A stretch of DNA of 64,000 nt from Limnochorda pilosa (GTDB lineage Bacteria > Bacillota > Limnochordia > Limnochordales > Limnochordaceae): positions 3,038,001-3,102,000 of the forward strand of contig NZ_AP014924.1 of assembly GCF_001544015.1 (NCBI RefSeq), given 5' to 3'. Positions 1-64,000 of the stretch are shown here, in pieces. Position 1 is the first letter of the stretch, and every line of letters starts with the position of its first letter. The position numbers were made by a program, and so were the translations under genes. The notes beneath the pieces are model-generated. The model ran no database searches. It was not told the origin of the DNA and was given only the letters and a program-made list of their open reading frames with translations.

Positions 1-42
1 GCTGGAGCCGACCGAACCCCCCGCCCCCGAGGAGGCGACGCC

Positions 43-1044
43 ATGAGACCTGAAGCGGCTCCTATCCAACAGAGCCACCCTGATGCCGGGTCGACGCCCA
101 GGCGACCACGTGTGAAGCGGCCTGTTCAGCCCCACCCCCGGGCGGCTGGATCGCGCACCGCCGTTCGCCTGGCGCCGCTCCTGCTTGCGCTGGCCCTCCT
201 TGCCCTCCTGCCGGGTCAGGCCGCCGCCCAGCCCCTCCCCGAGCTCGCGCCCGTGGGAAGCGGCGTCTTCCTCATCGGCGGATTCGGCTCCAGCCCCCTG
301 GAGCTGGGGGGCGTTCTCACCACGCCCCTCCTTTCCACCAGCCTGAGCCTGGTGCGGGCGGACGCGAGCGAGAGCGTCACCCGCGTGGTGCTGGCCACCG
401 GCCCCCACCTGACCGCGGGTCCCCTTCGCCTCTTCGGCAGGCTGGGGGTGGGGTACGAGTGGGCCGGTGCCTCCGGCGGCACCGAGGGGCGCCTCGTGGC
501 GCGCGCGACGTACGGCGCCGAGGTAGCCCTCCGGGAACCGGTCCTCCTGGTGCTCCAGGGCGGAACGAGCATGGCCTCGGGATCCGCTGGCTGGACGCCA
601 TCGCCGGATGCCACCCTCAGCCTGGGCATCGAGCTCTTCTTCGGGCGTCCCCGGGCCCAGCTCCGCACCGAGCGGCTCCGCCAGGCCCACCGCGACTGGC
701 CACCCGAGCTGGCGGACCTGGTGGCGAAGGGGCTGGTCTCCGAGGACCTGGCCGCCGCACGCTTCCCCGACTGGAGCGTGGAGGAGCTGCGCCTCGTCAG
801 CCAGGGACGAGTGGCCCTCGGCATGACCCCCGAGATGGTGGAGACCGCCCTGGGGCGGCCCGACGAGATGCAGGACGTGCAGGACCCTGAGCTCGGCCCC
901 GTTCAGGTCTGGCGCTACTACGAGACCGTCGGCGCCTACGATCCCTTCACCGGCAAGCCCCGCTTCCGCCGGGAGCTCCGCCGGACCGTGGTCTTCCGGG
1001 CCGGTGTGGTGGCCCGCATCGAGACGGGGGGCGGGGCGCGGTAG
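43..1044 (+). CDS. Secreted beta-rich envelope protein with BamE/SmpA-like C-terminal domain
   Basis: 333 residues; the ATG lies 7 nt after GAGGAGG (29-35). A long basic N-terminus leads into a Leu/Ala-rich hydrophobic segment (about residues 41-62) ending AAAQP, which reads as a late signal peptide or membrane anchor. Residues 65-210 alternate hydrophobic and small residues like beta strands of an outer-membrane or periplasmic domain. The last ~70 residues (GMTPEMVETALGRPDE ... VWRYY ... VVFRAGVV) have the layout of BamE/SmpA-type domains: Gly-Met start, LG-P, W-Y, then V-F-G-V. No neighbouring gene explains its role. Placement in the envelope is inferred; the exact function is unknown. Confidence 0.6.
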   Translation: MRPEAAPIQQSHPDAGSTPRRPRVKRPVQPHPRAAGSRTAVRLAPLLLALALLALLPGQAAAQPLPELAPVGSGVFLIGGFGSSPLELGGVLTTPLLSTSLSLVRADASESVTRVVLATGPHLTAGPLRLFGRLGVGYEWAGASGGTEGRLVARATYGAEVALREPVLLVLQGGTSMASGSAGWTPSPDATLSLGIELFFGRPRAQLRTERLRQAHRDWPPELADLVAKGLVSEDLAAARFPDWSVEELRLVSQGRVALGMTPEMVETALGRPDEMQDVQDPELGPVQVWRYYETVGAYDPFTGKPRFRRELRRTVVFRAGVVARIETGGGAR

Positions 1045-1214
1045 GCCGGCTCGTGCGGCTATGGCTCTGGCCGGACAGTGGCTCTACCCGGACAGTCGTA
1101 GCCCCCGCCCTGCGGCGACAGTCCGGCAGGCGGCCTTCCCGGGCCGTTCCCCACGCATCATGACCCCCGTCGACGGGCAGACTGCTCCTGCCGTCCGGAA
1201 AAGGAGGGCTGCCC

Positions 1215-1358
1215 ATGGCGGGGTCGCAGGACCTGGAGCGTCTCGTGCGGGAGTCTCGGCTCCGGCGTGAGCTCCAGCAAACCGACCTGCCCCACCGTCT
1301 GAAGGCATACCTGCTGGCCACGGCCGCGCTGGCTGAGGCCAACCGGAACGGCCGGTAG
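1215..1358 (+). CDS. Small 47-residue hypothetical protein
   Basis: A 48-codon ORF (starting MAGSQDLERLVRE, ending EANRNGR) begins at ATG 1215, 6 nt after a near-perfect Shine-Dalgarno AAGGAGGG (1201-1208). It is charged, Leu/Arg/Glu rich and predicted helical, with no signal peptide or membrane segment. The strong ribosome binding site is the main support. No family is recognised and no neighbour suggests a role. Confidence 0.5.
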   Translation: MAGSQDLERLVRESRLRRELQQTDLPHRLKAYLLATAALAEANRNGR

Positions 1359-1789
1359 GCGGGCTGCATGCCCGCCTACCGCCCTGAGGGGCCGGCCCAC
1401 GACCGAGGCCTGCCGAGCAGCGGGTGGACGCGCGCGTCTCGGCGTTGGGGCTCGTGGAGGGCGCGCTAGTCTATAGGTTCTAGTCCCAGTCCCGTGGGTC
1501 GGGTGCGGCGCCCGGAGAGCCCGTGCCCTCGCCGGGGTGGCCTGGTCCGGAGGTGCGATACTCGTACCGATAACCGGATCTGTGGTACGACGATCGCTCC
1601 ACCGGACTAGGCTGTACCACGCCCGCTTCACAGCGTTCCAGAACGGGCCGGGCGCCCTCTCTCGCCCCGGCAGGAATTCGCAGCCCTGTTGCGAATCCCT
1701 CCCAGGAACGGCTCGAGCATGGCGTGCCTCCGTGCGTAGCCCACGCCGCTCCCAGTCCGTCGTTCACCCTTGCCGAGGAGGAGACGCCC
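1359..1789. other. Non-coding stretch before the cytochrome c gene
   Basis: No convincing gene is seen. The stretch holds a perfect 7-bp inverted repeat, GTGGTAC (1582-1588) and GTACCAC (1614-1620), with a 25-nt loop. It could be an operator or a weak stem upstream of the cytochrome gene. No promoter hexamers stand out. Confidence 0.4.
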
Positions 1790-2383
1790 GTGTTTCGACA
1801 GGCGTGGTTCTACGTGACACTGGTGGCCGTGGCCGCCGTCGCATTCCTCTTGTACAGCGAGTTCACCCGGCCCGAGCAGGCCCTGGGCAACGAGCCCGTC
1901 CAGGTGGCCCGGGAACCGGGCGCGTCGGCGCCTGCCGCCCCCGCGGCGCCGGGCCGGCCGTCCACCCAGCCGGCCGAGGGTGGCCCCCAGCCTCAGGAGG
2001 CGACCGGCACGCCCGGCCAGGGTGCCGCCGAGACCCGCTCGGGTGAATCCGAGGGTGGCGAGGCCCTCCAGGCCGACCTGGCCGCCAGGGGCGAGCAGCT
2101 CTACACCCAGCTCGGCTGCTCCGCCTGCCACTCATTGGACGGGACGCCGCTGGTGGGGCCCTCCTGGAAGGGGCTCTACGGGCACGAGGTGAAGCTCGGC
2201 AACGGCCAGGCGGTGACCGCGGACGAGGCGTACCTGAAGGAGTCCATCGAGAACCCCGACGCCAAGCTCGTCCAGGGCTACCCTCAGGGCGTGATGACCG
2301 CCACCATCGCTCCCTACAAGGCGCAGCTCTCCCAGCAGGAGAACATCGACGCGCTCATCGCCTTCATCAAGACCCTGGAGTGA
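1790..2383 (+). CDS. Membrane-anchored monoheme cytochrome c
   Basis: 197 residues from GTG 1790, chosen because GAGGAGG sits just upstream and the protein then starts with a clean N-terminal anchor (FYVTLVAVAAVAFLLY). A Pro/Ala/Gly-rich linker (about residues 27-90) tethers a class I cytochrome c domain. The heme-binding motif CSACH is at residues 110-114, and the distal Met ligand is probably in GVMTATIAPY near the C-terminus. The protein should sit on the outer face of the cytoplasmic membrane and shuttle electrons between respiratory complexes. No oxidase or bc complex gene adjoins it. Its 3' end overlaps the convergent ROK kinase gene by 17 nt. Confidence 0.9.
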   Translation: MFRQAWFYVTLVAVAAVAFLLYSEFTRPEQALGNEPVQVAREPGASAPAAPAAPGRPSTQPAEGGPQPQEATGTPGQGAAETRSGESEGGEALQADLAARGEQLYTQLGCSACHSLDGTPLVGPSWKGLYGHEVKLGNGQAVTADEAYLKESIENPDAKLVQGYPQGVMTATIAPYKAQLSQQENIDALIAFIKTLE

Positions 2384-3365
2384 GCTGCGGGGGCGTGAAG
2401 GCCAGCGCCGCGGCCCCCAGGATGCCGGCGTCCGGCCCCAGCGCGGCCGGGATGATCTGAACGTTCCGGGCGGTGGCCACCACGCAGGCGGTCACCGTCC
2501 GGCGCACGGGCTCGAAAAGGAGCTCGCCCATCTTGGCCACGCCGCCGCCGATGACGATCCGGTCGCAGTCGATGAGGTTCACCACGCCCGCCAGGGCCAT
2601 CCCCAGATGGAAGGTGGCCTGGTCGAGCACCTCGCGGCAGCCCGGATCGCCCCGCCGGACGGCCTCGGCCACCAGGCGGGCGTCCACGCCCTCGGGGTCC
2701 CCCCCGGCGAGCTCCCGGAGGACCGGTGCCTCGCCCCTCTCCATGGCCTCCCGGGCCAGGTTGGCGATTCCTGTCCCCGAGGCGACCGCCTCCAGGCACC
2801 CCCGCTGGCCGCAGGTGCAGAGGGGCCCTTCGGGGACCACCACCGTGTGCCCCAGCTCGCCCGCCGAGAAATGGGAACCCTGCACCAACCGCCCGTCCAG
2901 GACGATCCCCGCCCCAATGCCCGTGGAGACCGTCACGAAGACCAGGTTGGCGGCGCCCCTCCCCGCCCCGTAGCGGTACTCGCCCAGAGCGGCGGCCCGG
3001 GCGTCGTGCTCCAGGTAGGTGGGGCGGCGGTAGTGACGGTAGAGGGCCCGCACCACGGGAACGTCCTTGAAGTAGAGGTTGGCCGCCTCGACCACCACGC
3101 CCGTCTGGGGGTTGACCGGGCCGGGCGAGCCCACGCCCACGCCCAGGAGGTCGTCCACGCCGGCGCTGGCCTCGGCCAGGGCCTCCTCCCCCGCCTCGAT
3201 CATGCGGCCGACGACCGCCTCCCAGCCCTCCCGGGGCCGGGTGGGGCGATGGCCCCGGCCCAGGATGCGGCCGGCGGCGTCCACCACGCCTGCTGCGATC
3301 TTGGTGCCGCCCAGGTCGATGCCGAGGGCCAGGGCCGGCAACGCGTCAGGCGCCGGCTGGCCCAC
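2367..3365 (-). CDS. ROK-family sugar kinase (glucokinase type)
   Basis: 332 residues from a GTG start that lies inside the 3' end of the upstream isomerase gene (20-nt overlap), implying translational coupling. The N-terminal phosphate-binding motif DLGGTK is at residues 17-22. The ROK zinc signature is present as GH followed by CTCGQRGCLEAVASG. These features mark the ROK kinases, most often ATP:glucose or fructose phosphotransferases. Coupling with a phosphoglucose/phosphomannose isomerase supports a glycolytic hexose kinase. The exact sugar cannot be read from the sequence. Confidence 0.9.
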   Translation of the reverse strand: MGQPAPDALPALALGIDLGGTKIAAGVVDAAGRILGRGHRPTRPREGWEAVVGRMIEAGEEALAEASAGVDDLLGVGVGSPGPVNPQTGVVVEAANLYFKDVPVVRALYRHYRRPTYLEHDARAAALGEYRYGAGRGAANLVFVTVSTGIGAGIVLDGRLVQGSHFSAGELGHTVVVPEGPLCTCGQRGCLEAVASGTGIANLAREAMERGEAPVLRELAGGDPEGVDARLVAEAVRRGDPGCREVLDQATFHLGMALAGVVNLIDCDRIVIGGGVAKMGELLFEPVRRTVTACVVATARNVQIIPAALGPDAGILGAAALAFTPPQLTPGS

Positions 3366-4488
3366 GGCTCACATCCTCCCCGCCGGCGGTCCTGGCCTGC
3401 AGGCGCGCCAGCTCGGACTTGAGGCGGTCGATGGCCTTCACGGGGCTGGGGTCCACCCGGTAGAGGTAGGCCAGGTAGAGGCTCACGTGGTCGCCCAGGT
3501 AGAGGAGCGAGAAGAGGCGGGCGAGCTCCGAGTCCCCCTCGGCCCACGCCTGGCTGATGCCGGCCACGTGGGGCCGCATGATCTCCGCGGTCACGTCGAA
3601 GCGCCGCTGGATCGGGGCGGGGTCGGCCTCGTCACGCAGGAGCACCGCGTGGAAGAGGCCGTTGATGGCAGCGGGGACCTCCCAGCCGACGGTCTCGTTG
3701 TGGTTCAGCTCCGGGAAGCGGTTGGCCTGTGCCTGCGCCTTGGCGTTCTCGTTGATCTGGGTCTTCCAGCGGTAGGCCACCACGCCCTTCCAGCCCTGGC
3801 TGCCATAGATCAGGGGCAGGTGCTGGTGCAGGCTGAGGGCGAGCTGCTTGGCCTCGTTCGCCTGCGAGGGAACCGAGGGTTCCAGCCGGGCTCTCTGGCG
3901 GCGCAGGCGGGCGACGGTCTCTTCGATGGCGGGCTGCGGATCACCGGTGAGGCCCATCAGGTGAAAGATGCGAAGCTGCGGAACGAGGGAGTAGCCGATG
4001 GCCGCTCGGGGCTGCAGACCCCCCGGGATGCGGAGGAGCGGCACCCCGTCGGCCTCGGCCCGCCGGGCCAGCTCCCCGCCGGTGGTGACCGCCACCACCC
4101 GGGATCCCCGTCGCCGGGCCTCGTCGTACCCCGAGAGGGTCTCCTCGGTGTTCCCCGAGTAGCTGGACGCCACCACCAGCGTCTCGGGCCCCACGTACCC
4201 CGGCACCCCGTACCCCCGGTGGACGGCAATGGGCGCGGGCGCCGTCGCCTCCAGCAGGCCTGCCACCAGCTCCGCCCCGATGGCGGACCCGCCCATCCCC
4301 AGCACCACAGCCTGCCTGGGCCTGGGGCCCTCGGGCAGGGTGAGCTCCCGAGCCAGGCGCCACGCCTGCTCGCACTGCTCGGGCAACCCGTGGATCGCCC
4401 CGGCCATGTCGCCGGGATCCAAAGCACGAAGAGCGTTCAGGTCATCCAGCAGGCCCGCACCCGCGGCGGCCGCCTCTTTGGCTTCCAT
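3346..4488 (-). CDS. Bifunctional phosphoglucose/phosphomannose isomerase, SIS family
   Basis: 380 residues from ATG 4488, preferred over an upstream in-frame ATG because GGGAGGGGG lies about 7 nt before it. The protein is built of SIS domains: the first has VVLGMGGSAIGAE followed by VVASSYSGNTEET, the phosphosugar-binding motifs of the archaeal-type bifunctional PGI/PMI family; the second covers roughly residues 200-370. It interconverts glucose-6-P or mannose-6-P with fructose-6-P in the cytoplasm. The overlapping downstream ROK kinase would supply the hexose phosphate. Confidence 0.88.
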   Translation of the reverse strand: MEAKEAAAAGAGLLDDLNALRALDPGDMAGAIHGLPEQCEQAWRLARELTLPEGPRPRQAVVLGMGGSAIGAELVAGLLEATAPAPIAVHRGYGVPGYVGPETLVVASSYSGNTEETLSGYDEARRRGSRVVAVTTGGELARRAEADGVPLLRIPGGLQPRAAIGYSLVPQLRIFHLMGLTGDPQPAIEETVARLRRQRARLEPSVPSQANEAKQLALSLHQHLPLIYGSQGWKGVVAYRWKTQINENAKAQAQANRFPELNHNETVGWEVPAAINGLFHAVLLRDEADPAPIQRRFDVTAEIMRPHVAGISQAWAEGDSELARLFSLLYLGDHVSLYLAYLYRVDPSPVKAIDRLKSELARLQARTAGGEDVSRGPAGA

Positions 4489-4761
4489 GCCTCTTCCCCC
4501 TCCCGGCGGGATCAGCTCGGTCCCCATGGGAACCGATCCCGTCCCCGCTCGCTATCCTTCCACCCGGAAGAGGGAACTCCTCCGCACCTTACGCGAGGAG
4601 ACCGGCGCCGATGACCGTGAGCCACGCCTGCGCCCCGAGACCTCGCCCCGGCAGGCGACACTCTCAGCACGAGGGCCAAGACCTGCGGCCGGGCAGTTGA
4701 CAGCGGCGGGGGCCGTGGACACGAAGCGGTCCCTCGGACCCGCGGCGGCCGTGCGCCCTCC

Positions 4762-5130
4762 CTACCCGTCCCTTTCCCCATTCGCCTCCTCGTAGAGGAT
4801 CTGCTCGATGCGGCGAGGGTCCTCGTGCTCACGGGCCAGCTCCCGCACGCGTTCGAAGCGCCGCCGCACCTCGTCGTCGATCGCGGCCAGCTCCCGCATC
4901 AGCTCCCGCTCGCTGGTGACCACGTGGCCTCCCAAGAGGCGCAGGAGGCCCTCGTAGCTCTCGGACGACGTGTAACGCTCCACGGTGTAGCGGGCGATGA
5001 AGCTGTCGCACGCCGCGCAGGCCACGTAGACCTCGAGGGGAGCGCCCCGCTCCCAGTGGACCAGGTTCCGCACGGTCTCCGATCCGCAGGCCGGGCAACG
5101 CTCGACACGCGTGGACTCGTTGACGGCCAC
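4762..5130 (-). CDS. Zinc-ribbon protein of unknown function
   Basis: 122 residues from GTG 5130, preceded by a purine-rich AAGGGGATGG. Residues ~9-40 hold CPACG and CAAC, two CxxC knuckles of a zinc ribbon. The remainder is a charged helical domain (ELMRELAAIDDEVRRRFERVRELAREHEDPRRIEQIL) that could form a coiled coil. An upstream frame extension looks non-coding. No enzymatic motif is present; nucleic-acid or protein binding is only a guess. It lies between the isomerase/kinase pair and the anion transporter, all on the same strand. Confidence 0.65.
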   Translation of the reverse strand: MAVNESTRVERCPACGSETVRNLVHWERGAPLEVYVACAACDSFIARYTVERYTSSESYEGLLRLLGGHVVTSERELMRELAAIDDEVRRRFERVRELAREHEDPRRIEQILYEEANGERDG

Positions 5131-5285
5131 CCGCCCATCCCCTTCTTCCCCGGCTGCGGGCCGGGTTGCTTCCACACCCTGCGTCCGTTTCCCCCATGAC
5201 CCTTCGCCGCGGGCAGGGGACAGCCCTGCGGCAGCCGATCCCGGGCCTTCGCCACAGGGGCCAGGGCTGGGCGGGCCCCCGGCCC

Positions 5286-6647
5286 CTAGACGTGCCCCAT
5301 CACCCAGGGCAGGAGCCACTCCACCGCCAGCGCCGACACGGCCACGGAGACCACGGTGATGACCACGCCCGGGCGAAGCATGTCCATCACGGTCAGCTCC
5401 CGGGATCCGTAGGCGATCGCGTTGGGCGGCGTGGAGATGGGGAGCGCCATGGAGGCCGAGGCGGCCAGGGCCACGATCACGGTCAGGGGCAGCTGCTCAG
5501 CGCCGAAACCCACCACCACCGGCACCAGGAGGCTGGCCGCCGCCGAGTTGCTGATGAAGGTGGTGAGCGCTGCGGTGACGAGCCCCACGGCCAGCACCAT
5601 GCCCAGGAGCGGCAGCGCCTCGAGCGAGACCCGCTCCACCACCCAGGCCGAGAGGCCGGACTGCTGCAGGGCCACGCCCAGGCTGAGGCCGCCGCCCATG
5701 ATGAGCAGGATGTCCCAGCCGAGGGAGCGCAGGTCGTCGGCGGCCAGGAGCCCCAGGCCGAAGAGGGCCACCACCGGCATGATGCCCACGATCCCCTCGG
5801 GCACGCCGTGCCACTCGGCGGTGAGCCAGAGGAAGACCGTGGCGAAGAAGATGGCCATGACGCCCGCGGCCGGCCAGGTGACCGGGGGCGGCTGGGCCAC
5901 AGTGATGCGGGCGCGGGCGGCCTGGGGCGGGTACAGCTTCACCAGGAGCCACCAGGTGAAGAGGATGAGAACCAGGGCGGCAGGCAGGGCCAGGGCCATC
6001 CAGCGCAGGAAGGAGAGCGAGTAGCCCGCCCGGGCCAGGGCCCCGATGGCAAGGAGGTTGGGCGGGGTTCCCACCGGGGTGGCCATGCCGCCCAGGTTCG
6101 CCCCGAAGGGGATCGCCAGCGCCAGGGCCTTGCGGAGCGGGTCGCCCTCGGGCGCAGCCCGGATCACGGGCAACGCCACCGCCATCATGAGGGCCGCCGT
6201 GGCCGTGTTCGACATCCACATGGAGATGAGCGCGGTGACCGCCAGGAAACCCAGCACCAGCAGGCTCGGCCGGCTCCCCACCCGCCGCAGGACGAAGCTG
6301 GCGATGATGAGGTCGAGCCGGTGCCGGTTGAGGGCGGCGCCCAGGGCGAAGCCGCCCAGGAAGAGGGCGATGACCGGATCGAAGAAGGGAGAGAGGAAGA
6401 CCTTGTACTCCGCCCCCGCGAACCCCAGCGGCCCACCGGGGAGCCCCAGGAGGATCACCTCGAGCACCAGGATCACGAAGGAGGTGACGAAGAGAGGCAC
6501 CGCCTCCGTCACCCAGAGGACCGTGGCCACCGTGAAGATGCCCAGGGTCCGCCGAGCCGCCTCCCCCGGCACCGGCCCCCACCACATGGCCGCCACTCCC
6601 AGCACGATGGCGACCAACGCCCAGACCAACCGCCCCCTGCCGCCCAC
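5286..6647 (-). CDS. DASS (SLC13) family anion transporter
   Basis: 453 residues from GTG 6647, with GGGAGG 7 nt upstream. There are about eleven hydrophobic segments. The two family repeats are visible: SMWMSNTATAAL with GTPPNLLAIG in the first half, and FISNSAAASLL with STPPNAIAYGSREL in the second. The SNT and TPPN motifs form the sodium and carboxylate/sulfate sites in this family. Members import dicarboxylates, citrate or sulfate with sodium; the substrate cannot be chosen here. A CRP-like palindrome lies 57-72 nt upstream of the start. Confidence 0.92.
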   Translation of the reverse strand: MGGRGRLVWALVAIVLGVAAMWWGPVPGEAARRTLGIFTVATVLWVTEAVPLFVTSFVILVLEVILLGLPGGPLGFAGAEYKVFLSPFFDPVIALFLGGFALGAALNRHRLDLIIASFVLRRVGSRPSLLVLGFLAVTALISMWMSNTATAALMMAVALPVIRAAPEGDPLRKALALAIPFGANLGGMATPVGTPPNLLAIGALARAGYSLSFLRWMALALPAALVLILFTWWLLVKLYPPQAARARITVAQPPPVTWPAAGVMAIFFATVFLWLTAEWHGVPEGIVGIMPVVALFGLGLLAADDLRSLGWDILLIMGGGLSLGVALQQSGLSAWVVERVSLEALPLLGMVLAVGLVTAALTTFISNSAAASLLVPVVVGFGAEQLPLTVIVALAASASMALPISTPPNAIAYGSRELTVMDMLRPGVVITVVSVAVSALAVEWLLPWVMGHV

Positions 6648-6703
6648 ACGACCGCCTCCCCGACCGGACCTGTCCTCACGCGCCCTTCGCCATCTTCTTC
6701 ATT

Positions 6704-6719
6704 CGTGATTTCCGTCACA
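6704..6719. promoter_or_regulatory. CRP/FNR-like palindrome upstream of the anion transporter
   Basis: The + strand reads CGTGA-TTTCCG-TCACA. On the transporter strand it is TGTGA-N6-TCACG, nine of ten matches to the classical CRP consensus TGTGA-N6-TCACA. It sits in the divergent gap between the DASS transporter and the efflux operon, at an activator-like distance from the transporter start. The regulator itself is not in the window. Confidence 0.5.
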
Positions 6720-6779
6720 ATATCCTGGGGGGGCGTCGCCCGCGTCCGGGGATGGGTCCCCAACGAATGAACCGCGGAT

Positions 6780-6814
6780 CGTCACAGAATCGTCATGATC
6801 CGGCGCTACAATGG
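6780..6814 (+). promoter_or_regulatory. Promoter/operator-like element of efflux operon 1
   Basis: A -10-like TACAAT (6807-6812) has a poor -35. Upstream, GTCA occurs twice 11 bp apart (6781-6784 and 6792-6795). An ungapped 35-bp alignment with 13058-13092 upstream of the second HlyD gene gives 25 identities. Direct repeats at 11-bp spacing beside a weak -35 are typical of OmpR/PhoB-family activator sites. This is a prediction from similarity between the two sites. Confidence 0.5.
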
Positions 6815-6936
6815 TGATCTGGGGAGACGAGCCAGTGCTGGGATCGACTTGATCCCAAGGGACATCTTGACGCACGAGACGATGTGTACTACCATGCTAG
6901 TGCACTAAAGTTCTAGATCCGCCAGGAGGCGATGGC

Positions 6937-8460
6937 GTGACACCGCCGCTCAGGAGTGCTCGACGGAGTGTGCTCGGCGTGCTTCTCGTCGTTGGAGCCC
7001 TGATGGCAGTGCCAGCCGTCCGGGCCGAGGCCCCGCGCCGGCTGACCCTTCCAGAGGCGATCCGCATCGCCTGGGAGCAAGGCCCGGACCTGGAGGAGCA
7101 GCGTCGGGCCGTGGCCGAGGCGGAGCTGCAGGCCCGCCAGGCCGGCGCCCCCTACCTGCCCCAGGCGGGGCTGGGCGCCGGCTACAGCGTGAGCGAGGAT
7201 GCCGGGGAAGGCACCGTCACCGTGCGCCTCTCTCTGGACCAGAGCTTCGCGCTGAAGCCACTGCTGGGGGGCGCTCTTCCGGCGAACGTCCGCCAGGCGC
7301 AGCTCGCCCTGGAGCAGGCCCGCCGGCGACTGGAGGAAGGCCGGCAGGACGTGGCCGGCTCGGTGCTCGGGGCGTACCTGGACCTGGTCGGAGCCCGCTC
7401 GGCCGTGGAGGGACAGAGGATCACGGTCGAGCAAGCGGAGACCCTGCTGGCCCAGACGGAGGATCGTGCCCGCCAGCAGGCCGCCACCGAGGCCGACCTG
7501 TACGACGCCCGGGCATCTGCCCTCAGTGCCCGCCAGAAGCTGGCCGAGGCGGAGTTCAACGCCCTGAAGGCCCAGACACAGCTGAACCAGCTCCTGGGCC
7601 TGCCGCTGCGTACCCCCCTGGAGGTGTCGGAGGTGCACGACATGACCTCCATCGAGCCGATCACCCCCGGTGAGGCAGGATCCGCGCCCCGGGCGGCCGG
7701 CAACCAGGGCCAGCCGCCCGGCGATGCCCCGGCGGCCGCACCTTCCGTGGACGCCCTCATCGCCCACGCGCTCTCCCACCGGCTGGAGCTGGCGGAAGCC
7801 CGCGAGGACCTGGCCGAGGCCCGTACGGCGCTGGGGGAGCTGAAGCGTCCCTTCGAGCCGACCCTCTCCCTCACCGCCACGTATGCCGGCGAGGATGGCA
7901 GCGTTCAGGCCACCCTGCCCACGGACACCTGGCAGGTGGAGGTGTCGGGCCAGGCCCGGCTGTACACGTCAGACGAAAACCCGGGCTCGCTGCAGCTGGG
8001 TCTCGGAACCGGCTGGTCCGCCGGCGCTGAGCTCTCCCTGCCGCTCCTGGACGGCGGCGGGCGTCGGACCGCCCGGGAGACGCAGGCGATCCAGGTGGAA
8101 CGGCTCGAGGCCAAGGTGCAGGACCTGGAAGCCAGCGTGGCCGAAGAGGTCCGCCAGGCCCACGAGGCGTACCTGCTCGCGCAGGAGGCGGTGCCCGTGC
8201 GCGAGCTCCAGCTGGAGGCGGCCCGGATGCGCCTGGAGGCGGAGCAGAAGCGCTTCGCCGCCGGCGCCATCACCCCCCGGGACCTGGCCGACGCCCAGGA
8301 CGACTACGACGCGGCCCTGGCCGACCACGCCTCCGCCCGCCTCCAGGTGCTCCGCTCCGCGGCCGACCTGCAGCGGGCCGCCGCCCTCCCCGTCGCCCGG
8401 CCGGACGGCGGCTGGATCAGCCTGGAGGAGGCCGCGCCTCCGGAGGAGGATGCGAATTGA
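6937..8460 (+). CDS. TolC-family outer-membrane efflux channel
   Basis: 507 residues from GTG 6937 with AGGAGG upstream. Signal peptide at residues 1-31 (LLVVGALMAVPAVRAEA). Two repeats of long amphipathic helices follow, rich in Glu/Ala/Gln/Leu, each carrying a beta segment: residues ~75-110 (YLPQAGLGAGYSVSEDAGEG) and ~300-370 (TLSLTATYAGEDG ... LGTGWSAGAELSLPLL). This is the TolC plan, in which a trimer forms a barrel plus periplasmic tunnel. It heads an operon whose next gene starts inside its stop codon, so it should be the exit duct for the MacAB-like pump. Presence of TolC implies an outer membrane. Confidence 0.88.
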   Translation: MTPPLRSARRSVLGVLLVVGALMAVPAVRAEAPRRLTLPEAIRIAWEQGPDLEEQRRAVAEAELQARQAGAPYLPQAGLGAGYSVSEDAGEGTVTVRLSLDQSFALKPLLGGALPANVRQAQLALEQARRRLEEGRQDVAGSVLGAYLDLVGARSAVEGQRITVEQAETLLAQTEDRARQQAATEADLYDARASALSARQKLAEAEFNALKAQTQLNQLLGLPLRTPLEVSEVHDMTSIEPITPGEAGSAPRAAGNQGQPPGDAPAAAPSVDALIAHALSHRLELAEAREDLAEARTALGELKRPFEPTLSLTATYAGEDGSVQATLPTDTWQVEVSGQARLYTSDENPGSLQLGLGTGWSAGAELSLPLLDGGGRRTARETQAIQVERLEAKVQDLEASVAEEVRQAHEAYLLAQEAVPVRELQLEAARMRLEAEQKRFAAGAITPRDLADAQDDYDAALADHASARLQVLRSAADLQRAAALPVARPDGGWISLEEAAPPEEDAN

Positions 8461-9755
8461 CGAAGCGGGTCTTGAGAATCGCCCTCTGGGCCGTGGTCCT
8501 GGCGGCCGTGGGCGGGAGCGGGTTCTACCTTTTCGTGGGACGGTCCGCGGGGTCCGTGGATGCCGCCCTCCTCAGTCAGGTGCGCCAGGTGCAGGCCACC
8601 CGCGGCCCCATGGAGTCCACCGCCCGGGTGGTGGGTACCCTTGAGCCCGTCCAGGAGGCCGACGTGGTGGCCCGGGTCTCGGGCGTGGTGCACGAGCTGC
8701 CCGTCAGGGAAGGGGAAGAGGTGGAGTCCGGCCAGTTGCTGGTGGGCCTGGACCCCAGCGACCTCCAGCTCGATCTCCAGAAGGCCCAGGCTGCCCTACG
8801 GGCCGCCCGCGCCCAGTTGGAGGAGCTGGAGAACGGCCCCGCCGCCGCTCAGGTGCTTCAGGCCCGGAACGACGTGGCCGGCTCCCGGGCCGACGCGACC
8901 CGCCTGCAGGCCGACGTGGCCTCCGCGCGCCGCCTGGCCCGTGAGGGAGCCCTCTCCCAGCAGGATCTGCAGCAGAAGGAGGACGCCCTGGCCGCGGCCG
9001 AGCGGACGCTCCACCTGGCGCAGCAGCGCCTGGCCGAGCTGGAACAGGGCGCCACCCCGCAGGAGCTGGAGCGGGCCCGGGCCCAGGTGGCCCAGGCGGA
9101 AGCCGATGCGGCCCGAGCCGAGGTGAACCTCCGGCGTGCCCGGGTGAGCGCGCCCATGGACGGCGCCGTGCTGGAGCTGAGCGTGCGGCTGGGCCAGCCT
9201 GTGGAGGCAGGCGCCACCGTCGCCCGCCTGGGCCGCACCGACCGCCTGGAGGTGGTGGCCCCCGTGAACGAGATGGACGTCCCCAACGTGCGGACCGGCC
9301 AGCGGGTGCGGGTCCAGGCCGACGCCCTGGGGGGCCGGAGCTTCGAGGGGTCCGTGACCGCGGTGGCCCCCCGGGGAAACCGCAACGACAACGTGGCCAC
9401 CTTCGACGTCACCGTGAGCCTGGAGAACCCGGACGACCGGTTGCGTCCCGGAATGACGGCCACGGCCGAGATCGTGCTGGAGAGGCGGGACCAGGCGGTT
9501 CGGGTCCCGCTGGAGGCCCTGATCCAGAACGGGGGGAAGGACGCGGTGGTGGTGCAGAAACCCGATGGCTCCACCGAGGTGGTCTCCGTCACCCTGGGCC
9601 TGCGGAACGACCGGGAGGCCGAGGTACGCGAGGGTCTCTCCGGCGACGAGATGCTCGTGATCCTGCCGGTGGGCATCACGCCGCAGCAGTACATGGCAGC
9701 CGTGGCCCGGGGCGCCGCGGCAACCCGACCCGCCGAAGGGGGGAGCGGACGATGA
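8457..9755 (+). CDS. HlyD/MacA-type periplasmic adaptor (RND/ABC membrane fusion protein)
   Basis: 432 residues from TTG 8457, overlapping the tolC stop (ATTGA) behind GGAGGAGG. One N-terminal transmembrane helix (IALWAVVLAAVGGSGFYLF) is followed by the split lipoyl/barrel-sandwich domain (residues ~65-100, VSGVVHELPVREGEEVESGQ), a long alpha-helical hairpin (~105-225) and beta domains that close at ~390. This matches MacA-type adaptors that join an inner-membrane pump to TolC. The 4-nt overlap with the ATPase gene shows one transcription unit. Confidence 0.9.
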   Translation: MTKRVLRIALWAVVLAAVGGSGFYLFVGRSAGSVDAALLSQVRQVQATRGPMESTARVVGTLEPVQEADVVARVSGVVHELPVREGEEVESGQLLVGLDPSDLQLDLQKAQAALRAARAQLEELENGPAAAQVLQARNDVAGSRADATRLQADVASARRLAREGALSQQDLQQKEDALAAAERTLHLAQQRLAELEQGATPQELERARAQVAQAEADAARAEVNLRRARVSAPMDGAVLELSVRLGQPVEAGATVARLGRTDRLEVVAPVNEMDVPNVRTGQRVRVQADALGGRSFEGSVTAVAPRGNRNDNVATFDVTVSLENPDDRLRPGMTATAEIVLERRDQAVRVPLEALIQNGGKDAVVVQKPDGSTEVVSVTLGLRNDREAEVREGLSGDEMLVILPVGITPQQYMAAVARGAAATRPAEGGSGR

Positions 9756-10576
9756 ACCTGGCAACGTCCCCCCTGACGGCACCCCGAGCGGTGATCCGCA
9801 CCAAGGGGCTGAGCAAGGTCTACCGCATGGGTGACGTGAAGGTGCCCGCCCTCGTGGACGTGGACATAGAGGTGCCTGAAGGGAGCTTCGTGGCCATCAT
9901 GGGTCCCTCCGGCTCGGGCAAGTCCACCCTGATGAACCTGCTGGGCTGCCTGGACCGGCCCACCTCCGGCCGGTACTGGCTCGACGGCCAGGAGATCGCC
10001 ACCCTCTCGGACAATCGGCTGGCCGACATCCGGAACCGGAGCGTGGGTTTCGTCTTTCAGACCTTCAACCTGCTGCCCCGCCTGACCGCCCTGCAGAACG
10101 TGGAGCTCCCGATGGTCTACGCGGGGAAGAGCTTCCGGCAGCGGCGGCGGGCGGCCGAGGAGTCCCTGGAGCGGGTGGGTCTGGCCGAGAGGGCCCACCA
10201 CCTGCCCTCCCAGCTCTCGGGCGGCCAGCGGCAGCGGGTCGCCATCGCCCGGGCTCTGGTGAACCGGCCCGCCATCCTGCTGGCCGACGAGCCCACGGGG
10301 AACCTGGACACCCGCTCGGGCCTGGAGATCCTGGGCCTCTTCCAGGAGATCCACCAGACGGGGAACACCATCGTGCTCGTCACCCACGACCGGGAGGTGG
10401 CGGAGCACGTGCAGCGCATCTTCCACTTCCGGGACGGGCGCCTGGAGCGGGTGGAGGACGTGGCGCGGCCCCGGCAGGCGGCCGAGAGCCTGGCCGCCCT
10501 ACCGCCCGCCGGGCCGGCGGGAGAGGCCCAGCAGGCGGAGGCGGCAGACCCGGGGGAGAAGGAGGGCCGGTCGTGA
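9752..10576 (+). CDS. MacB/LolD-type ABC transporter ATPase
   Basis: 274 residues starting at an ATGA overlap with the adaptor gene. Walker [10 protein letters not shown] (residues 51-59), Q-loop in VFQTFNLLPRL, signature LSGGQRQRVAIARAL, Walker B ILLADEPTGNLD and H-loop VTHDREVAEH are all intact. The D-E-P-T-G-N-L-D sequence and overall match place it with the MacB/LolD/FtsE group. A Pro/Ala/Glu-rich tail follows the domain. It powers the permease encoded next and may also have to serve the second permease at 14497, which has no ATPase of its own. Confidence 0.95.
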   Translation: MNLATSPLTAPRAVIRTKGLSKVYRMGDVKVPALVDVDIEVPEGSFVAIMGPSGSGKSTLMNLLGCLDRPTSGRYWLDGQEIATLSDNRLADIRNRSVGFVFQTFNLLPRLTALQNVELPMVYAGKSFRQRRRAAEESLERVGLAERAHHLPSQLSGGQRQRVAIARALVNRPAILLADEPTGNLDTRSGLEILGLFQEIHQTGNTIVLVTHDREVAEHVQRIFHFRDGRLERVEDVARPRQAAESLAALPPAGPAGEAQQAEAADPGEKEGRS

Positions 10577-11784
10577 TCTTCACCCTGGTCGAGGCCGTGC
10601 GCATGGCCCTCTCGAGCCTGGTGGCCAACAAGCTCCGCTCGTTCCTCACCATGCTGGGCGTGATCATCGGGGTGATGGCGGTGGTGGCGCTGGTCTCCAT
10701 CGGCCAGGGCGCCAGCCGCTCGGTGACCGATCAGATCGCCGGCCTGGGCTCCAACGCCATGTTCATCAGCCCCGGCCGGAAGGAGGTCGCGCCCGGCATC
10801 TGGCGGAGCGCAGGGAACCTGGAGATGGAGCACCTGGAGGCGCTGCGCCAGGCGGACCTGCCGGGCGTGGTGGCCGTGAGCGGCCAGATCGAGACCCTGG
10901 GCGCCGTCCACTGGGGCCGCCAGTCCACGATGATCCCCCTCGTGGGGACCACGCCCGAGTGGTCTCACGTGGTCAACTGGCCCGTCACCCAGGGACGTTT
11001 CCTGTCGCTCGAGGACCTGGAACGGGGCCGTCCCGTGGTGGCCCTGGGACCCGAGGCCGCCAGGCAGATCTTCGGCGACTCAGGCGTAGACCCGGTGGGG
11101 CAGGTGGTCTCCATCGGCAGCAACCGCTTCACGGTGATCGGGGTCATGGGCGCCAAGGATTCCGCCTTCATCCGGGGGCTGGACCGGCTGGCCATGATCC
11201 CCCTCACCACCGCCCGCAGCCGGATCACGGGCCAGCAGCAGCCGCTGAGCGACATCGTGGTCTCCGCCTCGGCCGCCCAGACCTCGCTGGCCGAGGCTGC
11301 CCTGCGCAACTACCTCGCCCAGCTTCTGGGCGGCCCCGAGGCCTTCCGGATCGACACGCAGCAGCAGATCCTCGACGTGGTGAACCAGACCACCGGCGTG
11401 CTCACCCTGCTTCTGGCAGGCATCACGGGCATCTCGCTCCTGGTGGGGGGCATCGGCATCATGAACATCATGCTGGTGTCGGTCACCGAGCGGACGCGGG
11501 AGATCGGCGTGCGGAAGGCCCTGGGGGCCAAGAGCAGGTACGTGCTGATGCAGTTCGTGGTGGAGTCGGTGGCGTTGAGCGGCGTGGGGGGGCTGGTGGG
11601 TATGGCGGTGGGGACGCTCCTCACCTGGGTGGCTGCCCGGCTGGGCCACTGGCCCTTCACCGTACAACCCGCCACCCTGGGGCTGGCCTTCGGCTTCTCG
11701 GCCGCGGTGGGGCTCTTCTTCGGCATCTGGCCCGCCCGGCGGGCAGCACGGCTGGACCCCATCGAGGCCCTGCGCTATGAGTGA
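10573..11784 (+). CDS. MacB-type ABC permease (FtsX fold)
   Basis: 403 residues from GTG 10573, overlapping the ATPase stop by 4 nt. The family start ALSSLVANKLRSFLTMLGVIIGV forms the first transmembrane helix; a periplasmic core (MacB_PCD, ~residues 50-260) follows, then three C-terminal helices with the conserved block GGIGIMNIMLVSVTERTREIGVRKALGA. It should act as a mechanotransmitting export pump for peptides, macrolides or lipoproteins with the adaptor and TolC. The substrate is unknown. Confidence 0.93.
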   Translation: MIFTLVEAVRMALSSLVANKLRSFLTMLGVIIGVMAVVALVSIGQGASRSVTDQIAGLGSNAMFISPGRKEVAPGIWRSAGNLEMEHLEALRQADLPGVVAVSGQIETLGAVHWGRQSTMIPLVGTTPEWSHVVNWPVTQGRFLSLEDLERGRPVVALGPEAARQIFGDSGVDPVGQVVSIGSNRFTVIGVMGAKDSAFIRGLDRLAMIPLTTARSRITGQQQPLSDIVVSASAAQTSLAEAALRNYLAQLLGGPEAFRIDTQQQILDVVNQTTGVLTLLLAGITGISLLVGGIGIMNIMLVSVTERTREIGVRKALGAKSRYVLMQFVVESVALSGVGGLVGMAVGTLLTWVAARLGHWPFTVQPATLGLAFGFSAAVGLFFGIWPARRAARLDPIEALRYE

Positions 11785-11861
11785 GATCCCGGACGAGTGA
11801 GATCCCGCGCTCCCGGGCGTACCCGGCGACGCACGGCGCCGCCGCAGAAAGGATGAGCAAC

Positions 11862-13070
11862 GTGTTCGGATGGGATGCCCGCCTTCATGACGGTCACCGG
11901 CCCGACCGTTTCCTGCCTGGCTTCAGGCCTTCCTGGAGCCGCCTGGTCGCGGCCCTCGCCCTGACCCTCGCACTCGCTTCCGCCCCGGCCCTCTTCCCCA
12001 TCTTGCCCGGTCTTCCCCCGGTGCGGGCCCAGGGAGTCCCTGGCGACCCGGCGAGCCCGAGCGATCGGCCGGAGCCCCTCTCCCTCACCCTGGACCAGGC
12101 GATCCAGCTCGCCCTCGAGCAAGGCCCGGACCGGAAGGCCGCGGACCTGGAACTGGAGCTGGCCCGCCTCGACCACGAGGAGGCCACGGCGAACCACCTG
12201 GTGCAGCCCTCGCCCGTGACGCTGAGCCAGGCCGAGAGCGCCTGGCGGTCCGCCCAGGCCGAGCACGCGGCCAGCTCCGGCACCATCGCCCTGAGCGTGG
12301 AGGAGGCGTACTACGACCTCATCCGCAGCCGCCAGCAGGTGGAGCTGAGCCGGGGGAACCTGGAGCAGGCCCGGCGGCAACTCGAGTCCGCCCAAACACG
12401 GTACGACGCTGGCGCCCTGGCCGAGCTGGACCTGAAGCAGACCCGCCAGCAGGTGGACCAGGCCGAGGCCCAGCTGGAGACGGACCGGCGGAGCCTGGAG
12501 CAGGCCCAGCAGGAGCTGAACCGGCTCCTGGGCCGACCCCTGGACGCACCCCTGGAGCCGGCGGAGGCCGAGTTGACCTTCACCCCCTCCGAGCTGGACC
12601 TGCGGGCCGCCCTGGCTTCGGCCCTGGAGCAACGCCTGGAGGTGATCCGGGCCCAGGACCAAGTGGAGACGGCCCGGCTGAACCTGGAGCTCTCCCGGAA
12701 TCCCTACACCCCCAGGCTGGACCAGGAGCGGCGCCAGGTGGAGCTGCAGCAAGCCCAGGACGGGTTGGAGCAGGCCCGCCTCCAGGTGGAGCTGGAGGTA
12801 CGCAAGGCCTTCCAGACGGTGGAGGGCGCCGCGGCCCAGGTTCCGCTCCGCGAGCAGGCCGCCGCGCTGGCCCAGGAGCAGCTCCGCATCGCCCGGCTCC
12901 GCTTCGAGGCCGGCACCATCACCTCACTGGACGTGACCGACGCCCAGCAGACGGCCTTCGAGGCCCAGGTGGCCGCCCTCAACGCGGTCTTCGACTACCG
13001 CATCAGCCTGGCCCGCTTCTACCAGGCGGCCCAATGGCAGGGGCCGGGAAGTGGCTCCGTCACAGATTGA
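11862..13070 (+). CDS. TolC-like protein apparently lacking the barrel strands
   Basis: 402 residues from GTG 11862, chosen because AAAGGA lies 8 nt upstream; ATG 11853 is the alternative. Signal peptide LVAALALTLALASAPALFPILPG. The helical repeats are clearly TolC-like (LTLDQAIQLALEQG; EEAYYDLIRSRQQVELS; RLRFEAGTITSLDVTDAQQ). At the two points where TolC proteins carry ~50-60-residue beta segments, the chain jumps straight on (HLVQPSPVTLSQAE and SRNPYTPRLDQERRQ). It would therefore form coiled-coil helices but no membrane barrel. It is the last gene of efflux operon 1. The role is inferred as periplasmic. Confidence 0.8.
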   Translation: MFGWDARLHDGHRPDRFLPGFRPSWSRLVAALALTLALASAPALFPILPGLPPVRAQGVPGDPASPSDRPEPLSLTLDQAIQLALEQGPDRKAADLELELARLDHEEATANHLVQPSPVTLSQAESAWRSAQAEHAASSGTIALSVEEAYYDLIRSRQQVELSRGNLEQARRQLESAQTRYDAGALAELDLKQTRQQVDQAEAQLETDRRSLEQAQQELNRLLGRPLDAPLEPAEAELTFTPSELDLRAALASALEQRLEVIRAQDQVETARLNLELSRNPYTPRLDQERRQVELQQAQDGLEQARLQVELEVRKAFQTVEGAAAQVPLREQAAALAQEQLRIARLRFEAGTITSLDVTDAQQTAFEAQVAALNAVFDYRISLARFYQAAQWQGPGSGSVTD

Positions 13071-13092
13071 TCACATTTCGGTGCTAGGATGG
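13058..13092 (+). promoter_or_regulatory. Promoter/operator-like element of efflux operon 2
   Basis: The counterpart of 6780-6814: 25 of 35 positions match without gaps, including CGTCACAGA at the left end, GTCA/ATCA 11 bp apart, CGG, and GCTA-N2-ATGG around a -10-like TAGGAT (13085-13090). It begins at the 3' end of the TolC-like gene and lies about 80 nt before the second adaptor gene. The shared element suggests one regulator controls both pumps. Confidence 0.5.
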
Positions 13093-13169
13093 GGATGCGC
13101 CTCATTTCCTGAACCGGCGAAAAGACCCATCCACCCGGCTCGGACTCTTGGGAGGCAGGTGGGAACCTG

Positions 13170-14468
13170 ATGCGGCGGATCATTCTGTGGGCAGTGGTGG
13201 CCATCCTCGTCGTGGGCGGGGCCGGCTACGGGTACTGGGCGTGGACGCGCAGCGCGGACTCGAACGAGAGCGCGGCAGCCCAGGCCCGAAGCGTTCGCAT
13301 TCGGCCCGACTTTGGCCCGATGGAGGAAGTGCTCTCGGCGGTGGGCACCCTCGAGCCGCTCACCCAGGTGGACGTGCTGGCACGCGCGTGGGGCGAGGTC
13401 TCTCGGGTGCCCGTGCAGGAGGGCGCGATGGTGGAGGCGGGCCAGCTCCTGGCAGCCCTGGATCCTACGGACCTGCAGCTTTCCGTGACGCGCGCGCGTG
13501 CGAGCCTCCTCTCGGCGCAGGCGAACCTGCGGAAGCTCCAGGCGGGCCCATCGGAGGCGGAAGTCCTCCAGCAGCGGAACGCCGTGGACCAGGCCCGCCT
13601 GAAGGTTCAGCGGCTGGAGGATCAGGTGTCCCAGAACCGGGTGCTGGCCGGGCAGGGGGCGCTGGCGCCCTCCGAGCTGGCCCAGATGGAGGATGACCTC
13701 GCCTCGGCCCGGCAGGATCTGCACCTGGCGGAGCAGCGCCTGGCCGAGCTGACGGCCGGCCCGGACCCGGAGGACGTGGAGGTGGCCGAGGCCCAGGTGG
13801 CTGAGGCCGAGGCCAACCTGGCCATCGCCCAGGAGGAGTTGCGCCGGTCCGAGTTCCGCTCGCCCCTGGCGGGCACGGTCCTCACCGTGGATGTGGAGCC
13901 CGGTGAGTCCGTGCAGGAGGGACAGGTGCTGGCGCGGGTGGGCCGGCTGGATCGCATGCGGGTGACCGTGCCCGTGCACGAGATCGACGTCAACCGCGTG
14001 AAGCTCGGGCAGGAAGCGCGCGTGACGGCGGACGCCGCTCCGGAGCGCACCTTCCGGGGTACGGTGGCATCGGTGGCCACGGTGGGCAACGCTGCGAACG
14101 GCGTCGTCTCCTTCGACGTCACCGTGGAGGTGGACAACGCGGAGGGCCTCCTCCGACCCGCCATGACGGTGGACGTGGAGATCGTCGTGGACCGCAAGGA
14201 GGCGGCCCTTCGGATTCCGCTGGAGGCGCTCTTCCGGCAGAACCAGCAGGACATGGTGCTCCGGGCAGGCCCGGACGGCTCGCCCGTACCCACCGTGGTG
14301 CGGGTGGGTCTCCGGAACGGCCGCTTCGCCGAGATCGTGCAGGGCCTCTCCGCCGACGACACCCTCATCCTCCAGGCCAGCGGCCTCTCCGGGGCCACGG
14401 GCGCTTCCGGCGGCGAAGGCAACCGCGTCCTGATGGGCCCCGGGATGATGCCCGTCCCGCGTCGATGA
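13170..14468 (+). CDS. HlyD/MacA-type periplasmic adaptor, second copy
   Basis: 432 residues from ATG 13170 with GGGAGG upstream. N-terminal helix IILWAVVAILVVGGAGYGYWAW; barrel-sandwich halves around EVSRVPVQEGAMVEAGQLLAA and FRSPLAGTVLTVDVEPGESV; a long helical hairpin between them. Length and layout equal the adaptor at 8457, so the two are likely paralogues. It is followed within 30 nt by a permease gene. Confidence 0.9.
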   Translation: MRRIILWAVVAILVVGGAGYGYWAWTRSADSNESAAAQARSVRIRPDFGPMEEVLSAVGTLEPLTQVDVLARAWGEVSRVPVQEGAMVEAGQLLAALDPTDLQLSVTRARASLLSAQANLRKLQAGPSEAEVLQQRNAVDQARLKVQRLEDQVSQNRVLAGQGALAPSELAQMEDDLASARQDLHLAEQRLAELTAGPDPEDVEVAEAQVAEAEANLAIAQEELRRSEFRSPLAGTVLTVDVEPGESVQEGQVLARVGRLDRMRVTVPVHEIDVNRVKLGQEARVTADAAPERTFRGTVASVATVGNAANGVVSFDVTVEVDNAEGLLRPAMTVDVEIVVDRKEAALRIPLEALFRQNQQDMVLRAGPDGSPVPTVVRVGLRNGRFAEIVQGLSADDTLILQASGLSGATGASGGEGNRVLMGPGMMPVPRR

Positions 14469-14496
14469 AACCGTCACAGGCAAGGAGGGGCGGCCC

Positions 14497-15714
14497 ATGA
14501 GCCTCTTCGAGAGCGTGCGAATGGCCCTCGCGAGCCTCAGCGCCAACAAGCTGCGCTCCTTCCTCACCATGCTCGGCGTGATCATCGGCGTCGCCTCGGT
14601 GGTGGGGCTGGTTTCCATCGGCCAGGGGGCGAGCCGATCGGTGACCGAGCAGATCGCAAGCCTCGGATCGGACCTGATCACCATCTCCCCGGGCCGTTGG
14701 CAGCGCGGCGTGCCGGGCGCTCCAGCGCCCACCCGGGGCAGCGTGCAGATCCTCACGCTGCAGCACATGCTCGAGCTCCGCGACGCTCACCTCCCCGGCG
14801 TTCGCAGCGTGTCAGCAGAGATGAGCGGCAACCTGACGGTCGCCTGGGAGCGGGAGAGCACCTCCACCAGCGTGGTTGGCACCACCCCCGAGTACGTCGA
14901 GCAGCTCAACTGGGAGGTGGCCCAGGGGCGCTTCCTCCTCCCGGAGGAGGTGGAGGGCGTAGCCCGCGTGGCGGTGCTGGGCGACGTGGCGGCCGAGGAT
15001 CTCTTCGGAGACTCGGGTGCCTCCCCCATCGGTGCAACGATCCGCATCCGGGACGTGCCCTTCACGGTGGTCGGCGTCATGACCCCCAGGACCCAGGGCT
15101 TCTTCTCCATGGGCGACAGGGTCCTCGTCCCCATCACCACCGCACAGAAGCGCCTCTTCGGGCGGAACACCGTCGGCAGCATCCAGGTCTCCAGCCTGGG
15201 AACCGAGTGGACCCCCCTGGCAGAGCAGGCCCTGACCAACTTCATGGTCCAGACGCTGAACAGCGAGGAGGAGTTCGTCCTCACCAGCCAGCAGGAGATC
15301 CTGGAGACCGTCGCCCAGACCACGGGCACCCTCACCCTGCTCTTGGCCGGCATCACGGGGATCTCGCTCCTGGTGGGCGGGATCGGGATCATGAACATCA
15401 TGCTGGTCTCGGTCACCGAGCGCACCCGGGAGATCGGGGTGCGCAAGGCCCTGGGCGCCAAGAGCCGGCACGTCCTGACCCAGTTCCTGGTGGAGTCCGT
15501 CACCCTGAGCGGCCTGGGCGGGGTGGTGGGCGTCCTGGTGGGGGCCGGTGCGGGCTGGTACCTGGCCCGGGCGGGCCAGTGGGCCCTCGCGGTCGAGCCC
15601 CTGACCGTCGGTCTGGCACTCGGCTTCGCAGTGGCCGTGGGGCTCTTCTTCGGCGTCTACCCGGCCTTCCGGGCGGCGAGGCTGGATCCCATCGAGGCGC
15701 TGCGGTACGAGTAG
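14497..15714 (+). CDS. MacB-type ABC permease, second copy without adjacent ATPase
   Basis: 405 residues from ATG 14497 behind AAGGAGGGG. It shares long blocks with the permease at 10573: ALASLSANKLRSFLTMLG at the start, GIMNIMLVSVTERTREIGVRK near the end, and LDPIEALRYE at the C-terminus. Four transmembrane helices flank a periplasmic MacB_PCD domain. No ATP-binding gene follows; the nearest is 9752-10576. It may borrow that ATPase. Confidence 0.92.
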   Translation: MSLFESVRMALASLSANKLRSFLTMLGVIIGVASVVGLVSIGQGASRSVTEQIASLGSDLITISPGRWQRGVPGAPAPTRGSVQILTLQHMLELRDAHLPGVRSVSAEMSGNLTVAWERESTSTSVVGTTPEYVEQLNWEVAQGRFLLPEEVEGVARVAVLGDVAAEDLFGDSGASPIGATIRIRDVPFTVVGVMTPRTQGFFSMGDRVLVPITTAQKRLFGRNTVGSIQVSSLGTEWTPLAEQALTNFMVQTLNSEEEFVLTSQQEILETVAQTTGTLTLLLAGITGISLLVGGIGIMNIMLVSVTERTREIGVRKALGAKSRHVLTQFLVESVTLSGLGGVVGVLVGAGAGWYLARAGQWALAVEPLTVGLALGFAVAVGLFFGVYPAFRAARLDPIEALRYE

Positions 15715-15771
15715 CATCCCCGGGAGAGCTCAGGGCAGAGCGCAGCGCCGGGAAGAGCGAATCTGAGAGCT

Positions 15772-15801
15772 GCGGCGCCGGCCCCAAAGGCACGGCGCCG
15801 C
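15772..15801. terminator. Hairpin between convergent genes
   Basis: A perfect 9-bp stem, GCGGCGCCG (15772-15780) with CGGCGCCGC (15793-15801), and a 12-nt loop lies between the permease and the convergent beta-barrel gene. No T-run follows on either side, so intrinsic termination is only likely, not shown. Confidence 0.45.
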
Positions 15802-15824
15802 CCCATCCCTCATGAGAACCCTCG

Positions 15825-16493
15825 CTACCAGAGCCGCACGCCCACGCCCGCCAGCAGGTGCGCCGCCAGGTGCGGCACCGTCGCGTGGCCATTGTAGACA
15901 GGCACCTTCGCCCAGGCTAGGGTCGCCTTCGCCTCGGCCGTGAGGTAAAGGGGACCGAGCAGGTCCCGCGTGTACGTGGCCGCCACCTGCCCGGCGGGAC
16001 CCCCGATGTAGAAGCCCTTCAGGATCCCCTGGCCGTAGCCCAAGCCCTCGCCCCGCACGGTGCTCTCCGGGTGCGCCGCCACCAGTCCCAACCCCGTCCG
16101 CCAGGTGAAGGGCCCATTCCCGCGCCGGTGGTTCAGCAGGAGGAGGTTGTAGCCGTGGCTCACCTCGAAGTGCTGCACCTCAGGCGGCGTGTTCATCAGA
16201 TACATCTTGTCGTGGATCAGCTCCACGTCCCACTCCCCGTGGCCCACCCGGATCGAGTAGTACGGTGCCTCGTAGAAGGGCTTGGTCTCCCACTCGGGTG
16301 ACTCGATGTAGAGGGTGTCTTCGTTTTGCTGCTCGATGATGACCGCCAGCGGCGCGTGGGCCGAGGAGCCCACGAAGAGGGTGAAGGTGGTCTGGGCACT
16401 GGCCGCCGCAGGAAGGGCGACCAGAAGGACGACGGTGAACAGGGCGAGGACGACGGCGACGCGTGCGGCCGTACGAGACGGACGATGATTCAA
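15825..16493 (-). CDS. Secreted beta-barrel-like envelope protein
   Basis: 222 residues from TTG 16493; GGGGGAGGG lies 9 nt upstream and the reading frame further upstream is non-coding. Signal peptide RVAVVLALFTVVLLVALPAAASAQ is followed by alternating strands rich in Tyr, Gly and Thr (LYIESPEWETKPFYEAPYY; QVAATYTRDLLGPLYLTAEAK), ending GVGVRLW with an aromatic last residue as in outer-membrane barrels. Conserved acids and His occur in WDVELIHDKMYL. Specific function unknown. Confidence 0.65.
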   Translation of the reverse strand: MNHRPSRTAARVAVVLALFTVVLLVALPAAASAQTTFTLFVGSSAHAPLAVIIEQQNEDTLYIESPEWETKPFYEAPYYSIRVGHGEWDVELIHDKMYLMNTPPEVQHFEVSHGYNLLLLNHRRGNGPFTWRTGLGLVAAHPESTVRGEGLGYGQGILKGFYIGGPAGQVAATYTRDLLGPLYLTAEAKATLAWAKVPVYNGHATVPHLAAHLLAGVGVRLW

Positions 16494-16985
16494 CGAGACG
16501 AGCCCTCCCCCGTCGGTTGGATGCGTGCCGGAGCGCATCGAGCGCACGCACCCGGACGCGGGAGGACCCCGCGCGTCGGCGCGCGAAACCGGTCCCCGAC
16601 CCCTCGGTCCCCGATCCCCCGTCGCGGGGCGCCCCTCGCCACCCGGCGCTGGCACGCCCTTACAGAGATGGGGTTCGGTTCCAGACGAACCGGATCCTCC
16701 CAGGGCAGCGGAATTCGCGGTGCATGAGGATAGGTGTCGAGTGTCGCCAGACTTCACCGGTATGTCCAGATGCGGGGAGGATGTTGTCGCCTCACTCCGA
16801 ACAGAGGCTTCGTGAGGGGATACCATCGGCCCCGTTGACATGTCATCTGCGGCGGCACGGATACTGCGAGGCGGTGGCGAGCGGCCAACGCACGTGAGGT
16901 TGCGCGCTGGGTGGGTGCAGCGTTTCTGCGGCACGCCAGCCTCGTCGCCGGGTGCGGCGGGGGTCCGGACGCGGGGGGATCGCGT
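16494..16985. other. Intergenic region upstream of the Wzz-like gene
   Basis: No gene is supported. The notable content is the promoter-like block at 16835-16865. The first ~300 bases give no recognisable element. Confidence 0.4.
16835..16865 (+). promoter_or_regulatory. Possible promoter and operator of the Wzz-like gene
   Basis: A consensus -35 TTGACA (16835-16840) is followed by a loose -10 (GATACT, 19-nt spacing). The -35 is embedded in the perfect 10-bp palindrome TGACATGTCA (16836-16845), where a repressor could bind. It lies about 120 nt before the start codon. Confidence 0.35.
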
Positions 16986-17822
16986 ATGACACACGGCGCG
17001 GGGGATGTCGTGTACGAAGACGAGATCGATCTGCGGGCCCTGGCGGGGGTCCTGGTGAAGCGCCGTTACCTCATCCTTGGGTTGATGGTTGCGGCGGTCG
17101 CGGCAGCGGCTGCTCTCAGCACCTTCGTCCTTTCCCCCGTCTACGAATCCGAGGTGCGCTTCTTCCTGCCCCGCCTTGACCAGAATCTGGGAATGACCGC
17201 CGAGCAGTACGCCCGCTACGCGGTGAGCGAGCCGGTGCTCGAACCTGTGCGGGCGTCGGCGGCTCCCGAGGTTTCCCTCCAGGCCTTCGCCCAGAGGTTC
17301 TCGGTGAAGCTGGACGCGGGCAACACGGTCCTCCAGGTGAAGGCGTCGGCCCCCACGGCTGAGGGGAGCCGGCGGCTGGCCACCCTCTGGCTCGAAGCAT
17401 TCAACGCCGGCGTGCAAGACCACGCCGAGCGACGGCTGAACCGAGCCCTCGCCGATGCCGAGGCGAACGTGGCCTCCATGCGGGCGGGACTGGAGGCCGT
17501 GGGGGATGCCCTGGGCCTCGAGGCCCGCCCGCGCGACCTTGCCCTTGAGATCGCCGCGGCGGCGGCCTACGGCCAGCAGTACGGCGCCGCGCTGCAGGAG
17601 CGAAGCCGGCTTCTGGAGATCCAGGCGAACCTGCCATCGCACCTGCGCCTGGAAATGCTGCTCTCCCCCACGCTGCCCGCCGCGCCCTCCGCACCCCGGA
17701 CGCTGCTGAACATGACGGTGGCCGCGGTACTGGCGGGGATGATCGGTGTCTTCCTGGCCTTCGGGCTCGAGGGGTGGCAGGGGTCCGAGCCCGCCGGAAG
17801 GCATGAGGCCTCGAAAGCCTAG
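16986..17822 (+). CDS. Wzz-like chain-length determinant (polysaccharide co-polymerase)
   Basis: 278 residues from ATG 16986. A short cytoplasmic stretch (YEDEIDLRALAGVLVKRRY) precedes a transmembrane helix (LILGLMVAAVAAAAALSTFVL), then a periplasmic domain with YESEVRFFLPR and a long helical part, and a second helix (MTVAAVLAGMIGVFLAFGL) at the C-terminus. This is the Wzz/CapA topology, without a kinase domain. The family sets the length of surface polysaccharides. No glycosyltransferase or flippase genes adjoin it, so it is an orphan here. Confidence 0.8.
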   Translation: MTHGAGDVVYEDEIDLRALAGVLVKRRYLILGLMVAAVAAAAALSTFVLSPVYESEVRFFLPRLDQNLGMTAEQYARYAVSEPVLEPVRASAAPEVSLQAFAQRFSVKLDAGNTVLQVKASAPTAEGSRRLATLWLEAFNAGVQDHAERRLNRALADAEANVASMRAGLEAVGDALGLEARPRDLALEIAAAAAYGQQYGAALQERSRLLEIQANLPSHLRLEMLLSPTLPAAPSAPRTLLNMTVAAVLAGMIGVFLAFGLEGWQGSEPAGRHEASKA

Positions 17823-17823
17823 A

Positions 17824-18417
17824 TCAGGCCTGCTCGCCAGGCTCCAGCGTGAAACGCCATGCGCAGTAGTACTCGGGCGGGTGGGGATCCGGCGGGCAGG
17901 TGAGCACCTCCGTGCGGATCCGGGGATCCAGGGTCCGCGCGAAGCCCGCATACTCCACGAGCCCCACCGACTTGCACGGGAAGGGTGGCAGGCCCTTGCG
18001 CTCCCGGGCCTCCTGCACCCGGCAGCGCTTCATGCGGAAGACCACGGTACGCTCATCAACCCGTTCGGCCTCCTGCTCGTTCACCAGCGCGTAGAGGCGG
18101 AATCGGAGCGCCCCCGTCAATCCGTCCAGCCCCGCCTGCTCGGGCAGGTCCAGGATGCGGCGGATGCGGCCCGCCTCGATGGCTGTGAACCGCGCCCACG
18201 CCTCCTCGTCCAGCCGGATCGCCTCGTCCAGCCCGTGGTGCGCTTCCACGGCCTGGAACCAGAGGCCGTCGTGGGCCAGCCAGCGCTTGGCGAAGTCGGC
18301 CAGGAGATCCACGAGCTCTTCGTTCGACAGGTCGTGGATGGACCGCACCGCCGTCGCCTCCCGCAACCGTACTGGGACTTCTTTCGACCTCACCGTGTCA
18401 GCCCCTGCGTCTGTCAT
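17824..18417 (-). CDS. DUF6125-like cytosolic protein
   Basis: 197 residues from ATG 18417; a weak GGGG lies upstream and the frame beyond it is remnant DNA. The block LSNEELVDLLADFAKRWLAHDGLWFQAVEAHHGLDEAIRLDEEAW is typical of a family of uncharacterised cytosolic proteins that I recall as DUF6125. Several Cys occur in the second half (RCRVQEARERKGLPPFPCKSVG; VLTCPPDP), as in SAM- or metal-binding relatives. The 3' end meets the Wzz-like gene 1 nt away, converging. Function unknown. Confidence 0.65.
   Translation of the reverse strand: MTDAGADTVRSKEVPVRLREATAVRSIHDLSNEELVDLLADFAKRWLAHDGLWFQAVEAHHGLDEAIRLDEEAWARFTAIEAGRIRRILDLPEQAGLDGLTGALRFRLYALVNEQEAERVDERTVVFRMKRCRVQEARERKGLPPFPCKSVGLVEYAGFARTLDPRIRTEVLTCPPDPHPPEYYCAWRFTLEPGEQA
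17876..17900. repeat. 25-bp direct repeat, copy 1
   Basis: A 25-base word inside the DUF6125-like gene, beginning GGCGGGTGGGGATCC, recurs exactly at 19851-19875 in the same orientation. Confidence 0.7.
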
Positions 18418-18475
18418 GGATAGCCCCAGTCCGCCGTCAGCTGGCCGATCGTCGATGCTGAGGTGGACCCCGTTG

Positions 18476-18690
18476 TCAAGACACAAGATCGGGGTGGATT
18501 GAGCTACTCTGCCCTCCTTCCGATAGAACCTTGACAGATTGACGCTGCGAGGCATGCGCAGCGTTCGTCGTACCAGTGGGCGAGTACACCTCAGCTGGCG
18601 GTCGGTACCCCAACGCCCGGTGCAACCGGCGGTGGTTGTAGAAGTCCAGGTACTGCCGGATAGAACGGCGGGCGTCACGCGCCGGGCCTG
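18476..18690 (-). pseudogene. IS3/IS481-type transposase C-terminal remnant
   Basis: The - strand encodes YLDFYNHRRLHRALGYRPP then AEVYSP, the C-terminal signature of rve-core (DDE) transposases of the IS3/IS481 type, ending in a TGA at 18476-18478. Only the last ~65 residues remain: the frame upstream has no catalytic Asp or Glu and runs into the toxin gene. No terminal inverted repeats were found. It is the scar of an old insertion. Confidence 0.75.
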
Positions 18691-19055
18691 CCCAAAGCCA
18701 GGCTCGACTGCGGGCTTAGCTGGATGTACCACTGGCTTTCGCAGCGTGTCGCCCAGTTATTGACGTCCACGCCAGTAGTAGGCCGCCGTTTCTGATTGGC
18801 GATGGCGAGCATCCGCACTACATCGTTCTCCGCTGAATACATGACACTGTAAGGGAAGCGGCGGACGAGCTTCCGCCGGATGAGCCCGCGTATCCGGGGA
18901 GCCGCCTCTGGATGTTCGACAATCTCTGCGGTTGCACGTTCGACTTCGTCGAGAAATGCGAAACCTAGACCTGGACTCTTGCTCTCGTAATAGCGTGCCG
19001 CGTCGACTAGCTCTTGCTCCGCCTGTTCGTGAAACCTGACGCGACCCATGATCAT
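18675..19055 (-). CDS. ParE/RelE-family toxin with a frameshifted C-terminus
   Basis: 126 residues as read; the ParE core is residues 1-97: FHEQAEQELVDAARYYESKSPGLG ... RRFPYSVMYSAENDVVRMLAIANQKRRP. ParE proteins usually finish with a YWRGR-type tail. Here that tail (YYWRGRQ then TAA at 18757-18759) is present but in the +1 frame, so one base is missing near 18780. The read-through adds a ~30-residue non-homologous tail that runs into transposase debris. It overlaps the antitoxin gene by 4 nt. ParE toxins attack gyrase; activity of this version is doubtful. Confidence 0.8.
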   Translation of the reverse strand: MIMGRVRFHEQAEQELVDAARYYESKSPGLGFAFLDEVERATAEIVEHPEAAPRIRGLIRRKLVRRFPYSVMYSAENDVVRMLAIANQKRRPTTGVDVNNWATRCESQWYIQLSPQSSLALGRPGA

Positions 19056-19273
19056 AGCCGCGCCCGAGCATCGCGAAACACGTCGGCGCTTGGCCGCTCA
19101 CCCGCAGTCCCTGCCACGAGCTCGTCATGTCTCCGTTGCGCTTCCTCTGCCCACAGCTGTTCGTTCTCCGCATCCGACAGTTCCTCCAGGCTGAGCAACA
19201 GCTTTGCAGCTAGCTTCGCACGTGCACCTGGATCAAGCTTGAGGGCCTCTGATTCCAGCTTCTCAACCGTCAC
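19052..19273 (-). CDS. Addiction-module antitoxin (TIGR02574-like)
   Basis: 73 residues from GTG 19273 with AAGGGGGT upstream. The sequence EALKLDPGARAKLAAKLLLSLEEL followed by WAEEAQRRHDELVAGT matches the small helical antitoxins that precede ParE-like toxins. The 4-nt overlap with the toxin gene and antitoxin-first order are standard. It appears intact although its partner is frameshifted. Confidence 0.85.
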   Translation of the reverse strand: MTVEKLESEALKLDPGARAKLAAKLLLSLEELSDAENEQLWAEEAQRRHDELVAGTAGERPSADVFRDARARL

Positions 19274-19904
19274 AAGAAGCCACCCCCTTGCCTTCGATCT
19301 GTGTCGGCCTTGGAAGGTTGTTCTTCGAGCCGTACTCCACCTGACAGCCTAATCATACCGAGGCATGCGCGGACGCGCAAGGTAGCCTCCGCAGTGGTTC
19401 GTCAGGAGCCAGGCCGACTGTCTGCCCATCCCCACCGCTGCTTCCCTTACAGCCAAGCGGTCCGTCCCTGACGTCACCCGACCTTGGACCCAGCGACCGG
19501 CGTAGCTCGTGCTGGGCGTAATGGGCGTAATTCTGATGGCCGAGTCCACCGTGCGGCCCGCGCCAGCGTTGACCTGCAGCAGGCCACGTTCGATTTCGGT
19601 GCTGAGGATCCATTCGTGGTCGCCCGGTCGCGAAGTGCCCTGCGCCCAGGCATGTGCCCAGCCTATTCACGGATACGTGTACTCAGTCGTCGTGCCTGCT
19701 GAATCACACCCCCCGGGCCAAGAGGGGTAGACCGCCCGTGGGCTGTGGGGTCAAGGGCGGCGAAGCCGGCCGGAGGCGAACCCTTGGCGCCGCAGGCCAC
19801 GGGCGGTACGATGGAAGGTCCGGGGGGTCTGGAGACAGAGAGAGGACTCCGGCGGGTGGGGATCCGGCGGGCAGGGTCGACTGCCATGAGGGCGGCAGCA
19901 TCGT
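19274..19904. other. Gene-poor spacer in the accessory island
   Basis: Open frames here are short, overlapping and not recognisable. The stretch contains the second copy of a 25-bp direct repeat (19851-19875). It lies between two toxin-antitoxin pairs and is probably debris from earlier insertions. Confidence 0.5.
19851..19875. repeat. 25-bp direct repeat, copy 2
   Basis: Identical to 17876-17900. The first copy is coding (in the DUF6125-like gene); this one lies in non-coding DNA just downstream of the PIN-domain gene. Similarity extends only a few imperfect bases beyond the repeat on the side away from that gene. Confidence 0.7.
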
Positions 19905-20414
19905 CTAGGGCGAGACGATCAGGTCGGCCGGTGCCACCCGGGTAACCCGAGGCAGTCGCTCGAACGCTCGGTCGGAGGAGGCGAGCCACGTGAGACCGTG
20001 GTCGGCCATCTCCAGGGCGAGGACGGAGGCGTTCGCAAGAAGCCCGTGGCGCTGGCGGAACTCCAGGCTCCGGGCGAGGTAGGACCTGGGGAGATCCACC
20101 ACGGTGATCCCCATCTCCGGGATCCTGGCAGCCTGGAAATGGTACTCGCTCAGCTGCTTCACGTACTCGGGGTGCTCGGCGAGTTGCCGGGCCGGGTTGT
20201 TCCCCAGCAAGAGCCCCTTCGTCCTGGCCTCGATCATCATGAGCCGATGCATGACCTCGAGAACGACCACGTGACCGGTGTAGCCGCTGAGCGCCCGTGA
20301 CTCACAACGCTCCAAGAAGTCCGTTGCCTGCCGGGACACCCCGGTGAAGTGGTAGATGAAGATGTCGGCGTCCACGTACACCGAGGCGCCCTCCGGAACA
20401 TCAGTCAGCCTCAC
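19905..20414 (-). CDS. PIN-domain toxin (VapC-like ribonuclease)
   Basis: 169 residues. The PIN acidic residues can be placed: VYVDADIFIYHF (first Asp), VVVLEVMHRL (Glu), ANASVLALEMADHGLTWLASSDRAFE (later acids). Such proteins are Mg-dependent RNases, and in pairs with a DNA-binding antitoxin they act as VapC-type toxins. Its start lies 14 nt inside the upstream ribbon-helix-helix gene. No frameshift is seen, so this is the intact toxin of the island. Confidence 0.82.
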   Translation of the reverse strand: MRLTDVPEGASVYVDADIFIYHFTGVSRQATDFLERCESRALSGYTGHVVVLEVMHRLMMIEARTKGLLLGNNPARQLAEHPEYVKQLSEYHFQAARIPEMGITVVDLPRSYLARSLEFRQRHGLLANASVLALEMADHGLTWLASSDRAFERLPRVTRVAPADLIVSP

Positions 20415-20640
20415 CGTAGAGATCCGCCTCCACGACCTCCATCACGAACTCCACAGGCACCCGGAGCACCCCGGCGGACTCCCTCACCACGGAACGGGCC
20501 CGCGTCCCCGCTTCCAGGTAGTTCCTGAGAGCCTGCTCAAGGAGGGCGTTGAAGGTCCGGCCCTCCAGGCGGGCACGTTCCTTGGCCCTGGCGTACAAGC
20601 CTGCTTCCAGCGTGGTGGCGACCTTCTTGCGCACGGCCAT
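20401..20640 (-). CDS. Ribbon-helix-helix antitoxin for the PIN toxin
   Basis: 79 residues from ATG 20640; GTG 20634 has better spacing to AGAGG and may be the true start. VRKKVATTLEAGLYARAKERARLEGRTFNALLEQALRNYLE has a beta strand plus two helices, as in CopG/Arc-type proteins. The acidic C-terminus (VMEVVEADLYGEAD) would contact the toxin. Gene order and a 14-nt overlap fit a type II module in which the antitoxin represses its own operon. Confidence 0.75.
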   Translation of the reverse strand: MAVRKKVATTLEAGLYARAKERARLEGRTFNALLEQALRNYLEAGTRARSVVRESAGVLRVPVEFVMEVVEADLYGEAD

Positions 20641-20942
20641 CACCTCTGGTGCCATGGTATGCAACGAGAGGACCGTGTGTCAAGCGATCCAGTCATGGAT
20701 CCATACGCCAAGACGCCGTCCCGGACGCTGGCGCTCCCGTCCTTCTTTCGCCGAGCGTCGCGCCACCGTTGAGCGCGCTGCCCAGGTCAACGGAGAGGCT
20801 CCAGATTCCTTCCTCGCTCGCGCCCAGGCTGAAGGTCAGGTCCGGGCCGTCGCCGCCGACGTCGATCGCGTTAGCTGTTGTGCGCACGGCCTTGCGTGCC
20901 TGTGCGCTTCGCGGTAGCGTTGTGCTATAAGGTGCAGGAAAC

Positions 20943-21223
20943 GTGCAGAATGAGGCGGTCCAAGTGGAGCGGGCCGCGGCCGTGCGGGTATCGACGAACG
21001 AGCAGGCTACCGAGGGCGTCTCGCCGGACGCCCAAGAGGATCGCCTGCGGGCCTACTGCCGCCTTCAGGGGCTGGAGCTGGCCGTCCTCGTTCGGGAGGG
21101 AGGCATTTCGACCTCGAAGCCCCTGCCGAGCGCCCGGGCGGGCCGGAGCTGCTGAACCTGGTGGCGGCCGGCAAGGTACAGCACGTGGCGGCCCTGAAAG
21201 CGGACCGCGAGGAGGTGGCGTGA
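20943..21223 (+). pseudogene. Broken serine recombinase N-terminal domain
   Basis: GTG 20943 opens a resolvase-like frame: AAAVRVSTNEQATEGVSPDAQ then RLRAYCRLQGLELAVLVREGG, with the catalytic-Ser motif VRVST. After KPL the continuation ERPGGPELLNLVAAGKVQH then VAALKADR lies in another frame, so one base is missing near 21126. The protein then stops at 21221-21223 just where LDRLFR would be expected. The Tyr usually before VRVS is also absent. An extended -10 (TGC-TATAAG, 20926-20931) survives upstream. Confidence 0.8.
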
Positions 21224-21516
21224 AGATGGGCGGGGTGCGACTCTACACGCCCGAAGAGGTGGCCGAGCAGCTGAAGATCGGGCGAAGGACCGTGGCTGAC
21301 ATGCTGCGCCGCGGGGAGCTGCGGGGGCGGAAGATTGCCGGCAAGTGGCGGGTGCTGGAGGAGGACCTGGAGGCCTTCGTGCGCGGGGTGGACGACGAAC
21401 CGCTCTCTCCCGAGGACCTGCAGGCCGTGCACCGGGGCCTCGAAGACGTGAAGGCCGGCCGGGTGAAGACCCTGGAGCAGTACGAGGCGGAGCGCGGTCT
21501 TGGCCCTGCGCTTTGA
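21220..21516 (+). CDS. Excisionase-type helix-turn-helix protein, likely antitoxin
   Basis: 98 residues from GTG 21220 (or ATG 21226), behind GAGGAGG and overlapping the recombinase remnant stop. The MerR/excisionase helix-turn-helix is clear: YTPEEVAEQLKIGRRTVADML then RRGELRGRKIAGKWRVLEEDLEAF. The C-terminal tail (GLEDVKAGRVKTLEQYEAERGL) resembles toxin-binding tails of antitoxins. It overlaps the RelE-like gene by 17 nt, so it probably works as that toxin's antitoxin rather than as an excisionase. Confidence 0.8.
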   Translation: MKMGGVRLYTPEEVAEQLKIGRRTVADMLRRGELRGRKIAGKWRVLEEDLEAFVRGVDDEPLSPEDLQAVHRGLEDVKAGRVKTLEQYEAERGLGPAL

Positions 21517-21769
21517 GCTCGCCCGCGCGGCCGAGAAGGCCCTGGACCGCATGGACAGGCAAACCGAGGAGCGTATCCGCCTGCGCCTGCGGGAGCTGGC
21601 CGACGACCCTTCCGACCCCAGGCTATCGAAGCGCCTGGAGGGAACCGAAGGTCTCCGCTCCAGTCGGGTGGGTGACTGGCGGGTTCTCTTCACCGTACGG
21701 GAGCCGGGAGCGGTGCTTTACGGGGTGGGCGTCAGGCCTCGCGGCCGAGCCTACCGGCGCTCGAACTGA
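21500..21769 (+). CDS. RelE-family toxin
   Basis: 89 residues from TTG 21500, with GGCGGAG upstream. FELARAAEKALDRMDRQTEERI then RLRELADDP, LEGTEGLRSSRVGDWRVLFTV and VLYGVGVRPRGRAYRR follow the RelE/ParE fold: two helices, then strands with the RxGDWR motif and a basic C-terminus. RelE-like toxins cleave mRNA on the ribosome. The gene overlaps its putative antitoxin and ends 35 nt before the IS21 element. Confidence 0.85.
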   Translation: MALRFELARAAEKALDRMDRQTEERIRLRLRELADDPSDPRLSKRLEGTEGLRSSRVGDWRVLFTVREPGAVLYGVGVRPRGRAYRRSN

Positions 21770-21804
21770 CCTTTGCGGGGCGGGACGGACACTGCCGGCG
21801 CCGG

Positions 21805-21838
21805 TGTAGATGTCAACCCCAAAGTGTCCCACCTTGAT
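21805..21838. repeat. IS21 terminal inverted repeat, left
   Basis: Begins TGTAGATG and contains CCCCAAAGTGTCCC. It pairs with 24285-24318 read on the other strand. Confidence 0.75.
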
Positions 21839-21880
21839 GGCGTAGAAGGGTACCACCCCACCAGCACGGATTCCAGGGGG

Positions 21881-21919
21881 GTGAGGGGGAGGTCCTGCGT
21901 AGCAGGACTGCCCCCTCAC
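21881..21919. terminator. Strong hairpin at the istB end of the IS
   Basis: Two 18-nt arms (21881-21898 and 21902-21919) pair at 16 positions around a 3-nt loop, starting GTGAGGGGG and closing CCCCCTCAC. It sits just past the istB stop, inside the element. It may stop transcription out of or into the IS. Confidence 0.6.
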
Positions 21920-21925
21920 CAAGAC

Positions 21926-22693
21926 TCAGCCGGCGGCCTCACTCTCCTTCACACGCATGCTCTCACGGAACCGATAGCTCTCCCCGTTGGTCACGAGGAT
22001 GACGGCCCGGTGGGTCAGCCGGTCCAGCAGCGCCGTGGTCATCTGGGCGTCGCCGAAGACCTCGATCCAGCGGTCGAAGTCGAGGTTGGTGGTGATCAGG
22101 AGGCTTCCCCGCTCGTAGCGGAGCGAGAGGAACTGGAAGAGCAGTTCCGCCCCCTGCTTGCTGAAGGGGATGTAGCCCAGCTCGTCCACGATCACCAGCT
22201 CGTACTTGAGCCAGCGCTTCTCAAGCTTCGTGAGGGACAGCTCCGCCTGGGCCGCCAGAAGCTCGTTCACCAGGCCGGACGCCGTGTAGAAGCGGACCCG
22301 GTGCCCCTGCCGGCACGCCTCCCTCCCCAGGGCGATGGCCAGGTGGGTCTTCCCGGTGCCGCTGTTGCCCAGCAGGATCACGTTCTGGCGCTTGGCCAGG
22401 TACTCGCCCCGGGCCAGGCTCAGGATCTGGGGCTTCTTGAGGTTGGGGTTGGCCGTGAAGTCGAACTCCTCCAGGCCCTTGGTGTACGGGAAGCGAGCCT
22501 CCCGGACCCGCCGTCGCCCCTGATTGATCTGCCTCTGGGAGAGTTCCCCCTCCAGCAGCACCCGCAGCACCTCTAGGAACGGCCGGCCCTGGGCCTCGGC
22601 TTCCCGGAGGGTCTCGGGAAGCATTCGGGCGAAGGCGGGGAGGCGGAGCTCCTTGAGGTAGGCCTGGGCAGCGGCCATCTCCAGATCGCTCAT
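21926..22693 (-). CDS. istB: IS21 helper ATPase IstB
   Basis: 255 residues from ATG 22693, overlapping the istA stop by 4 nt. DnaC/IstB AAA+ features are visible: Walker A LLGNSGTGKTHLAIALG, Walker B LVIVDELGYIPFSKQGAELLF, sensor region LLITTNLDFDRWIEVFGD and arginine-rich AILVTNGESYRFRES. It remodels target DNA for IstA. Full family length, no defects. Confidence 0.95.
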   Translation of the reverse strand: MSDLEMAAAQAYLKELRLPAFARMLPETLREAEAQGRPFLEVLRVLLEGELSQRQINQGRRRVREARFPYTKGLEEFDFTANPNLKKPQILSLARGEYLAKRQNVILLGNSGTGKTHLAIALGREACRQGHRVRFYTASGLVNELLAAQAELSLTKLEKRWLKYELVIVDELGYIPFSKQGAELLFQFLSLRYERGSLLITTNLDFDRWIEVFGDAQMTTALLDRLTHRAVILVTNGESYRFRESMRVKESEAAG

Positions 22694-24195
22694 ACGCCCA
22701 CCCCCGCCAGCTGCCTGTAGACCGAGGGATCAGAGGGCTGCACCCGGTGGGCTCGCAGCCCATCAGGGACCGAGACGAGTGATGGGGCGGGCTCATCCGT
22801 CATCCCGGGGAAGACGAGCTGCCGAATCGCCTCGTAGTGGGCACAGTGGCGCTGGAGCACGGTCTCCACCGCCTGGTCCACGGTCTCGGGCGATTCGTGG
22901 TCGCGCCTGAGGATCAGCACGTCGATGAACTCCTTCGCCTTCCGGCCCTGGCCCAGCATCGTCTTCAGGAGGAGCTCGTACCGCCCGGGGAGGTCGTTCT
23001 CACGCCACCCCCGGAAGTGCCGTAGGGCCCCGGGCTTGCGGCGCAGCACCTCCAGGTAGTGATCAAGTTTGAGAAACTGGCCGTTCCGCCCGTAAGAGCG
23101 GGGATGCTCGGCGATCACCCTCCCGTCGGCCACCACCGCGATCCGGTCCACGTACGCCTTGAGCTCCACCTTCCTCTGAGCGTACGGCCAGGGCACCGAG
23201 TAGGCGTTGGTCTCGAAGCGGACCCGGCTCGATGAGTCCACCCTGGCCGGCCGCCGAAAGGCACAGTCGTAAGGGTGCTCCGGAAGCGCCACGAGCTCCG
23301 CCCCCTCCTCCTGGTAGAGCTCACCCACCGTCCGGCTTTCCCCGGCACGCGTGCGCCTCCGGTTGGCCACGCAGGCCTCGAGGAGCGATGCGTTCAGGGC
23401 TTCGAGCCCTTCCGGCTCCGCCGAAAGGGCCTCGGGGATGGGGACCAGGAAGTTCCTCCGGGCGTAGCCCACCAGTTTCTCCACCAGCCCTTTCTCGTTG
23501 CCCTTCCGGGGGTTGCAGAAGCGCGCCCGGAAGACGTAGTAGGTCCGGAAGGCCAGGAACGCTTCGGTCTCCTCCCGCCCGCTCATCCCCACGAAGGCTT
23601 TGACGGCGGTGCGAAGGTTGTCGAAGAGCACCTCGGCCGGCACCCCGTCGAAGTGCTCGAAGGCCCGTCTCAGCCCGTCCAGGAAGGCCTCCATGCGGCT
23701 GTGAGGATAGAGCCGGACGAAGATGTCGGTGCTGTAGCTCAAGCGCGCGCAGAACATCCACACCTGGCATGCCTCGCCCTGGACCTTCACGGTGACCATG
23801 CCCCAGTCCACCTGCATCGACTCCGCCCGGGAGAAGGCAAGCGGCAGGTACACCTCCTGGGGGTCCATCAGCCGCTTCCGCTTGCGGACGTACTCCCGCA
23901 CCGTGCTCTCGCCGCCCTTGTACTGATGCTCGTCGCGCAGCCTCTGGTAGATCCTCCGGGCCGTGTGCCGCTGCTTGGGATGCACCTGCCGGTCCCCTTC
24001 GAGCCAGCGATCGATCGTCTCCCGGTACGGCCCCAGCACCGGATACGTCGGCTCGATGGGCCCTTCCCGCTTCTCGTGAGGCGCCTGGAGGTACCGGCGG
24101 ATCGTCTTGCGATGGTGCCCTGTCATACGGCTGATCTCCCGGATCGATCGGTGTTCCTGGAAGTAGAGGAATCGGATATACTCTTGTTGGACCAT
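22690..24195 (-). CDS. istA: IS21 transposase IstA
   Basis: 501 residues from ATG 24195 (GGAGG 9 nt upstream); in-frame extensions upstream fall in the IS end. An N-terminal HTH (FLYFQEHRSIREISRMTGHHR then KTIRRYL) precedes the rve catalytic core with acids in MQVDWGMVTVKV, VLFDNLRTAVKAFVG and NEKGLVEKLVGYARRNFL (DDE). The C-terminal beta domain follows. The enzyme cuts and joins IS ends with IstB. Confidence 0.95.
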   Translation of the reverse strand: MVQQEYIRFLYFQEHRSIREISRMTGHHRKTIRRYLQAPHEKREGPIEPTYPVLGPYRETIDRWLEGDRQVHPKQRHTARRIYQRLRDEHQYKGGESTVREYVRKRKRLMDPQEVYLPLAFSRAESMQVDWGMVTVKVQGEACQVWMFCARLSYSTDIFVRLYPHSRMEAFLDGLRRAFEHFDGVPAEVLFDNLRTAVKAFVGMSGREETEAFLAFRTYYVFRARFCNPRKGNEKGLVEKLVGYARRNFLVPIPEALSAEPEGLEALNASLLEACVANRRRTRAGESRTVGELYQEEGAELVALPEHPYDCAFRRPARVDSSSRVRFETNAYSVPWPYAQRKVELKAYVDRIAVVADGRVIAEHPRSYGRNGQFLKLDHYLEVLRRKPGALRHFRGWRENDLPGRYELLLKTMLGQGRKAKEFIDVLILRRDHESPETVDQAVETVLQRHCAHYEAIRQLVFPGMTDEPAPSLVSVPDGLRAHRVQPSDPSVYRQLAGVGV

Positions 24196-24284
24196 CCTGA
24201 GCACCCTCCATGGCTCCCTTCGTCGTCGAGGACTTCGGGAGCTTGGGTTGATCGGGGTGGTCCCCTTTTCCTCCATCACACCCA

Positions 24285-24318
24285 CTCAGCGCGGGGCACT
24301 TTCAGGGTAGCATTCACA
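24285..24318. repeat. IS21 terminal inverted repeat, right
   Basis: On the - strand it begins TGTGAATG and contains GAAAGTGCCCC, matching the left end. Confidence 0.75.
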
Positions 24319-24461
24319 GCCGGTAAGCGACCCTATCGAGCGTTGGCCTGGAACCTACTTCTACCTACTACTGCAGTACCGGGAGTGGCAGGCGCGGCAA
24401 GATCGAGTAGGGTGACGCCGGGCTGGTAGGGGGTGTCGCAGGCATGCCGGGCGCACGCGAA

Positions 24462-24493
24462 GGCGGGAGGACCCACGGTGGCGCCCTCCCGCC
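24462..24493 (-). terminator. Hairpin downstream of the porin-like gene
   Basis: GGCGGGAGG (24462-24470) pairs with CCTCCCGCC (24485-24493) over a 14-nt loop, about 30 nt past the porin stop. No T-run follows. Confidence 0.4.
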
Positions 24494-24525
24494 CTCCGAT
24501 CAGAGCGATCGCCCAGCAGCGTCCT

Positions 24526-25443
24526 TTAGAACGGGACGTAGAGCTCGGCGGTGAGGCTGTAGCCGTCGCTGCCGCCATCAAAGTACGCGGTGATCCCCTC
24601 GATCAGCTCACGGCTCAGCTCGAATGCGTACGTGCTGGCGTTCACGTCGTACTCCACCCACGCGCTGATTCCGGTGGCCGCCTCCAGGGCGCTGATGTTC
24701 GCCCCGGCTACGAGGAAGTCGGTGTCGTCTGGGTTCTTGCCCCATTCAGTGTAGACGTCGCCGATGTCGCCGAGCCCCAACGATCCGGAAAGGCCATACC
24801 CGAATCCGTTAGCGGCGAAATCGCTCGCCACCTTCCCGGCAAGATCCAGGTTGAGGCCACCCATCTCGGAGCTGTAGGTGAGGCGCGCCCCGACCTTCTC
24901 GTTCGAAGCGATCTGCTGGGCGTCACCCGGCTTGGTCACCTGGTAATACGCGTCGAACCCAGCTGCACCTGGCGCATAGCTGAACGACAGGCCGTCGATC
25001 GTGACGTCCTCGAATCCGTCGAAGCTGTTCAGGCGGGTCCAGCCGATGTACTGCCGACCCAGCTTGAGGGAGAGCCCTTCCGCCCCCAGGTTCTTCAGCG
25101 TCGCGTTGGCCTGGGTAACGGAGAACGCACCGGTCACGTCTTCGGTCAGGTTACCAGCGTCGTCCGTCTTGACCTTGACCGGCTGACCCGCGGTCCCCTG
25201 GATCCGGCCGTAGTAGCTCAGGTTGTCGCTCACGTCGCCGGAGAAGTTGACGCGGAGCGTGGTCCGCCCGAAGGTGTACGGAAGGCTCTCGTCCACGTCT
25301 GGGGTTGCTGGATCGTCCTCAAGCCCGAACTCATACGTGATGTCCTGGACCACGAATCCGCTGACCTTCGGCTGTGCGGAGGCCACCTGGACGCTGGCTG
25401 CGATGAGGGCGAAGAGCAATACGCCCACTGCAAGCTTCTTCAA
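24526..25443 (-). CDS. Porin-like outer-membrane beta-barrel protein
   Basis: 305 residues from TTG 25443, fixed by GGGAGG 7-8 nt upstream and a proper signal peptide (KKLAVGVLLFALIAASVQVASAQ). The mature chain is a run of amphipathic strands with Tyr/Gly turns (LSYYGRIQGTAGQP; LSLKLGRQYIGWTR; GLSGSLGLGDIGDVYTEWGK) and ends LYVPF, a terminal Phe as in barrels assembled by BamA. Acid-rich, as in many porins. Probably a general or specific outer-membrane channel. Confidence 0.75.
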   Translation of the reverse strand: MKKLAVGVLLFALIAASVQVASAQPKVSGFVVQDITYEFGLEDDPATPDVDESLPYTFGRTTLRVNFSGDVSDNLSYYGRIQGTAGQPVKVKTDDAGNLTEDVTGAFSVTQANATLKNLGAEGLSLKLGRQYIGWTRLNSFDGFEDVTIDGLSFSYAPGAAGFDAYYQVTKPGDAQQIASNEKVGARLTYSSEMGGLNLDLAGKVASDFAANGFGYGLSGSLGLGDIGDVYTEWGKNPDDTDFLVAGANISALEAATGISAWVEYDVNASTYAFELSRELIEGITAYFDGGSDGYSLTAELYVPF

Positions 25444-26035
25444 TGCTCTGTCCTCCCTTGTCCTCATGGTTATGATGATCGGGCCCAACTCGGTCACGAG
25501 CGGCACCGATGATTGTGACGAGCACGCTTGGCCCGCGCGTTCCCGCATGCGCTCACGGAGGGCCTCAGAGGCATGCAAGTGGCCAAGTTTCCTTGCACGG
25601 TCGATCCCCCCCGGAAACGTGCACGGGCTGCCTGCCCGCGGATGCCCGCCGGCATGTCCAGCGAGACACCTCCTCTTCGCCTTGCCGGGCTATCCGCACG
25701 TCAGGCCGTGTCCACGCCCGTCCGTGTGCGTCATTCTATGCCTTTCCTCTTTCTCCTTCTTTTTCCTGCCCCGAGGTTCGTGATTACTGAGGCTTTGGCA
25801 CACCAGGACCGTGCGGAAGCGTTCGAGGCCGGTGGGGAGGCGGAGCATCGTGAGGGGACGGTGGCATTCCGCAAGGCCGCGACGGTTCGGAAGGCACCAG
25901 GAGGCCCCGTCTGTCAACGAGGCGAGAGGGGGCTCGCCAGGGCATGGCAGAGTACCCGGAGGGGTTGCCGGATGGAAACGTGGATGGATCGCCACATGGT
26001 ACGCCTGATCTCTGAATCCCCCTCCGGGCATCCCC

Positions 26036-26064
26036 AGGATAGCAGGACGGGGTGGTACGCGCAA
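26036..26064 (-). promoter_or_regulatory. Sigma-A-like extended -10 promoter
   Basis: On the - strand TTGCGC (26059-26064), a 17-nt spacer and TATCCT (26036-26041) preceded by TGC. The bases around and after the -10 (CTGGGGATG) match those of the promoter at 27992-28020. No gene begins within several hundred bases downstream except the porin. Confidence 0.45.
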
Positions 26065-26169
26065 GCCGCCCGAAGCCGGGCGTCCGAAGCTCTCCCCGGA
26101 GCGGCCGGGCGGGCCCGAGGGTCACACGGACGGCGCCGCGGTCCGAGAGGGCCGAGCTCTGGGCCAGCT

Positions 26170-26330
26170 CTGTCTCCCTGGACCCACCGGCGCAGGACCT
26201 CCGTCTTGCCCAGACGCCGCCTTCCGTACCGGATGAAGAGCACCGGGCCCGGTTGATGGTTGAGCCGCTCCAGCGAGCCCAGCTCGGCCTCGCGGTCGAC
26301 GCAGATGGGGATCGCCAGGGCGTAGCTTGA
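26170..26330 (-). pseudogene. P-loop fragment of an archaeal-type AAA ATPase
   Basis: The - strand encodes ICVDREAELGSLERLN then PVLFIRYGRRRLGKTEVLRRW, which is the N-terminal entry and Walker A of the ATPase_2 (archaeal ATPase, pfam01637-type) family. There is no start codon before it. After RRWVQG the similarity stops, with none of the remaining domain present. A decayed accessory gene. Confidence 0.6.
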
Positions 26331-26390
26331 TGAGTCCAGTCTCGATGACGCAACCCTGCCGGCCTGCCCCGAGCACCGGCTGTACGAGCC

Positions 26391-26720
26391 TCAGCTCAAC
26401 CGCACCGCCGTGCCCGAGGCGGAGACCATGAGCATGCTGCCGTTGGAACCGACCACCTCGTAGTCCAGGTCGACGCCCACCACCGCGTTCCCGCCCAGGT
26501 GCCGGCACTTCTCCTCCATCTCGCGGAGGGCGATGATCCGGGCGCGCTCCAGCTCCTCCTCGTAGGCGGCGCTCCGCCCGCCCACGATGTCCCGCAGCCC
26601 TGCGAAGAGGTCCCGGAAGACGTTGGCTCCCAGGATCGCCTCGCCCGTCACCACGCCCAGGTACTCCTGGATGGGGTGCCCCTCCACGGTGGGGGTGGTG
26701 GTGATGAGGACGTCCCCCAT
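26391..26720 (-). CDS. YbjQ/UPF0145-family protein
   Basis: 109 residues from ATG 26720, GAGAGGAG upstream. The sequence follows the family closely: [64 protein letters not shown] and [11 protein letters not shown]. Members form pentamers and are sometimes called heavy-metal-binding, but the role is not established. It appears to be a single-gene unit. Confidence 0.92.
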
Positions 26721-26806
26721 GGCCTCGTGCTCCTCTCTCGGATCAGATCCTTCCCCAGCCTCGCGCGCCGTCGCTTCACGGGCAACGCCCTCCGTCCGGA
26801 CTCCGC

Positions 26807-27271
26807 TCAGAAGATGTCCAGGTCCGGGACCTCCACCCCCAGCATGGCCAGCCGGGTGCAGACCTGGCCCTTGTGGTGGAACTCATGGGTCACCACGTGC
26901 CAGGCGATCTCTTGGCCGGTGAGGCGCTCTGCCTGGTTCCAGGGCAGCGGGTGGCGGCGGGCCAGTTCCTCCTCGCCCAGGCCACGCAGGTAGGCGACGG
27001 TTCGTTCCCGCACCGGCCGCCAGACCTCCTCCAGGGTAGCGGGCGATGGGAAGGCGGCCGGGTCTCGCTCTGTCCTCGGCTGCCCCCGCAGGACGTACTC
27101 CACCCAGAACTCCTCTGCCCCCAACATGTGCACCAGGATGGCCCGGATGCTTTTCACCGACGGATACGGCTGCCAGGTGAAGCCCCCTTCCGGGAGCTTC
27201 CGAGCCAGGTCCAAGAGCTGAAAGGGGCGCTCGCTCAGCGCCTTGAAGACGATCTCCGGAAAGGCGTCCAT
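26807..27271 (-). CDS. DinB-family metal-binding four-helix protein
   Basis: 154 residues from ATG 27271, behind AAGGGAGGG. The DinB fold's metal ligands are placed: His in [12 protein letters not shown] and two in [32 protein letters not shown] is a typical first-helix region. Family members (YfiT/DinB-like) are metal-dependent transferases, often with bacillithiol-type thiols, or of unknown use. Substrate not predictable. Confidence 0.9.
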
Positions 27272-27389
27272 GATCTCATCCCTCCCTTGGCGTGATGGGG
27301 CCAAGACTCGGACTGCTTCCAACCAGCTCCTTCGCCGGGACGGGCCGGTTCCCTCGCATGTGGAGTTGAACCGGGCGCTTTCGCAGGCA

Positions 27390-27944
27390 TCAGGCGAAGA
27401 TGGGGGCTACAGCCAGTCGGAAACCCTCAAGGAGCGGGCTCTCCATCTCCATGCCCGCCTGCCACACGCCGTGGGTCACGAGCTCGCGCCCGCTGTGCAC
27501 GCAGACCTCGATGCTTCGCGCCTCCGGGTCGACGATCCAGTACTCCCGCACGCCGTAGCGGCCGTAGAGGCGCCGCTTGGTGACCTGGTCGCGCATGGTG
27601 CTGGAGGGGGAGAGGATCTCGATCACCAGGTCGGGCGCGGCGGAAATGCTCTCCGCGCCCACGATTCCGGCCCTTTCCCGGGCAATGAAGAGAACGTCGG
27701 GCTGGACGACCGTGGTGTGCGAGAGCACCACGTCGATCGGGGCATTGAAGACTTCGCCCAAGCCGTGCTTCTCGACGTGGTCGTTGAGGGCCGCCTGGAT
27801 GCGGCGCGAGACACGCTGATGGAGCGGGCTGGGTGCCGGCGTCAACTGCAGGTCCCCCTCCAGGAGCTCGTACCGTTCCCCTTCGGGCATCCGCCGGTAG
27901 TCGTCATAGGTAAGGGCCACGTCGTAGACCTTGTCGTCGATCAT
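27390..27944 (-). CDS. Uma2-family (DUF820) putative endonuclease
   Basis: 184 residues from ATG 27944. The restriction-endonuclease-like core is present: YELLEGDLQLTPAPSPLHQR, VVQPDVLFIARE, APDLVIEILSPSSTMRDQVTKR then YGRYGVREYWIVDPEARSIEV, with the PD...(E)IxSPS motif. Despite the endonuclease-like fold the biological role is unproven. A well-formed promoter (27992-28020) lies about 40 nt upstream. A second, partial member of the family is at the window's right edge. Confidence 0.92.
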   Translation of the reverse strand: MIDDKVYDVALTYDDYRRMPEGERYELLEGDLQLTPAPSPLHQRVSRRIQAALNDHVEKHGLGEVFNAPIDVVLSHTTVVQPDVLFIARERAGIVGAESISAAPDLVIEILSPSSTMRDQVTKRRLYGRYGVREYWIVDPEARSIEVCVHSGRELVTHGVWQAGMEMESPLLEGFRLAVAPIFA

Positions 27945-27991
27945 GGAACCCACTCCCCACTCTACCACTCATGGACCGAGGATCCATCCCC

Positions 27992-28020
27992 AGAATAGCA
28001 AGACAGGTCGCCGGACACAA
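27992..28020 (-). promoter_or_regulatory. Promoter of the Uma2 gene
   Basis: On the - strand TTGTGT (28015-28020), 17 nt, TATTCT (27992-27997) with an extended TGC. Initiation near 27985 would give a ~40-nt leader. It resembles 26036-26064. Confidence 0.55.
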
Positions 28021-28105
28021 GGCACGTTTCCCCGGCCGCGACCGTCCCGCCCGGCAGGGATCCGCCCGGCCCCTGCGAAAGGCTACCCTCCAGAGGTGGG
28101 GACCC

Positions 28106-28600
28106 GTGGCCAGCAAGCCACCCAACCGCACGATCCGCTGCCGCGACGTGCACGGCGGCGAGCGGGAGTTTCCGGCGGGCGACCTCCGCTTCCGCCCCGC
28201 CGCATACGGCATCGCCCTGGACGGGCAGGGCCGGGTGCTCTTGGGGCGCTCGGCCTTCCACGGTCGGTGGGAGCTGCCCGGCGGGGCCGTGGAGCCCTGG
28301 GAAACCCTGGAGGAGGGCCTCGCCAGGGAGTTCGCCGAGGAGACGGGCCTCCACGCCGCGGTGGAGGAGCGCATCGGCTTCGACGACGGTTTCATCGCCT
28401 TCTTCCGGTACCCCTTCCACTCGCTGCGGTTCTTCTACCGCGTCGCGGTGGACCCTTTGGCTCCGATGGCGCCCCAGGCCGGCGAGATCACCGCCCTCCA
28501 GTGGCGCCCCGTGGCCGAGCTCGGGGAGGACGAGGTGGCCTACGGCCACCTGCCCTTCATCCGGTGCGTCGCCGACGGGCAAGTGGGTTCCGGCCTCTGA
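28106..28600 (+). CDS. Nudix hydrolase
   Basis: 164 residues from GTG 28106 (AGAGGTGGGG upstream); ATG 27971 in frame is less likely because its first 45 residues are low-complexity. The Nudix box is complete: GGAVEPWETLEEGLAREFAE then ETGL (GX5EX7REUXEEXGU). These enzymes hydrolyse nucleoside diphosphate-linked compounds. Substrate cannot be chosen. It is divergent from the Uma2 gene. Confidence 0.9.
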   Translation: MASKPPNRTIRCRDVHGGEREFPAGDLRFRPAAYGIALDGQGRVLLGRSAFHGRWELPGGAVEPWETLEEGLAREFAEETGLHAAVEERIGFDDGFIAFFRYPFHSLRFFYRVAVDPLAPMAPQAGEITALQWRPVAELGEDEVAYGHLPFIRCVADGQVGSGL

Positions 28601-28670
28601 TCCGTGTCAAGTCCAGGAGCCGAGCCACGCAGCCACGCGGGAGGGCGGGTGGGACGATCGTCGGGGTCGC

Positions 28671-28710
28671 AGAAAACGCCCAGCCCCCCGCCGGGTGGCG
28701 AGGGGCTGGG
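28671..28710 (-). terminator. Intrinsic terminator of the second porin-like gene
   Basis: On the - strand a 9-bp stem GGGGCTGGG/CCCAGCCCC (arms 28679-28687 and 28702-28710) is followed by CGTTTTCT. It lies ~100 nt after the porin stop and between convergent genes, so it may also serve the Nudix gene. Confidence 0.65.
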
Positions 28711-28807
28711 CCTTCGGTGCGGCCAGGTGGCCGCGGTGCGGGGTTGCTTGCCGCGCTTCAGGCGAGTTCCAGGATTCGGGACCTCGTGAGAGGCGCCGGA
28801 TCAGGCC

Positions 28808-30034
28808 TTAGAACTCGACCGTGGCGCCGGCGGAGACCGACGGGCCATCCACCGAGTGGTAGCCAGCGCCGAGCTCCATGCCGTTGGGAGCGGCATAGGT
28901 CGCGCTCAGGCTGTAGGTGCTCTCGGCGTCCCGCTGGGCCGTGACCTCAGCGTTGACGGTCACGGGGGCCAGGCCGGCCTCGATCTCGTGCGTCATCTTC
29001 TCGTTTCCGATCTCGAACGTGCCGGTGTACTTGGTGTCGATCCCCCGCCCGTTCAGGGCGAAGGCACGGGCCAGTTCCAGCTTGGCGCTGTCGGTGGGCT
29101 GGTCGTAGCTCGCCGCCACCTGGGTGCCGTACTGGACGGTCCCGATGCCCACCTCGACGCCCTGCTGCAGGGCGACGGGGTCACCGGCCGCGTTCTTGGT
29201 CCAGCTGGCCTGCTTCTCGTCCTCGAGGGTCTCCACGTCGGCGTAGCGGGGCAGGAAGGCTTCGTCGCCGCCGCGGTAGCCGAGGTGGAGGTTGAGGTTG
29301 GGCATCACCGGGGCCTCGGCGTTGATGTCGAAGGCCTGGTTCTGCGCCCGGTCGATGGCCAGGGAGCCGCTGACCATGGCCGGCCCGACCTGGGTGGCCG
29401 CGCTGGCGGCCAGCTCGGTATCCTCGCCCTCACGGACGACGGAGGTGCTCAGGCCGACGTTGGCCATGTTGCCCACCACGGAGAGACCGTAGGGCCGGAA
29501 GGCCTCGGCCTCGGCGGGCCAGCCGTAGAACGCGTTCGCCGTGACCGGGCCGATGCCCAGGTTCTCCACCTTCACGCCGCGCCGCTCGAGGTTGGCCACC
29601 CACGGCGAGTGCTCCACGGTGACATCGCCGATGGTGGTGGTCATCTCGGGGCCACCGTTCCAGAAGGCGCCCTGCGCCTCCAGGTAGACCTTGTCGAGCT
29701 GGAGGGTACCAGGGTCGGCCGTCTCAGGGTCGCCGGCGACGCCGTAGCCCGGCGCGTTGATGTCCGCGACGGTCTCGTCGTCCGGGTTGAGGTTGTTCCA
29801 CGTCCACGGGGCGAACTCGATCACGGCACGGATCGGGTCGCCGCCTTCCGCGGAGAGGGCCGCCTCGAGGTCGAGGCCGGTGTAGCCGTTCAGGTGCATC
29901 TGGTCGTCAGCGCCGCGCTCGAGCTTGAACTGCTGGTCCACCTTCCCGCCGATGCTGAGGGCGGGGGCGGCGGAAGCCGGCAGCGCCAGAGCGAGGACCA
30001 TGACTGCGCTGAGTACGACGGTCAGCTTCTTCAT
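28808..30034 (-). CDS. Porin-like outer-membrane beta-barrel protein, larger
   Basis: 408 residues from ATG 30034 with AAGGGGG upstream. Signal peptide MKKLTVVLSAVMVLALALPASA, then about sixteen amphipathic stretches with aromatic girdle residues (VEFAP-like IRAVIEFAPWTWNNL; GLSVVGNMANVGLSTSVV; STYSLSATYAAPNGMEL), closing SAGATVEF with terminal Phe. The terminator and long 5' leader point to a single-gene, highly expressed unit. Together with 24526-25443 it supports an outer membrane. Confidence 0.75.
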   Translation of the reverse strand: MKKLTVVLSAVMVLALALPASAAPALSIGGKVDQQFKLERGADDQMHLNGYTGLDLEAALSAEGGDPIRAVIEFAPWTWNNLNPDDETVADINAPGYGVAGDPETADPGTLQLDKVYLEAQGAFWNGGPEMTTTIGDVTVEHSPWVANLERRGVKVENLGIGPVTANAFYGWPAEAEAFRPYGLSVVGNMANVGLSTSVVREGEDTELAASAATQVGPAMVSGSLAIDRAQNQAFDINAEAPVMPNLNLHLGYRGGDEAFLPRYADVETLEDEKQASWTKNAAGDPVALQQGVEVGIGTVQYGTQVAASYDQPTDSAKLELARAFALNGRGIDTKYTGTFEIGNEKMTHEIEAGLAPVTVNAEVTAQRDAESTYSLSATYAAPNGMELGAGYHSVDGPSVSAGATVEF

Positions 30035-30545
30035 CCGTTGTTCCCCCTTGGCTGCGTGGGTTGCAGGGTTGGGTCTGTGGTGCGATGCCTGCTGCGTGGC
30101 TGCCATGTCTGCTGCGTCGGCTGCTGCGTCGGGGGAGCTCCGGCCCTGAGTATCCTTGTTTCCTCACGGCCTGCTGCTCCCGGGCTGCGTCCGTTGCTGC
30201 GATGTCGGTCCATGCCCGGTGGTCTCCGCTGGGGTCCACGCGGGGTACCTCCCTTCCGCCCCGAACGGAACTCCTTCCGGACAAGCTTTGAAAGCTGTCA
30301 AAGATCCTGCGATCCTCGAGCGGTGCGGCTGCGGCCGACGCTCTGGCGCTGTCGTGGTAGCTGTTCTACGGGGTGGAGGTCGATCCTGCCGATGAGAGGC
30401 GGGCAAGTTCTTCCACAGTCGATGTACGTTACCTACAGACCTCTTTCACGTACTCACGTCGTGTATCATCCGTTTACTTCCTGTTTCGCCAGGATATGGT
30501 ACGTCTGCACGATCCGGATCCGACCCACCCACGCTCCGAACGCTG
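30035..30545. other. Long leader/upstream region of the porin-like gene
   Basis: The first ~100 bases upstream of the start hold four near-repeats of ACGCAGC on the - strand (three as ACGCAGCAG). Further up is a perfect palindrome AGCTTT-G-AAAGCT (30284-30296) next to TTGACA (30296-30301, - strand) with no good -10. The block 30410-30510 is comparatively AT-rich. No gene is supported. Confidence 0.45.
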
Positions 30546-30977
30546 CTACGACCCCGAGCCCGACGCAGCGCTCACCAGCAGCTCGTCGAGGACGAACAGG
30601 TCCGTGAGGAGCGCTCGCACGTGGGTGAGGGCATTCACGCTGTCGACCATCTTCGAGCTGATGACCGGCAGGGCCAGAACCAGCCGGACCACCGCCTGGG
30701 TCGTGCGCGCGTCGCGGGCCGTGGCGTCGACGAGATCCCCCGCCGGTTCCGTGGGTCCCAGAGCGCCCGCCTGGGCCAGGAACGCCAGAAGATCCGGAAG
30801 ACCCTCCAGGGCCGCCTCGACCCGGCGCAGATGGTGCACGACCTCCCCGCCGCGTCCTGACTGCCCGCTGGCGGGCAACCCCAGGCCCGCGTAGGCGAGC
30901 ATGAACTCGTACGCGGCTTCCACGGCGTCGATCCTTTCCCGCAGCGCCCTTGCCTCCACCTCCACCTGCACGCTCAC
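30546..30977 (-). CDS. Unrecognised helical protein of the molybdenum hydroxylase operon
   Basis: 143 residues from GTG 30977, overlapping the cytochrome b stop by 4 nt behind GAGGAGG. It is almost entirely helical (ERIDAVEAAYEFMLAYAGLGL; HLRRVEAALEGLPDLLAFLAQ; NALTHVRALLTDLFVLDELL), with no Cys, no signal peptide and no long transmembrane helix. Position suggests an assembly or docking protein for the exported complex, but nothing in the sequence proves it. Confidence 0.65.
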   Translation of the reverse strand: MSVQVEVEARALRERIDAVEAAYEFMLAYAGLGLPASGQSGRGGEVVHHLRRVEAALEGLPDLLAFLAQAGALGPTEPAGDLVDATARDARTTQAVVRLVLALPVISSKMVDSVNALTHVRALLTDLFVLDELLVSAASGSGS

Positions 30978-31849
30978 ACCTCCTCGCTTCTGGACCGCTG
31001 CCGGCCGGCCGAGCGCCTGCGGGCAGCCGTTTCACCGGCAGGGACCGGCCATCGGGCGGGGTCGTGGTGCCCCAGGTACTCTGAACGGGTGATCCACCCC
31101 CGGATCATCGAGCGCGTGATCCAAAGGTTCTCGGGCCGGATGGCGAAGTAGACGTGCCCCACGATGAGCCCCACGAAGGCCACCGCCGCCAGACCATGGA
31201 GGACGTAGACCGCCGCCTTCGCCGCACCTTCGAGGAAGTAGGGGTCCCGCGGCCAGAGGGGCGTCTCCACCCGGCGGGTCATCAGCAGACCCGTGGCGAT
31301 CACCACCAGGCCTGCGACGGTGACCATCAGGTGGAAGGCCTTGTTGGCCACCGGGTACTTGCCAGGCTTCGCGGGCGCCTCTCCGGGCCTCCCCACCAGG
31401 CGCCGGAGGGAGAGCCGCGCGAGCTCCAGATCGCGCCGGTCGAACCAGATGGAGCGGACATCTTGCCAGACCAGCGCGTGCACGACGTGGAAGAGGACGC
31501 TGGCGAGCAGCACCAGGCCAGCGATCCAGTGCGGCACCACCCAGGCGAACTTCACGCCCGTTACGGGCAGGAACGCTGTGGCGACCAGCGCGAGCATGGA
31601 GGCCGCCATGGTCCAGTGGAAGAGGCGGGCCGGGAGCGGGTGGCGTACCACCCGCTCCGGCGATGCCTTCTCCCGTCGCGTCGACCCCGCCGCTTGGGTC
31701 TTCCCCCGTGCGGGCCTCCTCCACGCGTAGAGCGCGTGGCCGGCCACAAAGAGAAGGGCCACGGCGAGGAAGAGCCAGAGGAGGTCCCACGAGATGCCGA
31801 GGATGCCCTGCTGGCCCCACGGCGATGTTTCCCACCGGAAGAGCTCCAT
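30974..31849 (-). CDS. Di-heme cytochrome b subunit (FdnI/b561-like)
   Basis: 291 residues. Hydrophobic helices: residues 18-45 (ISWDLLWLFLAVALLFVAGHA), 80-100, 105-130, 170-195, 215-240. Candidate heme His residues lie in ARLFHWTMAASM, FHVVHALVW, AFHLMVTVAG and VGLIVGHVYFAI, the layout of formate dehydrogenase/hydrogenase cytochrome b. It would take electrons from the exported hydroxylase to quinone. It begins 1 nt after the FAD-subunit stop. Confidence 0.85.
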   Translation of the reverse strand: MELFRWETSPWGQQGILGISWDLLWLFLAVALLFVAGHALYAWRRPARGKTQAAGSTRREKASPERVVRHPLPARLFHWTMAASMLALVATAFLPVTGVKFAWVVPHWIAGLVLLASVLFHVVHALVWQDVRSIWFDRRDLELARLSLRRLVGRPGEAPAKPGKYPVANKAFHLMVTVAGLVVIATGLLMTRRVETPLWPRDPYFLEGAAKAAVYVLHGLAAVAFVGLIVGHVYFAIRPENLWITRSMIRGWITRSEYLGHHDPARWPVPAGETAARRRSAGRQRSRSEEV

Positions 31850-31850
31850 C

Positions 31851-32861
31851 TCAGACCGCGACCCCCCGGATCGCGCGCCGCACCAGGTTGCGGAGGAGAG
31901 TGACCTTGTAGTCGGAGTAGTGCACGGGGCGCGCTCCCCAGATGGCCGTCTCCCCGGCGATCGTCGCCGTCTCCTCGTCCGGCGGGCTGCCCGTGACGGC
32001 CTCTTCCACAGCGGTGAGCCGCAGGGGCGTGGGGGCCACCCCGTTCACCGCCAGGCGGATGCCCTCGATGATACCGCCCGAGAGCCGCGCCACGGCAGCC
32101 ACGTTCACCGCGCCGAAGTCCCAGGACTGGCGGTGGCGCGCCTTCTCGAAGTAGGATCGCGTCCCCGACCAGGCACCGGGGACCTGGACGCGGGTGATCA
32201 CCATCCCCGGCTCCAGGACGTTCATGCGGGTGATGTCGGTTCCGGGGCCGATGTAGAAGCGCTCGATGGGCACCACGTCTTCGCCGCCGGGACCCCGGAT
32301 CACCACCCGGGCGTCCAGGGCGATGAGCGCCGGGGCGACGTCCGACGAGTTGACGGTGATGCACCGGTCGGCGCCGAGGAGGCAATGGTCGTGGTTCATG
32401 GCGGTCGGGGTGTCCGCGTAGCAGGTGTTGCCCCCCGCCCGGTAGCAGTCGAAGCCCCCCCGATAGTACCAGCAGCGGGAGTCCTGGGCGATGTTGCCGC
32501 CCAGGGTCCCCTGGTTGCGGATCTGGGGCGAAGCCACCTGGCCGGCCGCGCTCGCCAGCACCCCGTAGCGGTCGACCACCTCCGGATGCTCAGCCAGCTC
32601 GGAGAGCGTGGTCATGGCACCGATCTCCAGCCCGTCGGGGCCGCTCCGGATCCCTCTCAGCTCCTCGATGCCCTCCAGCGAGACCATCGCCCTGGGGTAC
32701 GGGGCCTTGGGCCACTCGACCCGGTTCTTGAGCCACTCCAGGCTGTCCAGGCCTCCGGCCAGCACCCACGACTCCTTGTCGTACCGTCGCAGCACCCCGA
32801 TCGCCTCGTCCACGCTGGACGGTTGGAAGAGCTCGAACGCAGGCATCATGTCACGGATCAC
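31851..32861 (-). CDS. FAD and [4Fe-4S] subunit of molybdenum hydroxylase (PaoB/YagS-like)
   Basis: 336 residues from GTG 32861 behind GAGGAGG. FAD contacts: VLAGGLDSL (residues 33-41) and IRNQGTLGGNIAQD (114-127). Four Cys at 130, 139, 147 and 160 (SRCWYYRGGFDCYR ... TCYAD ... HDHCLL) form the extra cluster site seen in PaoB and 4-hydroxybenzoyl-CoA reductase-type subunits. It passes electrons from the 2Fe-2S subunit toward the acceptor, here presumably the cytochrome b. Confidence 0.9.
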   Translation of the reverse strand: MIRDMMPAFELFQPSSVDEAIGVLRRYDKESWVLAGGLDSLEWLKNRVEWPKAPYPRAMVSLEGIEELRGIRSGPDGLEIGAMTTLSELAEHPEVVDRYGVLASAAGQVASPQIRNQGTLGGNIAQDSRCWYYRGGFDCYRAGGNTCYADTPTAMNHDHCLLGADRCITVNSSDVAPALIALDARVVIRGPGGEDVVPIERFYIGPGTDITRMNVLEPGMVITRVQVPGAWSGTRSYFEKARHRQSWDFGAVNVAAVARLSGGIIEGIRLAVNGVAPTPLRLTAVEEAVTGSPPDEETATIAGETAIWGARPVHYSDYKVTLLRNLVRRAIRGVAV

Positions 32862-32891
32862 GGGTCACACCTCCTCACCTTTCCTCTTGGG

Positions 32892-35336
32892 TCACGCGAC
32901 CACGTTGACCTCGAGCGGCCCGAAGGGTTGGGCCTTCCTCTCGACGGCCCGGAGGATCATGTCCGGGGTGATCGGCGTCCGGTTGAAGGGGACGCCCAGC
33001 GCGTCCTCCACGGCGCTCACGATCGCCGCCGCGGCGGCCCCCATGGGCGGCTCGCCCACGCCCTTGGCTCCCACCGGGTTCTGGGGGTCCGGCTGGTCCA
33101 CCGCCCCGACCTTGATCTCCGGCGGAACGTCCAGGAACGTGGGCGGCTTGCTCAGGTACAGGCTCGCGTTGAGCGGTATGCCGTACTGGCGGTCGATGAG
33201 GTGGCTCTCGCTCAGCGCGTAGCCGAAACCCTGGATGGCGCCGCCCCGAAGCTGGTTCCAGAGGCCGGTCGGGTGGAGCACGGTGCCGCAATCGGCCACC
33301 ACCGCGGCGTCGACGATGGCCACGTGCCCGGTCTCGGTGTCCACCTCCACCTGGGCGAAGGCGCTGGCAAAGGCCGGCACCAGGCCGTTGCGGGGAAGCA
33401 CGTCCTTGGCCACGCCGAGCAGCCCCTGCCCGGCGAGCGCCTGCGCCGAGCGGAGCGTGAGCGGGTTCAGGTCGGCGGGGAGCTCCTCGCCGCTGTACCT
33501 GCCGCCGAGCTCGATCGCCCGCGCCGCGGCCTGGGCGAGGGTGAGGGAACGGGCGGGATCGGCTTTCTGGAAGACCCGGCCGTCGGCCACGTCGTAGTCC
33601 GCCGGAGAGCCGCCCAGATCCTTTGCGGCGATCTCCTGCAGCTTCTGCTTCGCGTCCATGGCGGCCACGTAGTTCGTGCGGGTCATGGTGAAGGAGCTGT
33701 TGCTCCCGGCCTGGTAGGCGTTCCAGGGAAGGTTCCGCCGGGTGTCGCCCCAGTGGACTTCCACCTGATCCCAGGGCACCCCAAGGACCTCGGCGGCCAC
33801 CCGGGCGGTCGCAGCGTAGGAGAGCGTCCCCAGGTTGCCCATGCCGTTGTGGATGGAGAGCTTCCCGTCGGGCTTGATCAGCACCAGACCATCGAAGCCG
33901 CTGGCTCCGGCGGAGTGGAAGGCGGTGCCGACCCCGACGCCCGTCACCCGAGGGCCGTCCCGCCGGCCGCTCAGGCTCTTCTTCTCACCCCAGCCGAAGA
34001 GCTGGGCACCTTTGTCCAGCGCCTCGGGCAGGTAGGAGCTGGTGATGGCCAGGCGGTCGTGTCCGATCTTCCCGTCGTGGCGCGGTGCGTTGACGCGCCG
34101 GATCTCCACCCGGTCGAGGTCGAGCTGGCGCGCCGCCCGGTCCAGGATCGGCTCGAAGATCAGGGGGACCTGGTTGGTGCCGGGGCCGCGGAAGGCCGTC
34201 TTGGGCGGGGTGTTGGTGAAGACGCTGATCCCACGGGCCCGCATGGCCGGGGGCTGGTAGACGAGCGAGGCCGCGTCGAAGCCTGAGGCGTAGTCGGAGT
34301 AGCCGTACGCGCCCCCGTCGTTGACCACGAAGAGGTCGACGGCCGTGACGCGCCCGTCCTTCCGGAAACCCACCCGCGCCCGCGCCTGGTAGCCCGGACG
34401 GCTTCCGCCGAAGTAGAACTCCTCGGCCCGGCTCACCCGCAGCATCACGGGGCGGCCGGTCTTCTTCGCCAGCAGCGCGGGGATCGCGAGCTGGACGTAG
34501 CTGATGGCCTTGCTCCCGAAGCCGCCTCCGGTGTTGACGGAGATCAGCACCAGGTCCGAGGGGTCGATGCCGATGACCCCGGCGACCGCCGGAACGCTGA
34601 ACATGAGGCTCTGCAGCGAGGCGTGCAGGTAGAGCTTCCCGTTCATCCAGTAGGCCAGTGCCGTGCGGGTCTCCTGGCAGTGGTGAGCATGGTTCGGGAG
34701 GACGAAGGTCTCGTCGACGACCAGGTCGGCCGCTGCGAGCCCGCCCTCCACGTCCCCGTAGGACCACTCCTCGGTGGCCTGGCCCATGGGCAGGCGATTG
34801 GGGCCGGCGCCCGCGAAGTCCCTGGCGCTCCACTTGATCGTCGTCACGCCGGTGACCGTCACCGTCTCGGCGGTGCCCCGCACCTGCTCCTGGATCCGCG
34901 CCGGAGCGTTGCCGTCCGAGCGGGCGTTGGGCGCGCCCGGCCTCAGGCTTTCCAGAGGGTCGAGCACGAAGGGCAGCGGCTGCAGGTCGACCCGAAGCCG
35001 CGCCACGGCGTCGGCCGCCGTCTGTTCGTCCACGGCCGCCACCGCTGCGATGGGTTCGCCCACGAAGAGCGGCTCGCTGGCCAGCGCCGGTTGGCCGGGG
35101 GGGCGCACCTGGGGGACCTCGTCGGGCGTGAGGACGGCCTGCACCCCAGGCATGGCGAGCGCCGGGCCCGGGTCGATCCGACGGACCCGCCCGTGGGGCA
35201 TCGGGCTCAGGAAGAGCTTCGCGAAGAGCATCCCGTCCACCCGGTAGTCCTCCGCGAACCGTGCTTGCCCCGTCACCTTGGCGATGGCGTCCGGTGTCTG
35301 GAAGTCCTTTCCGATGAGCCTGTACCCTTGTGCCAC
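32892..35336 (-). CDS. Molybdopterin-binding catalytic subunit (PaoC/XdhA family)
   Basis: 814 residues from GTG 35336, with GGAGG 9 nt upstream inside the preceding gene's end. The xanthine-oxidase-family fold is seen: KVTGQARFAEDYRVDGMLFA at the start, FGSKAISYVQLAIPALLAKK, TAFRGPGTNQVPLIFEPILD, and the catalytic Glu at 762 in GAKGVGEPPMG. It hydroxylates aldehydes, purines or N-heterocycles. The substrate is unknown; sequence context (PaoB-like partner, Tat-bearing PaoA-like partner) favours aldehydes. Confidence 0.92.
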   Translation of the reverse strand: MAQGYRLIGKDFQTPDAIAKVTGQARFAEDYRVDGMLFAKLFLSPMPHGRVRRIDPGPALAMPGVQAVLTPDEVPQVRPPGQPALASEPLFVGEPIAAVAAVDEQTAADAVARLRVDLQPLPFVLDPLESLRPGAPNARSDGNAPARIQEQVRGTAETVTVTGVTTIKWSARDFAGAGPNRLPMGQATEEWSYGDVEGGLAAADLVVDETFVLPNHAHHCQETRTALAYWMNGKLYLHASLQSLMFSVPAVAGVIGIDPSDLVLISVNTGGGFGSKAISYVQLAIPALLAKKTGRPVMLRVSRAEEFYFGGSRPGYQARARVGFRKDGRVTAVDLFVVNDGGAYGYSDYASGFDAASLVYQPPAMRARGISVFTNTPPKTAFRGPGTNQVPLIFEPILDRAARQLDLDRVEIRRVNAPRHDGKIGHDRLAITSSYLPEALDKGAQLFGWGEKKSLSGRRDGPRVTGVGVGTAFHSAGASGFDGLVLIKPDGKLSIHNGMGNLGTLSYAATARVAAEVLGVPWDQVEVHWGDTRRNLPWNAYQAGSNSSFTMTRTNYVAAMDAKQKLQEIAAKDLGGSPADYDVADGRVFQKADPARSLTLAQAAARAIELGGRYSGEELPADLNPLTLRSAQALAGQGLLGVAKDVLPRNGLVPAFASAFAQVEVDTETGHVAIVDAAVVADCGTVLHPTGLWNQLRGGAIQGFGYALSESHLIDRQYGIPLNASLYLSKPPTFLDVPPEIKVGAVDQPDPQNPVGAKGVGEPPMGAAAAAIVSAVEDALGVPFNRTPITPDMILRAVERKAQPFGPLEVNVVA

Positions 35337-35337
35337 C

Positions 35338-35961
35338 TCAGCTCACCTCCGCCGCTCGCATGACCGCGTTCACGTAGTGGGGGTAGGTGCCGCACCGGCA
35401 GAGGTTGCCGGAGAGGGCCTCCGCCACCTGCTCCCGGGTGGGGTGTGGGTTCTTGGCGAGCACGCCCACGGCCGTCATCACCATGCCCGGCGTGCAGAAG
35501 CCGCACTGGAAGCCCAGCTCGTCGACGAAGGCCTGCTGCACGGGGTGCAGGCGGCCGCCTGGCCCCGCCAGGCCCTCGATGGTGGTGATCTCCTTGCCCC
35601 GCACGGTGTGGGTGAGGGTGGAGCACGAGTAGCGCGGGACGCCGTCGATCAGGACCGTGCAGTTGCCGCACTCGGCGCGGTCGCACCCCAGCTTGGTCCC
35701 GGTGAGCCCCAGACGGTACCGGAGTGTGATCGCAAGCGTCTCCTGGTGGGGAACCTCCACCCGCCGCGTGGCGCCGTTCACTTGGAGGGTGATGAGCCGC
35801 TCCGTCGCCTGCTGCGCCGCGACGGGCGCCTGGGCCGCGGCGCTCGTTCGGAACAGATACGCCGAGGACGACGCCGCGACGCCGGATGCAACCACCCCCT
35901 TGAGAAAGGTGCGGCGGGAGATGCCGCTCCCGGACGCACGCACCTGGTCGCCGCTCTCCAT
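35338..35961 (-). CDS. Tat-exported 2Fe-2S subunit (PaoA/YagT-like)
   Basis: 207 residues from ATG 35961 behind AAAGGAGG. Twin-arginine signal SRRTFLKG (residues 15-22) plus hydrophobic stretch and AAAQA. Two [2Fe-2S] sites: C93, C98, C101, C113 (plant-type) and C153, C156, C188, C190. As in E. coli PaoABC, this one signal can carry the folded complex across the membrane. First gene of a five-gene unit with gaps of 1-30 nt or overlaps. Confidence 0.93.
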   Translation of the reverse strand: MESGDQVRASGSGISRRTFLKGVVASGVAASSSAYLFRTSAAAQAPVAAQQATERLITLQVNGATRRVEVPHQETLAITLRYRLGLTGTKLGCDRAECGNCTVLIDGVPRYSCSTLTHTVRGKEITTIEGLAGPGGRLHPVQQAFVDELGFQCGFCTPGMVMTAVGVLAKNPHPTREQVAEALSGNLCRCGTYPHYVNAVMRAAEVS

Positions 35962-36334
35962 GGGAAGCCTCCTTTCCGGTAACCACCGGCCTCTCTCCCG
36001 TCTGACGCGGGCCGAGTCGTGGGATCGCCGGGCCGGCGGCAGCCACTGAGACTGGCTCCCCTATATTTACACGCCATCATCCCACTCCTTCCGTATTCTG
36101 TGGTGTATGTGATTCACTTCTCTCTTTTCCGTGTTTTCATGGTGTTCGGTCGCCGAAAGCCGGCCGCCGTATGCCGGGCGGCAACCAGGACGCGCCAGGC
36201 GCCGGGTGGCCTGCAGAAGACCGCCCGGCGCCTGCGCAAGCGCTCGGCTAAACCGTCACACGGCTTGTGGGGTTCCCCTGGGCGCCGTCACCCCGATGGC
36301 GAACCCCACGGACCCGTGACGGGAGGCCGCGCCG
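35962..36334. other. Upstream region of the molybdenum hydroxylase operon
   Basis: A relatively AT-rich block (36060-36160) probably contains the operon promoter, but no hexamer pair is convincing. It includes GTGATTCAC, a 9-bp palindrome, near 36109. No known riboswitch was recognised. A separate hairpin closes the sugar-ATPase gene. Confidence 0.4.
36267..36309 (-). terminator. Hairpin after the sugar-importer ATPase gene
   Basis: GTGGGGTTC (36267-36275) and GAACCCCAC (36301-36309) form a perfect 9-bp stem with a 25-nt loop, starting 26 nt past the ATPase stop. No T-run. Confidence 0.45.
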
Positions 36335-37447
36335 TCAGGCGACGGCCAGCTCCGTCTCGGGATCGAAGAGGTACATCTTCTCCATCTCGATGAGCACCCG
36401 GTGCTGCTCGCCGTCCTTCGCCTTGCTGGCGGCGTCCAGCCGGGCCACCATGGCCTGGTCGCCCACGTTCAGGTAGGCGTAGACCTCGGCGCCCATGGGC
36501 TCCACCACGTCCACGTTGGCCACGAAGGAGACGTCCTCGTGCCCGTCGGGGACGATCTCGGCGTCCTCGATGTTCTCGGGCCGGATGCCGAAGACCACCT
36601 TCTTGTCCACGTAGGCCGGGAGGTTCTGGATCTCGCGGGCTTTCTCGTCGGGCACCCGCAGGCGGAAGACCTCGTTCTCCACCCAGTAGCGGCCCTGCTC
36701 GTCCTTGCGGAGCACGACCTCCACGAAGTTCATCGCCGGCGAGCCGATGAAGCCGGCCACGAAGATGTTGTTGGGCTTGTGGTAGATCTCCAGGGGTGCG
36801 CCGATCTGCTGGATCAGCCCGTCCTTCATGACCACGATGCGGTCGCCCATGGTCATGGCCTCGGTCTGGTCGTGCGTCACGTAGATGATGGTGGTCTGCA
36901 GGCGGTTGTGGAGCTTGGAGAGCTCGGCCCGCATCTGGACCCGCAGCTTGGCGTCCAGGTTGGAGAGGGGCTCGTCCATGAGGAAGACCTTGGGCTCCCG
37001 CACGATGGCCCGCCCCACCGCCACCCGCTGCCGCTGGCCGCCCGACAGCTCCTTGGGCTTCCGCTGGAGGAGGTTCTCGATGCCCAGGATGCGGGCAGCC
37101 TCCTTCACCCGCCGGTCGATGTCGGCCTTGGGGAACTTGCGAAGCTTCAGCCCGAAGGCCATGTTGTTGTAAACGTCCATGTGCGGGTAGAGGGCGTAGT
37201 TCTGGAAGACCATCGCGATGTCCCGATCCTTGGGCGGGACGTCGTTCACCAGGTTCTCCCCGATGAAGATGTTCCCCGCGGTGATCTCCTCCAGCCCCGC
37301 CACCATCCGGAGGGTGGTCGACTTGCCGCACCCGGACGGTCCCACCAGGACCACGAACTCCTTGTCCGGGATGTCGATGTTGGCGTCCTTCACCGCCTCG
37401 ACGTTCCCGAAGCGCTTGGTCACATGTTCGAGAACCACCTTGGCCAC
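36335..37447 (-). CDS. ugpC: UgpC/MsmK-type sugar ABC importer ATPase
   Basis: 370 residues from GTG 37447 (AAAGGGG upstream). Walker A GPSGCGKSTTLRM, signature LSGGQRQRVAVGRAI, Walker B VFLMDEPLSNLDAKLR, H-loop YVTHDQTEAMTMGDR; the C-terminal ~130 residues are the MalK-type regulatory TOBE domain. In Firmicutes such an ATPase, standing alone, energises several carbohydrate importers. No permease or binding protein genes adjoin it here. Confidence 0.94.
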   Translation of the reverse strand: MAKVVLEHVTKRFGNVEAVKDANIDIPDKEFVVLVGPSGCGKSTTLRMVAGLEEITAGNIFIGENLVNDVPPKDRDIAMVFQNYALYPHMDVYNNMAFGLKLRKFPKADIDRRVKEAARILGIENLLQRKPKELSGGQRQRVAVGRAIVREPKVFLMDEPLSNLDAKLRVQMRAELSKLHNRLQTTIIYVTHDQTEAMTMGDRIVVMKDGLIQQIGAPLEIYHKPNNIFVAGFIGSPAMNFVEVVLRKDEQGRYWVENEVFRLRVPDEKAREIQNLPAYVDKKVVFGIRPENIEDAEIVPDGHEDVSFVANVDVVEPMGAEVYAYLNVGDQAMVARLDAASKAKDGEQHRVLIEMEKMYLFDPETELAVA

Positions 37448-37633
37448 GGTTGCTTCCCCTTTCCCACACCCCAACAGGTTGTACCGGCGCCACGGCGCCA
37501 CGGGCACGCCCAAGCACGTCGCCACCGGGTCAAAGGCAGACTTCGTGGCGACCGGGCCGATCTCCTCCCTCGCGGGCCCATTTCGAGCCCACGCGGGATC
37601 GAAGGCGCCGCCTCGTGGCGGGAGGGCGGCACG

Positions 37634-37999
37634 CTACAGCCGGTCCATGGCCCACCGCAGCCCCCAGCTCACCAGGCTGAGCACCAGCGCGCCCCACACC
37701 CCCGCCCAGAAGCCGTGGACCACGAACCCGGCCGCCACCCAGGAGACCATCCAGAGCACGATCCCGTTGACGACGAAGGTGAAGATGCCCAGGGTGGCCA
37801 GGTTGAGGGGCAGGGTGAGGAGCAGCAGCAACGGCCGCACCGAGACGTTGGCCAGCCCCAGCAGGGCCGCGGCCAGGAGCGCCGCCCAGAAGCTGGAAAC
37901 ATCGATGCCCCGCAGGAGCGACGCTGTGATGATCAGGGCCACGGCGTGGATGAGCCACCATCCGAGCCAGTGCTTCCGGACGGATCCCCGCCCGTCCAC
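37634..37999 (-). CDS. yvlD: YvlD-like four-helix membrane protein (Phage_holin_4_2 family)
   Basis: 121 residues from GTG 37999 (GGGAGGGGG 8 nt upstream); an ATG at 38059 overlaps the previous gene. Four hydrophobic helices: WWLIHAVALIITASLLRGI, FWAALLAAALLGLANVSVR, LLLLTLPLNLATLGIFTFVV, GFWAGVWGALVLSLVSWGL. This is the YvlD pattern; in Bacillus yvlD lies with yvlABC in an envelope-stress operon. Last gene of the operon. Confidence 0.88.
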   Translation of the reverse strand: MDGRGSVRKHWLGWWLIHAVALIITASLLRGIDVSSFWAALLAAALLGLANVSVRPLLLLLTLPLNLATLGIFTFVVNGIVLWMVSWVAAGFVVHGFWAGVWGALVLSLVSWGLRWAMDRL

Positions 38000-38027
38000 C
38001 CGGCGCACCCCCTCCCAGGTCTCCAGG

Positions 38028-38399
38028 TTACTCAATCGAGATGCGAACGTGATCCTCATCCTCGTCCACCTCCACCAGGACGCCGCTGGCCCCGGCCTGA
38101 ACCTGCCGGATCAGCTCGTCCACGTCCAGCTCGCGGCCGTTCACCTGGGCGAGAGCCCGCCTGGGGACGAAGTGAAGGGCCATCTTGGCCAGCTGGATGG
38201 GCACCCGTACGTCCACCTTCCGCTCGTCCTCGGACGTCACCTCGATGTGGATGAAGCGGGGCGGGCGATCCTCCTTGTCGTCGCCTGCAGGGCGCCTGGC
38301 TTCCGGGGGCGCCTCGAGGGCCTCGAGGAGGCGGTCGGCTTCCTCGGGGCTGATCTTCCCTTCCTGGACCATCTTCAGGATCTGAAGGCGGTCGTCCAT
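38028..38399 (-). CDS. SHOCT/YvlB_N-type small protein
   Basis: 123 residues from ATG 38399 behind GGAAGGAGG. Residues 1-28 (MDDRLQILKMVQEGKISPEE then ADRLLEAL) form the helical hairpin typical of SHOCT-like/YvlB N-termini. The second half has a strand-rich domain (RFIHIEVTSEDERKVDVRVP; VLVEVDEDEDHVRISIE). It sits between YvlB and YvlD and is likely a regulator or partner of the operon's products. Confidence 0.8.
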   Translation of the reverse strand: MDDRLQILKMVQEGKISPEEADRLLEALEAPPEARRPAGDDKEDRPPRFIHIEVTSEDERKVDVRVPIQLAKMALHFVPRRALAQVNGRELDVDELIRQVQAGASGVLVEVDEDEDHVRISIE

Positions 38400-38436
38400 G
38401 CACGCTCCTCCTTCCGGGGGATTCCCTCCGGGGCGC

Positions 38437-39786
38437 TCAATCCCACGACTCGCCGGCGCCGGCCCGCTCCACCCGCACGGACCCCGTCTGGCTGCGGGCC
38501 TCGACGGAGAAGGGATCGCTCCCGGCTCGAGGGCCGGCGGCCTCCAGGCGGTTCCGGCCCGGACCGTGCTCCCGCTGCCACACCTTGAGATCCGGCAGGT
38601 CGGCCTCCAGGGAGCCGTGGAGCGAGCGGAGCCGCACCAGCGCCCGGGCGGCGAGCTCCTCGTCCAGCTGCACCCGGACCTGGCCGTTGGCCGTCTCGGC
38701 CAGGACGCCCTCGCCCGGCGGCAGGCCTTCCAGCTCGCCGTCGGTGGGAAGGCCGGCAGCCTGTCCTTCGCGCAGGGCCGAGAGCCGGGCACGCACCTGG
38801 CCGTTGGAGGTGCTCAGGCGCAACCGCCGGGCCGTCCCCACGAACTCCACCCGCCCGTTGGCGGTGGCCAGCCGGCCCTGGTGGGCCACGCACCCGTCCA
38901 CCCGGATCCGGCCGTTGGCGGCCCGCAGGTCGAAGCCGCCCAGCTCCACACGCTCCACGGTGGCTGCTCCGTTGGCCACCCGCACCCGCAGCCGCTCGGC
39001 CCGCAGGCCCGACAGGTCCAGGGAGGCGTTGGCCAGGGAGAACTCCAGGCGGTAGCGCCCTTGCGACGGCAGCCGCAGGGTGGCGTCCACCCGTCCCATG
39101 AAACCCCACCACCGGTCCGTCCCCCGCAGCACCAGGCGGCCCCGCTCCTGTTCCACCTTCACCGCCTGTGCGGCCCGCTCGGCCGCCCGCTCCCGGTCGG
39201 CGCCGCGCACGTGTACTTCCCACTCCACGTGGTAGCGGTCGTCAGGGCTGGGCTCCACTGTGACGCGGCCGTTGGGCAGGCGGACCTCCACCTGGAAGAG
39301 CTCGCCCGCGCCCACCTCGCCCGAGTGACTCTGGGGGAACGCATAGCTGGTCCCCAGCCAATCGTTGAGCCAGCCGCTGCCGCTCTCCATCCAGTCGTGC
39401 AGCCGCTCGCCGAGCTGGTCCACCGCCCGCATCACCTGCTCGCCCACCTTCGAGGCGTCGAAGCCGGACCTCGCCTCGTCCTCCGCCTCGTCGAACCCGA
39501 CCTCGGACGCCTCTTCCCGCGCTCGCTCCTGGCGGCGGTGTTCCTCCCGCCAGGGCTCGCCCGCTGCCTGGGGGCCGGCTTCGGCCCGGGGGCCCGCTGC
39601 TGCGCCCGCATCCGCCTGCGGACCCGCTGCCGCGCCCGGCTCCCCCGGCGCTCTCTCCACATCGGGCCCGGAGCCCGCAGGCCAGGCGCCTTCCTCTTCC
39701 AGCGCCTCCAGCAGGGTGAGGCCCTCGGCAGCCGAGATCTTCCCCTCTTCGATCATCCTGAGGATCATCAGGCGCTCGTTCCGCAT
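38437..39786 (-). CDS. yvlB: YvlB-like DUF4097 protein with N-terminal SHOCT-type module
   Basis: 449 residues from ATG 39786, chosen because it aligns with the start of the 38399 protein; no clear ribosome site precedes it. Residues 1-30 (MRNERLMILRMIEEGKISAA then EGLTLLEALEEE) are the helical module, followed by a Gly/Ala/Pro/Arg-rich linker and then a right-handed beta solenoid-like DUF4097 domain with repeating LRLSTSNGQVRARLS-type strands (ANGRIRVDG; ATANGRVEFVG; ETANGQVRVQL). Bacterial adhesin-like solenoid; no signal peptide, so cytoplasmic. Confidence 0.82.
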   Translation of the reverse strand: MRNERLMILRMIEEGKISAAEGLTLLEALEEEGAWPAGSGPDVERAPGEPGAAAGPQADAGAAAGPRAEAGPQAAGEPWREEHRRQERAREEASEVGFDEAEDEARSGFDASKVGEQVMRAVDQLGERLHDWMESGSGWLNDWLGTSYAFPQSHSGEVGAGELFQVEVRLPNGRVTVEPSPDDRYHVEWEVHVRGADRERAAERAAQAVKVEQERGRLVLRGTDRWWGFMGRVDATLRLPSQGRYRLEFSLANASLDLSGLRAERLRVRVANGAATVERVELGGFDLRAANGRIRVDGCVAHQGRLATANGRVEFVGTARRLRLSTSNGQVRARLSALREGQAAGLPTDGELEGLPPGEGVLAETANGQVRVQLDEELAARALVRLRSLHGSLEADLPDLKVWQREHGPGRNRLEAAGPRAGSDPFSVEARSQTGSVRVERAGAGESWD

Positions 39787-39925
39787 GGTCGTCACCGATG
39801 GCGCCGCCAGGAAGCCCCCGACTTCAGCCGCGGGGAGGACTGGCGGCTTCTCTCCTTTCGGATTGGCTGCCATACTCTGAATGGTGATCTCGTGGCCACT
39901 CCAGTCCGCACGCAAGGCGCCGGGG

Positions 39926-40375
39926 TCAAGCCTCCGGCTTCAGCCGCGGGGTAGCTGACTCCTTCACGCCGGGCTTGAGGCGCTTCAGCACCTCGTCCAC
40001 GCTCACGCTCCCCTGGCTCAGGGCCTCCAGGATCTGGCGGCGCTCCTCGGGGCTCGGACCCGCGGGCCGGCTCTCCCGGGCCTCGGGCCGCACCGGGTGC
40101 CCCAGGGCCTCGATCACCTGGTCCAGCCGGTTGCGGACGGTGGGGTACGAGACGCCCAGGACCCGCTCCACCTCCCGGATGTTCCCGCGGGAGACCAGGA
40201 AGATCTCCACGAAGCGTTGCTGCTCCGGGTCCAGGCGGGCCAGGGGCGTGAGATCGAAGCGACCCTCCACCGCCGTGCCGCACTTGGGACACTCCAGGCG
40301 GCTCACCCGCAGGGTCGCGTGGCAAGCGGGGCAGCGACCCACCCAGCGCCGGCCGGTTCGGCCGTTCTCGGGCAT
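39926..40375 (-). CDS. DUF2089-family transcriptional regulator
   Basis: 149 residues from ATG 40375, AGGAGG 8 nt upstream. Zinc-ribbon CPACHATLRVSRLECPKCG at the N-terminus, then a helix-turn-helix region (FVEIFLVSRGNIREVERVLG then VSYPTVRNRLDQVIEALG). The C-terminus (PEERRQILEALSQGSVSVDE then VLKRLK) resembles the helical module of the next two proteins. The family is thought to control its own envelope operon. A consensus promoter and a large dyad lie directly upstream. Confidence 0.88.
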   Translation of the reverse strand: MPENGRTGRRWVGRCPACHATLRVSRLECPKCGTAVEGRFDLTPLARLDPEQQRFVEIFLVSRGNIREVERVLGVSYPTVRNRLDQVIEALGHPVRPEARESRPAGPSPEERRQILEALSQGSVSVDEVLKRLKPGVKESATPRLKPEA

Positions 40376-40395
40376 CGGCACCACCTCCTGGACTC

Positions 40396-40423
40396 CTTAT
40401 ACCACACAGGTGAGTGATGTCAA
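40396..40423 (-). promoter_or_regulatory. Strong sigma-A promoter of the DUF2089 operon
   Basis: On the - strand TTGACA (40418-40423), 16-nt spacer, TATAAG (40396-40401), about 20 nt before the start codon of the regulator. Confidence 0.8.
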
Positions 40424-40430
40424 TAGGTCG

Positions 40431-40467
40431 ATCAACGTTTTTCATATCGTATGTGAACAACGTTGAT
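40431..40467. promoter_or_regulatory. Large dyad upstream of the DUF2089 promoter
   Basis: A perfect 9-bp inverted repeat, ATCAACGTT (40431-40439) and AACGTTGAT (40459-40467), encloses a second dyad CATA-TCG-TATG. It ends 7 bp upstream of the -35, a position for an activator or autoregulator. It also follows the methyltransferase gene, but it is too AT-rich to look like a terminator. Confidence 0.65.
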
Positions 40468-40496
40468 TCCACGCTGAAGAGGAGGGCGGAGGCGGT

Positions 40497-42473
40497 CTAG
40501 GTCGGCAGGGCGCCGGCCCCCGGCAGCGGCTGGATCCGGCGCAGCAGGCCGTAGAAGCGCCCTGCGTCCAGGTCCACGGGCAACCCCAGGCGGACGCGTT
40601 CGGCCACGTACCGGGAGTAGAGCCAGGCGGGATCGGGCCGCCCGTCCCGAACCACCCCTTCACCTTCCCCTGCCTGCCCGTCGTCCTCGGCCCGACGGCT
40701 GGTGGGACGGCCCGCCGCATCGCCGAGCACGCGGGCGAGGAACTGCAGGGCCCACGCCTCCGCAGACTTCTCGTTCTGCGGCTTCGCCGTGCCCGCACGC
40801 ACGGCGCGCCGGCGCCGCGCCGGCTTCCGCAGCGTGAGCACCAGGTCGTAGCGGACCGCTCCGGCGGAGGTGAGCTGCTTGAAGCTCCCCTGGCGCTTGT
40901 CCAGCGCCTGGACCTCGTCCAGCTCCAAGCCGGAGGCGGCGAGCGCCTCCTGCACCGCCTGCCAGACCCGGGCGCGGGCGTGGTGGAAGACCACCGTCAT
41001 GGCGCGGCCCGGCTTCAGCACCCGGTGGGCCTCGCGGAAGGCGGCCGCCAGCAAGGTCTGGTAGGTGGCAAGGTTCCGCCCCCGCACCGGATCCACCACC
41101 ATCTCCAGGGCCGGGTCGGTCCGCACCCCGAGCCACGCCTCCCAGAGCAGGTTCAGCTCGGAGTACATCAGGTTGTCCCCGAAGGGCGGGTCGGTGAAGA
41201 CATAGTCCACGGACGCATCGGGCAGGCCGGCCAGATCCGTGGCCGACTGGGTGCCGATGCGCAGCGCCTCCCGGGGGTCGCCGGGGGCGTGGGCGCGCAG
41301 GAAGGCGGCGGCGGCCACGCCCTTCCGCAGGTGCCGGGCCAGCGCCTTCCCCACGTGGATCTCGTACGAGAGGGAGGGCAAGTAGAGGGTGCCCGAGAGC
41401 GGCCCGCGCTGCCGGGGCCACCGGTTCATGCGGGACGCGTTCCGGGCCACGGCCGTCCAGTGGAAGGCCAGGGCCCGCGCCTCCTCGGGCGGGAAGGCGT
41501 CCAGCCCAGCCCACAGGTGGGCGAGGGCCCGCAGGTTGCGGGGCGTGTAGAACTGGTCCACCCGGGTCAGCCCGTGCGAGAGGCGGGGCTGGTTCGACGA
41601 GAGCCCCACCGGCAACGGATCGGCGGGGTACCCGTCGGGCGGCGCCGCCGCGGCCAGCCGGGCCAGGTGGACCCGATCGGCATCGGTCACGGGCAGGTGG
41701 CGCTGGGAGTGGTTCCCGGGCAAGCAGCGCTCCACGGGCTCCTGCACCGCCAGCCCAGCGGGCCCCCAGACCCGGATCAGCGCCGTCTTGGAGAGGGTGC
41801 GGCCGCACTTGGGGCAGGGGAAGCGGGTGAGCACGCGGCGGCCGCCCGCGCCCGGAGGGCACCCGACGGCCGCGTCCCAGAAGAGGAAGCTCCCGCCGCA
41901 CTCGGGACACTGGAAACGGTCGCTCCACACGGTGTACTCCAGCTCCACGGCGGACTCCAGGGGGCCGCCGCCCTCCCCGGGGGTCCGGTAGAGCTCGGAG
42001 AGGTACGGCTGCGCCGCCCGCAGCCATGCCTCGCCGGCCCGCCGGAGCACCGGCGGCGGCAGGGGGCTCAGGTAGCCGTGGGCGATGAAGGTGGCCGCAG
42101 GGGAAAGGTCCACCAGCACGGCGCGCCGGCCGGTGAGGCGGGCGGCGACCCCCGTCATCCCCGACCCGCAGAAGGGGTCCAGGACCACCTCGCCCGGCCG
42201 CGTGTGGCGCTCGATCATCTCCGCGATGGGCTGGTGCGGCACCTTGGTGTGGTAGGGGTGGAGCATGTAGAGGGGGTCGTTCTTCCCCCCGGAGAGGAGG
42301 CTGGCGGCGCGACCTCTCTCGACCTCCCCGGCCGGTGTCGGGTCCCCGGCGCGCCCGCCCCGGCACACCTCGCCCAGCCACGGGTTCGGGCCGGCCGTGT
42401 AGAGGGGCGGCGCGTCCAGCCTCCACGCCCGGCGGGGACCTCCACCTGACGGGCAGCGTTCCTCATCCTGCAC
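40497..42473 (-). CDS. Orphan DNA methyltransferase with zinc ribbon
   Basis: 658 residues from GTG 42473 (CAGGAG upstream); start is uncertain. The SAM motif DPFCGSGMTGVAARLTGRRAV is near residue 100 and the catalytic motif TDPPFGDNLMYSELN near 425, an I-then-IV order. Between them is a zinc ribbon, CPECGGSFLFWDAAVGCPP and CPKCGRTLS. KNDPLYMLHPYHTKVPHQPI at the entry is typical of N4/N6 methylases of this kind. No restriction gene is adjacent. The 3' ~110 residues are a charged tail. Confidence 0.85.
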   Translation of the reverse strand: MQDEERCPSGGGPRRAWRLDAPPLYTAGPNPWLGEVCRGGRAGDPTPAGEVERGRAASLLSGGKNDPLYMLHPYHTKVPHQPIAEMIERHTRPGEVVLDPFCGSGMTGVAARLTGRRAVLVDLSPAATFIAHGYLSPLPPPVLRRAGEAWLRAAQPYLSELYRTPGEGGGPLESAVELEYTVWSDRFQCPECGGSFLFWDAAVGCPPGAGGRRVLTRFPCPKCGRTLSKTALIRVWGPAGLAVQEPVERCLPGNHSQRHLPVTDADRVHLARLAAAAPPDGYPADPLPVGLSSNQPRLSHGLTRVDQFYTPRNLRALAHLWAGLDAFPPEEARALAFHWTAVARNASRMNRWPRQRGPLSGTLYLPSLSYEIHVGKALARHLRKGVAAAAFLRAHAPGDPREALRIGTQSATDLAGLPDASVDYVFTDPPFGDNLMYSELNLLWEAWLGVRTDPALEMVVDPVRGRNLATYQTLLAAAFREAHRVLKPGRAMTVVFHHARARVWQAVQEALAASGLELDEVQALDKRQGSFKQLTSAGAVRYDLVLTLRKPARRRRAVRAGTAKPQNEKSAEAWALQFLARVLGDAAGRPTSRRAEDDGQAGEGEGVVRDGRPDPAWLYSRYVAERVRLGLPVDLDAGRFYGLLRRIQPLPGAGALPT

Positions 42474-42700
42474 GGCGCGCTCCTGCCCCCCTCCAGCTCT
42501 CCCAGCACTTCCCGGCAGGCGTGCGCGGCTCCTTCCCGGTTGCCACCCTCGGGGCTGCCCGGCCGGCGGCCGGTGTCCCCCTCCCACCCATCTCCCCGCC
42601 GCGACCGTCGCGTCCTCTTCCTCCGGACGCAGGATTTGCCAGAATAGGAAGCGAAGCCTCCTGTGCTGGATGGGTGTACGGGTCGCCAGGAGGGTCCTCG

Positions 42701-44593
42701 ATGGAGGATGCGAAGCTCGAAACGCAGCACGAGCCGCCCGACTCATCCGCTCCCGCCTCTCCGTCCCCGGACGCCGGCGCATCGGATGCCGAACCCGAGC
42801 CCGAGAGCCGCGACGGCCTCATCGAGGTACGCGACGGGAAGCTTCACCTCCAGCCGCCCCGCGGTTTGGGCGCCATCCCCACCCTGGAGGCGCGTGGCGG
42901 CGTTCAGGTGCGGCTGCGGGGACAGCCGGCGGCAGGCCGCTTCCCACTGGAGAAGATCGACGACCTGGAGGTCATCCTCCCCGACGAGGCGGCCGAGAGC
43001 CACCTGGAGGTGGAGGTCACCTCCGACCGCATGGAAGCGTACCTCACCTGGGTGGTGAAGGTGGGGCGGCGCATGCGCCTGCGGGCCCACCCGCCCGCAC
43101 GCCACGTGGTCCTCGAGCCCGAGGTGGAGACAGAGGGCTCCCTTCCCCAGCTGACCCCCGAGGAGATCGTCCAGACCCTGCGCGAGCACGGCGTCCTCTA
43201 CGGCCTGCTGGACGCGACCATCGCCCGCATTCCCCAGGAGCCCAACCGCCGGATCAAGGTGGCCGAAGGGGTTCCCCCGCAGGAGCCCAAGGACGGCCGC
43301 GTCCGGATCCCCGTGCTGGAGGAGGCCCAGGCGCGAGAGAAGGCCCGCGCCGCCGAGATCGAGGAAGCCCAGCGGCTCGACGTGATCCGCGAGCTGGCCG
43401 TCCCCTCGGTGATGGTGGGCGAGGTGGCCGCCTTCTGCGAGCCGCCGGAGCCCGGTACCGCCGGCCGGGACGTGACCGGGAACGAGGTTCCCGCCCGCTC
43501 GCCCAAGCCCGTCCGCCTCACAGCGGGGCCCGGTTGCCGGGTGGAGGAAGGGAGGGTGGCCTACGCGGAGCGCACGGGCCGGCCCGAGCTGCGGGGCGAC
43601 ACCATCCAGATCGTGCCCATGCACGAGGTCCGCGGGGACCTGACGGCCAAACGGGGCCACGTGCGCTTCGACGGCGACATCCAGGTGGGCGGCAGCGTCA
43701 CCGAGTCGGTGCGCCTCGAGAGCGGCGGCCAGATCCGGGTGGTCGGGTCCGTGAGCGGCGCGTACGTGGCAGGGCTGACGGGCATCGTCATCCAGCGGGC
43801 CGCCATCAGCTCCCAGCTCGTGGCCGGCGGCTCCTTCGCCTTCGCGGCCGAGCTCCTCGGGCCACTGGAGGACGGCATCCGGGGCCTCTCGGACCTGGAA
43901 GGGATGGCCGACCAGGTGCTCCGCCGCCTCAGCCAGCAGGGCGCCGGACCCGCCTCCGGAGGCTCCGACGCCACCGAGCGGGGCCTGCTGGAGCGGCTCC
44001 TCCAGCTGAAGTTCAAGCAGCTCCCGGACCGCCTTACCCAGTTGGGCAAGAAGCTCATGGAGCACCCGGCGCTCCTGGGCGAGCAAGATCAAGTGCTGGC
44101 TCAACGGCTCGTGCGGGGGCTGGTGCCCGGGATTCGCGACGGCAGCCTGCTCCCCCTGCGCGAGCCCGTCCAGCAGCTCGAGACGCTGCGCCTGCACCTG
44201 CAGCACCATCCGGCCCGGTCCGCCTCCATCACCGTCGACTCGCTCCAGAACAGCCGCTGCATCGCGAGCGGAACCCTGGAGGTGACCGGCAAGGCGATCT
44301 ACAACTCCCAGGTGTACGCCCGCATGGGCGTCAAGGGGCCGGCCGCCCAGCTCATCGGCGGGTCGCTCCGGATCCAGTCGGGACATGCGGACCTGGGCTC
44401 CGTGGGCGCCGAGGCCGGCACCGTCACCTACCTGGAGTTCGTGGAAGGCGGCGTCCTCCACACCCAGCGGATCCTGCCCAACGTGCAGGTCCGCATCGGG
44501 CAAGCCGCACGCCGGATCGAGCAGGAGATCGCGCAGCCCGTGCGGGTGAAGCTGAACACCGAGGGTGAGGTCGTGGTGGAACCGGACCGGTAG
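42701..44593 (+). CDS. FapA (DUF342) family protein
   Basis: 630 residues from ATG 42701 (AGGAGGG upstream). After an acidic Ser/Pro-rich N-terminus, the DUF342 core is clear: ILREHGVLYGLLD-like LREHGVLYGLLDATIARIP, PPEPGTAGRDVTGNEVPAR, AGPGCRVEEGRVAYAE, HVRFDGDIQVGGSVTESVRL and a beta-helix stretch to VTYLEFVEGG. A helical insert sits at ~400-500. Members are linked to chemotaxis, flagella or cell-surface regulation; the role here is not shown. Divergent from the methyltransferase. Confidence 0.88.
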   Translation: MEDAKLETQHEPPDSSAPASPSPDAGASDAEPEPESRDGLIEVRDGKLHLQPPRGLGAIPTLEARGGVQVRLRGQPAAGRFPLEKIDDLEVILPDEAAESHLEVEVTSDRMEAYLTWVVKVGRRMRLRAHPPARHVVLEPEVETEGSLPQLTPEEIVQTLREHGVLYGLLDATIARIPQEPNRRIKVAEGVPPQEPKDGRVRIPVLEEAQAREKARAAEIEEAQRLDVIRELAVPSVMVGEVAAFCEPPEPGTAGRDVTGNEVPARSPKPVRLTAGPGCRVEEGRVAYAERTGRPELRGDTIQIVPMHEVRGDLTAKRGHVRFDGDIQVGGSVTESVRLESGGQIRVVGSVSGAYVAGLTGIVIQRAAISSQLVAGGSFAFAAELLGPLEDGIRGLSDLEGMADQVLRRLSQQGAGPASGGSDATERGLLERLLQLKFKQLPDRLTQLGKKLMEHPALLGEQDQVLAQRLVRGLVPGIRDGSLLPLREPVQQLETLRLHLQHHPARSASITVDSLQNSRCIASGTLEVTGKAIYNSQVYARMGVKGPAAQLIGGSLRIQSGHADLGSVGAEAGTVTYLEFVEGGVLHTQRILPNVQVRIGQAARRIEQEIAQPVRVKLNTEGEVVVEPDR

Positions 44594-44673
44594 CACTCGG
44601 CCCGGCGGCACCCCCTGGCAGGTGACGTTCGAGGGGACGGCGGCTCACTCGTGCCTGCGGGGTGATTCCAGAA

Positions 44674-46005
44674 ATGGCAGAAGGTATCTGGGAACGCTAC
44701 ACCGGGGCGGAGGCGGCGGAAGCCCCGTTCACCGAACGCATGCTTGCCCTGTTCCGGCAGACCCTCGATGTCCCCACCGTGGCCGTGGAGAGCGTCTCTG
44801 ACGCTGGTTCCGAGAGCGAGCGTCGCCTCCTCACCGCTCCCGCGGACGAACCCGACGACGGCTGGAAGACCGTTCAGACCAGGGCGTTGCTGCCCACCCT
44901 GCAAAGGGAGCTTCGGGACATGCTCCTCTTCCTGCAGCTTCCCGCGGCCTGGGCGGCCGTGAGCCGGGCGGAGCCCCCGTTCGTCACCGTCGAACCCCCC
45001 TGCCCCCAGCCCCACGGGCCCCCACTCCCCCATCCCCACGCGGTGGAGAGGCTGCTTGGGCCTCTCTTCCGCTGGCCCGGCACGGACGAGGTCACCGAGC
45101 TGGCCCTACCCGCCCCAGGAAGGACCGGCTCTCCGGCCACCCTGTTCTGGTGGGTGGGCGGATTCGCGGCCGGCGACCCCGACCCCCACTCCCCCGGACT
45201 CCTGTACCTCCACCTGGTGGCCTCCGTTGCGGGCCCGCCGCCCGAGGACCTGCGGCAGATCTTCGCCCGGTGTCTCCAGCGTCTGGGTGAGATCATCCTG
45301 GGTTGGACCCGCGTGCGGCAGCTCCAGCACCAGGCCCACCTGGGCCAGCTCCTGAGCGTGGTGGCCCACGAGGTGCGGAACCCGCTGGCCACGGTGCGGG
45401 CCTCCCTTCAGCTCGGGCGGGCCGAGGCGTCCCCGTCCCTCCGCCCCCTCGTGGACCAGGCGATCCGGGAGGTGGACCAGACCGTCCAGTTCATGGAGCT
45501 TCTGCTCCGGGCGGCGCGGCCCCAGGCGGCCGCGCCCGAATCCCTGGACCTGGACCGCCTGGTGGAGGAGACGCTGCAGGTCTACGCCGGTGCCTGTCGC
45601 GCCCAGCAGGTAGAGACCCGCCTCCTCTGCCCCACCGACCTCCCCAGGGTGGTGGCCAGCGCCGTCCTCCTTCGCCAGGCCCTGGGAAACCTGCTGCGCA
45701 ACGCCATCGAGGCCATGCCCCGGGGCGGCAAGCTCACGGTGAGCCTCCGCCGCCGGGGCTCCGAGCAGGTGGAGATCGCGGTGACGGACTCGGGTCCGGG
45801 CCTGAGCGAGGAGGCGCAGAGACGGCTGTTTGAGCCATTCTACACGTCCAAGCCCGGAGGATCCGGCCTCGGCCTCGCGGTGGTCAAGCACATCGCGCTC
45901 GCCCACGGTGGGGACGTGTCGGTCCAGAGCCGTCCCGGCGAGGGGGCCACCTTCACCCTGACCCTCCCCCTCGCCCAGGGCGGCCGGAGCCTGCGGATGG
46001 GGTGA
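44674..46005 (+). CDS. Soluble sensor histidine kinase (NtrB-like)
   Basis: 443 residues from ATG 44674 (GTG 44662 in frame). No transmembrane helix; residues 1-220 are a Pro-rich sensor region of unknown ligand. H-box [21 protein letters not shown]-box [17 protein letters not shown]1 [12 protein letters not shown]-box LFEPFYTSK and G2 [12 protein letters not shown] are all intact. Such NtrB-type kinases phosphorylate a response regulator; none is encoded next to it. Confidence 0.9.
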
Positions 46006-46031
46006 GCACGCGGCGCTTCTCTTCCCGGGCG

Positions 46032-47213
46032 TTACCCTTCCAGCGCCGCCATGGCCTCCCGCGCGGCCGCCAGGGCCTCGCGCACGCCCACGGGGTGGCC
46101 GAACCGGCCCAGGCACTCGCCCAGCGCCGCCAGGAACCGATAGACGTTCTGCGGCCTGGCCGACTCACCCATGGTCCCGATGCGCCAGGCCCGCCCCTTC
46201 CACGGCCCCAGGGCGCCGCCGATCTCGATGCCGTGGACGGCCAGGAGGCGCCGGCGCACCGCGGCGTCGTCGATGCCCTCCGGGATCCAGACGGTGGTGA
46301 GGCTGGGCGTCCGCTGATCCTCGGGCACCACCAGCCGTAATTCCATGGCCTCCAGGCCCGCCCAGAGCCCCCGGGCCACCTGGCGGTGCCGCTCGAACCG
46401 GGCCTCGAGCCCCTCCTCCACCACCAGGCGCAGCGCCTGGTTCAGGGCGTAGATCATGTTGATCGGCGCGGTGTGGTGGTAGAAGCGCTCCTCGCCCCAG
46501 TAGCGGGCCACCAGCTTCAGGTCCAGGTACCAGGAGGGCGGGTCGCCCGCCCGGTCCTCCACGGCCTGCCGGGCCCGGTCGTTGCACGTGAGGGGCGCCA
46601 GGCCGGGTGGGCAGCTCAGGCACTTCTGGGTGCCGGCGTAGGCGATGTCCACGCCTCGGGCGTCGACGGCCACGGGCACGCCGCCCAGGGAGGTGACGGC
46701 GTCCGCCAGCAGCATCGCCCCGGCCCGGTGGGCAGCGTCGGCCGCCTCCTCCAGGGGTTGGAGCACGCCGGTGGAGGTCTCCGCGTGCACCAGCGCCACC
46801 AGGCGGGTGGGCCCGCCGGCCAGGGCCTTCCGGAGATCGGCCGTCTCCACGGGCCGGCCCCACTCGGTCTCCACGCCGACCACCTCGGCCCCCTGGCGGC
46901 GGGCCATCTCCGCCAGCCGCTGGCCGAAGTAGCCGTTCAGGCCCACCACCACCCGGTCGCCCGGACGGACGAAGTTGACGACCGCGGCCTCCATGCCGGC
47001 GCTACCGGTCCCCGAGAGGGGCAGGGTGAGCTGGTTTTGGGTTTGGAAGACCTGGCGAAGCAGGTCGAGGGTCTGGTCCATGATCCGCAGGAAGCGCGGG
47101 TCCAGGTGGCCGATCTCGGGGGCAGCCATCGCCCGAAGGGTGGACGGGTGGACCGACGACGGTCCGGGGCCCATGAGGAGTGTTTCGGGCAGCGCCTCCA
47201 GAAGGTTCTCCAA
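46032..47213 (-). CDS. Alanine-glyoxylate/serine-pyruvate aminotransferase family
   Basis: 393 residues from TTG 47213 (GGGGAGGG upstream). Class V aminotransferase features: LMGPGPSSVHPSTLRAM at the start, SGTGSAGMEAAVVNFVRPGD, LLADAVTSLGGVPVAVD, and the PLP lysine in YAGTQKCLSCPPGLAPLT. GTMGESARPQNVYRFL closes the active site. It moves amino groups between alanine or serine and glyoxylate or pyruvate. Stands alone. Confidence 0.9.
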   Translation of the reverse strand: MENLLEALPETLLMGPGPSSVHPSTLRAMAAPEIGHLDPRFLRIMDQTLDLLRQVFQTQNQLTLPLSGTGSAGMEAAVVNFVRPGDRVVVGLNGYFGQRLAEMARRQGAEVVGVETEWGRPVETADLRKALAGGPTRLVALVHAETSTGVLQPLEEAADAAHRAGAMLLADAVTSLGGVPVAVDARGVDIAYAGTQKCLSCPPGLAPLTCNDRARQAVEDRAGDPPSWYLDLKLVARYWGEERFYHHTAPINMIYALNQALRLVVEEGLEARFERHRQVARGLWAGLEAMELRLVVPEDQRTPSLTTVWIPEGIDDAAVRRRLLAVHGIEIGGALGPWKGRAWRIGTMGESARPQNVYRFLAALGECLGRFGHPVGVREALAAAREAMAALEG

Positions 47214-47386
47214 GGGTCATCCCTCCCCATGTATCTTCCTCTCGCGGGAGCAAGACCCTGCGTGGCACCGGGAGCCTCCAGCCCTCGGCGGCACCCCTCG
47301 GGGAGGCGCCGTTTGACCCCGGCCGCCGGACGGAGTATCCTGGCCGCGGGCGGCGGGCGCAGCGCGCCGCCGGGAGGGCTGACCCG

Positions 47387-48304
47387 GTGATCCTGGTCAC
47401 GGGTAGTTCGGGGCTGGTCGGGCGGGCACTGGTTCGCCAGCTCATGGCCCAGGGCCTGGCGGTGCGCTCCCTGGTCCACGAGGCGCCGCTGCCCCGCCTC
47501 TCGCGCCTGCCGGGGCCGGGGCCGGAGCTGGCCCACGGGGACGTGCGGGATCCCCTAAGCCTGCGGGCGGCCTGCCGGGGTGCGCAGGCCGTCATCCACC
47601 TGGTGGCGGTGATCCGGGAGAGGAGCGGGGCAGATTACCGCACCATCAACGTGGAGGGGACGCGCAACCTCCTGGAGGCCGCGGAGGCCGAGGGCGTCAA
47701 GCATTTCGCGCTGGTGAGCGCCCTGGGCGCCACCCCCAACCCTCGCTTCGCGTACGCATCCTCCAAGTGGCAGGCGGAGGAGCTCGTGCGCACCTCCCGC
47801 CTCCAGTGGACCATCTTCCGCCCGTCGGTCCTCTTCGGCGACGGCTTCGGCTTCTTCGACCGCATGCTCCAGTCCCTGCGTATGGCGCCCCCAGGCATCG
47901 CCCTCGTTCCCGGAAAGGGCGAGACGCGCTTCCAGCCCCTGGCCGCCGCCGACCTGGCCCGGTGCATCCGCCTGAGCCTGGCGGATCCGGCCACCGCCGG
48001 GGAGACGCTGGAGCTGGGCGGGCCCCAACACCTCACCTACGCCGAGATGCTCCGCCTGCTCCTGAAGGTGACCGGGCAGAAGCGGCTCCTGATCCCCATC
48101 CCCCTGCCCCTGGTCCGGCTGGTGGCCGCCCTGAGCGGCCGCTTCACCCGCAACCCGGTGGTGACCCGCGAGGAGCTCGAGATGCTGGTCCTGCCCAACG
48201 TGACCGACGTCGACGTGATCCCCCGCCGCTTCGGCTTCACGCCCCAGACCCTGGAGGCGGGGCTGAGAGCGCTCTACGGGAAGGAAAGGGGTCGGGAGGC
48301 ATGA
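47387..48304 (+). CDS. NDUFA9/NmrA-like NAD(P)-binding epimerase-type protein
   Basis: 305 residues from GTG 47387 (GGGAGGG upstream). Rossmann motif VTGSSGLVGRALVRQLM at residue 4, then INVEGTRNLLEAAEAEGVKH, ASSKWQAEELVRTS and FRPSVLFGDG, which fit the complex-I NDUFA9-like atypical short-chain dehydrogenases. The Tyr-x3-Lys motif is replaced by YASSKWQ. Family roles include quinone biosynthesis and electron-transfer assembly; substrate unknown. Confidence 0.85.
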   Translation: MILVTGSSGLVGRALVRQLMAQGLAVRSLVHEAPLPRLSRLPGPGPELAHGDVRDPLSLRAACRGAQAVIHLVAVIRERSGADYRTINVEGTRNLLEAAEAEGVKHFALVSALGATPNPRFAYASSKWQAEELVRTSRLQWTIFRPSVLFGDGFGFFDRMLQSLRMAPPGIALVPGKGETRFQPLAAADLARCIRLSLADPATAGETLELGGPQHLTYAEMLRLLLKVTGQKRLLIPIPLPLVRLVAALSGRFTRNPVVTREELEMLVLPNVTDVDVIPRRFGFTPQTLEAGLRALYGKERGREA

Positions 48305-48372
48305 TCCGCCCGGCCCTTTCCCTCGCGAGGCCGTTTCCGTGCAGCGGCTGGCGTCGGGGATTCCTTTCGCCC

Positions 48373-48850
48373 TCATGTTCTTGGCTCTTCGGGCTCGCCC
48401 ATTCCCTCCGGCCGCTCCTCGCGTTGCTGGTCGAGAAAGGGCCTCCACGTGCCGGGCGAAGGTGACGAAATCGTCGAGGTGTTCCCGCAGGATCCGGTGG
48501 ACCTCCCGCAGGTCGACTTCCAAGTACTGGCGGACCACAATGTTACGAAAACCTGCCATGCGGGCGAAGTCACGCGCGAAGCCTCTCGGAAGCACGCCGA
48601 GATCTCCCAGCGCGAGCACGTAGTCCCGGTATTCGTCGCCTACTGTCCCTCCGTGGGCTGCCACGAGGTGGGCGGCCACGTCCAGCACCTTCTGCGCGCA
48701 GAGTTGCAGCCCATGCTCGACCGCCCAGTGCTTCTCCGTCGACGCGGCCAACGCTTCAAGCGAGAGTCCCTGGAGGCCCCGAAGCACCTGCACCGAGTCG
48801 AGCAGGTGTGTCAGGTGTTCCCGAACGACGCTGTCGTCGTGCGTGGCGTT
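48373..48850 (-). pseudogene. hepT: Decayed HepT (DUF86) HEPN toxin
   Basis: The HepT sequence is readable (VVREHLTHLLDSVQVLRGLQ; VLDVAAHLVAAHGG; EHLDDFVTFARHVEA) but has three lesions. No start codon lies in frame before GTG 48793, although similarity extends ~19 codons further. The catalytic RX4H motif reads RNIVVRQY, with Arg (CGC) where His is expected. After HVEA, one extra C in a CCC run (~48442) shifts the frame; the natural end FLDQQREERPEG...PRT lies in the other frame, stopping at 48373-48375. Confidence 0.75.
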
Positions 48851-49296
48851 GGTGAAGGATGACCCCTCCCTGCCCGCAGGCCCGCCGCAAGCCGTTGATG
48901 GAGCCGCCGGTGCTTGAGCTCGCGGAGCGGACGGGTGTCCACGTAGCTCTGGACCGCGCGAATGGTGAACTCCGCCAGGACCCTGGTGTTCCGGGCGAAG
49001 AGAACGTATCCGTCCCGTACGACTCGGTGCGTCATCAGGGGCGACGCTCGGTTCAGGAGAACAAGGTCCACGTCCTCCCGCTTACAGAGGTGCATCAGAT
49101 CCCAGACCATCTGCGATCGATCGAAGCCGTCGACGGCGTCGCGCTCGATCAGGATCGCGAAATCCAGGTCGCTGCCCGCTCGAGCCTGACCCCGGGCCGT
49201 GGATCCGAAGAGAAAAGCCAAAGAGACCTCAGGCCGGTCCCTGAAGTACCGCTCGAGCGCGTCGAGGATCGCATCCGATAGAGGGTGCTCCGCCAT
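48811..49296 (-). CDS. mntA: MntA-like nucleotidyltransferase antitoxin
   Basis: 161 residues from ATG 49296. The minimal nucleotidyltransferase motif is complete: FLFGSTARGQARAGSDLDFA (GSX10DXD) and a later Asp in EDVDLVLLN. MntA AMPylates and silences the HepT RNase in known pairs. The reading frame runs on into the HepT region for ~20 residues (GLRAGRGHPSPTPRTT), longer than typical. It appears functional while its toxin is broken. Confidence 0.85.
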   Translation of the reverse strand: MAEHPLSDAILDALERYFRDRPEVSLAFLFGSTARGQARAGSDLDFAILIERDAVDGFDRSQMVWDLMHLCKREDVDLVLLNRASPLMTHRVVRDGYVLFARNTRVLAEFTIRAVQSYVDTRPLRELKHRRLHQRLAAGLRAGRGHPSPTPRTTTASFGNT

Positions 49297-49428
49297 GGTC
49301 ACGTCGCTCACCGCCTCAGGCGTCCGCACGTCGCCACGTCCGCCTCGTATCCCTGAGGCCATTCTAGCACAGACGACGCCCGAAGAGACCCGATCCGACC
49401 ACCGGCGGACGCCGCCCAACGGGATCCG

Positions 49429-50904
49429 TCACGCCACCCCCCGCGCCGGAAGCTCCTCCTCCAGCGTGCCCATGAACTCCCGGGCCCGCGCCTCGGGCGC
49501 CCGGCTCAGGAGGCTGACGCCCACGAAGAGCCCCAGCGAGACCAGGAGCCCCCACACGCCCGGCCAGAGACCCAGGGGCCTCCAGCCGCTGAACTGGGTG
49601 AGGAGCACCACGGCCCCGCCCCCCAGCACGGAGGCCAGGGTGCCGGGCGCCGTTCCCCGCCGCCAGTAGAAGGCGCCCACCAGCGCCGGCACCACCACCA
49701 GCAGACCCGCCGAGGAGGCGACCGAGAGGACCGCGATCAGGTCCAGCTGCAGGCGGGCGAAGAGGTAGGCCAGAACGGCGAGGATGGGGATGACCGCCTT
49801 GCCCACCGCCAGCTCCGCCGTCTCGGCCGCGCCCCGGCGCAGGGGGCGGAAGAGGTCCCGGGAGAGCATGGAGGAGAGGGTGAGGAGGATCGAGTCCACG
49901 GTGGAGATGGCCGCGGCGGCGATGCCCACCATGGCCAGGAGCGCCGCCAGCGCCGGAACCCGGCCGGACCCCAGCACCGTGGGCGTGACCAGGTCCGGGT
50001 TCGGAAGGCCCGGGAAGAGCACGAGCCCCGCGAAGCCCCAGGTGACCGAGACCAGGGTGTAGACGAAGCCGAAGGCCAGGAAGCCCAGGAGCATCCGCCG
50101 CAGGCTGACGAGGCTGCGGGGGGCGAAGAGCCGCTGGGAGACCTGCGGGTTGGAGAGGGAGAAGAAGAACCATGGGAGCGAGAGCCCCAGGAAGGTGCCG
50201 AAGGTGAAGTAGCCGTTCCCGGGCACCGTCAGCCAGGCGGGGCGCTCCACCTGCAGCCGGCCGAAGAGCTCCCCGGGGCCGCCCACGGCCTCCAGCACCT
50301 CGGACGTCACCCAGAGGGCGGTCACCATCATCACCACGGCCTGGAGCGCGTCGGTCCAGGCCACGGACCGGAGGCCGCCCATCCACGCCCAGCCCACGGC
50401 CACCATCGTGGCCAGCACCAGGCCCACCTCCACGGGGATGGCTCCCCCGCTGATGCCCCGAAGCAGGAGCCCCACGCCCGTCAGCTGGACGGCGGTGTAA
50501 GGGACCAGGAAGAGGGTCGACAGGACGGCCACCACCATCCCCAGGGCGGTGCTCTCGTAGCGGACGGCCAGGAGCTCGGCCGGCGAGACGATGTGGTACC
50601 GGCGGCCCGCCAGCCAGAAACGGGGCCCGAAGAAGGCGACCAGGGCCAGGCCCGAGAGGTAGACGAGCTCGAAGCCCAGGGCCCCCACCCCGCCCCGGTA
50701 GGTGAGGCCGGCCAGGCCCACCATCATGAAGGCGCTGTAGGTGGTGGCGCTGTAGCTCAGCGCCGAGACCGCACCACCCAGGGCGCGGTTGGCCAGGAAG
50801 TAGGCCTCCACCCCCTGGCCGACCCCCCGCCGCGCCACCAGCGCGAGGAGCGTACCCCCGAGGACGTAGATCGCGAGCGTTCCGTAGATGGTCGACGGAG
50901 ACAC
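49429..50904 (-). CDS. Sodium:solute symporter (SSS family)
   Basis: 491 residues from GTG 50904 (GAGGGAGGG upstream). About 13 helices; SSS landmarks YFLANRALGGAVSALSYSAT, VSPAELLAVRYES, AWMGGLRSVAWTDALQAVVM then GIAAAAISTVDSILLTLSSM are present, the last carrying the Na-site Ser residues. A DUF3311 gene precedes it by 14 nt, as in other SSS operons. Divergent NiaR suggests a pyridine (niacin) or related substrate. Confidence 0.92.
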   Translation of the reverse strand: MSPSTIYGTLAIYVLGGTLLALVARRGVGQGVEAYFLANRALGGAVSALSYSATTYSAFMMVGLAGLTYRGGVGALGFELVYLSGLALVAFFGPRFWLAGRRYHIVSPAELLAVRYESTALGMVVAVLSTLFLVPYTAVQLTGVGLLLRGISGGAIPVEVGLVLATMVAVGWAWMGGLRSVAWTDALQAVVMMVTALWVTSEVLEAVGGPGELFGRLQVERPAWLTVPGNGYFTFGTFLGLSLPWFFFSLSNPQVSQRLFAPRSLVSLRRMLLGFLAFGFVYTLVSVTWGFAGLVLFPGLPNPDLVTPTVLGSGRVPALAALLAMVGIAAAAISTVDSILLTLSSMLSRDLFRPLRRGAAETAELAVGKAVIPILAVLAYLFARLQLDLIAVLSVASSAGLLVVVPALVGAFYWRRGTAPGTLASVLGGGAVVLLTQFSGWRPLGLWPGVWGLLVSLGLFVGVSLLSRAPEARAREFMGTLEEELPARGVA

Positions 50905-50918
50905 GGATCGGCCCTCCC

Positions 50919-51098
50919 TCAGTCGCGCCAGCCCCGGGTCATTCGGGCGATGCTCCCGATGACCGCCAGGGCGAAGAGGCACCAGAAGAGAAAGGCTCCG
51001 TACCAGGCGGGCAGGTTCTGGAGGGCGGCGTAGGGAACCAGGTAGGCCAGCCCCACCAGGAGCCCGAGCCATCCGCCCCAGCGTCGTCCGGAGTTCAT
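50919..51098 (-). CDS. DUF3311 small membrane subunit
   Basis: 59 residues from ATG 51098 with GGAGG upstream. Two hydrophobic helices (WLGLLVGLAYLVPYAALQNL; AFLFWCLFALAVIGSIARM) with LPAWYGAFLFW between, the DUF3311 pattern. It is regularly found before an SSS symporter and is probably its accessory subunit. Confidence 0.85.
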   Translation of the reverse strand: MNSGRRWGGWLGLLVGLAYLVPYAALQNLPAWYGAFLFWCLFALAVIGSIARMTRGWRD

Positions 51099-51126
51099 GG
51101 CACGCGCCTCCAATGGGTGTGAATCA

Positions 51127-51148
51127 CTGTCTTGTCATCTGTCTTGTC
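51127..51148. promoter_or_regulatory. Tandem repeat operator between DUF3311 and niaR
   Basis: CTGTCTTGTC occurs twice (51127-51136 and 51139-51148) with 2 bp between. TGTC/GACA words are expected in NiaR sites. It overlaps a -35 TTGTCA (51132-51137) paired with TATCCT (51154-51159), so binding would repress niaR; the symporter genes start 29 nt on the other side. Confidence 0.6.
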
Positions 51149-51182
51149 GAGAGTATCCTATATGAGGAGGGGAGGGGTGTCA

Positions 51183-51752
51183 ATGGGCCAGATGGGTGGA
51201 CCGGGCACACGGCGCAGCCTCATCGCGGAGCGCCTGCGCGCGGCCGGCGTACCGGTCGCCGGGGCGCAGCTGGCCGAAGGGCTGGGCGTCAGCCGTCAGG
51301 TGATCGTCCAGGACGTGGCCGTGCTCCGGGCGGCCGGAGCCCCCATCCTGGCCACGCCCCGGGGCTACGTCTGGGTGGGCGAGCCGGGCGCCGACCCCCG
51401 TTTCGCCTGCCGCCGGGTGGTGGCGGTGGACCACGCCGCCGGCCAGATCGAGGTCGAGCTCAACGCGGTGGCGGACCTGGGCGGCCGGGTGGTGGACGTG
51501 GTGGTGGAGCACCCCGTCTACGGCGAGCTGCGGGGGCTGGTGATGACCGAGAGCCGGGCCGACGTCCAGGAGTTCCTGGCGCGCCTCCATCAGGGGGGCG
51601 CGGGGCCCCTCCTCACCCTCACCGGGGGGCCCCACCTGCACACGTTGGAGGCCGCCTCCCAGGAGCGCCTGGACCGGATCGTCGCCCGTCTGGAGGCGCT
51701 GGGCTTCCTGATCGAGGAACGGGGCGAGGGATCCGGGCCGGAGCACCCGTGA
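51183..51752 (+). CDS. niaR: NiaR (YrxA) niacin-responsive repressor
   Basis: 189 residues from ATG 51183, GGGGAGGGG 5 nt upstream. An N-terminal winged helix (RRSLIAERLRAAGVPVAGAQ; LAEGLGVSRQVIVQDVAVLR) is joined to a 3H domain with His in VVAVDHAAGQIEV, VVEHPVYGELRG and GGPHLHTLEAAS, the metal and nicotinate site. NiaR represses NAD synthesis or niacin transport genes when niacin is present. Its own promoter carries the tandem repeats. Confidence 0.92.
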   Translation: MGQMGGPGTRRSLIAERLRAAGVPVAGAQLAEGLGVSRQVIVQDVAVLRAAGAPILATPRGYVWVGEPGADPRFACRRVVAVDHAAGQIEVELNAVADLGGRVVDVVVEHPVYGELRGLVMTESRADVQEFLARLHQGGAGPLLTLTGGPHLHTLEAASQERLDRIVARLEALGFLIEERGEGSGPEHP

Positions 51753-51806
51753 GGGATCGTGACATTGGGTGCAAAGCCACCTTCTGGTTGACACGGTCTC
51801 CTTCCC

Positions 51807-51968
51807 CGCTTAGAATTGTCGCAGAAGCACGAGGAACGCTGAATTCCGCCGACGGCGGGAGCGGGGGACCCACAGGACGTTCCCCTCGTGCGAGGGGCAG
51901 GGTGAATCCTGGAAGCCCAGGACGGGTTACTTTTTCAACCCGAACCCGGTAGCTAACCCCGTAAGCGT
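51807..51968 (+). ncRNA. Cyclic di-AMP (ydaO/yuaA) riboswitch
   Basis: All the conserved blocks of the ydaO aptamer are present in order: CGCTTA (51807-51812) pairing with TAAGCG (51962-51967) as P1; GGGGGACCCA (51863-51872); GGTGAATCC (51901-51909); GGGTTAC (51924-51930); ACCCGAACCC (51938-51947); AGCTAACC (51951-51958). This class turns genes off when c-di-AMP is bound. An intrinsic terminator follows at once. TTGACA (51788-51793) and TAGAAT (51811-51816), 17 nt apart, look like a promoter but would start transcription after the P1 strand. Confidence 0.9.
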
Positions 51969-51975
51969 GGAAAGA

Positions 51976-52022
51976 GCGTGCGGTGCCGGCCTGCGTGCCA
52001 GCCGCTCGCTTTTTGCTTTTTT
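51976..52022 (+). terminator. Riboswitch expression-platform terminator
   Basis: GCGTGCGG (51976-51983) and CCGCTCGC (52002-52009) form the outer stem, with GGC/GCC inside, followed by TTTTTGCTTTTTT (52010-52022). It begins 8 nt after the aptamer, as in OFF switches. Confidence 0.85.
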
Positions 52023-52135
52023 CGGGTTCCCCTCGGCCCCGGGCCCGAAGCGACGGAGGCCGTGCGGGAGAGCCGGAGCGTGCGCCGGGCACGGCGAGCA
52101 AGGGCCGGACGATCCCTGACAGGGGGCCATCGTCC

Positions 52136-53566
52136 ATGGCTCGGACCTCTTCACCGGTCACCTCTTCCCCGCCCCGCGCGCCCGGGCGGTCCAGCACCGT
52201 CTCGGCCCCCCGGGGCATGGCCCTCCTGAGCCCCACGGGCCACCTGGGCTTCACGCCCATCGAGGAAGCGAGCTTCCAGGTGGGCGTCGCTCGAGGACCG
52301 GACGCCGTCGTGGCCGACTCAGGCTCCTGCGACATCGGCCCCCACCCCCTGGGCGCCGACGAGCAGGCGAGCCCCCGCACCTGGCAGGAACACGACCTCC
52401 GGCTCATCTTCACCGCCGCCCGCCGCCTGGGCGTGCCCATGATCATCGGCTCCTGCTCGGACACGGGCACGGACCGGGGCGTCCGCCAGTACGCGGCGTA
52501 CCTCCGCCGCCTGGCCGGCGAGCTGGGCGTGCCCCGGTTCCGTATGGCCACCATCTACTCGGACGTGGACCTGGAGGCCCTTCGCCGCCGGGTGGCCGCC
52601 GGCGCCCGGGTGGAAGGCCTCGACGGCCGGCCGCCCCTCACCCTGGACGACATCGACGCCACCACCCACGCGGTGGCTGTGATGGGGGCGGAGCCCATCC
52701 GCGAGGCGCTCCGCCGGGGGGCGGACGTGATCCTGGCCGGCCGGGCCAGCGACGCCTCCCTCTTCGCCGCACCCCTTCTCGAAGCCGGACTGCCTGCCGG
52801 CGTGGCCTACTACGCCGGCAAGGTGCTGGAGTGCGCCTCCTTCTGCGCCGAGCCCTTCGCCGGCAAGGAGAGCGTGCTGGGGGTGGTGGAGCCCGAGCAG
52901 ATCGTGGCCGAGCCCATGAGCGACTACCAGCGGTGCACCCCCACCTCCCTGGCCAGCCACGCCATGTACGAGCGGTTGGACCCCTTCCGGGAGGTCCTCC
53001 CCGGCGGGTACGTGGACATGACCGCCTGCCGCTACGAGGCGGTGGACGAGCGCCGCACCCGGGTGACCGGCTCCCGCTGGGTCCCGGCCGAGCGGTACAC
53101 GGTGAAGCTCGAGGGCGCCGGAAGGGTGGGCGAGCGGGCGCTGATGATCATCGGCATCCGGGACCCCTACACCATCGCCCGGGTGGACGAGGCGGTGGCC
53201 TGGTCCCGCCGGAAGGTGGCCGAGCGGTTCCGGGGGCCGGGGTACCAGGTGCACTACCACATCTACGGCAAGAACGCGGTCATGGGCGAGCTCGAGCCCG
53301 TGAAGGAGATCCGGTCGCACGAGCTGGGCATCGTGGTGGAGGCGGTGGCGCCTACCCGGGATGAGGTAGCCGAGCTGGCCAACCTGGCCGGCCGCAACTT
53401 CATGTACGCCCGCCTCCCCGGGTTGCGGGGCACCGCCGGCGCCGCCGCCTTCCTGAGCGACGAGGTCCTCCCCGCTCGGGCCGCCTACCGCTGGACCATG
53501 AACCATGTCGTCGAGGTGGACGATCCCCTGGAGCTCTTCCGCCTCGAGGTCGAAGAGGTCGGTTGA
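52136..53566 (+). CDS. DUF1446 (AtuA-like) family protein
   Basis: 476 residues from ATG 52136 (AGGGGG 9 nt upstream). The AtuA-like family is recognised by GFTPIEEASFQVGVARGPDA, ADSGSCDIGPHPLG, GVPMIIGSCSDTGTDRGV, VILAGRASDASLFAAPLLEAG and VVEAVAPTRDEVAELANLAG. Relatives are tied to acyclic terpene and branched acid breakdown, but chemistry is unproven. It is followed by DUF4387, its usual partner. It is the first gene after a c-di-AMP riboswitch, an unexpected control. Confidence 0.88.
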   Translation: MARTSSPVTSSPPRAPGRSSTVSAPRGMALLSPTGHLGFTPIEEASFQVGVARGPDAVVADSGSCDIGPHPLGADEQASPRTWQEHDLRLIFTAARRLGVPMIIGSCSDTGTDRGVRQYAAYLRRLAGELGVPRFRMATIYSDVDLEALRRRVAAGARVEGLDGRPPLTLDDIDATTHAVAVMGAEPIREALRRGADVILAGRASDASLFAAPLLEAGLPAGVAYYAGKVLECASFCAEPFAGKESVLGVVEPEQIVAEPMSDYQRCTPTSLASHAMYERLDPFREVLPGGYVDMTACRYEAVDERRTRVTGSRWVPAERYTVKLEGAGRVGERALMIIGIRDPYTIARVDEAVAWSRRKVAERFRGPGYQVHYHIYGKNAVMGELEPVKEIRSHELGIVVEAVAPTRDEVAELANLAGRNFMYARLPGLRGTAGAAAFLSDEVLPARAAYRWTMNHVVEVDDPLELFRLEVEEVG

Positions 53567-53595
53567 GGAGCGCACGGAACGAGGGGGGAAAGGAC

Positions 53596-53910
53596 ATGTC
53601 CAAGCTGGTCGAGCTGGCGTCCACCATCCGGAGCAAGAACGCCGGGGTGGACCACATCACCTTCGACATCCTGTTCTCGGACCCGGCCGCCTACGAGCAG
53701 GTGAAGGCGAGCCACGTGCTCACCCCCGAGCGGGTGGCGGGCCTCTACCACGTGGCTCCCGAGCGGGTGGTCCGCTTCGTCACCTTCGACCCCGCCCGCG
53801 CCATCAAGTTCACGATCCGGCGCGACCAGCCCAGCGGAAGCCCGGGCGAGGGCGACGTGATGGGGAGTCAGCAGTACGCCCCGCTGCTGGACCTGGAGGT
53901 GTCGGGCTAG
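53596..53910 (+). CDS. DUF4387 protein
   Basis: 104 residues from ATG 53596 (AAAGGA upstream). LVELASTIRSKNAGVDHITFDI, VLTPERVAGLYHVAPERVVR and FDPARAIKFTIRRDQPSGSP match DUF4387, which is adjacent to or fused with DUF1446 proteins in many genomes; the two likely form a heteromeric enzyme. It ends overlapping the convergent nadK stop by 4 nt. Confidence 0.88.
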   Translation: MSKLVELASTIRSKNAGVDHITFDILFSDPAAYEQVKASHVLTPERVAGLYHVAPERVVRFVTFDPARAIKFTIRRDQPSGSPGEGDVMGSQQYAPLLDLEVSG

Positions 53911-54815
53911 CCCCGGGGCGCGGGCGGGCCCCACAGGACCGCTTCGGCCCGCTTCAGGTACGAGAAGCCGGGCAGGTAGGCTAGGCGGACGCCTTCGTCG
54001 ATCCATGCCACCGTACACCGCAGGAAGTTCTCGGCGACCACCCTGCCGTCCGCGGTGAGTTGGGCCCGGCGGTCGTGGGGGCGCAGGTTGACGATCTCCA
54101 GGGTGTGACCGGGGGGCAGCACCAGGGGCGTGTCCACGTAGCGGGTGTGGACCGAGTGGTGCAGGTTGAGCCCCACCACCTGGAACGCCCTCAGGGCCGG
54201 GTGGAGCATGGGGCCGCCCGCGGCCCGGGCGTAGGCGGTGGAGCCCAGAGGGGTGGCCACCACCAGCCCGTCGCCCACCACCGGCGCCATCTCCAGCTCC
54301 GCCACCCGCACGGAGAGGGTCAGGGTGCGGGGGCTCCCCCGCTCCACCACCAGGTCGTTGAGACAGTCGAAGGGCTGTGGGGGCAAGGGGGCTCCCGTCT
54401 CGTCCGCGGGCTCGGTGAGCACCCGCAGCAGCGGCGCCTCCATCTCGATCCAGTCGCCCCGGCGGACATGGTCCACCGCGGCGTCGAGCTGGTCCAGCGA
54501 GACGGCCGAGAGGAAGCCCAGGTGGCCCGCGTTGACCGCGAAGAAGGGCGCGCCCCACACCCGGAAGCGGCGGACCGCGTCCAGGAGCGTTCCGTCGCCG
54601 CCCACCGTCACCACCAGGTCCGGCGCCTGGGCCAGGTCCGTGGCCACCTCGGGGGTCTTCACCTCCAGCCCGGCCGCTTCCAGGGCGGCGACCAGGCGCA
54701 GGCGCGCCTCCTCCCGGGCGCCCCGGCTCCACCCGCCGAAGAGGGCCACCCGCTGCGGCCGCCCCGCAGCCCGAACGCTCCCCTGGGGCCCGTTCCCCCG
54801 CTCCCCACGCTCCAC
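53907..54815 (-). CDS. nadK: NAD kinase
   Basis: 302 residues from GTG 54815 (AAGGGGG upstream). The family motifs GGDGTLLDAVRRF, NAGHLGFLSAV, NDLVVERG and DGLVVATPLGSTAYARAAGGP are present. It phosphorylates NAD to NADP in the cytoplasm. It follows uvrC by ~55 nt on the same strand and may be cotranscribed. Confidence 0.95.
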   Translation of the reverse strand: MERGERGNGPQGSVRAAGRPQRVALFGGWSRGAREEARLRLVAALEAAGLEVKTPEVATDLAQAPDLVVTVGGDGTLLDAVRRFRVWGAPFFAVNAGHLGFLSAVSLDQLDAAVDHVRRGDWIEMEAPLLRVLTEPADETGAPLPPQPFDCLNDLVVERGSPRTLTLSVRVAELEMAPVVGDGLVVATPLGSTAYARAAGGPMLHPALRAFQVVGLNLHHSVHTRYVDTPLVLPPGHTLEIVNLRPHDRRAQLTADGRVVAENFLRCTVAWIDEGVRLAYLPGFSYLKRAEAVLWGPPAPRG

Positions 54816-54870
54816 CTGGAACGCCCCCTTCGTCGGTGCTCGTCCGTGTTCCCGCCCGGTGAAGTCCTCG

Positions 54871-56832
54871 TCAGTGAAGCTGCTGGTAGATCCGTTCGGC
54901 CACGACCCGGGGAAGCCCTGGAACCGCGTACAGGTCCTCGAGACCCGCCTCGCGCAGGCGTTTCAGCGAGCCGAAGTGGCGCAGCAGCTCTCTCTTCCGC
55001 CGGGGCCCCACCCCTTCGATCTCGTCCAGGGCCGACCGGCTGGTGCGCGCGTCCCTGAGCTGGCGGTGGTAGGTGATCGCGAACCGGTGCGCCTCGTCGC
55101 GCACCCGCTGGAGCACGTGGAGCGCCGGGCTGCGGTGGTCGAGCTCCAGCGGGTCCGGGTCATCCTCCATGTAGATCTGCTCGAAGCGCTTGGCCAGGCC
55201 AATGATGGGCAGCTCCTCCAGGCCCAGGTCCCGCAACGCCGCCCGGGCTGCGTTGAGCTGGCCCCGCCCCCCGTCGATCACCACCAGGTCGGGCAGCACG
55301 GCGAAGCGGGCCTGGTCCATCAGCTCGGCCCGCCGCGCCTGCCGGGCGGCCTCGTCGCGCGGGCCGCCCTCGGCCACCAGGCTCTCCACCTCCTCCCGCT
55401 CCCGGAAGTAGCGGGTGAAGCGGCGCCGGATGGTTTCGGCCATCATCCGAAAGTCGTCGGGCGTCTCCTGGCTCTGGATCTTGAAGCGCCGGTACTGGGA
55501 GGGGTCCGGCTCGCCTTCGGTCAGCACCACCATCGAGGCGACGGCCTGCTTCCCCTGGAAGTTGGAGATATCGTAGCACTCGATCCGGCGCGGCGGCTGC
55601 TCGAGACCGAGGCGTTCGGCCAGGTCCGCCAGGGCCCGCTGGTTCCGGCCCTGCCGGCGTTCGGTGCTGGCCTCATACTCGGCCAGGGCAAGGCGGGCGT
55701 TTTCCGCAACCATCTCCACCAGCTGCCGCTTCTCACCCCGCTGGGGGCGGTGCAGCCGCACCCGGCCGCCCCTTCGCTGCTCGAGCCAGGCGGTGACGAT
55801 GCCGGCGTCCTCAGGCTCCAGCGGCACCAGCACCTGGGGCGGCACCAGGTCCGCCCGGGCGTAGTACTCCTGCAGGAAGGCGCCCAGCACCTCCCGCTCC
55901 TCGGTGCCGGGGGTGATCTCCACGAAGAAGGGCTCGCGCCCCACCAGCTTGCCGCCCCGGATGAAGAAGACCTGGGCGCAGGCGCTCTCCCGGCCCAGGG
56001 CGAGGCCCACCACGTCCTGATCCGAGTCGTCTTTGGCGGAGACGATCTTCTGCCGTTCGATCACCGCCTGGAGGGCCCGGATCTGGTCGCGCACCCGGGC
56101 GGCCTTCTCGAAGTGGAGCTGCTCGGCAGCCGCCTCCATCCGGCGGGTGAGCTCGGGCACCAGGGCCTCCTGCCGGCCCTCCAGGAAGAGGACCACCTGC
56201 TCCACCACCCGCCGGTACTCCTCCTGGCTTTGGAGCGCGGCGCACGGGGCCCCGCAGCGGTCGATGTGGTACATGAGGCAGGGCCGGTAGTTGAGCTCGC
56301 CCGACAGGTCCAGGGTGCAGGTGCGCACGGGCAGGAGCTTGCGCACGAACTGGAGCGTCTCCCGCACCGCGTGCACGTTGGTGTAGGGGCCGAAGTAGCG
56401 CCCGCCGTCGTCCCGCTTGCGCCGTACCAGGATCACCCGGGGGAAGCGCTCCTCCAGGGTGACCTTGATGTAGGGGTACGCCTTGTCGTCCCGCAGCCGG
56501 ACGTTGTACCAGGGCCGGTAGCGCTTGATCAGGTTGGACTCGAGGATGAGCGCCTCGACCTCGGTATCGGTGACGATGTACTCCAGGTCGGCGATGTTGG
56601 CGACCATGGCCGCCACCTTGGCCCCGCCCAGCCCCCGCCCGTTGCGGGAGGGCTGGAAGTAGGAGCGGACGCGGTGGCGCAGGGAGACCGCCTTGCCGAC
56701 GTAGATGACCTCTCCGGCGGCGTTCTTCATCAGGTAGACGCCCGGCTGGTCGGGAAGCAGGGAGAGCTTCTCCTCCAGCCGGGGCCGCTCGTCGCGCCCG
56801 CCCGGCGCCGGCTCTTCGATCTCGATGCTCAT
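54871..56832 (-). CDS. uvrC: Excinuclease subunit UvrC
   Basis: 653 residues. GIY-YIG domain (PGVYLMKNAAGEVIYVGKAVSL), Cys-rich CRxxC-like CTLDLSGELNYRPCLMYHIDRC, UVR motif (LTRRMEAAAEQLHFEKAARV), RNase H-like nuclease domain (ECYDISNFQGKQAVASMVV; LVVIDGGRGQLNAA) and C-terminal HhH repeats (IEGVGPRRKRELLRHFGSLK). It makes the 3' and 5' cuts in nucleotide excision repair. Starts 4 nt after uvrA stop. Confidence 0.97.
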   Translation of the reverse strand: MSIEIEEPAPGGRDERPRLEEKLSLLPDQPGVYLMKNAAGEVIYVGKAVSLRHRVRSYFQPSRNGRGLGGAKVAAMVANIADLEYIVTDTEVEALILESNLIKRYRPWYNVRLRDDKAYPYIKVTLEERFPRVILVRRKRDDGGRYFGPYTNVHAVRETLQFVRKLLPVRTCTLDLSGELNYRPCLMYHIDRCGAPCAALQSQEEYRRVVEQVVLFLEGRQEALVPELTRRMEAAAEQLHFEKAARVRDQIRALQAVIERQKIVSAKDDSDQDVVGLALGRESACAQVFFIRGGKLVGREPFFVEITPGTEEREVLGAFLQEYYARADLVPPQVLVPLEPEDAGIVTAWLEQRRGGRVRLHRPQRGEKRQLVEMVAENARLALAEYEASTERRQGRNQRALADLAERLGLEQPPRRIECYDISNFQGKQAVASMVVLTEGEPDPSQYRRFKIQSQETPDDFRMMAETIRRRFTRYFREREEVESLVAEGGPRDEAARQARRAELMDQARFAVLPDLVVIDGGRGQLNAARAALRDLGLEELPIIGLAKRFEQIYMEDDPDPLELDHRSPALHVLQRVRDEAHRFAITYHRQLRDARTSRSALDEIEGVGPRRKRELLRHFGSLKRLREAGLEDLYAVPGLPRVVAERIYQQLH

Positions 56833-56836
56833 GGAC

Positions 56837-59806
56837 CTATGGTACCACGGCGCCCGAGCCTTCGGCCACCCGGTCGGCGGGGCCGTCCGCGGCTTGCCGC
56901 CCGCGCGCGCGGCCGTTCCTGGAGGATCGGGCCGTGGGAAGGGTCCCCGCCCGCTCCAGGATGGGACGGAGGAACTGGCCCGTGTACGAGCGGGCGTTGA
57001 GGGCCACCTCCTCGGGGGTACCGGTGGCGATCACCTGGCCGCCCGCCTCGCCGCCCTCGGGGCCCAGGTCGATGAGGTAGTCCGCGGTCTTGATCACGTC
57101 CAGGTTGTGCTCGATGACGACCACCGTGTTTCCCTGGTCCACCAGCCGGGCGAGCACGTCCAGGAGGTTGCGGATGTCGTGGGTGTGGAGGCCGGTGGTG
57201 GGCTCGTCCAGGATGTACAGGGTGCGTCCCCGGCTGCGGCGGGCCAGCTCGGTGGCCAGCTTCACGCGCTGCGCCTCGCCGCCCGAGAGCTGGGTGGCCG
57301 GCTGGCCCAGCTCGATGTAGCCCAGGCCCACGTCGTTCAGGGTGCGGAGCTTGGGCTCGATGCCGGGGATGATGCCGAAGAAGTCCAGCGCCTCCTCCAC
57401 CGTCATCCCCAGGACGTCGGAGATGGTCTTCCCCTTGTAGGTGACCTCCAGGGTCTCCCGGTTGTAGCGCCGCCCCTTGCAGACCTCGCACGGCACGTAG
57501 ACGTCGGGCAGGAAGTGCATCTCGATCTTGATGATGCCGTCGCCCTGGCAGGCCTCGCAGCGCCCGCCCTTCACGTTGAAGCTGAAGCGGCCGGGCAGGT
57601 AGCCCCGGGCCCGGGCCTCAGGGGTGCGGGAGAAGAGCTCGCGGATCCCCGTGAAGGCGCCCGTGTAGGTGGCCGGGTTGGACCGGGGCGTGCGGCCGAT
57701 GGGCGACTGGTCGATCTGGATCGCCTTCTCCAGGTACTCGGCGCCCTCGATGGCGTCGTGCCGGCCCGCCCGGACGTTGGCGCCGTTCAGGTCCCGGGCG
57801 AGCTGCTGGTAGAGGATCTCGTTCACAAGGGTGCTCTTGCCCGAGCCGGAGACGCCCGTCACGCAGATGAAGAGCCCCAGGGGGAAGGCCACGTCGACAC
57901 CCTTCAGGTTGTGCTCCCGGGCGCCCCGCACCCAGAGGGTGGGCCGCTCGCCCTTCCCGGCGCCATCCCTCGCCGGCCCACCGCGCCGGATGCGGGGCAC
58001 GGGGATCTCCAGCCGGCCCGACAGGTACTGGCCGGTGATCGACCGGGGGTTGGCCGCGACCTCCCCGGGCGTTCCGGCCGCGACCACTTCGCCCCCGTGC
58101 TTGCCGGCACCGGGGCCGATGTCGACCACGTGGTCCGCCTCGCGGATGGTCTCCTCGTCGTGCTCCACCACGATCACCGTGTTGCCCAGGTCGCGCAGGC
58201 CCTTCAACGTTCCCAGGAGCTTGCGGTTGTCCCGCTGGTGGAGGCCGATGCTGGGTTCGTCCAGGATGTAGAGGACGCCCACCAGCTGCGATCCGATCTG
58301 GGTGGCCAGGCGGATCCGCTGGGCCTCGCCGCCCGAGAGGGTGCCCGTGGTCCGGTCCAGGGTGAGGTAGTCGAGCCCCACGTTCACCAGGAAGCCCAGG
58401 CGGGCCCGGATCTCCTTCAGCACCTGGCGGGCGATGAGCTCCTCCCGCTCGCTCAGCCGCAGCCCCTCGAAGAAGCGAAGCGCCTCGCGCACCGAGAGGG
58501 AGGTAACCTCCACCAGGTTCCGGCCGCCGACCCGCACGGCCAGGCTTTCCCGCCGGAGGCGGCCGCCCTGGCACTCGGGGCAGAGACGGCTGGACATGTA
58601 CTGCTCGATCTCGCTCCGGCCCCAGTCGGAGCTGGCCTCCCGGTGCTTCCGGTCCAGCCAGGGCACCACGCCCTCGTAGGGCGTCTCGTAGACCCGGCTC
58701 CGCCCCGACTGGTTCCGGTACGTGAAGCTGACGGGCTCCCCGTGGGTGCCCCGGAGAAGGACGTCGATCTGCTCGGGGGTGGCCTGGCTCAGGGGCGCGT
58801 CGGGGTCCAGGCCGATCTTCGCGCAGACAGCCCGCAGGACGCCCCACAGCCAGCGGCTGTGGCTGTTGGCCCAGGGAAGGATCCCCCCACTGTTCACCGA
58901 GCGCCGGCGGTCCAGGAGGAGCTCGGGGTCCACCTCCATCCGCACGCCCAGCCCGTCGCAGCTGGGGCAGGCGCCATAGGGGCTGTTGAAGGAGAACATG
59001 CGGGGCGCGAGCTCCCCGAAGCTGAAGCCGCACTGGGGACAGGCGTACTTCTCGCTGAAAAGCAGCTCCTCGGCGGCCCCCTCGCCGCCCTGCACCTCCA
59101 CCACCACGATGCCCTCGCCACGGCCCAGGGCCGTCTGGACCGAGTCGGCCACGCGGGAGGCGATCCCCTCCCGGACGGCGATCCGGTCCACCACCACCTC
59201 GAGGGTGTGTTTCTTCTGCTTCTCCAGGTCGATGGGCTCGTCGAGGCTCTTCACCTCTCCGTCCACCCGGACCCGCACGAAGCCCTCCTTGCGCACGTCC
59301 TCCAGGAGCTTCCGGTACTCGCCCTTCCGGCCCCGCACCAGCGGCGCCAGGATCTGCATCCGGGTCCCCTCGGGGTACTGGAGGAGCCGGTCGACGATCT
59401 GCTCCACCGTCTGCTGGGCGATGGGGATGCCGCAGTTCGGGCAGTGGGGCTGCCCGATGCGGGCGTAGAGCAGTCGCAGGTAGTCGTAGATCTCGGTGAC
59501 GGTGCCCACCGTGGAGCGGGGGTTGTGGCTGGTGGTCTTCTGGTCGATCGAAATGGCCGGTGAGAGCCCCTCGATGAAGTCCACGTCCGGCTTGTCCATC
59601 TGGCCCAGGAACTGGCGGGCGTAGGCCGAGAGCGACTCCACGTACCGGCGCTGCCCCTCCGCGTAGATGGTGTCGAAGGCGAGGGAGGACTTCCCCGAGC
59701 CTGACGGCCCGGTGAGCACCACCAGCCGGTTCCTGGGGATCTCCAGGTCGATGGACTTCAGGTTGTGCTGGCGGGCGCCGCGAATGACGATCTTCTCCTG
59801 GCTCAC
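56837..59806 (-). CDS. uvrA: Excinuclease ATPase subunit UvrA
   Basis: 989 residues from GTG 59806 (GAGGAGG 9 nt upstream). Two ABC ATPase halves: Walker [21 protein letters not shown] and [20 protein letters not shown], with signatures [16 protein letters not shown] and [16 protein letters not shown]. Zinc modules CPNCG and CEACQGDG...CEVCKGRRY are intact. It scans DNA for damage with UvrB. The C-terminal ~35 residues (Arg/Gly/Ala-rich) are an extension beyond the usual end. Confidence 0.97.
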
Positions 59807-60151
59807 TCGGTCCATCCTCCTCGCTCGCACTCGCCCTGGCGGACTGGCGTCCCGAACGCACGGCCGGGAGACCTCCTACAACCCTCTGGCCCCCGGCCTC
59901 GCCGGGCGCTCGCTCCACCCGGCCACCGCCCGCCCCCGACCCCGGCTGCCGGGCGTCCTGACGAAGGTGGGGCAGGTGCGGGCGGTCCCCCCGGTGGCTG
60001 GCCGGGGAGGGGGGCGGGGCGCCCCTCAGGAACCTCGAGGCCGGGCCGGAGCCTGGAGGGCGAGAGGCCCGGCCGTAGCGAGCGAGGCGAGGGCATGGAG
60101 GCCCGAGCCGAGCGTTTCCTGAGGGGCGCCCCGCCCCCCTCCCCGGTCCGG
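59807..60151. other. uvrB-uvrA spacer
   Basis: About 345 very GC-rich bases with no gene. Most of its right half is taken up by the large inverted repeat 60002-60146, so uvrA may be partly separated from uvrB in expression. Confidence 0.6.
60002..60146. repeat. Perfect 31-bp inverted repeat
   Basis: Arms 60002-60032 and 60116-60146 are exact reverse complements (31 of 31), starting CCGGGGAGGGGGGCGGGG on the left. The 83-nt interior holds a second perfect hairpin, GGCCGGGCC (60039-60047) with GGCCCGGCC (60067-60075). It lies 5 bp past the uvrB stop. It is too long for an ordinary terminator and has no T-run; MITE-like element or structured RNA are alternatives. Confidence 0.9.
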
Positions 60152-62254
60152 CTAGCTGAATGCCGCCGCCCGCATCTGCCCGAGCCCCGTGAGGACGTCC
60201 CGGAGCTCCTTCACCTCGTCCCGCAGCTCCGCGGCCCGCTCGAACTCCAGCTGTTTCGCCGCGTCGTACATCTGTTCCTCCAGCTCCTGGATCTGGCGGG
60301 CCAGCTCCTCGGGGCGCATGGCCTGGGCCCGCCGTCGCACCCGTTCGGCCTTCTCCGCCTCCTGCGCGGCCTCCTGGGCCCGGGCGTCCTGGACGATGTC
60401 GCGGATCTTCTTCCGGATGGTCTCCGGCGCGATCCCGTGCTCCCGGTTGTACTCGAGCTGCAGCTCCCGGCGCCGGCGGGTCTCGTCGAGGGCGGCCCGC
60501 ATCGAGTCGGTCACCTGGTCGGCGTAGAGGATCACGCGGCCGTTGACGTTCCGGGCGGCCCGCCCGATAGTCTGGATGAGCGACGTCTCCGAGCGGAGGA
60601 AGCCTTCCTTGTCGGCATCCAGGATGGCCACCAGCGAGACCTCGGGCAGGTCGAGGCCCTCCCGCAGGAGGTTGATGCCCACCAGCACGTCGAACTTGCC
60701 CAGCCGCAGGTCCCGCAGGATCTCGATCCGCTCCAGGGCGGCGATCTCCGAGTGGAGGTAGCGGACCCGGATGGACATCTCCTGGAGGTAGTCGGTGAGG
60801 TCCTCGGACATCTTCTTGGTGAGGGTCGTCACCAGCACCCGCTCGCCCCGCTCGGTCACCCCGCGGATCTCATGGATCAGGTCGTCGATCTGGCCCTTCA
60901 CGGGGCGGACCACCACCTCCGGGTCCACCAGACCCGTGGGCCGGATGATCTGCTCCACGGTCCGGCTCGACATCCGCCGCTCGTAGGGGCCCGGGGTGGC
61001 CGAGACGAAGATCACCTGGTTGTAGTGACGCTCGAACTCCTCGAAGCGGAGCGGTCGGTTGTCCAGGGCCGAGGGTAGCCGGAAGCCGTACTCCACCAGG
61101 GTCTGCTTGCGGGACATGTCGCCGTGGTACATGCCGCCCACCTGGGGGACGGTCTGGTGCGACTCGTCGATGAACATGAGGAAGTCGCCGGGAAAGTAGT
61201 CCAGGAGGCAGGCGGGCGGCTCACCCGGCCGGCGGCCCGCCAGGTGCCGGGAGTAGTTCTCGATGCCGTTGCAGTACCCGACCTCCCGGAGCATCTCCAG
61301 GTCGTAGCGGGTCCGCTGCTCGAGCCGCTCGGCCTCCAGCAGCTTCCCCTCCCCGCGCAGGTAAGCCAGACGCTCCTCCAGCTCCTGCTCGATGGCCACC
61401 ACGGCCTTCTTCATCTTTTCCTCGGGCGTCACGTAGTGGCTGGCCGGGTAGATCACCAGGGTCTCCCTCTCGCCCAGGATCTCGCCGGTGACCGGGTCCA
61501 CCTCCAGGATCCGGTCCACCTCGTCCCCGAAGAATTCGATGCGCAGCACGTTCTCGTGGTAGGCGGGGATGATCTCGATCACGTCGCCCCGCACCCGGAA
61601 GGTGCCCCGCTTGAAGCCGATGTCGTTCCGCTCGTACTGGATCCCCACCAGCTTGCGGAGGATCAGGTCGCGGTCGCGGAAGTCGCCGTGGCGCAGGGAG
61701 AGGGTCATCCCCACGTAGTCCTCGGGGGAGCCCAGGCCGTAGATGCACGAGACGCTCGCGACGATGACCACGTCCCGCCGCTCGAAGAGGGCGCTGGTGG
61801 CCGCGTGGCGGAGGCGGTCGATCTCGTCGTTGATCGAGGCGTCCTTTTCGATGTAGGTGTCGCTCTGGGGCACGTACGCCTCGGGCTGGTAGTAGTCGTA
61901 GTAGCTCACGAAGTAGTGGACGGCGTTGTCGGGGAAGAAGCTCCGGAACTCGGAGGTGAGCTGGGCCGCGAGCGTCTTGTTGTGGGCCAGCACCAGGGTG
62001 GGCCGCTGGACAGCCTCGATCACCTTGGCCATGGTGTAGGTCTTGCCGGACCCGGTGACGCCCAGGAGCGTCTGGAACCGCTCGCCAGCCGTCAGACCCT
62101 CCACGAGCTGGGCGATGGCCTTGGGCTGGTCGCCCGCGGGCTCGAAGTCGGAGACCACGCGAAAGGGCTTGGTCTCCCCCGTCACCGAGCGGGCGGGGAC
62201 CTCCGGGACCCCTCCCACCTCTTCCGGCAACCTCTTCGCCTCCGCCGAACGCAT
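60152..62254 (-). CDS. uvrB: Excinuclease helicase subunit UvrB
   Basis: 700 residues from ATG 62254 (GGGAGG 8 nt upstream). Walker [18 protein letters not shown], damage-verification hairpin [20 protein letters not shown], helicase motif [16 protein letters not shown], motif [20 protein letters not shown] and C-terminal UVR helix pair ([20 protein letters not shown]). It loads onto damage with UvrA and recruits UvrC. Heads the uvrB-uvrA-uvrC unit. No LexA-type box was seen upstream. Confidence 0.97.
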
Positions 62255-62313
62255 GCCCCGCACCTCCCGCGCGTCGAGGGGCCGGTCGCTCCCACCCGCC
62301 CCCGACGTCCAAC

Positions 62314-62319
62314 ATTATA
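62314..62319 (-). promoter_or_regulatory. Extended -10 promoter of uvrB
   Basis: On the - strand TGG-TATAAT, a perfect -10 with the TGn extension, ~60 nt before the start. The -35 region is poor. Confidence 0.6.
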
Positions 62320-62441
62320 CCACGCCCGGGGCAGGCGACACCGCCCGCGGCGCGCCCGGTTCCGGGGCGTCGAAGGCTCCCATGCCTCGAGGATGACCGG
62401 GACCTCCTGACACCGTCCTGTCAGGAACGCGCGATCGGATG

Positions 62442-63722
62442 TTACGCGGCCTTCTTGCCGGCGCCTTCGACGAGGCCCACGAGGACCTGGAGAGCCTCTT
62501 GAAGCTGGGGGTCGTCCGCGTGGAGCTCGGACTCGGCCAGCCATTGGTTGATCTTCGCCTGGGTCTCCTCGTCGACGGGCGAGGCAACGTCGGGCTCGAT
62601 GCCCTTCTCGTGGATGAAGCGCCCACCCGCCGTCTGGTACCGGGCGGTGGTGAGCGAGAGGGCGGCGCCGCCCGAGAGGGGGATCACCGTCTGTACCAGG
62701 CCCTTGCCGAAGGTGGTGGTGCCCACCAGGGTGGCAACGCCCCGATCCTGGAGCGCCCCCGAGAGGATCTCGCTCGCGCTGGCGCTGAAGCCGTTCACCA
62801 GCACCACCATGGGCATGGGCGGGTAGGTGCCGGCGGCCTGGGCCGAGTAGGTCTGGCGCCGGTGGCTGCGGTCCACCACGTGCACGATGGGCCCGCCCGG
62901 GAGGAACATGTTGGCCACGTCGATGGCCACGTTCAGCAGCCCACCGGGGTTGTTGCGCAGGTCCAGCACGAGCCCGTCGACCCCCGCGGCCTCCAGGCGG
63001 TCCAGGGCCCGGCGCATCTCCTCGGGCGTGCGCTCGCTGAAGGAGCTGAGCTGTAGGTAGCCCACCCGGTGGCCGCCCACGACCGGGGCGTCGGTGCGGT
63101 CCAGCAGGATGGCCTTGGTGACGCTCGGCACCTCGATCGCCTCCCGGGTGATGCGGAAGGTGAGCCGGGTGGGCGCCGTCCCCTCCCCACCGCCGCGCTC
63201 GATCTCCAGGACCACCGTGGAACCCGGCGCGCCCCGCATGAGGCTGACGGCCTCGTCCTGGGACATGAGCTCGGTGGACTGGCCGTCGACGCCGACGATC
63301 CGGTCGCCCGCGTGGAGGCCGGCCTTCTGGGCCGGGGTGCCGGGCATGGGGGCGATCACCGTCAGGCGGTCGTCCTTCATGCCCACGTAGATGCCAAGGC
63401 CGCCGTACGAGCGGCCGATGTCGATCTGGGTCTGCTCGTACGCGCGCGGGTCCATGTAGCGAGAGTAGGGGTCCTCGAGGGCCTTGGCCAGCATGCCGTT
63501 GATGGTGCCTGTTTCGGTGAACCCGGCGATGAGGTCGAAGGTGCTCACGGGCTCGACGTACTGCGTCCGGACCAGGGCGATCACCTCGACCAGGTTGCGG
63601 AGCGAGTCCCCGCCGTCCTGGGCCCGCACCTGGCGCTCGACGAACCACCCCGCCCCTGACGCCAGGACCAATCCCACCAGCAGGACGACGAGACCCCGCC
63701 GCCCCCGAAAGAACCCCTGCAC
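62442..63722 (-). CDS. ctpA: Carboxy-terminal processing protease (S41, CtpA-like)
   Basis: 426 residues from GTG 63722 (GGGAGG upstream). N-terminal membrane anchor (GLVVLLVGLVLASGAGWFV), PDZ domain (IGRSYGGLGIYVGMKDDRLT ... AGLHAGDRIVGVDG), then the S41 protease with VLDLRNNPGGLLNVA, catalytic Ser in NGFSASASEIL and Lys in GTTTFGKGLVQT. Works on the outer side of the cytoplasmic membrane on signalling or envelope proteins. Hairpin CCTGACA/TGTCAGG (62406-62425) follows the stop. Confidence 0.95.
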   Translation of the reverse strand: MQGFFRGRRGLVVLLVGLVLASGAGWFVERQVRAQDGGDSLRNLVEVIALVRTQYVEPVSTFDLIAGFTETGTINGMLAKALEDPYSRYMDPRAYEQTQIDIGRSYGGLGIYVGMKDDRLTVIAPMPGTPAQKAGLHAGDRIVGVDGQSTELMSQDEAVSLMRGAPGSTVVLEIERGGGEGTAPTRLTFRITREAIEVPSVTKAILLDRTDAPVVGGHRVGYLQLSSFSERTPEEMRRALDRLEAAGVDGLVLDLRNNPGGLLNVAIDVANMFLPGGPIVHVVDRSHRRQTYSAQAAGTYPPMPMVVLVNGFSASASEILSGALQDRGVATLVGTTTFGKGLVQTVIPLSGGAALSLTTARYQTAGGRFIHEKGIEPDVASPVDEETQAKINQWLAESELHADDPQLQEALQVLVGLVEGAGKKAA

Positions 63723-63754
63723 GCCATCGCCTCCCGCCGCACCGGCTCGGCGCC

Positions 63755-63784
63755 ATTATAGCGCTTCGGCGCGGGCACCTTCAA
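63755..63784 (-). promoter_or_regulatory. Promoter of the ctpA-like gene
   Basis: On the - strand TTGAAG (63779-63784), 18 nt, TATAAT (63755-63760), about 33 nt before the GTG start. Confidence 0.7.
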
Positions 63785-63844
63785 CCGGCATCTCCCGCCC
63801 GCAGCACCGTGACGCTGCCGGCGGCTCCGGAGAGCCCGGCGGTG

Positions 63845-64000
63845 CTACCGGGAGCCCAGCAGCTCGTGCACCGGGTACCTGAAGCCAGGAAGGGCAGGGT
63901 GTCCGTCCAGGACGTCGTCACGGGCGAAGGTGGTCAGCAACCCGCCGGGGCGGACCACGTGCACCGCCTGGCGCCGGGGGTCCACCAGCCAGACGCCTGC
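63845..64000 (-). CDS. Uma2-family protein, C-terminal part (runs off window)
   Basis: The last 51 residues of a gene that begins beyond the window: AGVWLVDPRRQAVHVVRPGG then VLDGHPALPGFRYPVHELLG. VWLVDP followed by a C-terminal DVLDG...LPGF is characteristic of Uma2/DUF820 proteins. Stop TAG at 63845-63847. Confidence 0.8.
   Translation of the reverse strand, partial: AGVWLVDPRRQAVHVVRPGGLLTTFARDDVLDGHPALPGFRYPVHELLGSR

Follow-up and report, generated by a model that had tools for sequence, protein, structure and literature searches.

What process would c-di-AMP govern through a riboswitch that stands before genes for a DUF1446 and a DUF4387 protein? The question is raised by a locus of Limnochorda pilosa, which was analyzed within a 64 kb stretch of the genome (the window). 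Riboswitch and gene pair form a unit that spans 51788-53910, the parts of which are listed in Table 1. The genome, 3.82 Mb in one contig, contains two matches to RF00379, the c-di-AMP (ydaO/yuaA) family, and the one at this locus is the sole Rfam match in the window. A preliminary description of this DNA had placed a full ydaO aptamer and a terminator before the pair. Rfam cmscan confirms the aptamer with an E value of 1e-16 and coverage of the full model (1-134); sequence and structure together score 79.0 bits, well above the Rfam gathering score of 38. A chance match is ruled out by this score and by the recurrence of the aptamer upstream of orthologous genes.

Table 1. Features of the riboswitch and gene-pair unit, with positions counted in the window
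Feature	Position	Strand	Evidence
Sigma-A-type promoter, TTGACA-17-TAGAAT	51788-51816	+	11/12 matches, mean in shuffles 0.0; boxes in G002, G011, and G013
c-di-AMP (ydaO/yuaA) riboswitch aptamer, RF00379	51827-51983	+	79.0 bits
Intrinsic terminator	51971-52022	+	Stem kept in five leaders, two compensatory pairs
DUF1446 (PF07287, AtuA family), 476 aa	52136-53566	+	103.7 bits; homologue of 9ERQ chain A
DUF4387 (PF14330), 104 aa	53596-53910	+	126.6 bits; homologue of 9ERQ chain B

The promoter ends about 10 bases 5′ of the aptamer, and the similar boxes in the three related leaders occupy an equivalent position. A separate promoter within 52023-52135, which would contradict riboswitch control, was looked for; no second promoter-like site is seen in 51400-52400 and hence none in that interval ahead of DUF1446. 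The terminator consists of a 12-pair stem (51971-51983/52002-52014) followed by a T-tract, GCTTTTTT, and the 3′ end of the RF00379 match falls within its 5′ arm. A generic terminator scan missed this hairpin because its loop is longer than 8 nt. Across the five orthologous leaders, 100% of the cells in the stem are paired, and two pairs are compensatory (A-U to C-G and A-U to G-C, both in G002). Covariation drawn from five sequences supports, rather than proves, the assignment as a terminator.

DUF1446 and DUF4387 are the only co-directional genes after the riboswitch, and a convergent NAD kinase gene comes next. The gene map also bears out the earlier observation that no other + strand gene lies between the terminator and DUF1446. 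The aptamer is accompanied by both an expression platform, the terminator, and a co-directional target. The ATG at 52136 is most likely the start of DUF1446, with the ATG at 52217 as a possible alternative. The unit is flanked by a 3H-domain (NiaR-like) regulator gene on one side and the NAD kinase gene on the other, and an SSF symporter gene is also nearby. This symporter shares 24-28% identity over part of its length with the SSF symporters found beside related pairs elsewhere and was rejected as their orthologue on these grounds. At 47558-49419 (-) of the window, adjacent genes for a HepT-like protein (PF01934) and an MNT-type nucleotidyltransferase (PF18765) are arranged like an MNT-HEPN toxin-antitoxin pair.

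The preliminary description had suggested a search for ydaO elements upstream of DUF1446 in other genomes. The genome collection includes 14 members of the order; the named relatives in it are uncharacterized Bacillota and Clostridiales MAGs, and RF00379 is present in at least one copy in each of the 41 neighborhood genomes searched. Close DUF1446 orthologues (72-75% identity to the window protein) are encoded in four other genomes of the order (G002, G008, G011, and G013). All four have the riboswitch directly upstream and in the same direction, giving five of five with the window included; the G008 contig begins inside the aptamer. Outside the order, RF00379 precedes none of the 19 DUF1446 loci of the same clade (50-61% identity), and it is also absent from 11 more distant loci that were scanned. 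In G002, G008, and G011, the unit immediately precedes mtnA-like and gltX genes; in the window genome it lies in a different place. Switch and genes have remained a unit at differing locations. The arrangement is therefore old in this order, though it probably goes back to a single acquisition, and all five riboswitch-linked cases may trace to one event. Together with the aptamer, promoter, and terminator, the five close orthologues give good support to the proposal that a ydaO riboswitch controls the pair.

The same description had called the pair poorly understood. That view needs revision, because DUF1446 and DUF4387 match both chains of PDB 9ERQ/9EVF (E values of 1.8e-78 and 6.8e-26), deposited as the citramalate lyase subunits CmlA and CmlB; its suggestion of a new target process remains plausible. 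As for CmlAB, homologous large and small subunits are encoded together. Relatives of about 40% identity occur in glmS-mutL-glmE-methylaspartase-cmlA-cmlB operons of glutamate fermentation, one of which has a pair of fumarase-like genes where mesaconase would stand (apart from glmE and methylaspartase, the genes were named by reading the sequence). Citramalate lyase catalyzes the step after mesaconase in the methylaspartate pathway of glutamate fermentation (PMC8473912), and the operon context of these relatives therefore provides independent support for the deposited function.

The window protein itself does not group with these enzymes. In a tree, it and its relatives of 50-75% identity are separate from 9ERQ and the glm-operon proteins. 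Its clade keeps 64 of the 151 residues that are invariant in the cml group, including D66, D87, R203, D206, K229, E232, H275, E279, K324, E326, R342, D343, E387, H395, E396, and H457; the replacements include R86H, Q182V, H226Y, R265Q, and H424Y. With this fraction kept, the substrate, and even the reaction, may differ from those of citramalate lyase. One genome (G084) holds a member of each clade. Methylaspartase and glutamate mutase (PF05034, PF06368) have no match in the window genome, so that the methylaspartate pathway would not supply citramalate, and a role for the pair at the end of this pathway in the window genome was rejected. Homology suggests that the pair works as a CmlAB-type enzyme, though not necessarily as a citramalate lyase. 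A second DUF1446-DUF4387 pair in the genome (G000:C1:2422459-2424517; L086:7460-9518), of 35% identity, has no riboswitch and lies beside ADP-ribosylglycohydrolase-like genes, a sugar-type ABC importer, and a LacI-type regulator.

A clue to the substrate comes from the gene order in relatives. In G002, the order is SBP-DppB-DppC-OppD-OppF-[ydaO]-C26-[ydaO]-DUF1446-DUF4387-mtnA-like-gltX, such that the peptidase C26 gene has a ydaO element of its own, as it also does in G008. The window genome carries an orthologous SBP-DppB-DppC-C26 block at 1.5 Mb, beside gltX and without a riboswitch; its substrate-binding protein, of 514 aa, is encoded at G000:C1:1508078-1509622. Within the order (14 genomes), a C26 orthologue (58-100% identity) is confined to the five genomes that have the close DUF1446. 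Outside the order, the neighbors of the clade include C26, Opp/Dpp importers, SSF symporters, TRAP and dicarboxylate transporters, and amidohydrolases, and genomes of the G080 type have the order DUF1446-DUF4387-SBP. A ydaO element also lies directly upstream of the homologous SBP operon in G003, G014, and G023, and in the latter two this operon ends with a gene of the lactate-racemase family (LarA-like, PF09861). The riboswitch is repeatedly attached to a theme of uptake and breakdown. The substrate-binding proteins are of the oligopeptide type (family 5), so the cargo of the importer is likely a peptide or an amide. In two genomes of another family (L182:2087-9033 and L183:1326-8308), ydaO stands before Opp-type SBP-permease-ATPase genes in an operon that has a PF09861 gene at its end.

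These data allow a model of the switch to be proposed. The genome encodes a diadenylate cyclase domain (PF02457, at G000:C1:3471344), from the presence of which c-di-AMP synthesis is predicted. Transcription would start at the promoter just ahead of the aptamer. At high c-di-AMP, the aptamer would fold and transcription would stop at the terminator ending near 52022; at low c-di-AMP, RNA polymerase would read through into the DUF1446-DUF4387 operon. The layout of promoter, aptamer, and terminator fits such an OFF logic, and c-di-AMP binding ends transcription in known ydaO switches (PMC9337991, PMC9960051). No antiterminator common to all leaders was found in partial or half-leader folds of the orthologous leaders, so the switching step, including its OFF direction, rests on this precedent. 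DUF1446 and DUF4387 would form a CmlAB-like heteromeric lyase, most likely splitting a citramalate-like 2-hydroxy-acid intermediate. That intermediate would derive from a small peptide or amide that is taken up by the oligopeptide-type ABC importer and then hydrolyzed by peptidase C26. We assign a probability of roughly 0.6 to this model as a whole, in which c-di-AMP turns off expression of a CmlAB-like lyase that serves the salvage of a peptide or amide.

The pair could instead be a genuine citramalate lyase, converting citramalate to acetate and pyruvate, with c-di-AMP gating the final reaction of a catabolic route of the glutamate or itaconate type. The strong homology of both subunits to CmlAB and the placement of relatives in complete methylaspartate operons speak for this assignment, which would also fit the link between c-di-AMP and glutamate homeostasis in B. 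subtilis (PMC7857571). However, the clade is separate from 9ERQ and the glm-operon proteins, fewer than half of the invariant residues are kept, methylaspartase and glutamate mutase are absent from the window genome, and the presence of both clades in G084 argues for different jobs. A genuine citramalate lyase is thus considered unlikely. Somewhat less likely still is that the pair makes or degrades an osmolyte or a wall-derived compound, as the preliminary description had offered. Repression at high c-di-AMP would suit osmolyte supply, glycine-betaine ABC importers (L071, L076, and L079) are among the ydaO targets of these genomes, the other ydaO target of the window genome is an octopine-dehydrogenase-family gene with a penicillin-binding-protein-like gene behind it, and alanine-racemase-family and amidohydrolase genes are among some neighbors of the clade. 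However, the pair has no consistent link to any gene for osmolyte biosynthesis, and its recurrent partners, namely hydrolases and transporters of the peptide, SSF, TRAP, and dicarboxylate types, are catabolic in appearance. The context of the relatives is one of peptide import and amide hydrolysis, and no support was found for an osmolyte or wall compound as the substrate.

Other alternatives concern the leader. It might be a relic, with the pair expressed constitutively or silent, but the promoter is conserved in four complete leaders and the aptamer and terminator stem in five, the stem with compensatory changes, which makes a relic highly improbable. The aptamers linked to DUF1446 do share a peculiarity, namely a U in all sequenced copies where 33 of the 34 other distinct aptamers that were collected have C. 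In the window, this is U51950 within 51945-51958, in the motif CCCG-N-C/U-AGCUAACC, which is also present in the orthologous leaders. The consistency of this substitution could indicate a variant with a different ligand or affinity, but no other strongly conserved block is altered, the score clears the cutoff by a wide margin, and a single substitution can be neutral, so that a functional variant seems improbable. An extended proposal has the same low probability: that these aptamers constitute a distinct c-di-AMP subclass, defined by the C-to-U change and shifted in affinity or ligand, that coordinates an undescribed salvage pathway of Opp importer, C26 amidase, and CmlAB-like lyase. Were it true, c-di-AMP would govern carbon catabolism, beyond ion and osmolyte balance.

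Further ydaO targets were observed in these genomes. The second ydaO element of the window genome (G000:C1:3417038-3418449; L069:9039-10450) precedes an octopine/nopaline-dehydrogenase-family gene (PF02317) and then the penicillin-binding-protein-like gene, and an arrangement of ydaO before an opine-dehydrogenase-like gene is also found in G001, G003, and G005. SulP-family anion transporter genes follow ydaO in several relatives (L017, L019, L026, and L072).

The OFF-switch model for a salvage lyase adds the CmlAB-like pair, and in relatives also a peptide importer and an amidase, to the c-di-AMP regulon of a lineage that has been little studied. The stress-signaling molecule c-di-AMP seems to control a catabolic step with which it had not been associated before. 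As a riboswitch, the element is unremarkable within its known class; its kind of target appears to be new. Literature searches on DUF4387, CmlAB, 9ERQ, and a ydaO-DUF1446 link returned nothing relevant; the main surveys of ydaO targets lay outside these searches, and novelty of the target is therefore not proven. The importer, the C26 amidase, and the lyase offer a concrete route to identifying the pathway, and the locus opens a test of direct c-di-AMP control, via RNA, of a carbon-catabolic step.

Comparison with known systems delimits the unit on each side. AtuA of acyclic terpene utilization shares the Pfam family PF07287, to which the window DUF1446 belongs with a score above the cutoff of 22.8; however, DUF1446 scores far below a paralogue in the same genome (G000:C1:3391473, 470), which adjoins biotin-carboxylase-like and carboxyltransferase-like genes, as read from sequence. 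The window locus lacks the acyl-CoA carboxylase genes of an atu-type cluster and has the genes for the 3H-domain regulator, the NAD kinase, and the SSF symporter instead; a classical atu cluster was rejected for want of atu gene neighbors. CmlA/CmlB (9ERQ, 9EVF; AtuA-family and DUF4387) are closer, with both subunits in the same order and homologous over their full length. In contrast to CmlA/CmlB, the window pair belongs to a sister clade outside the glm-operon group, has many invariant residues replaced, and is ydaO-controlled in a genome without the methylaspartate pathway. The riboswitch resembles other RF00379 members in its full aptamer match, with a promoter directly upstream and an intrinsic terminator directly downstream, and differs from other c-di-AMP aptamers in the U at one nearly invariant C. 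Whereas known ydaO targets are mainly K+, osmolyte, or amino-acid transporters and wall hydrolases, the target here is a CmlAB-like enzyme pair.
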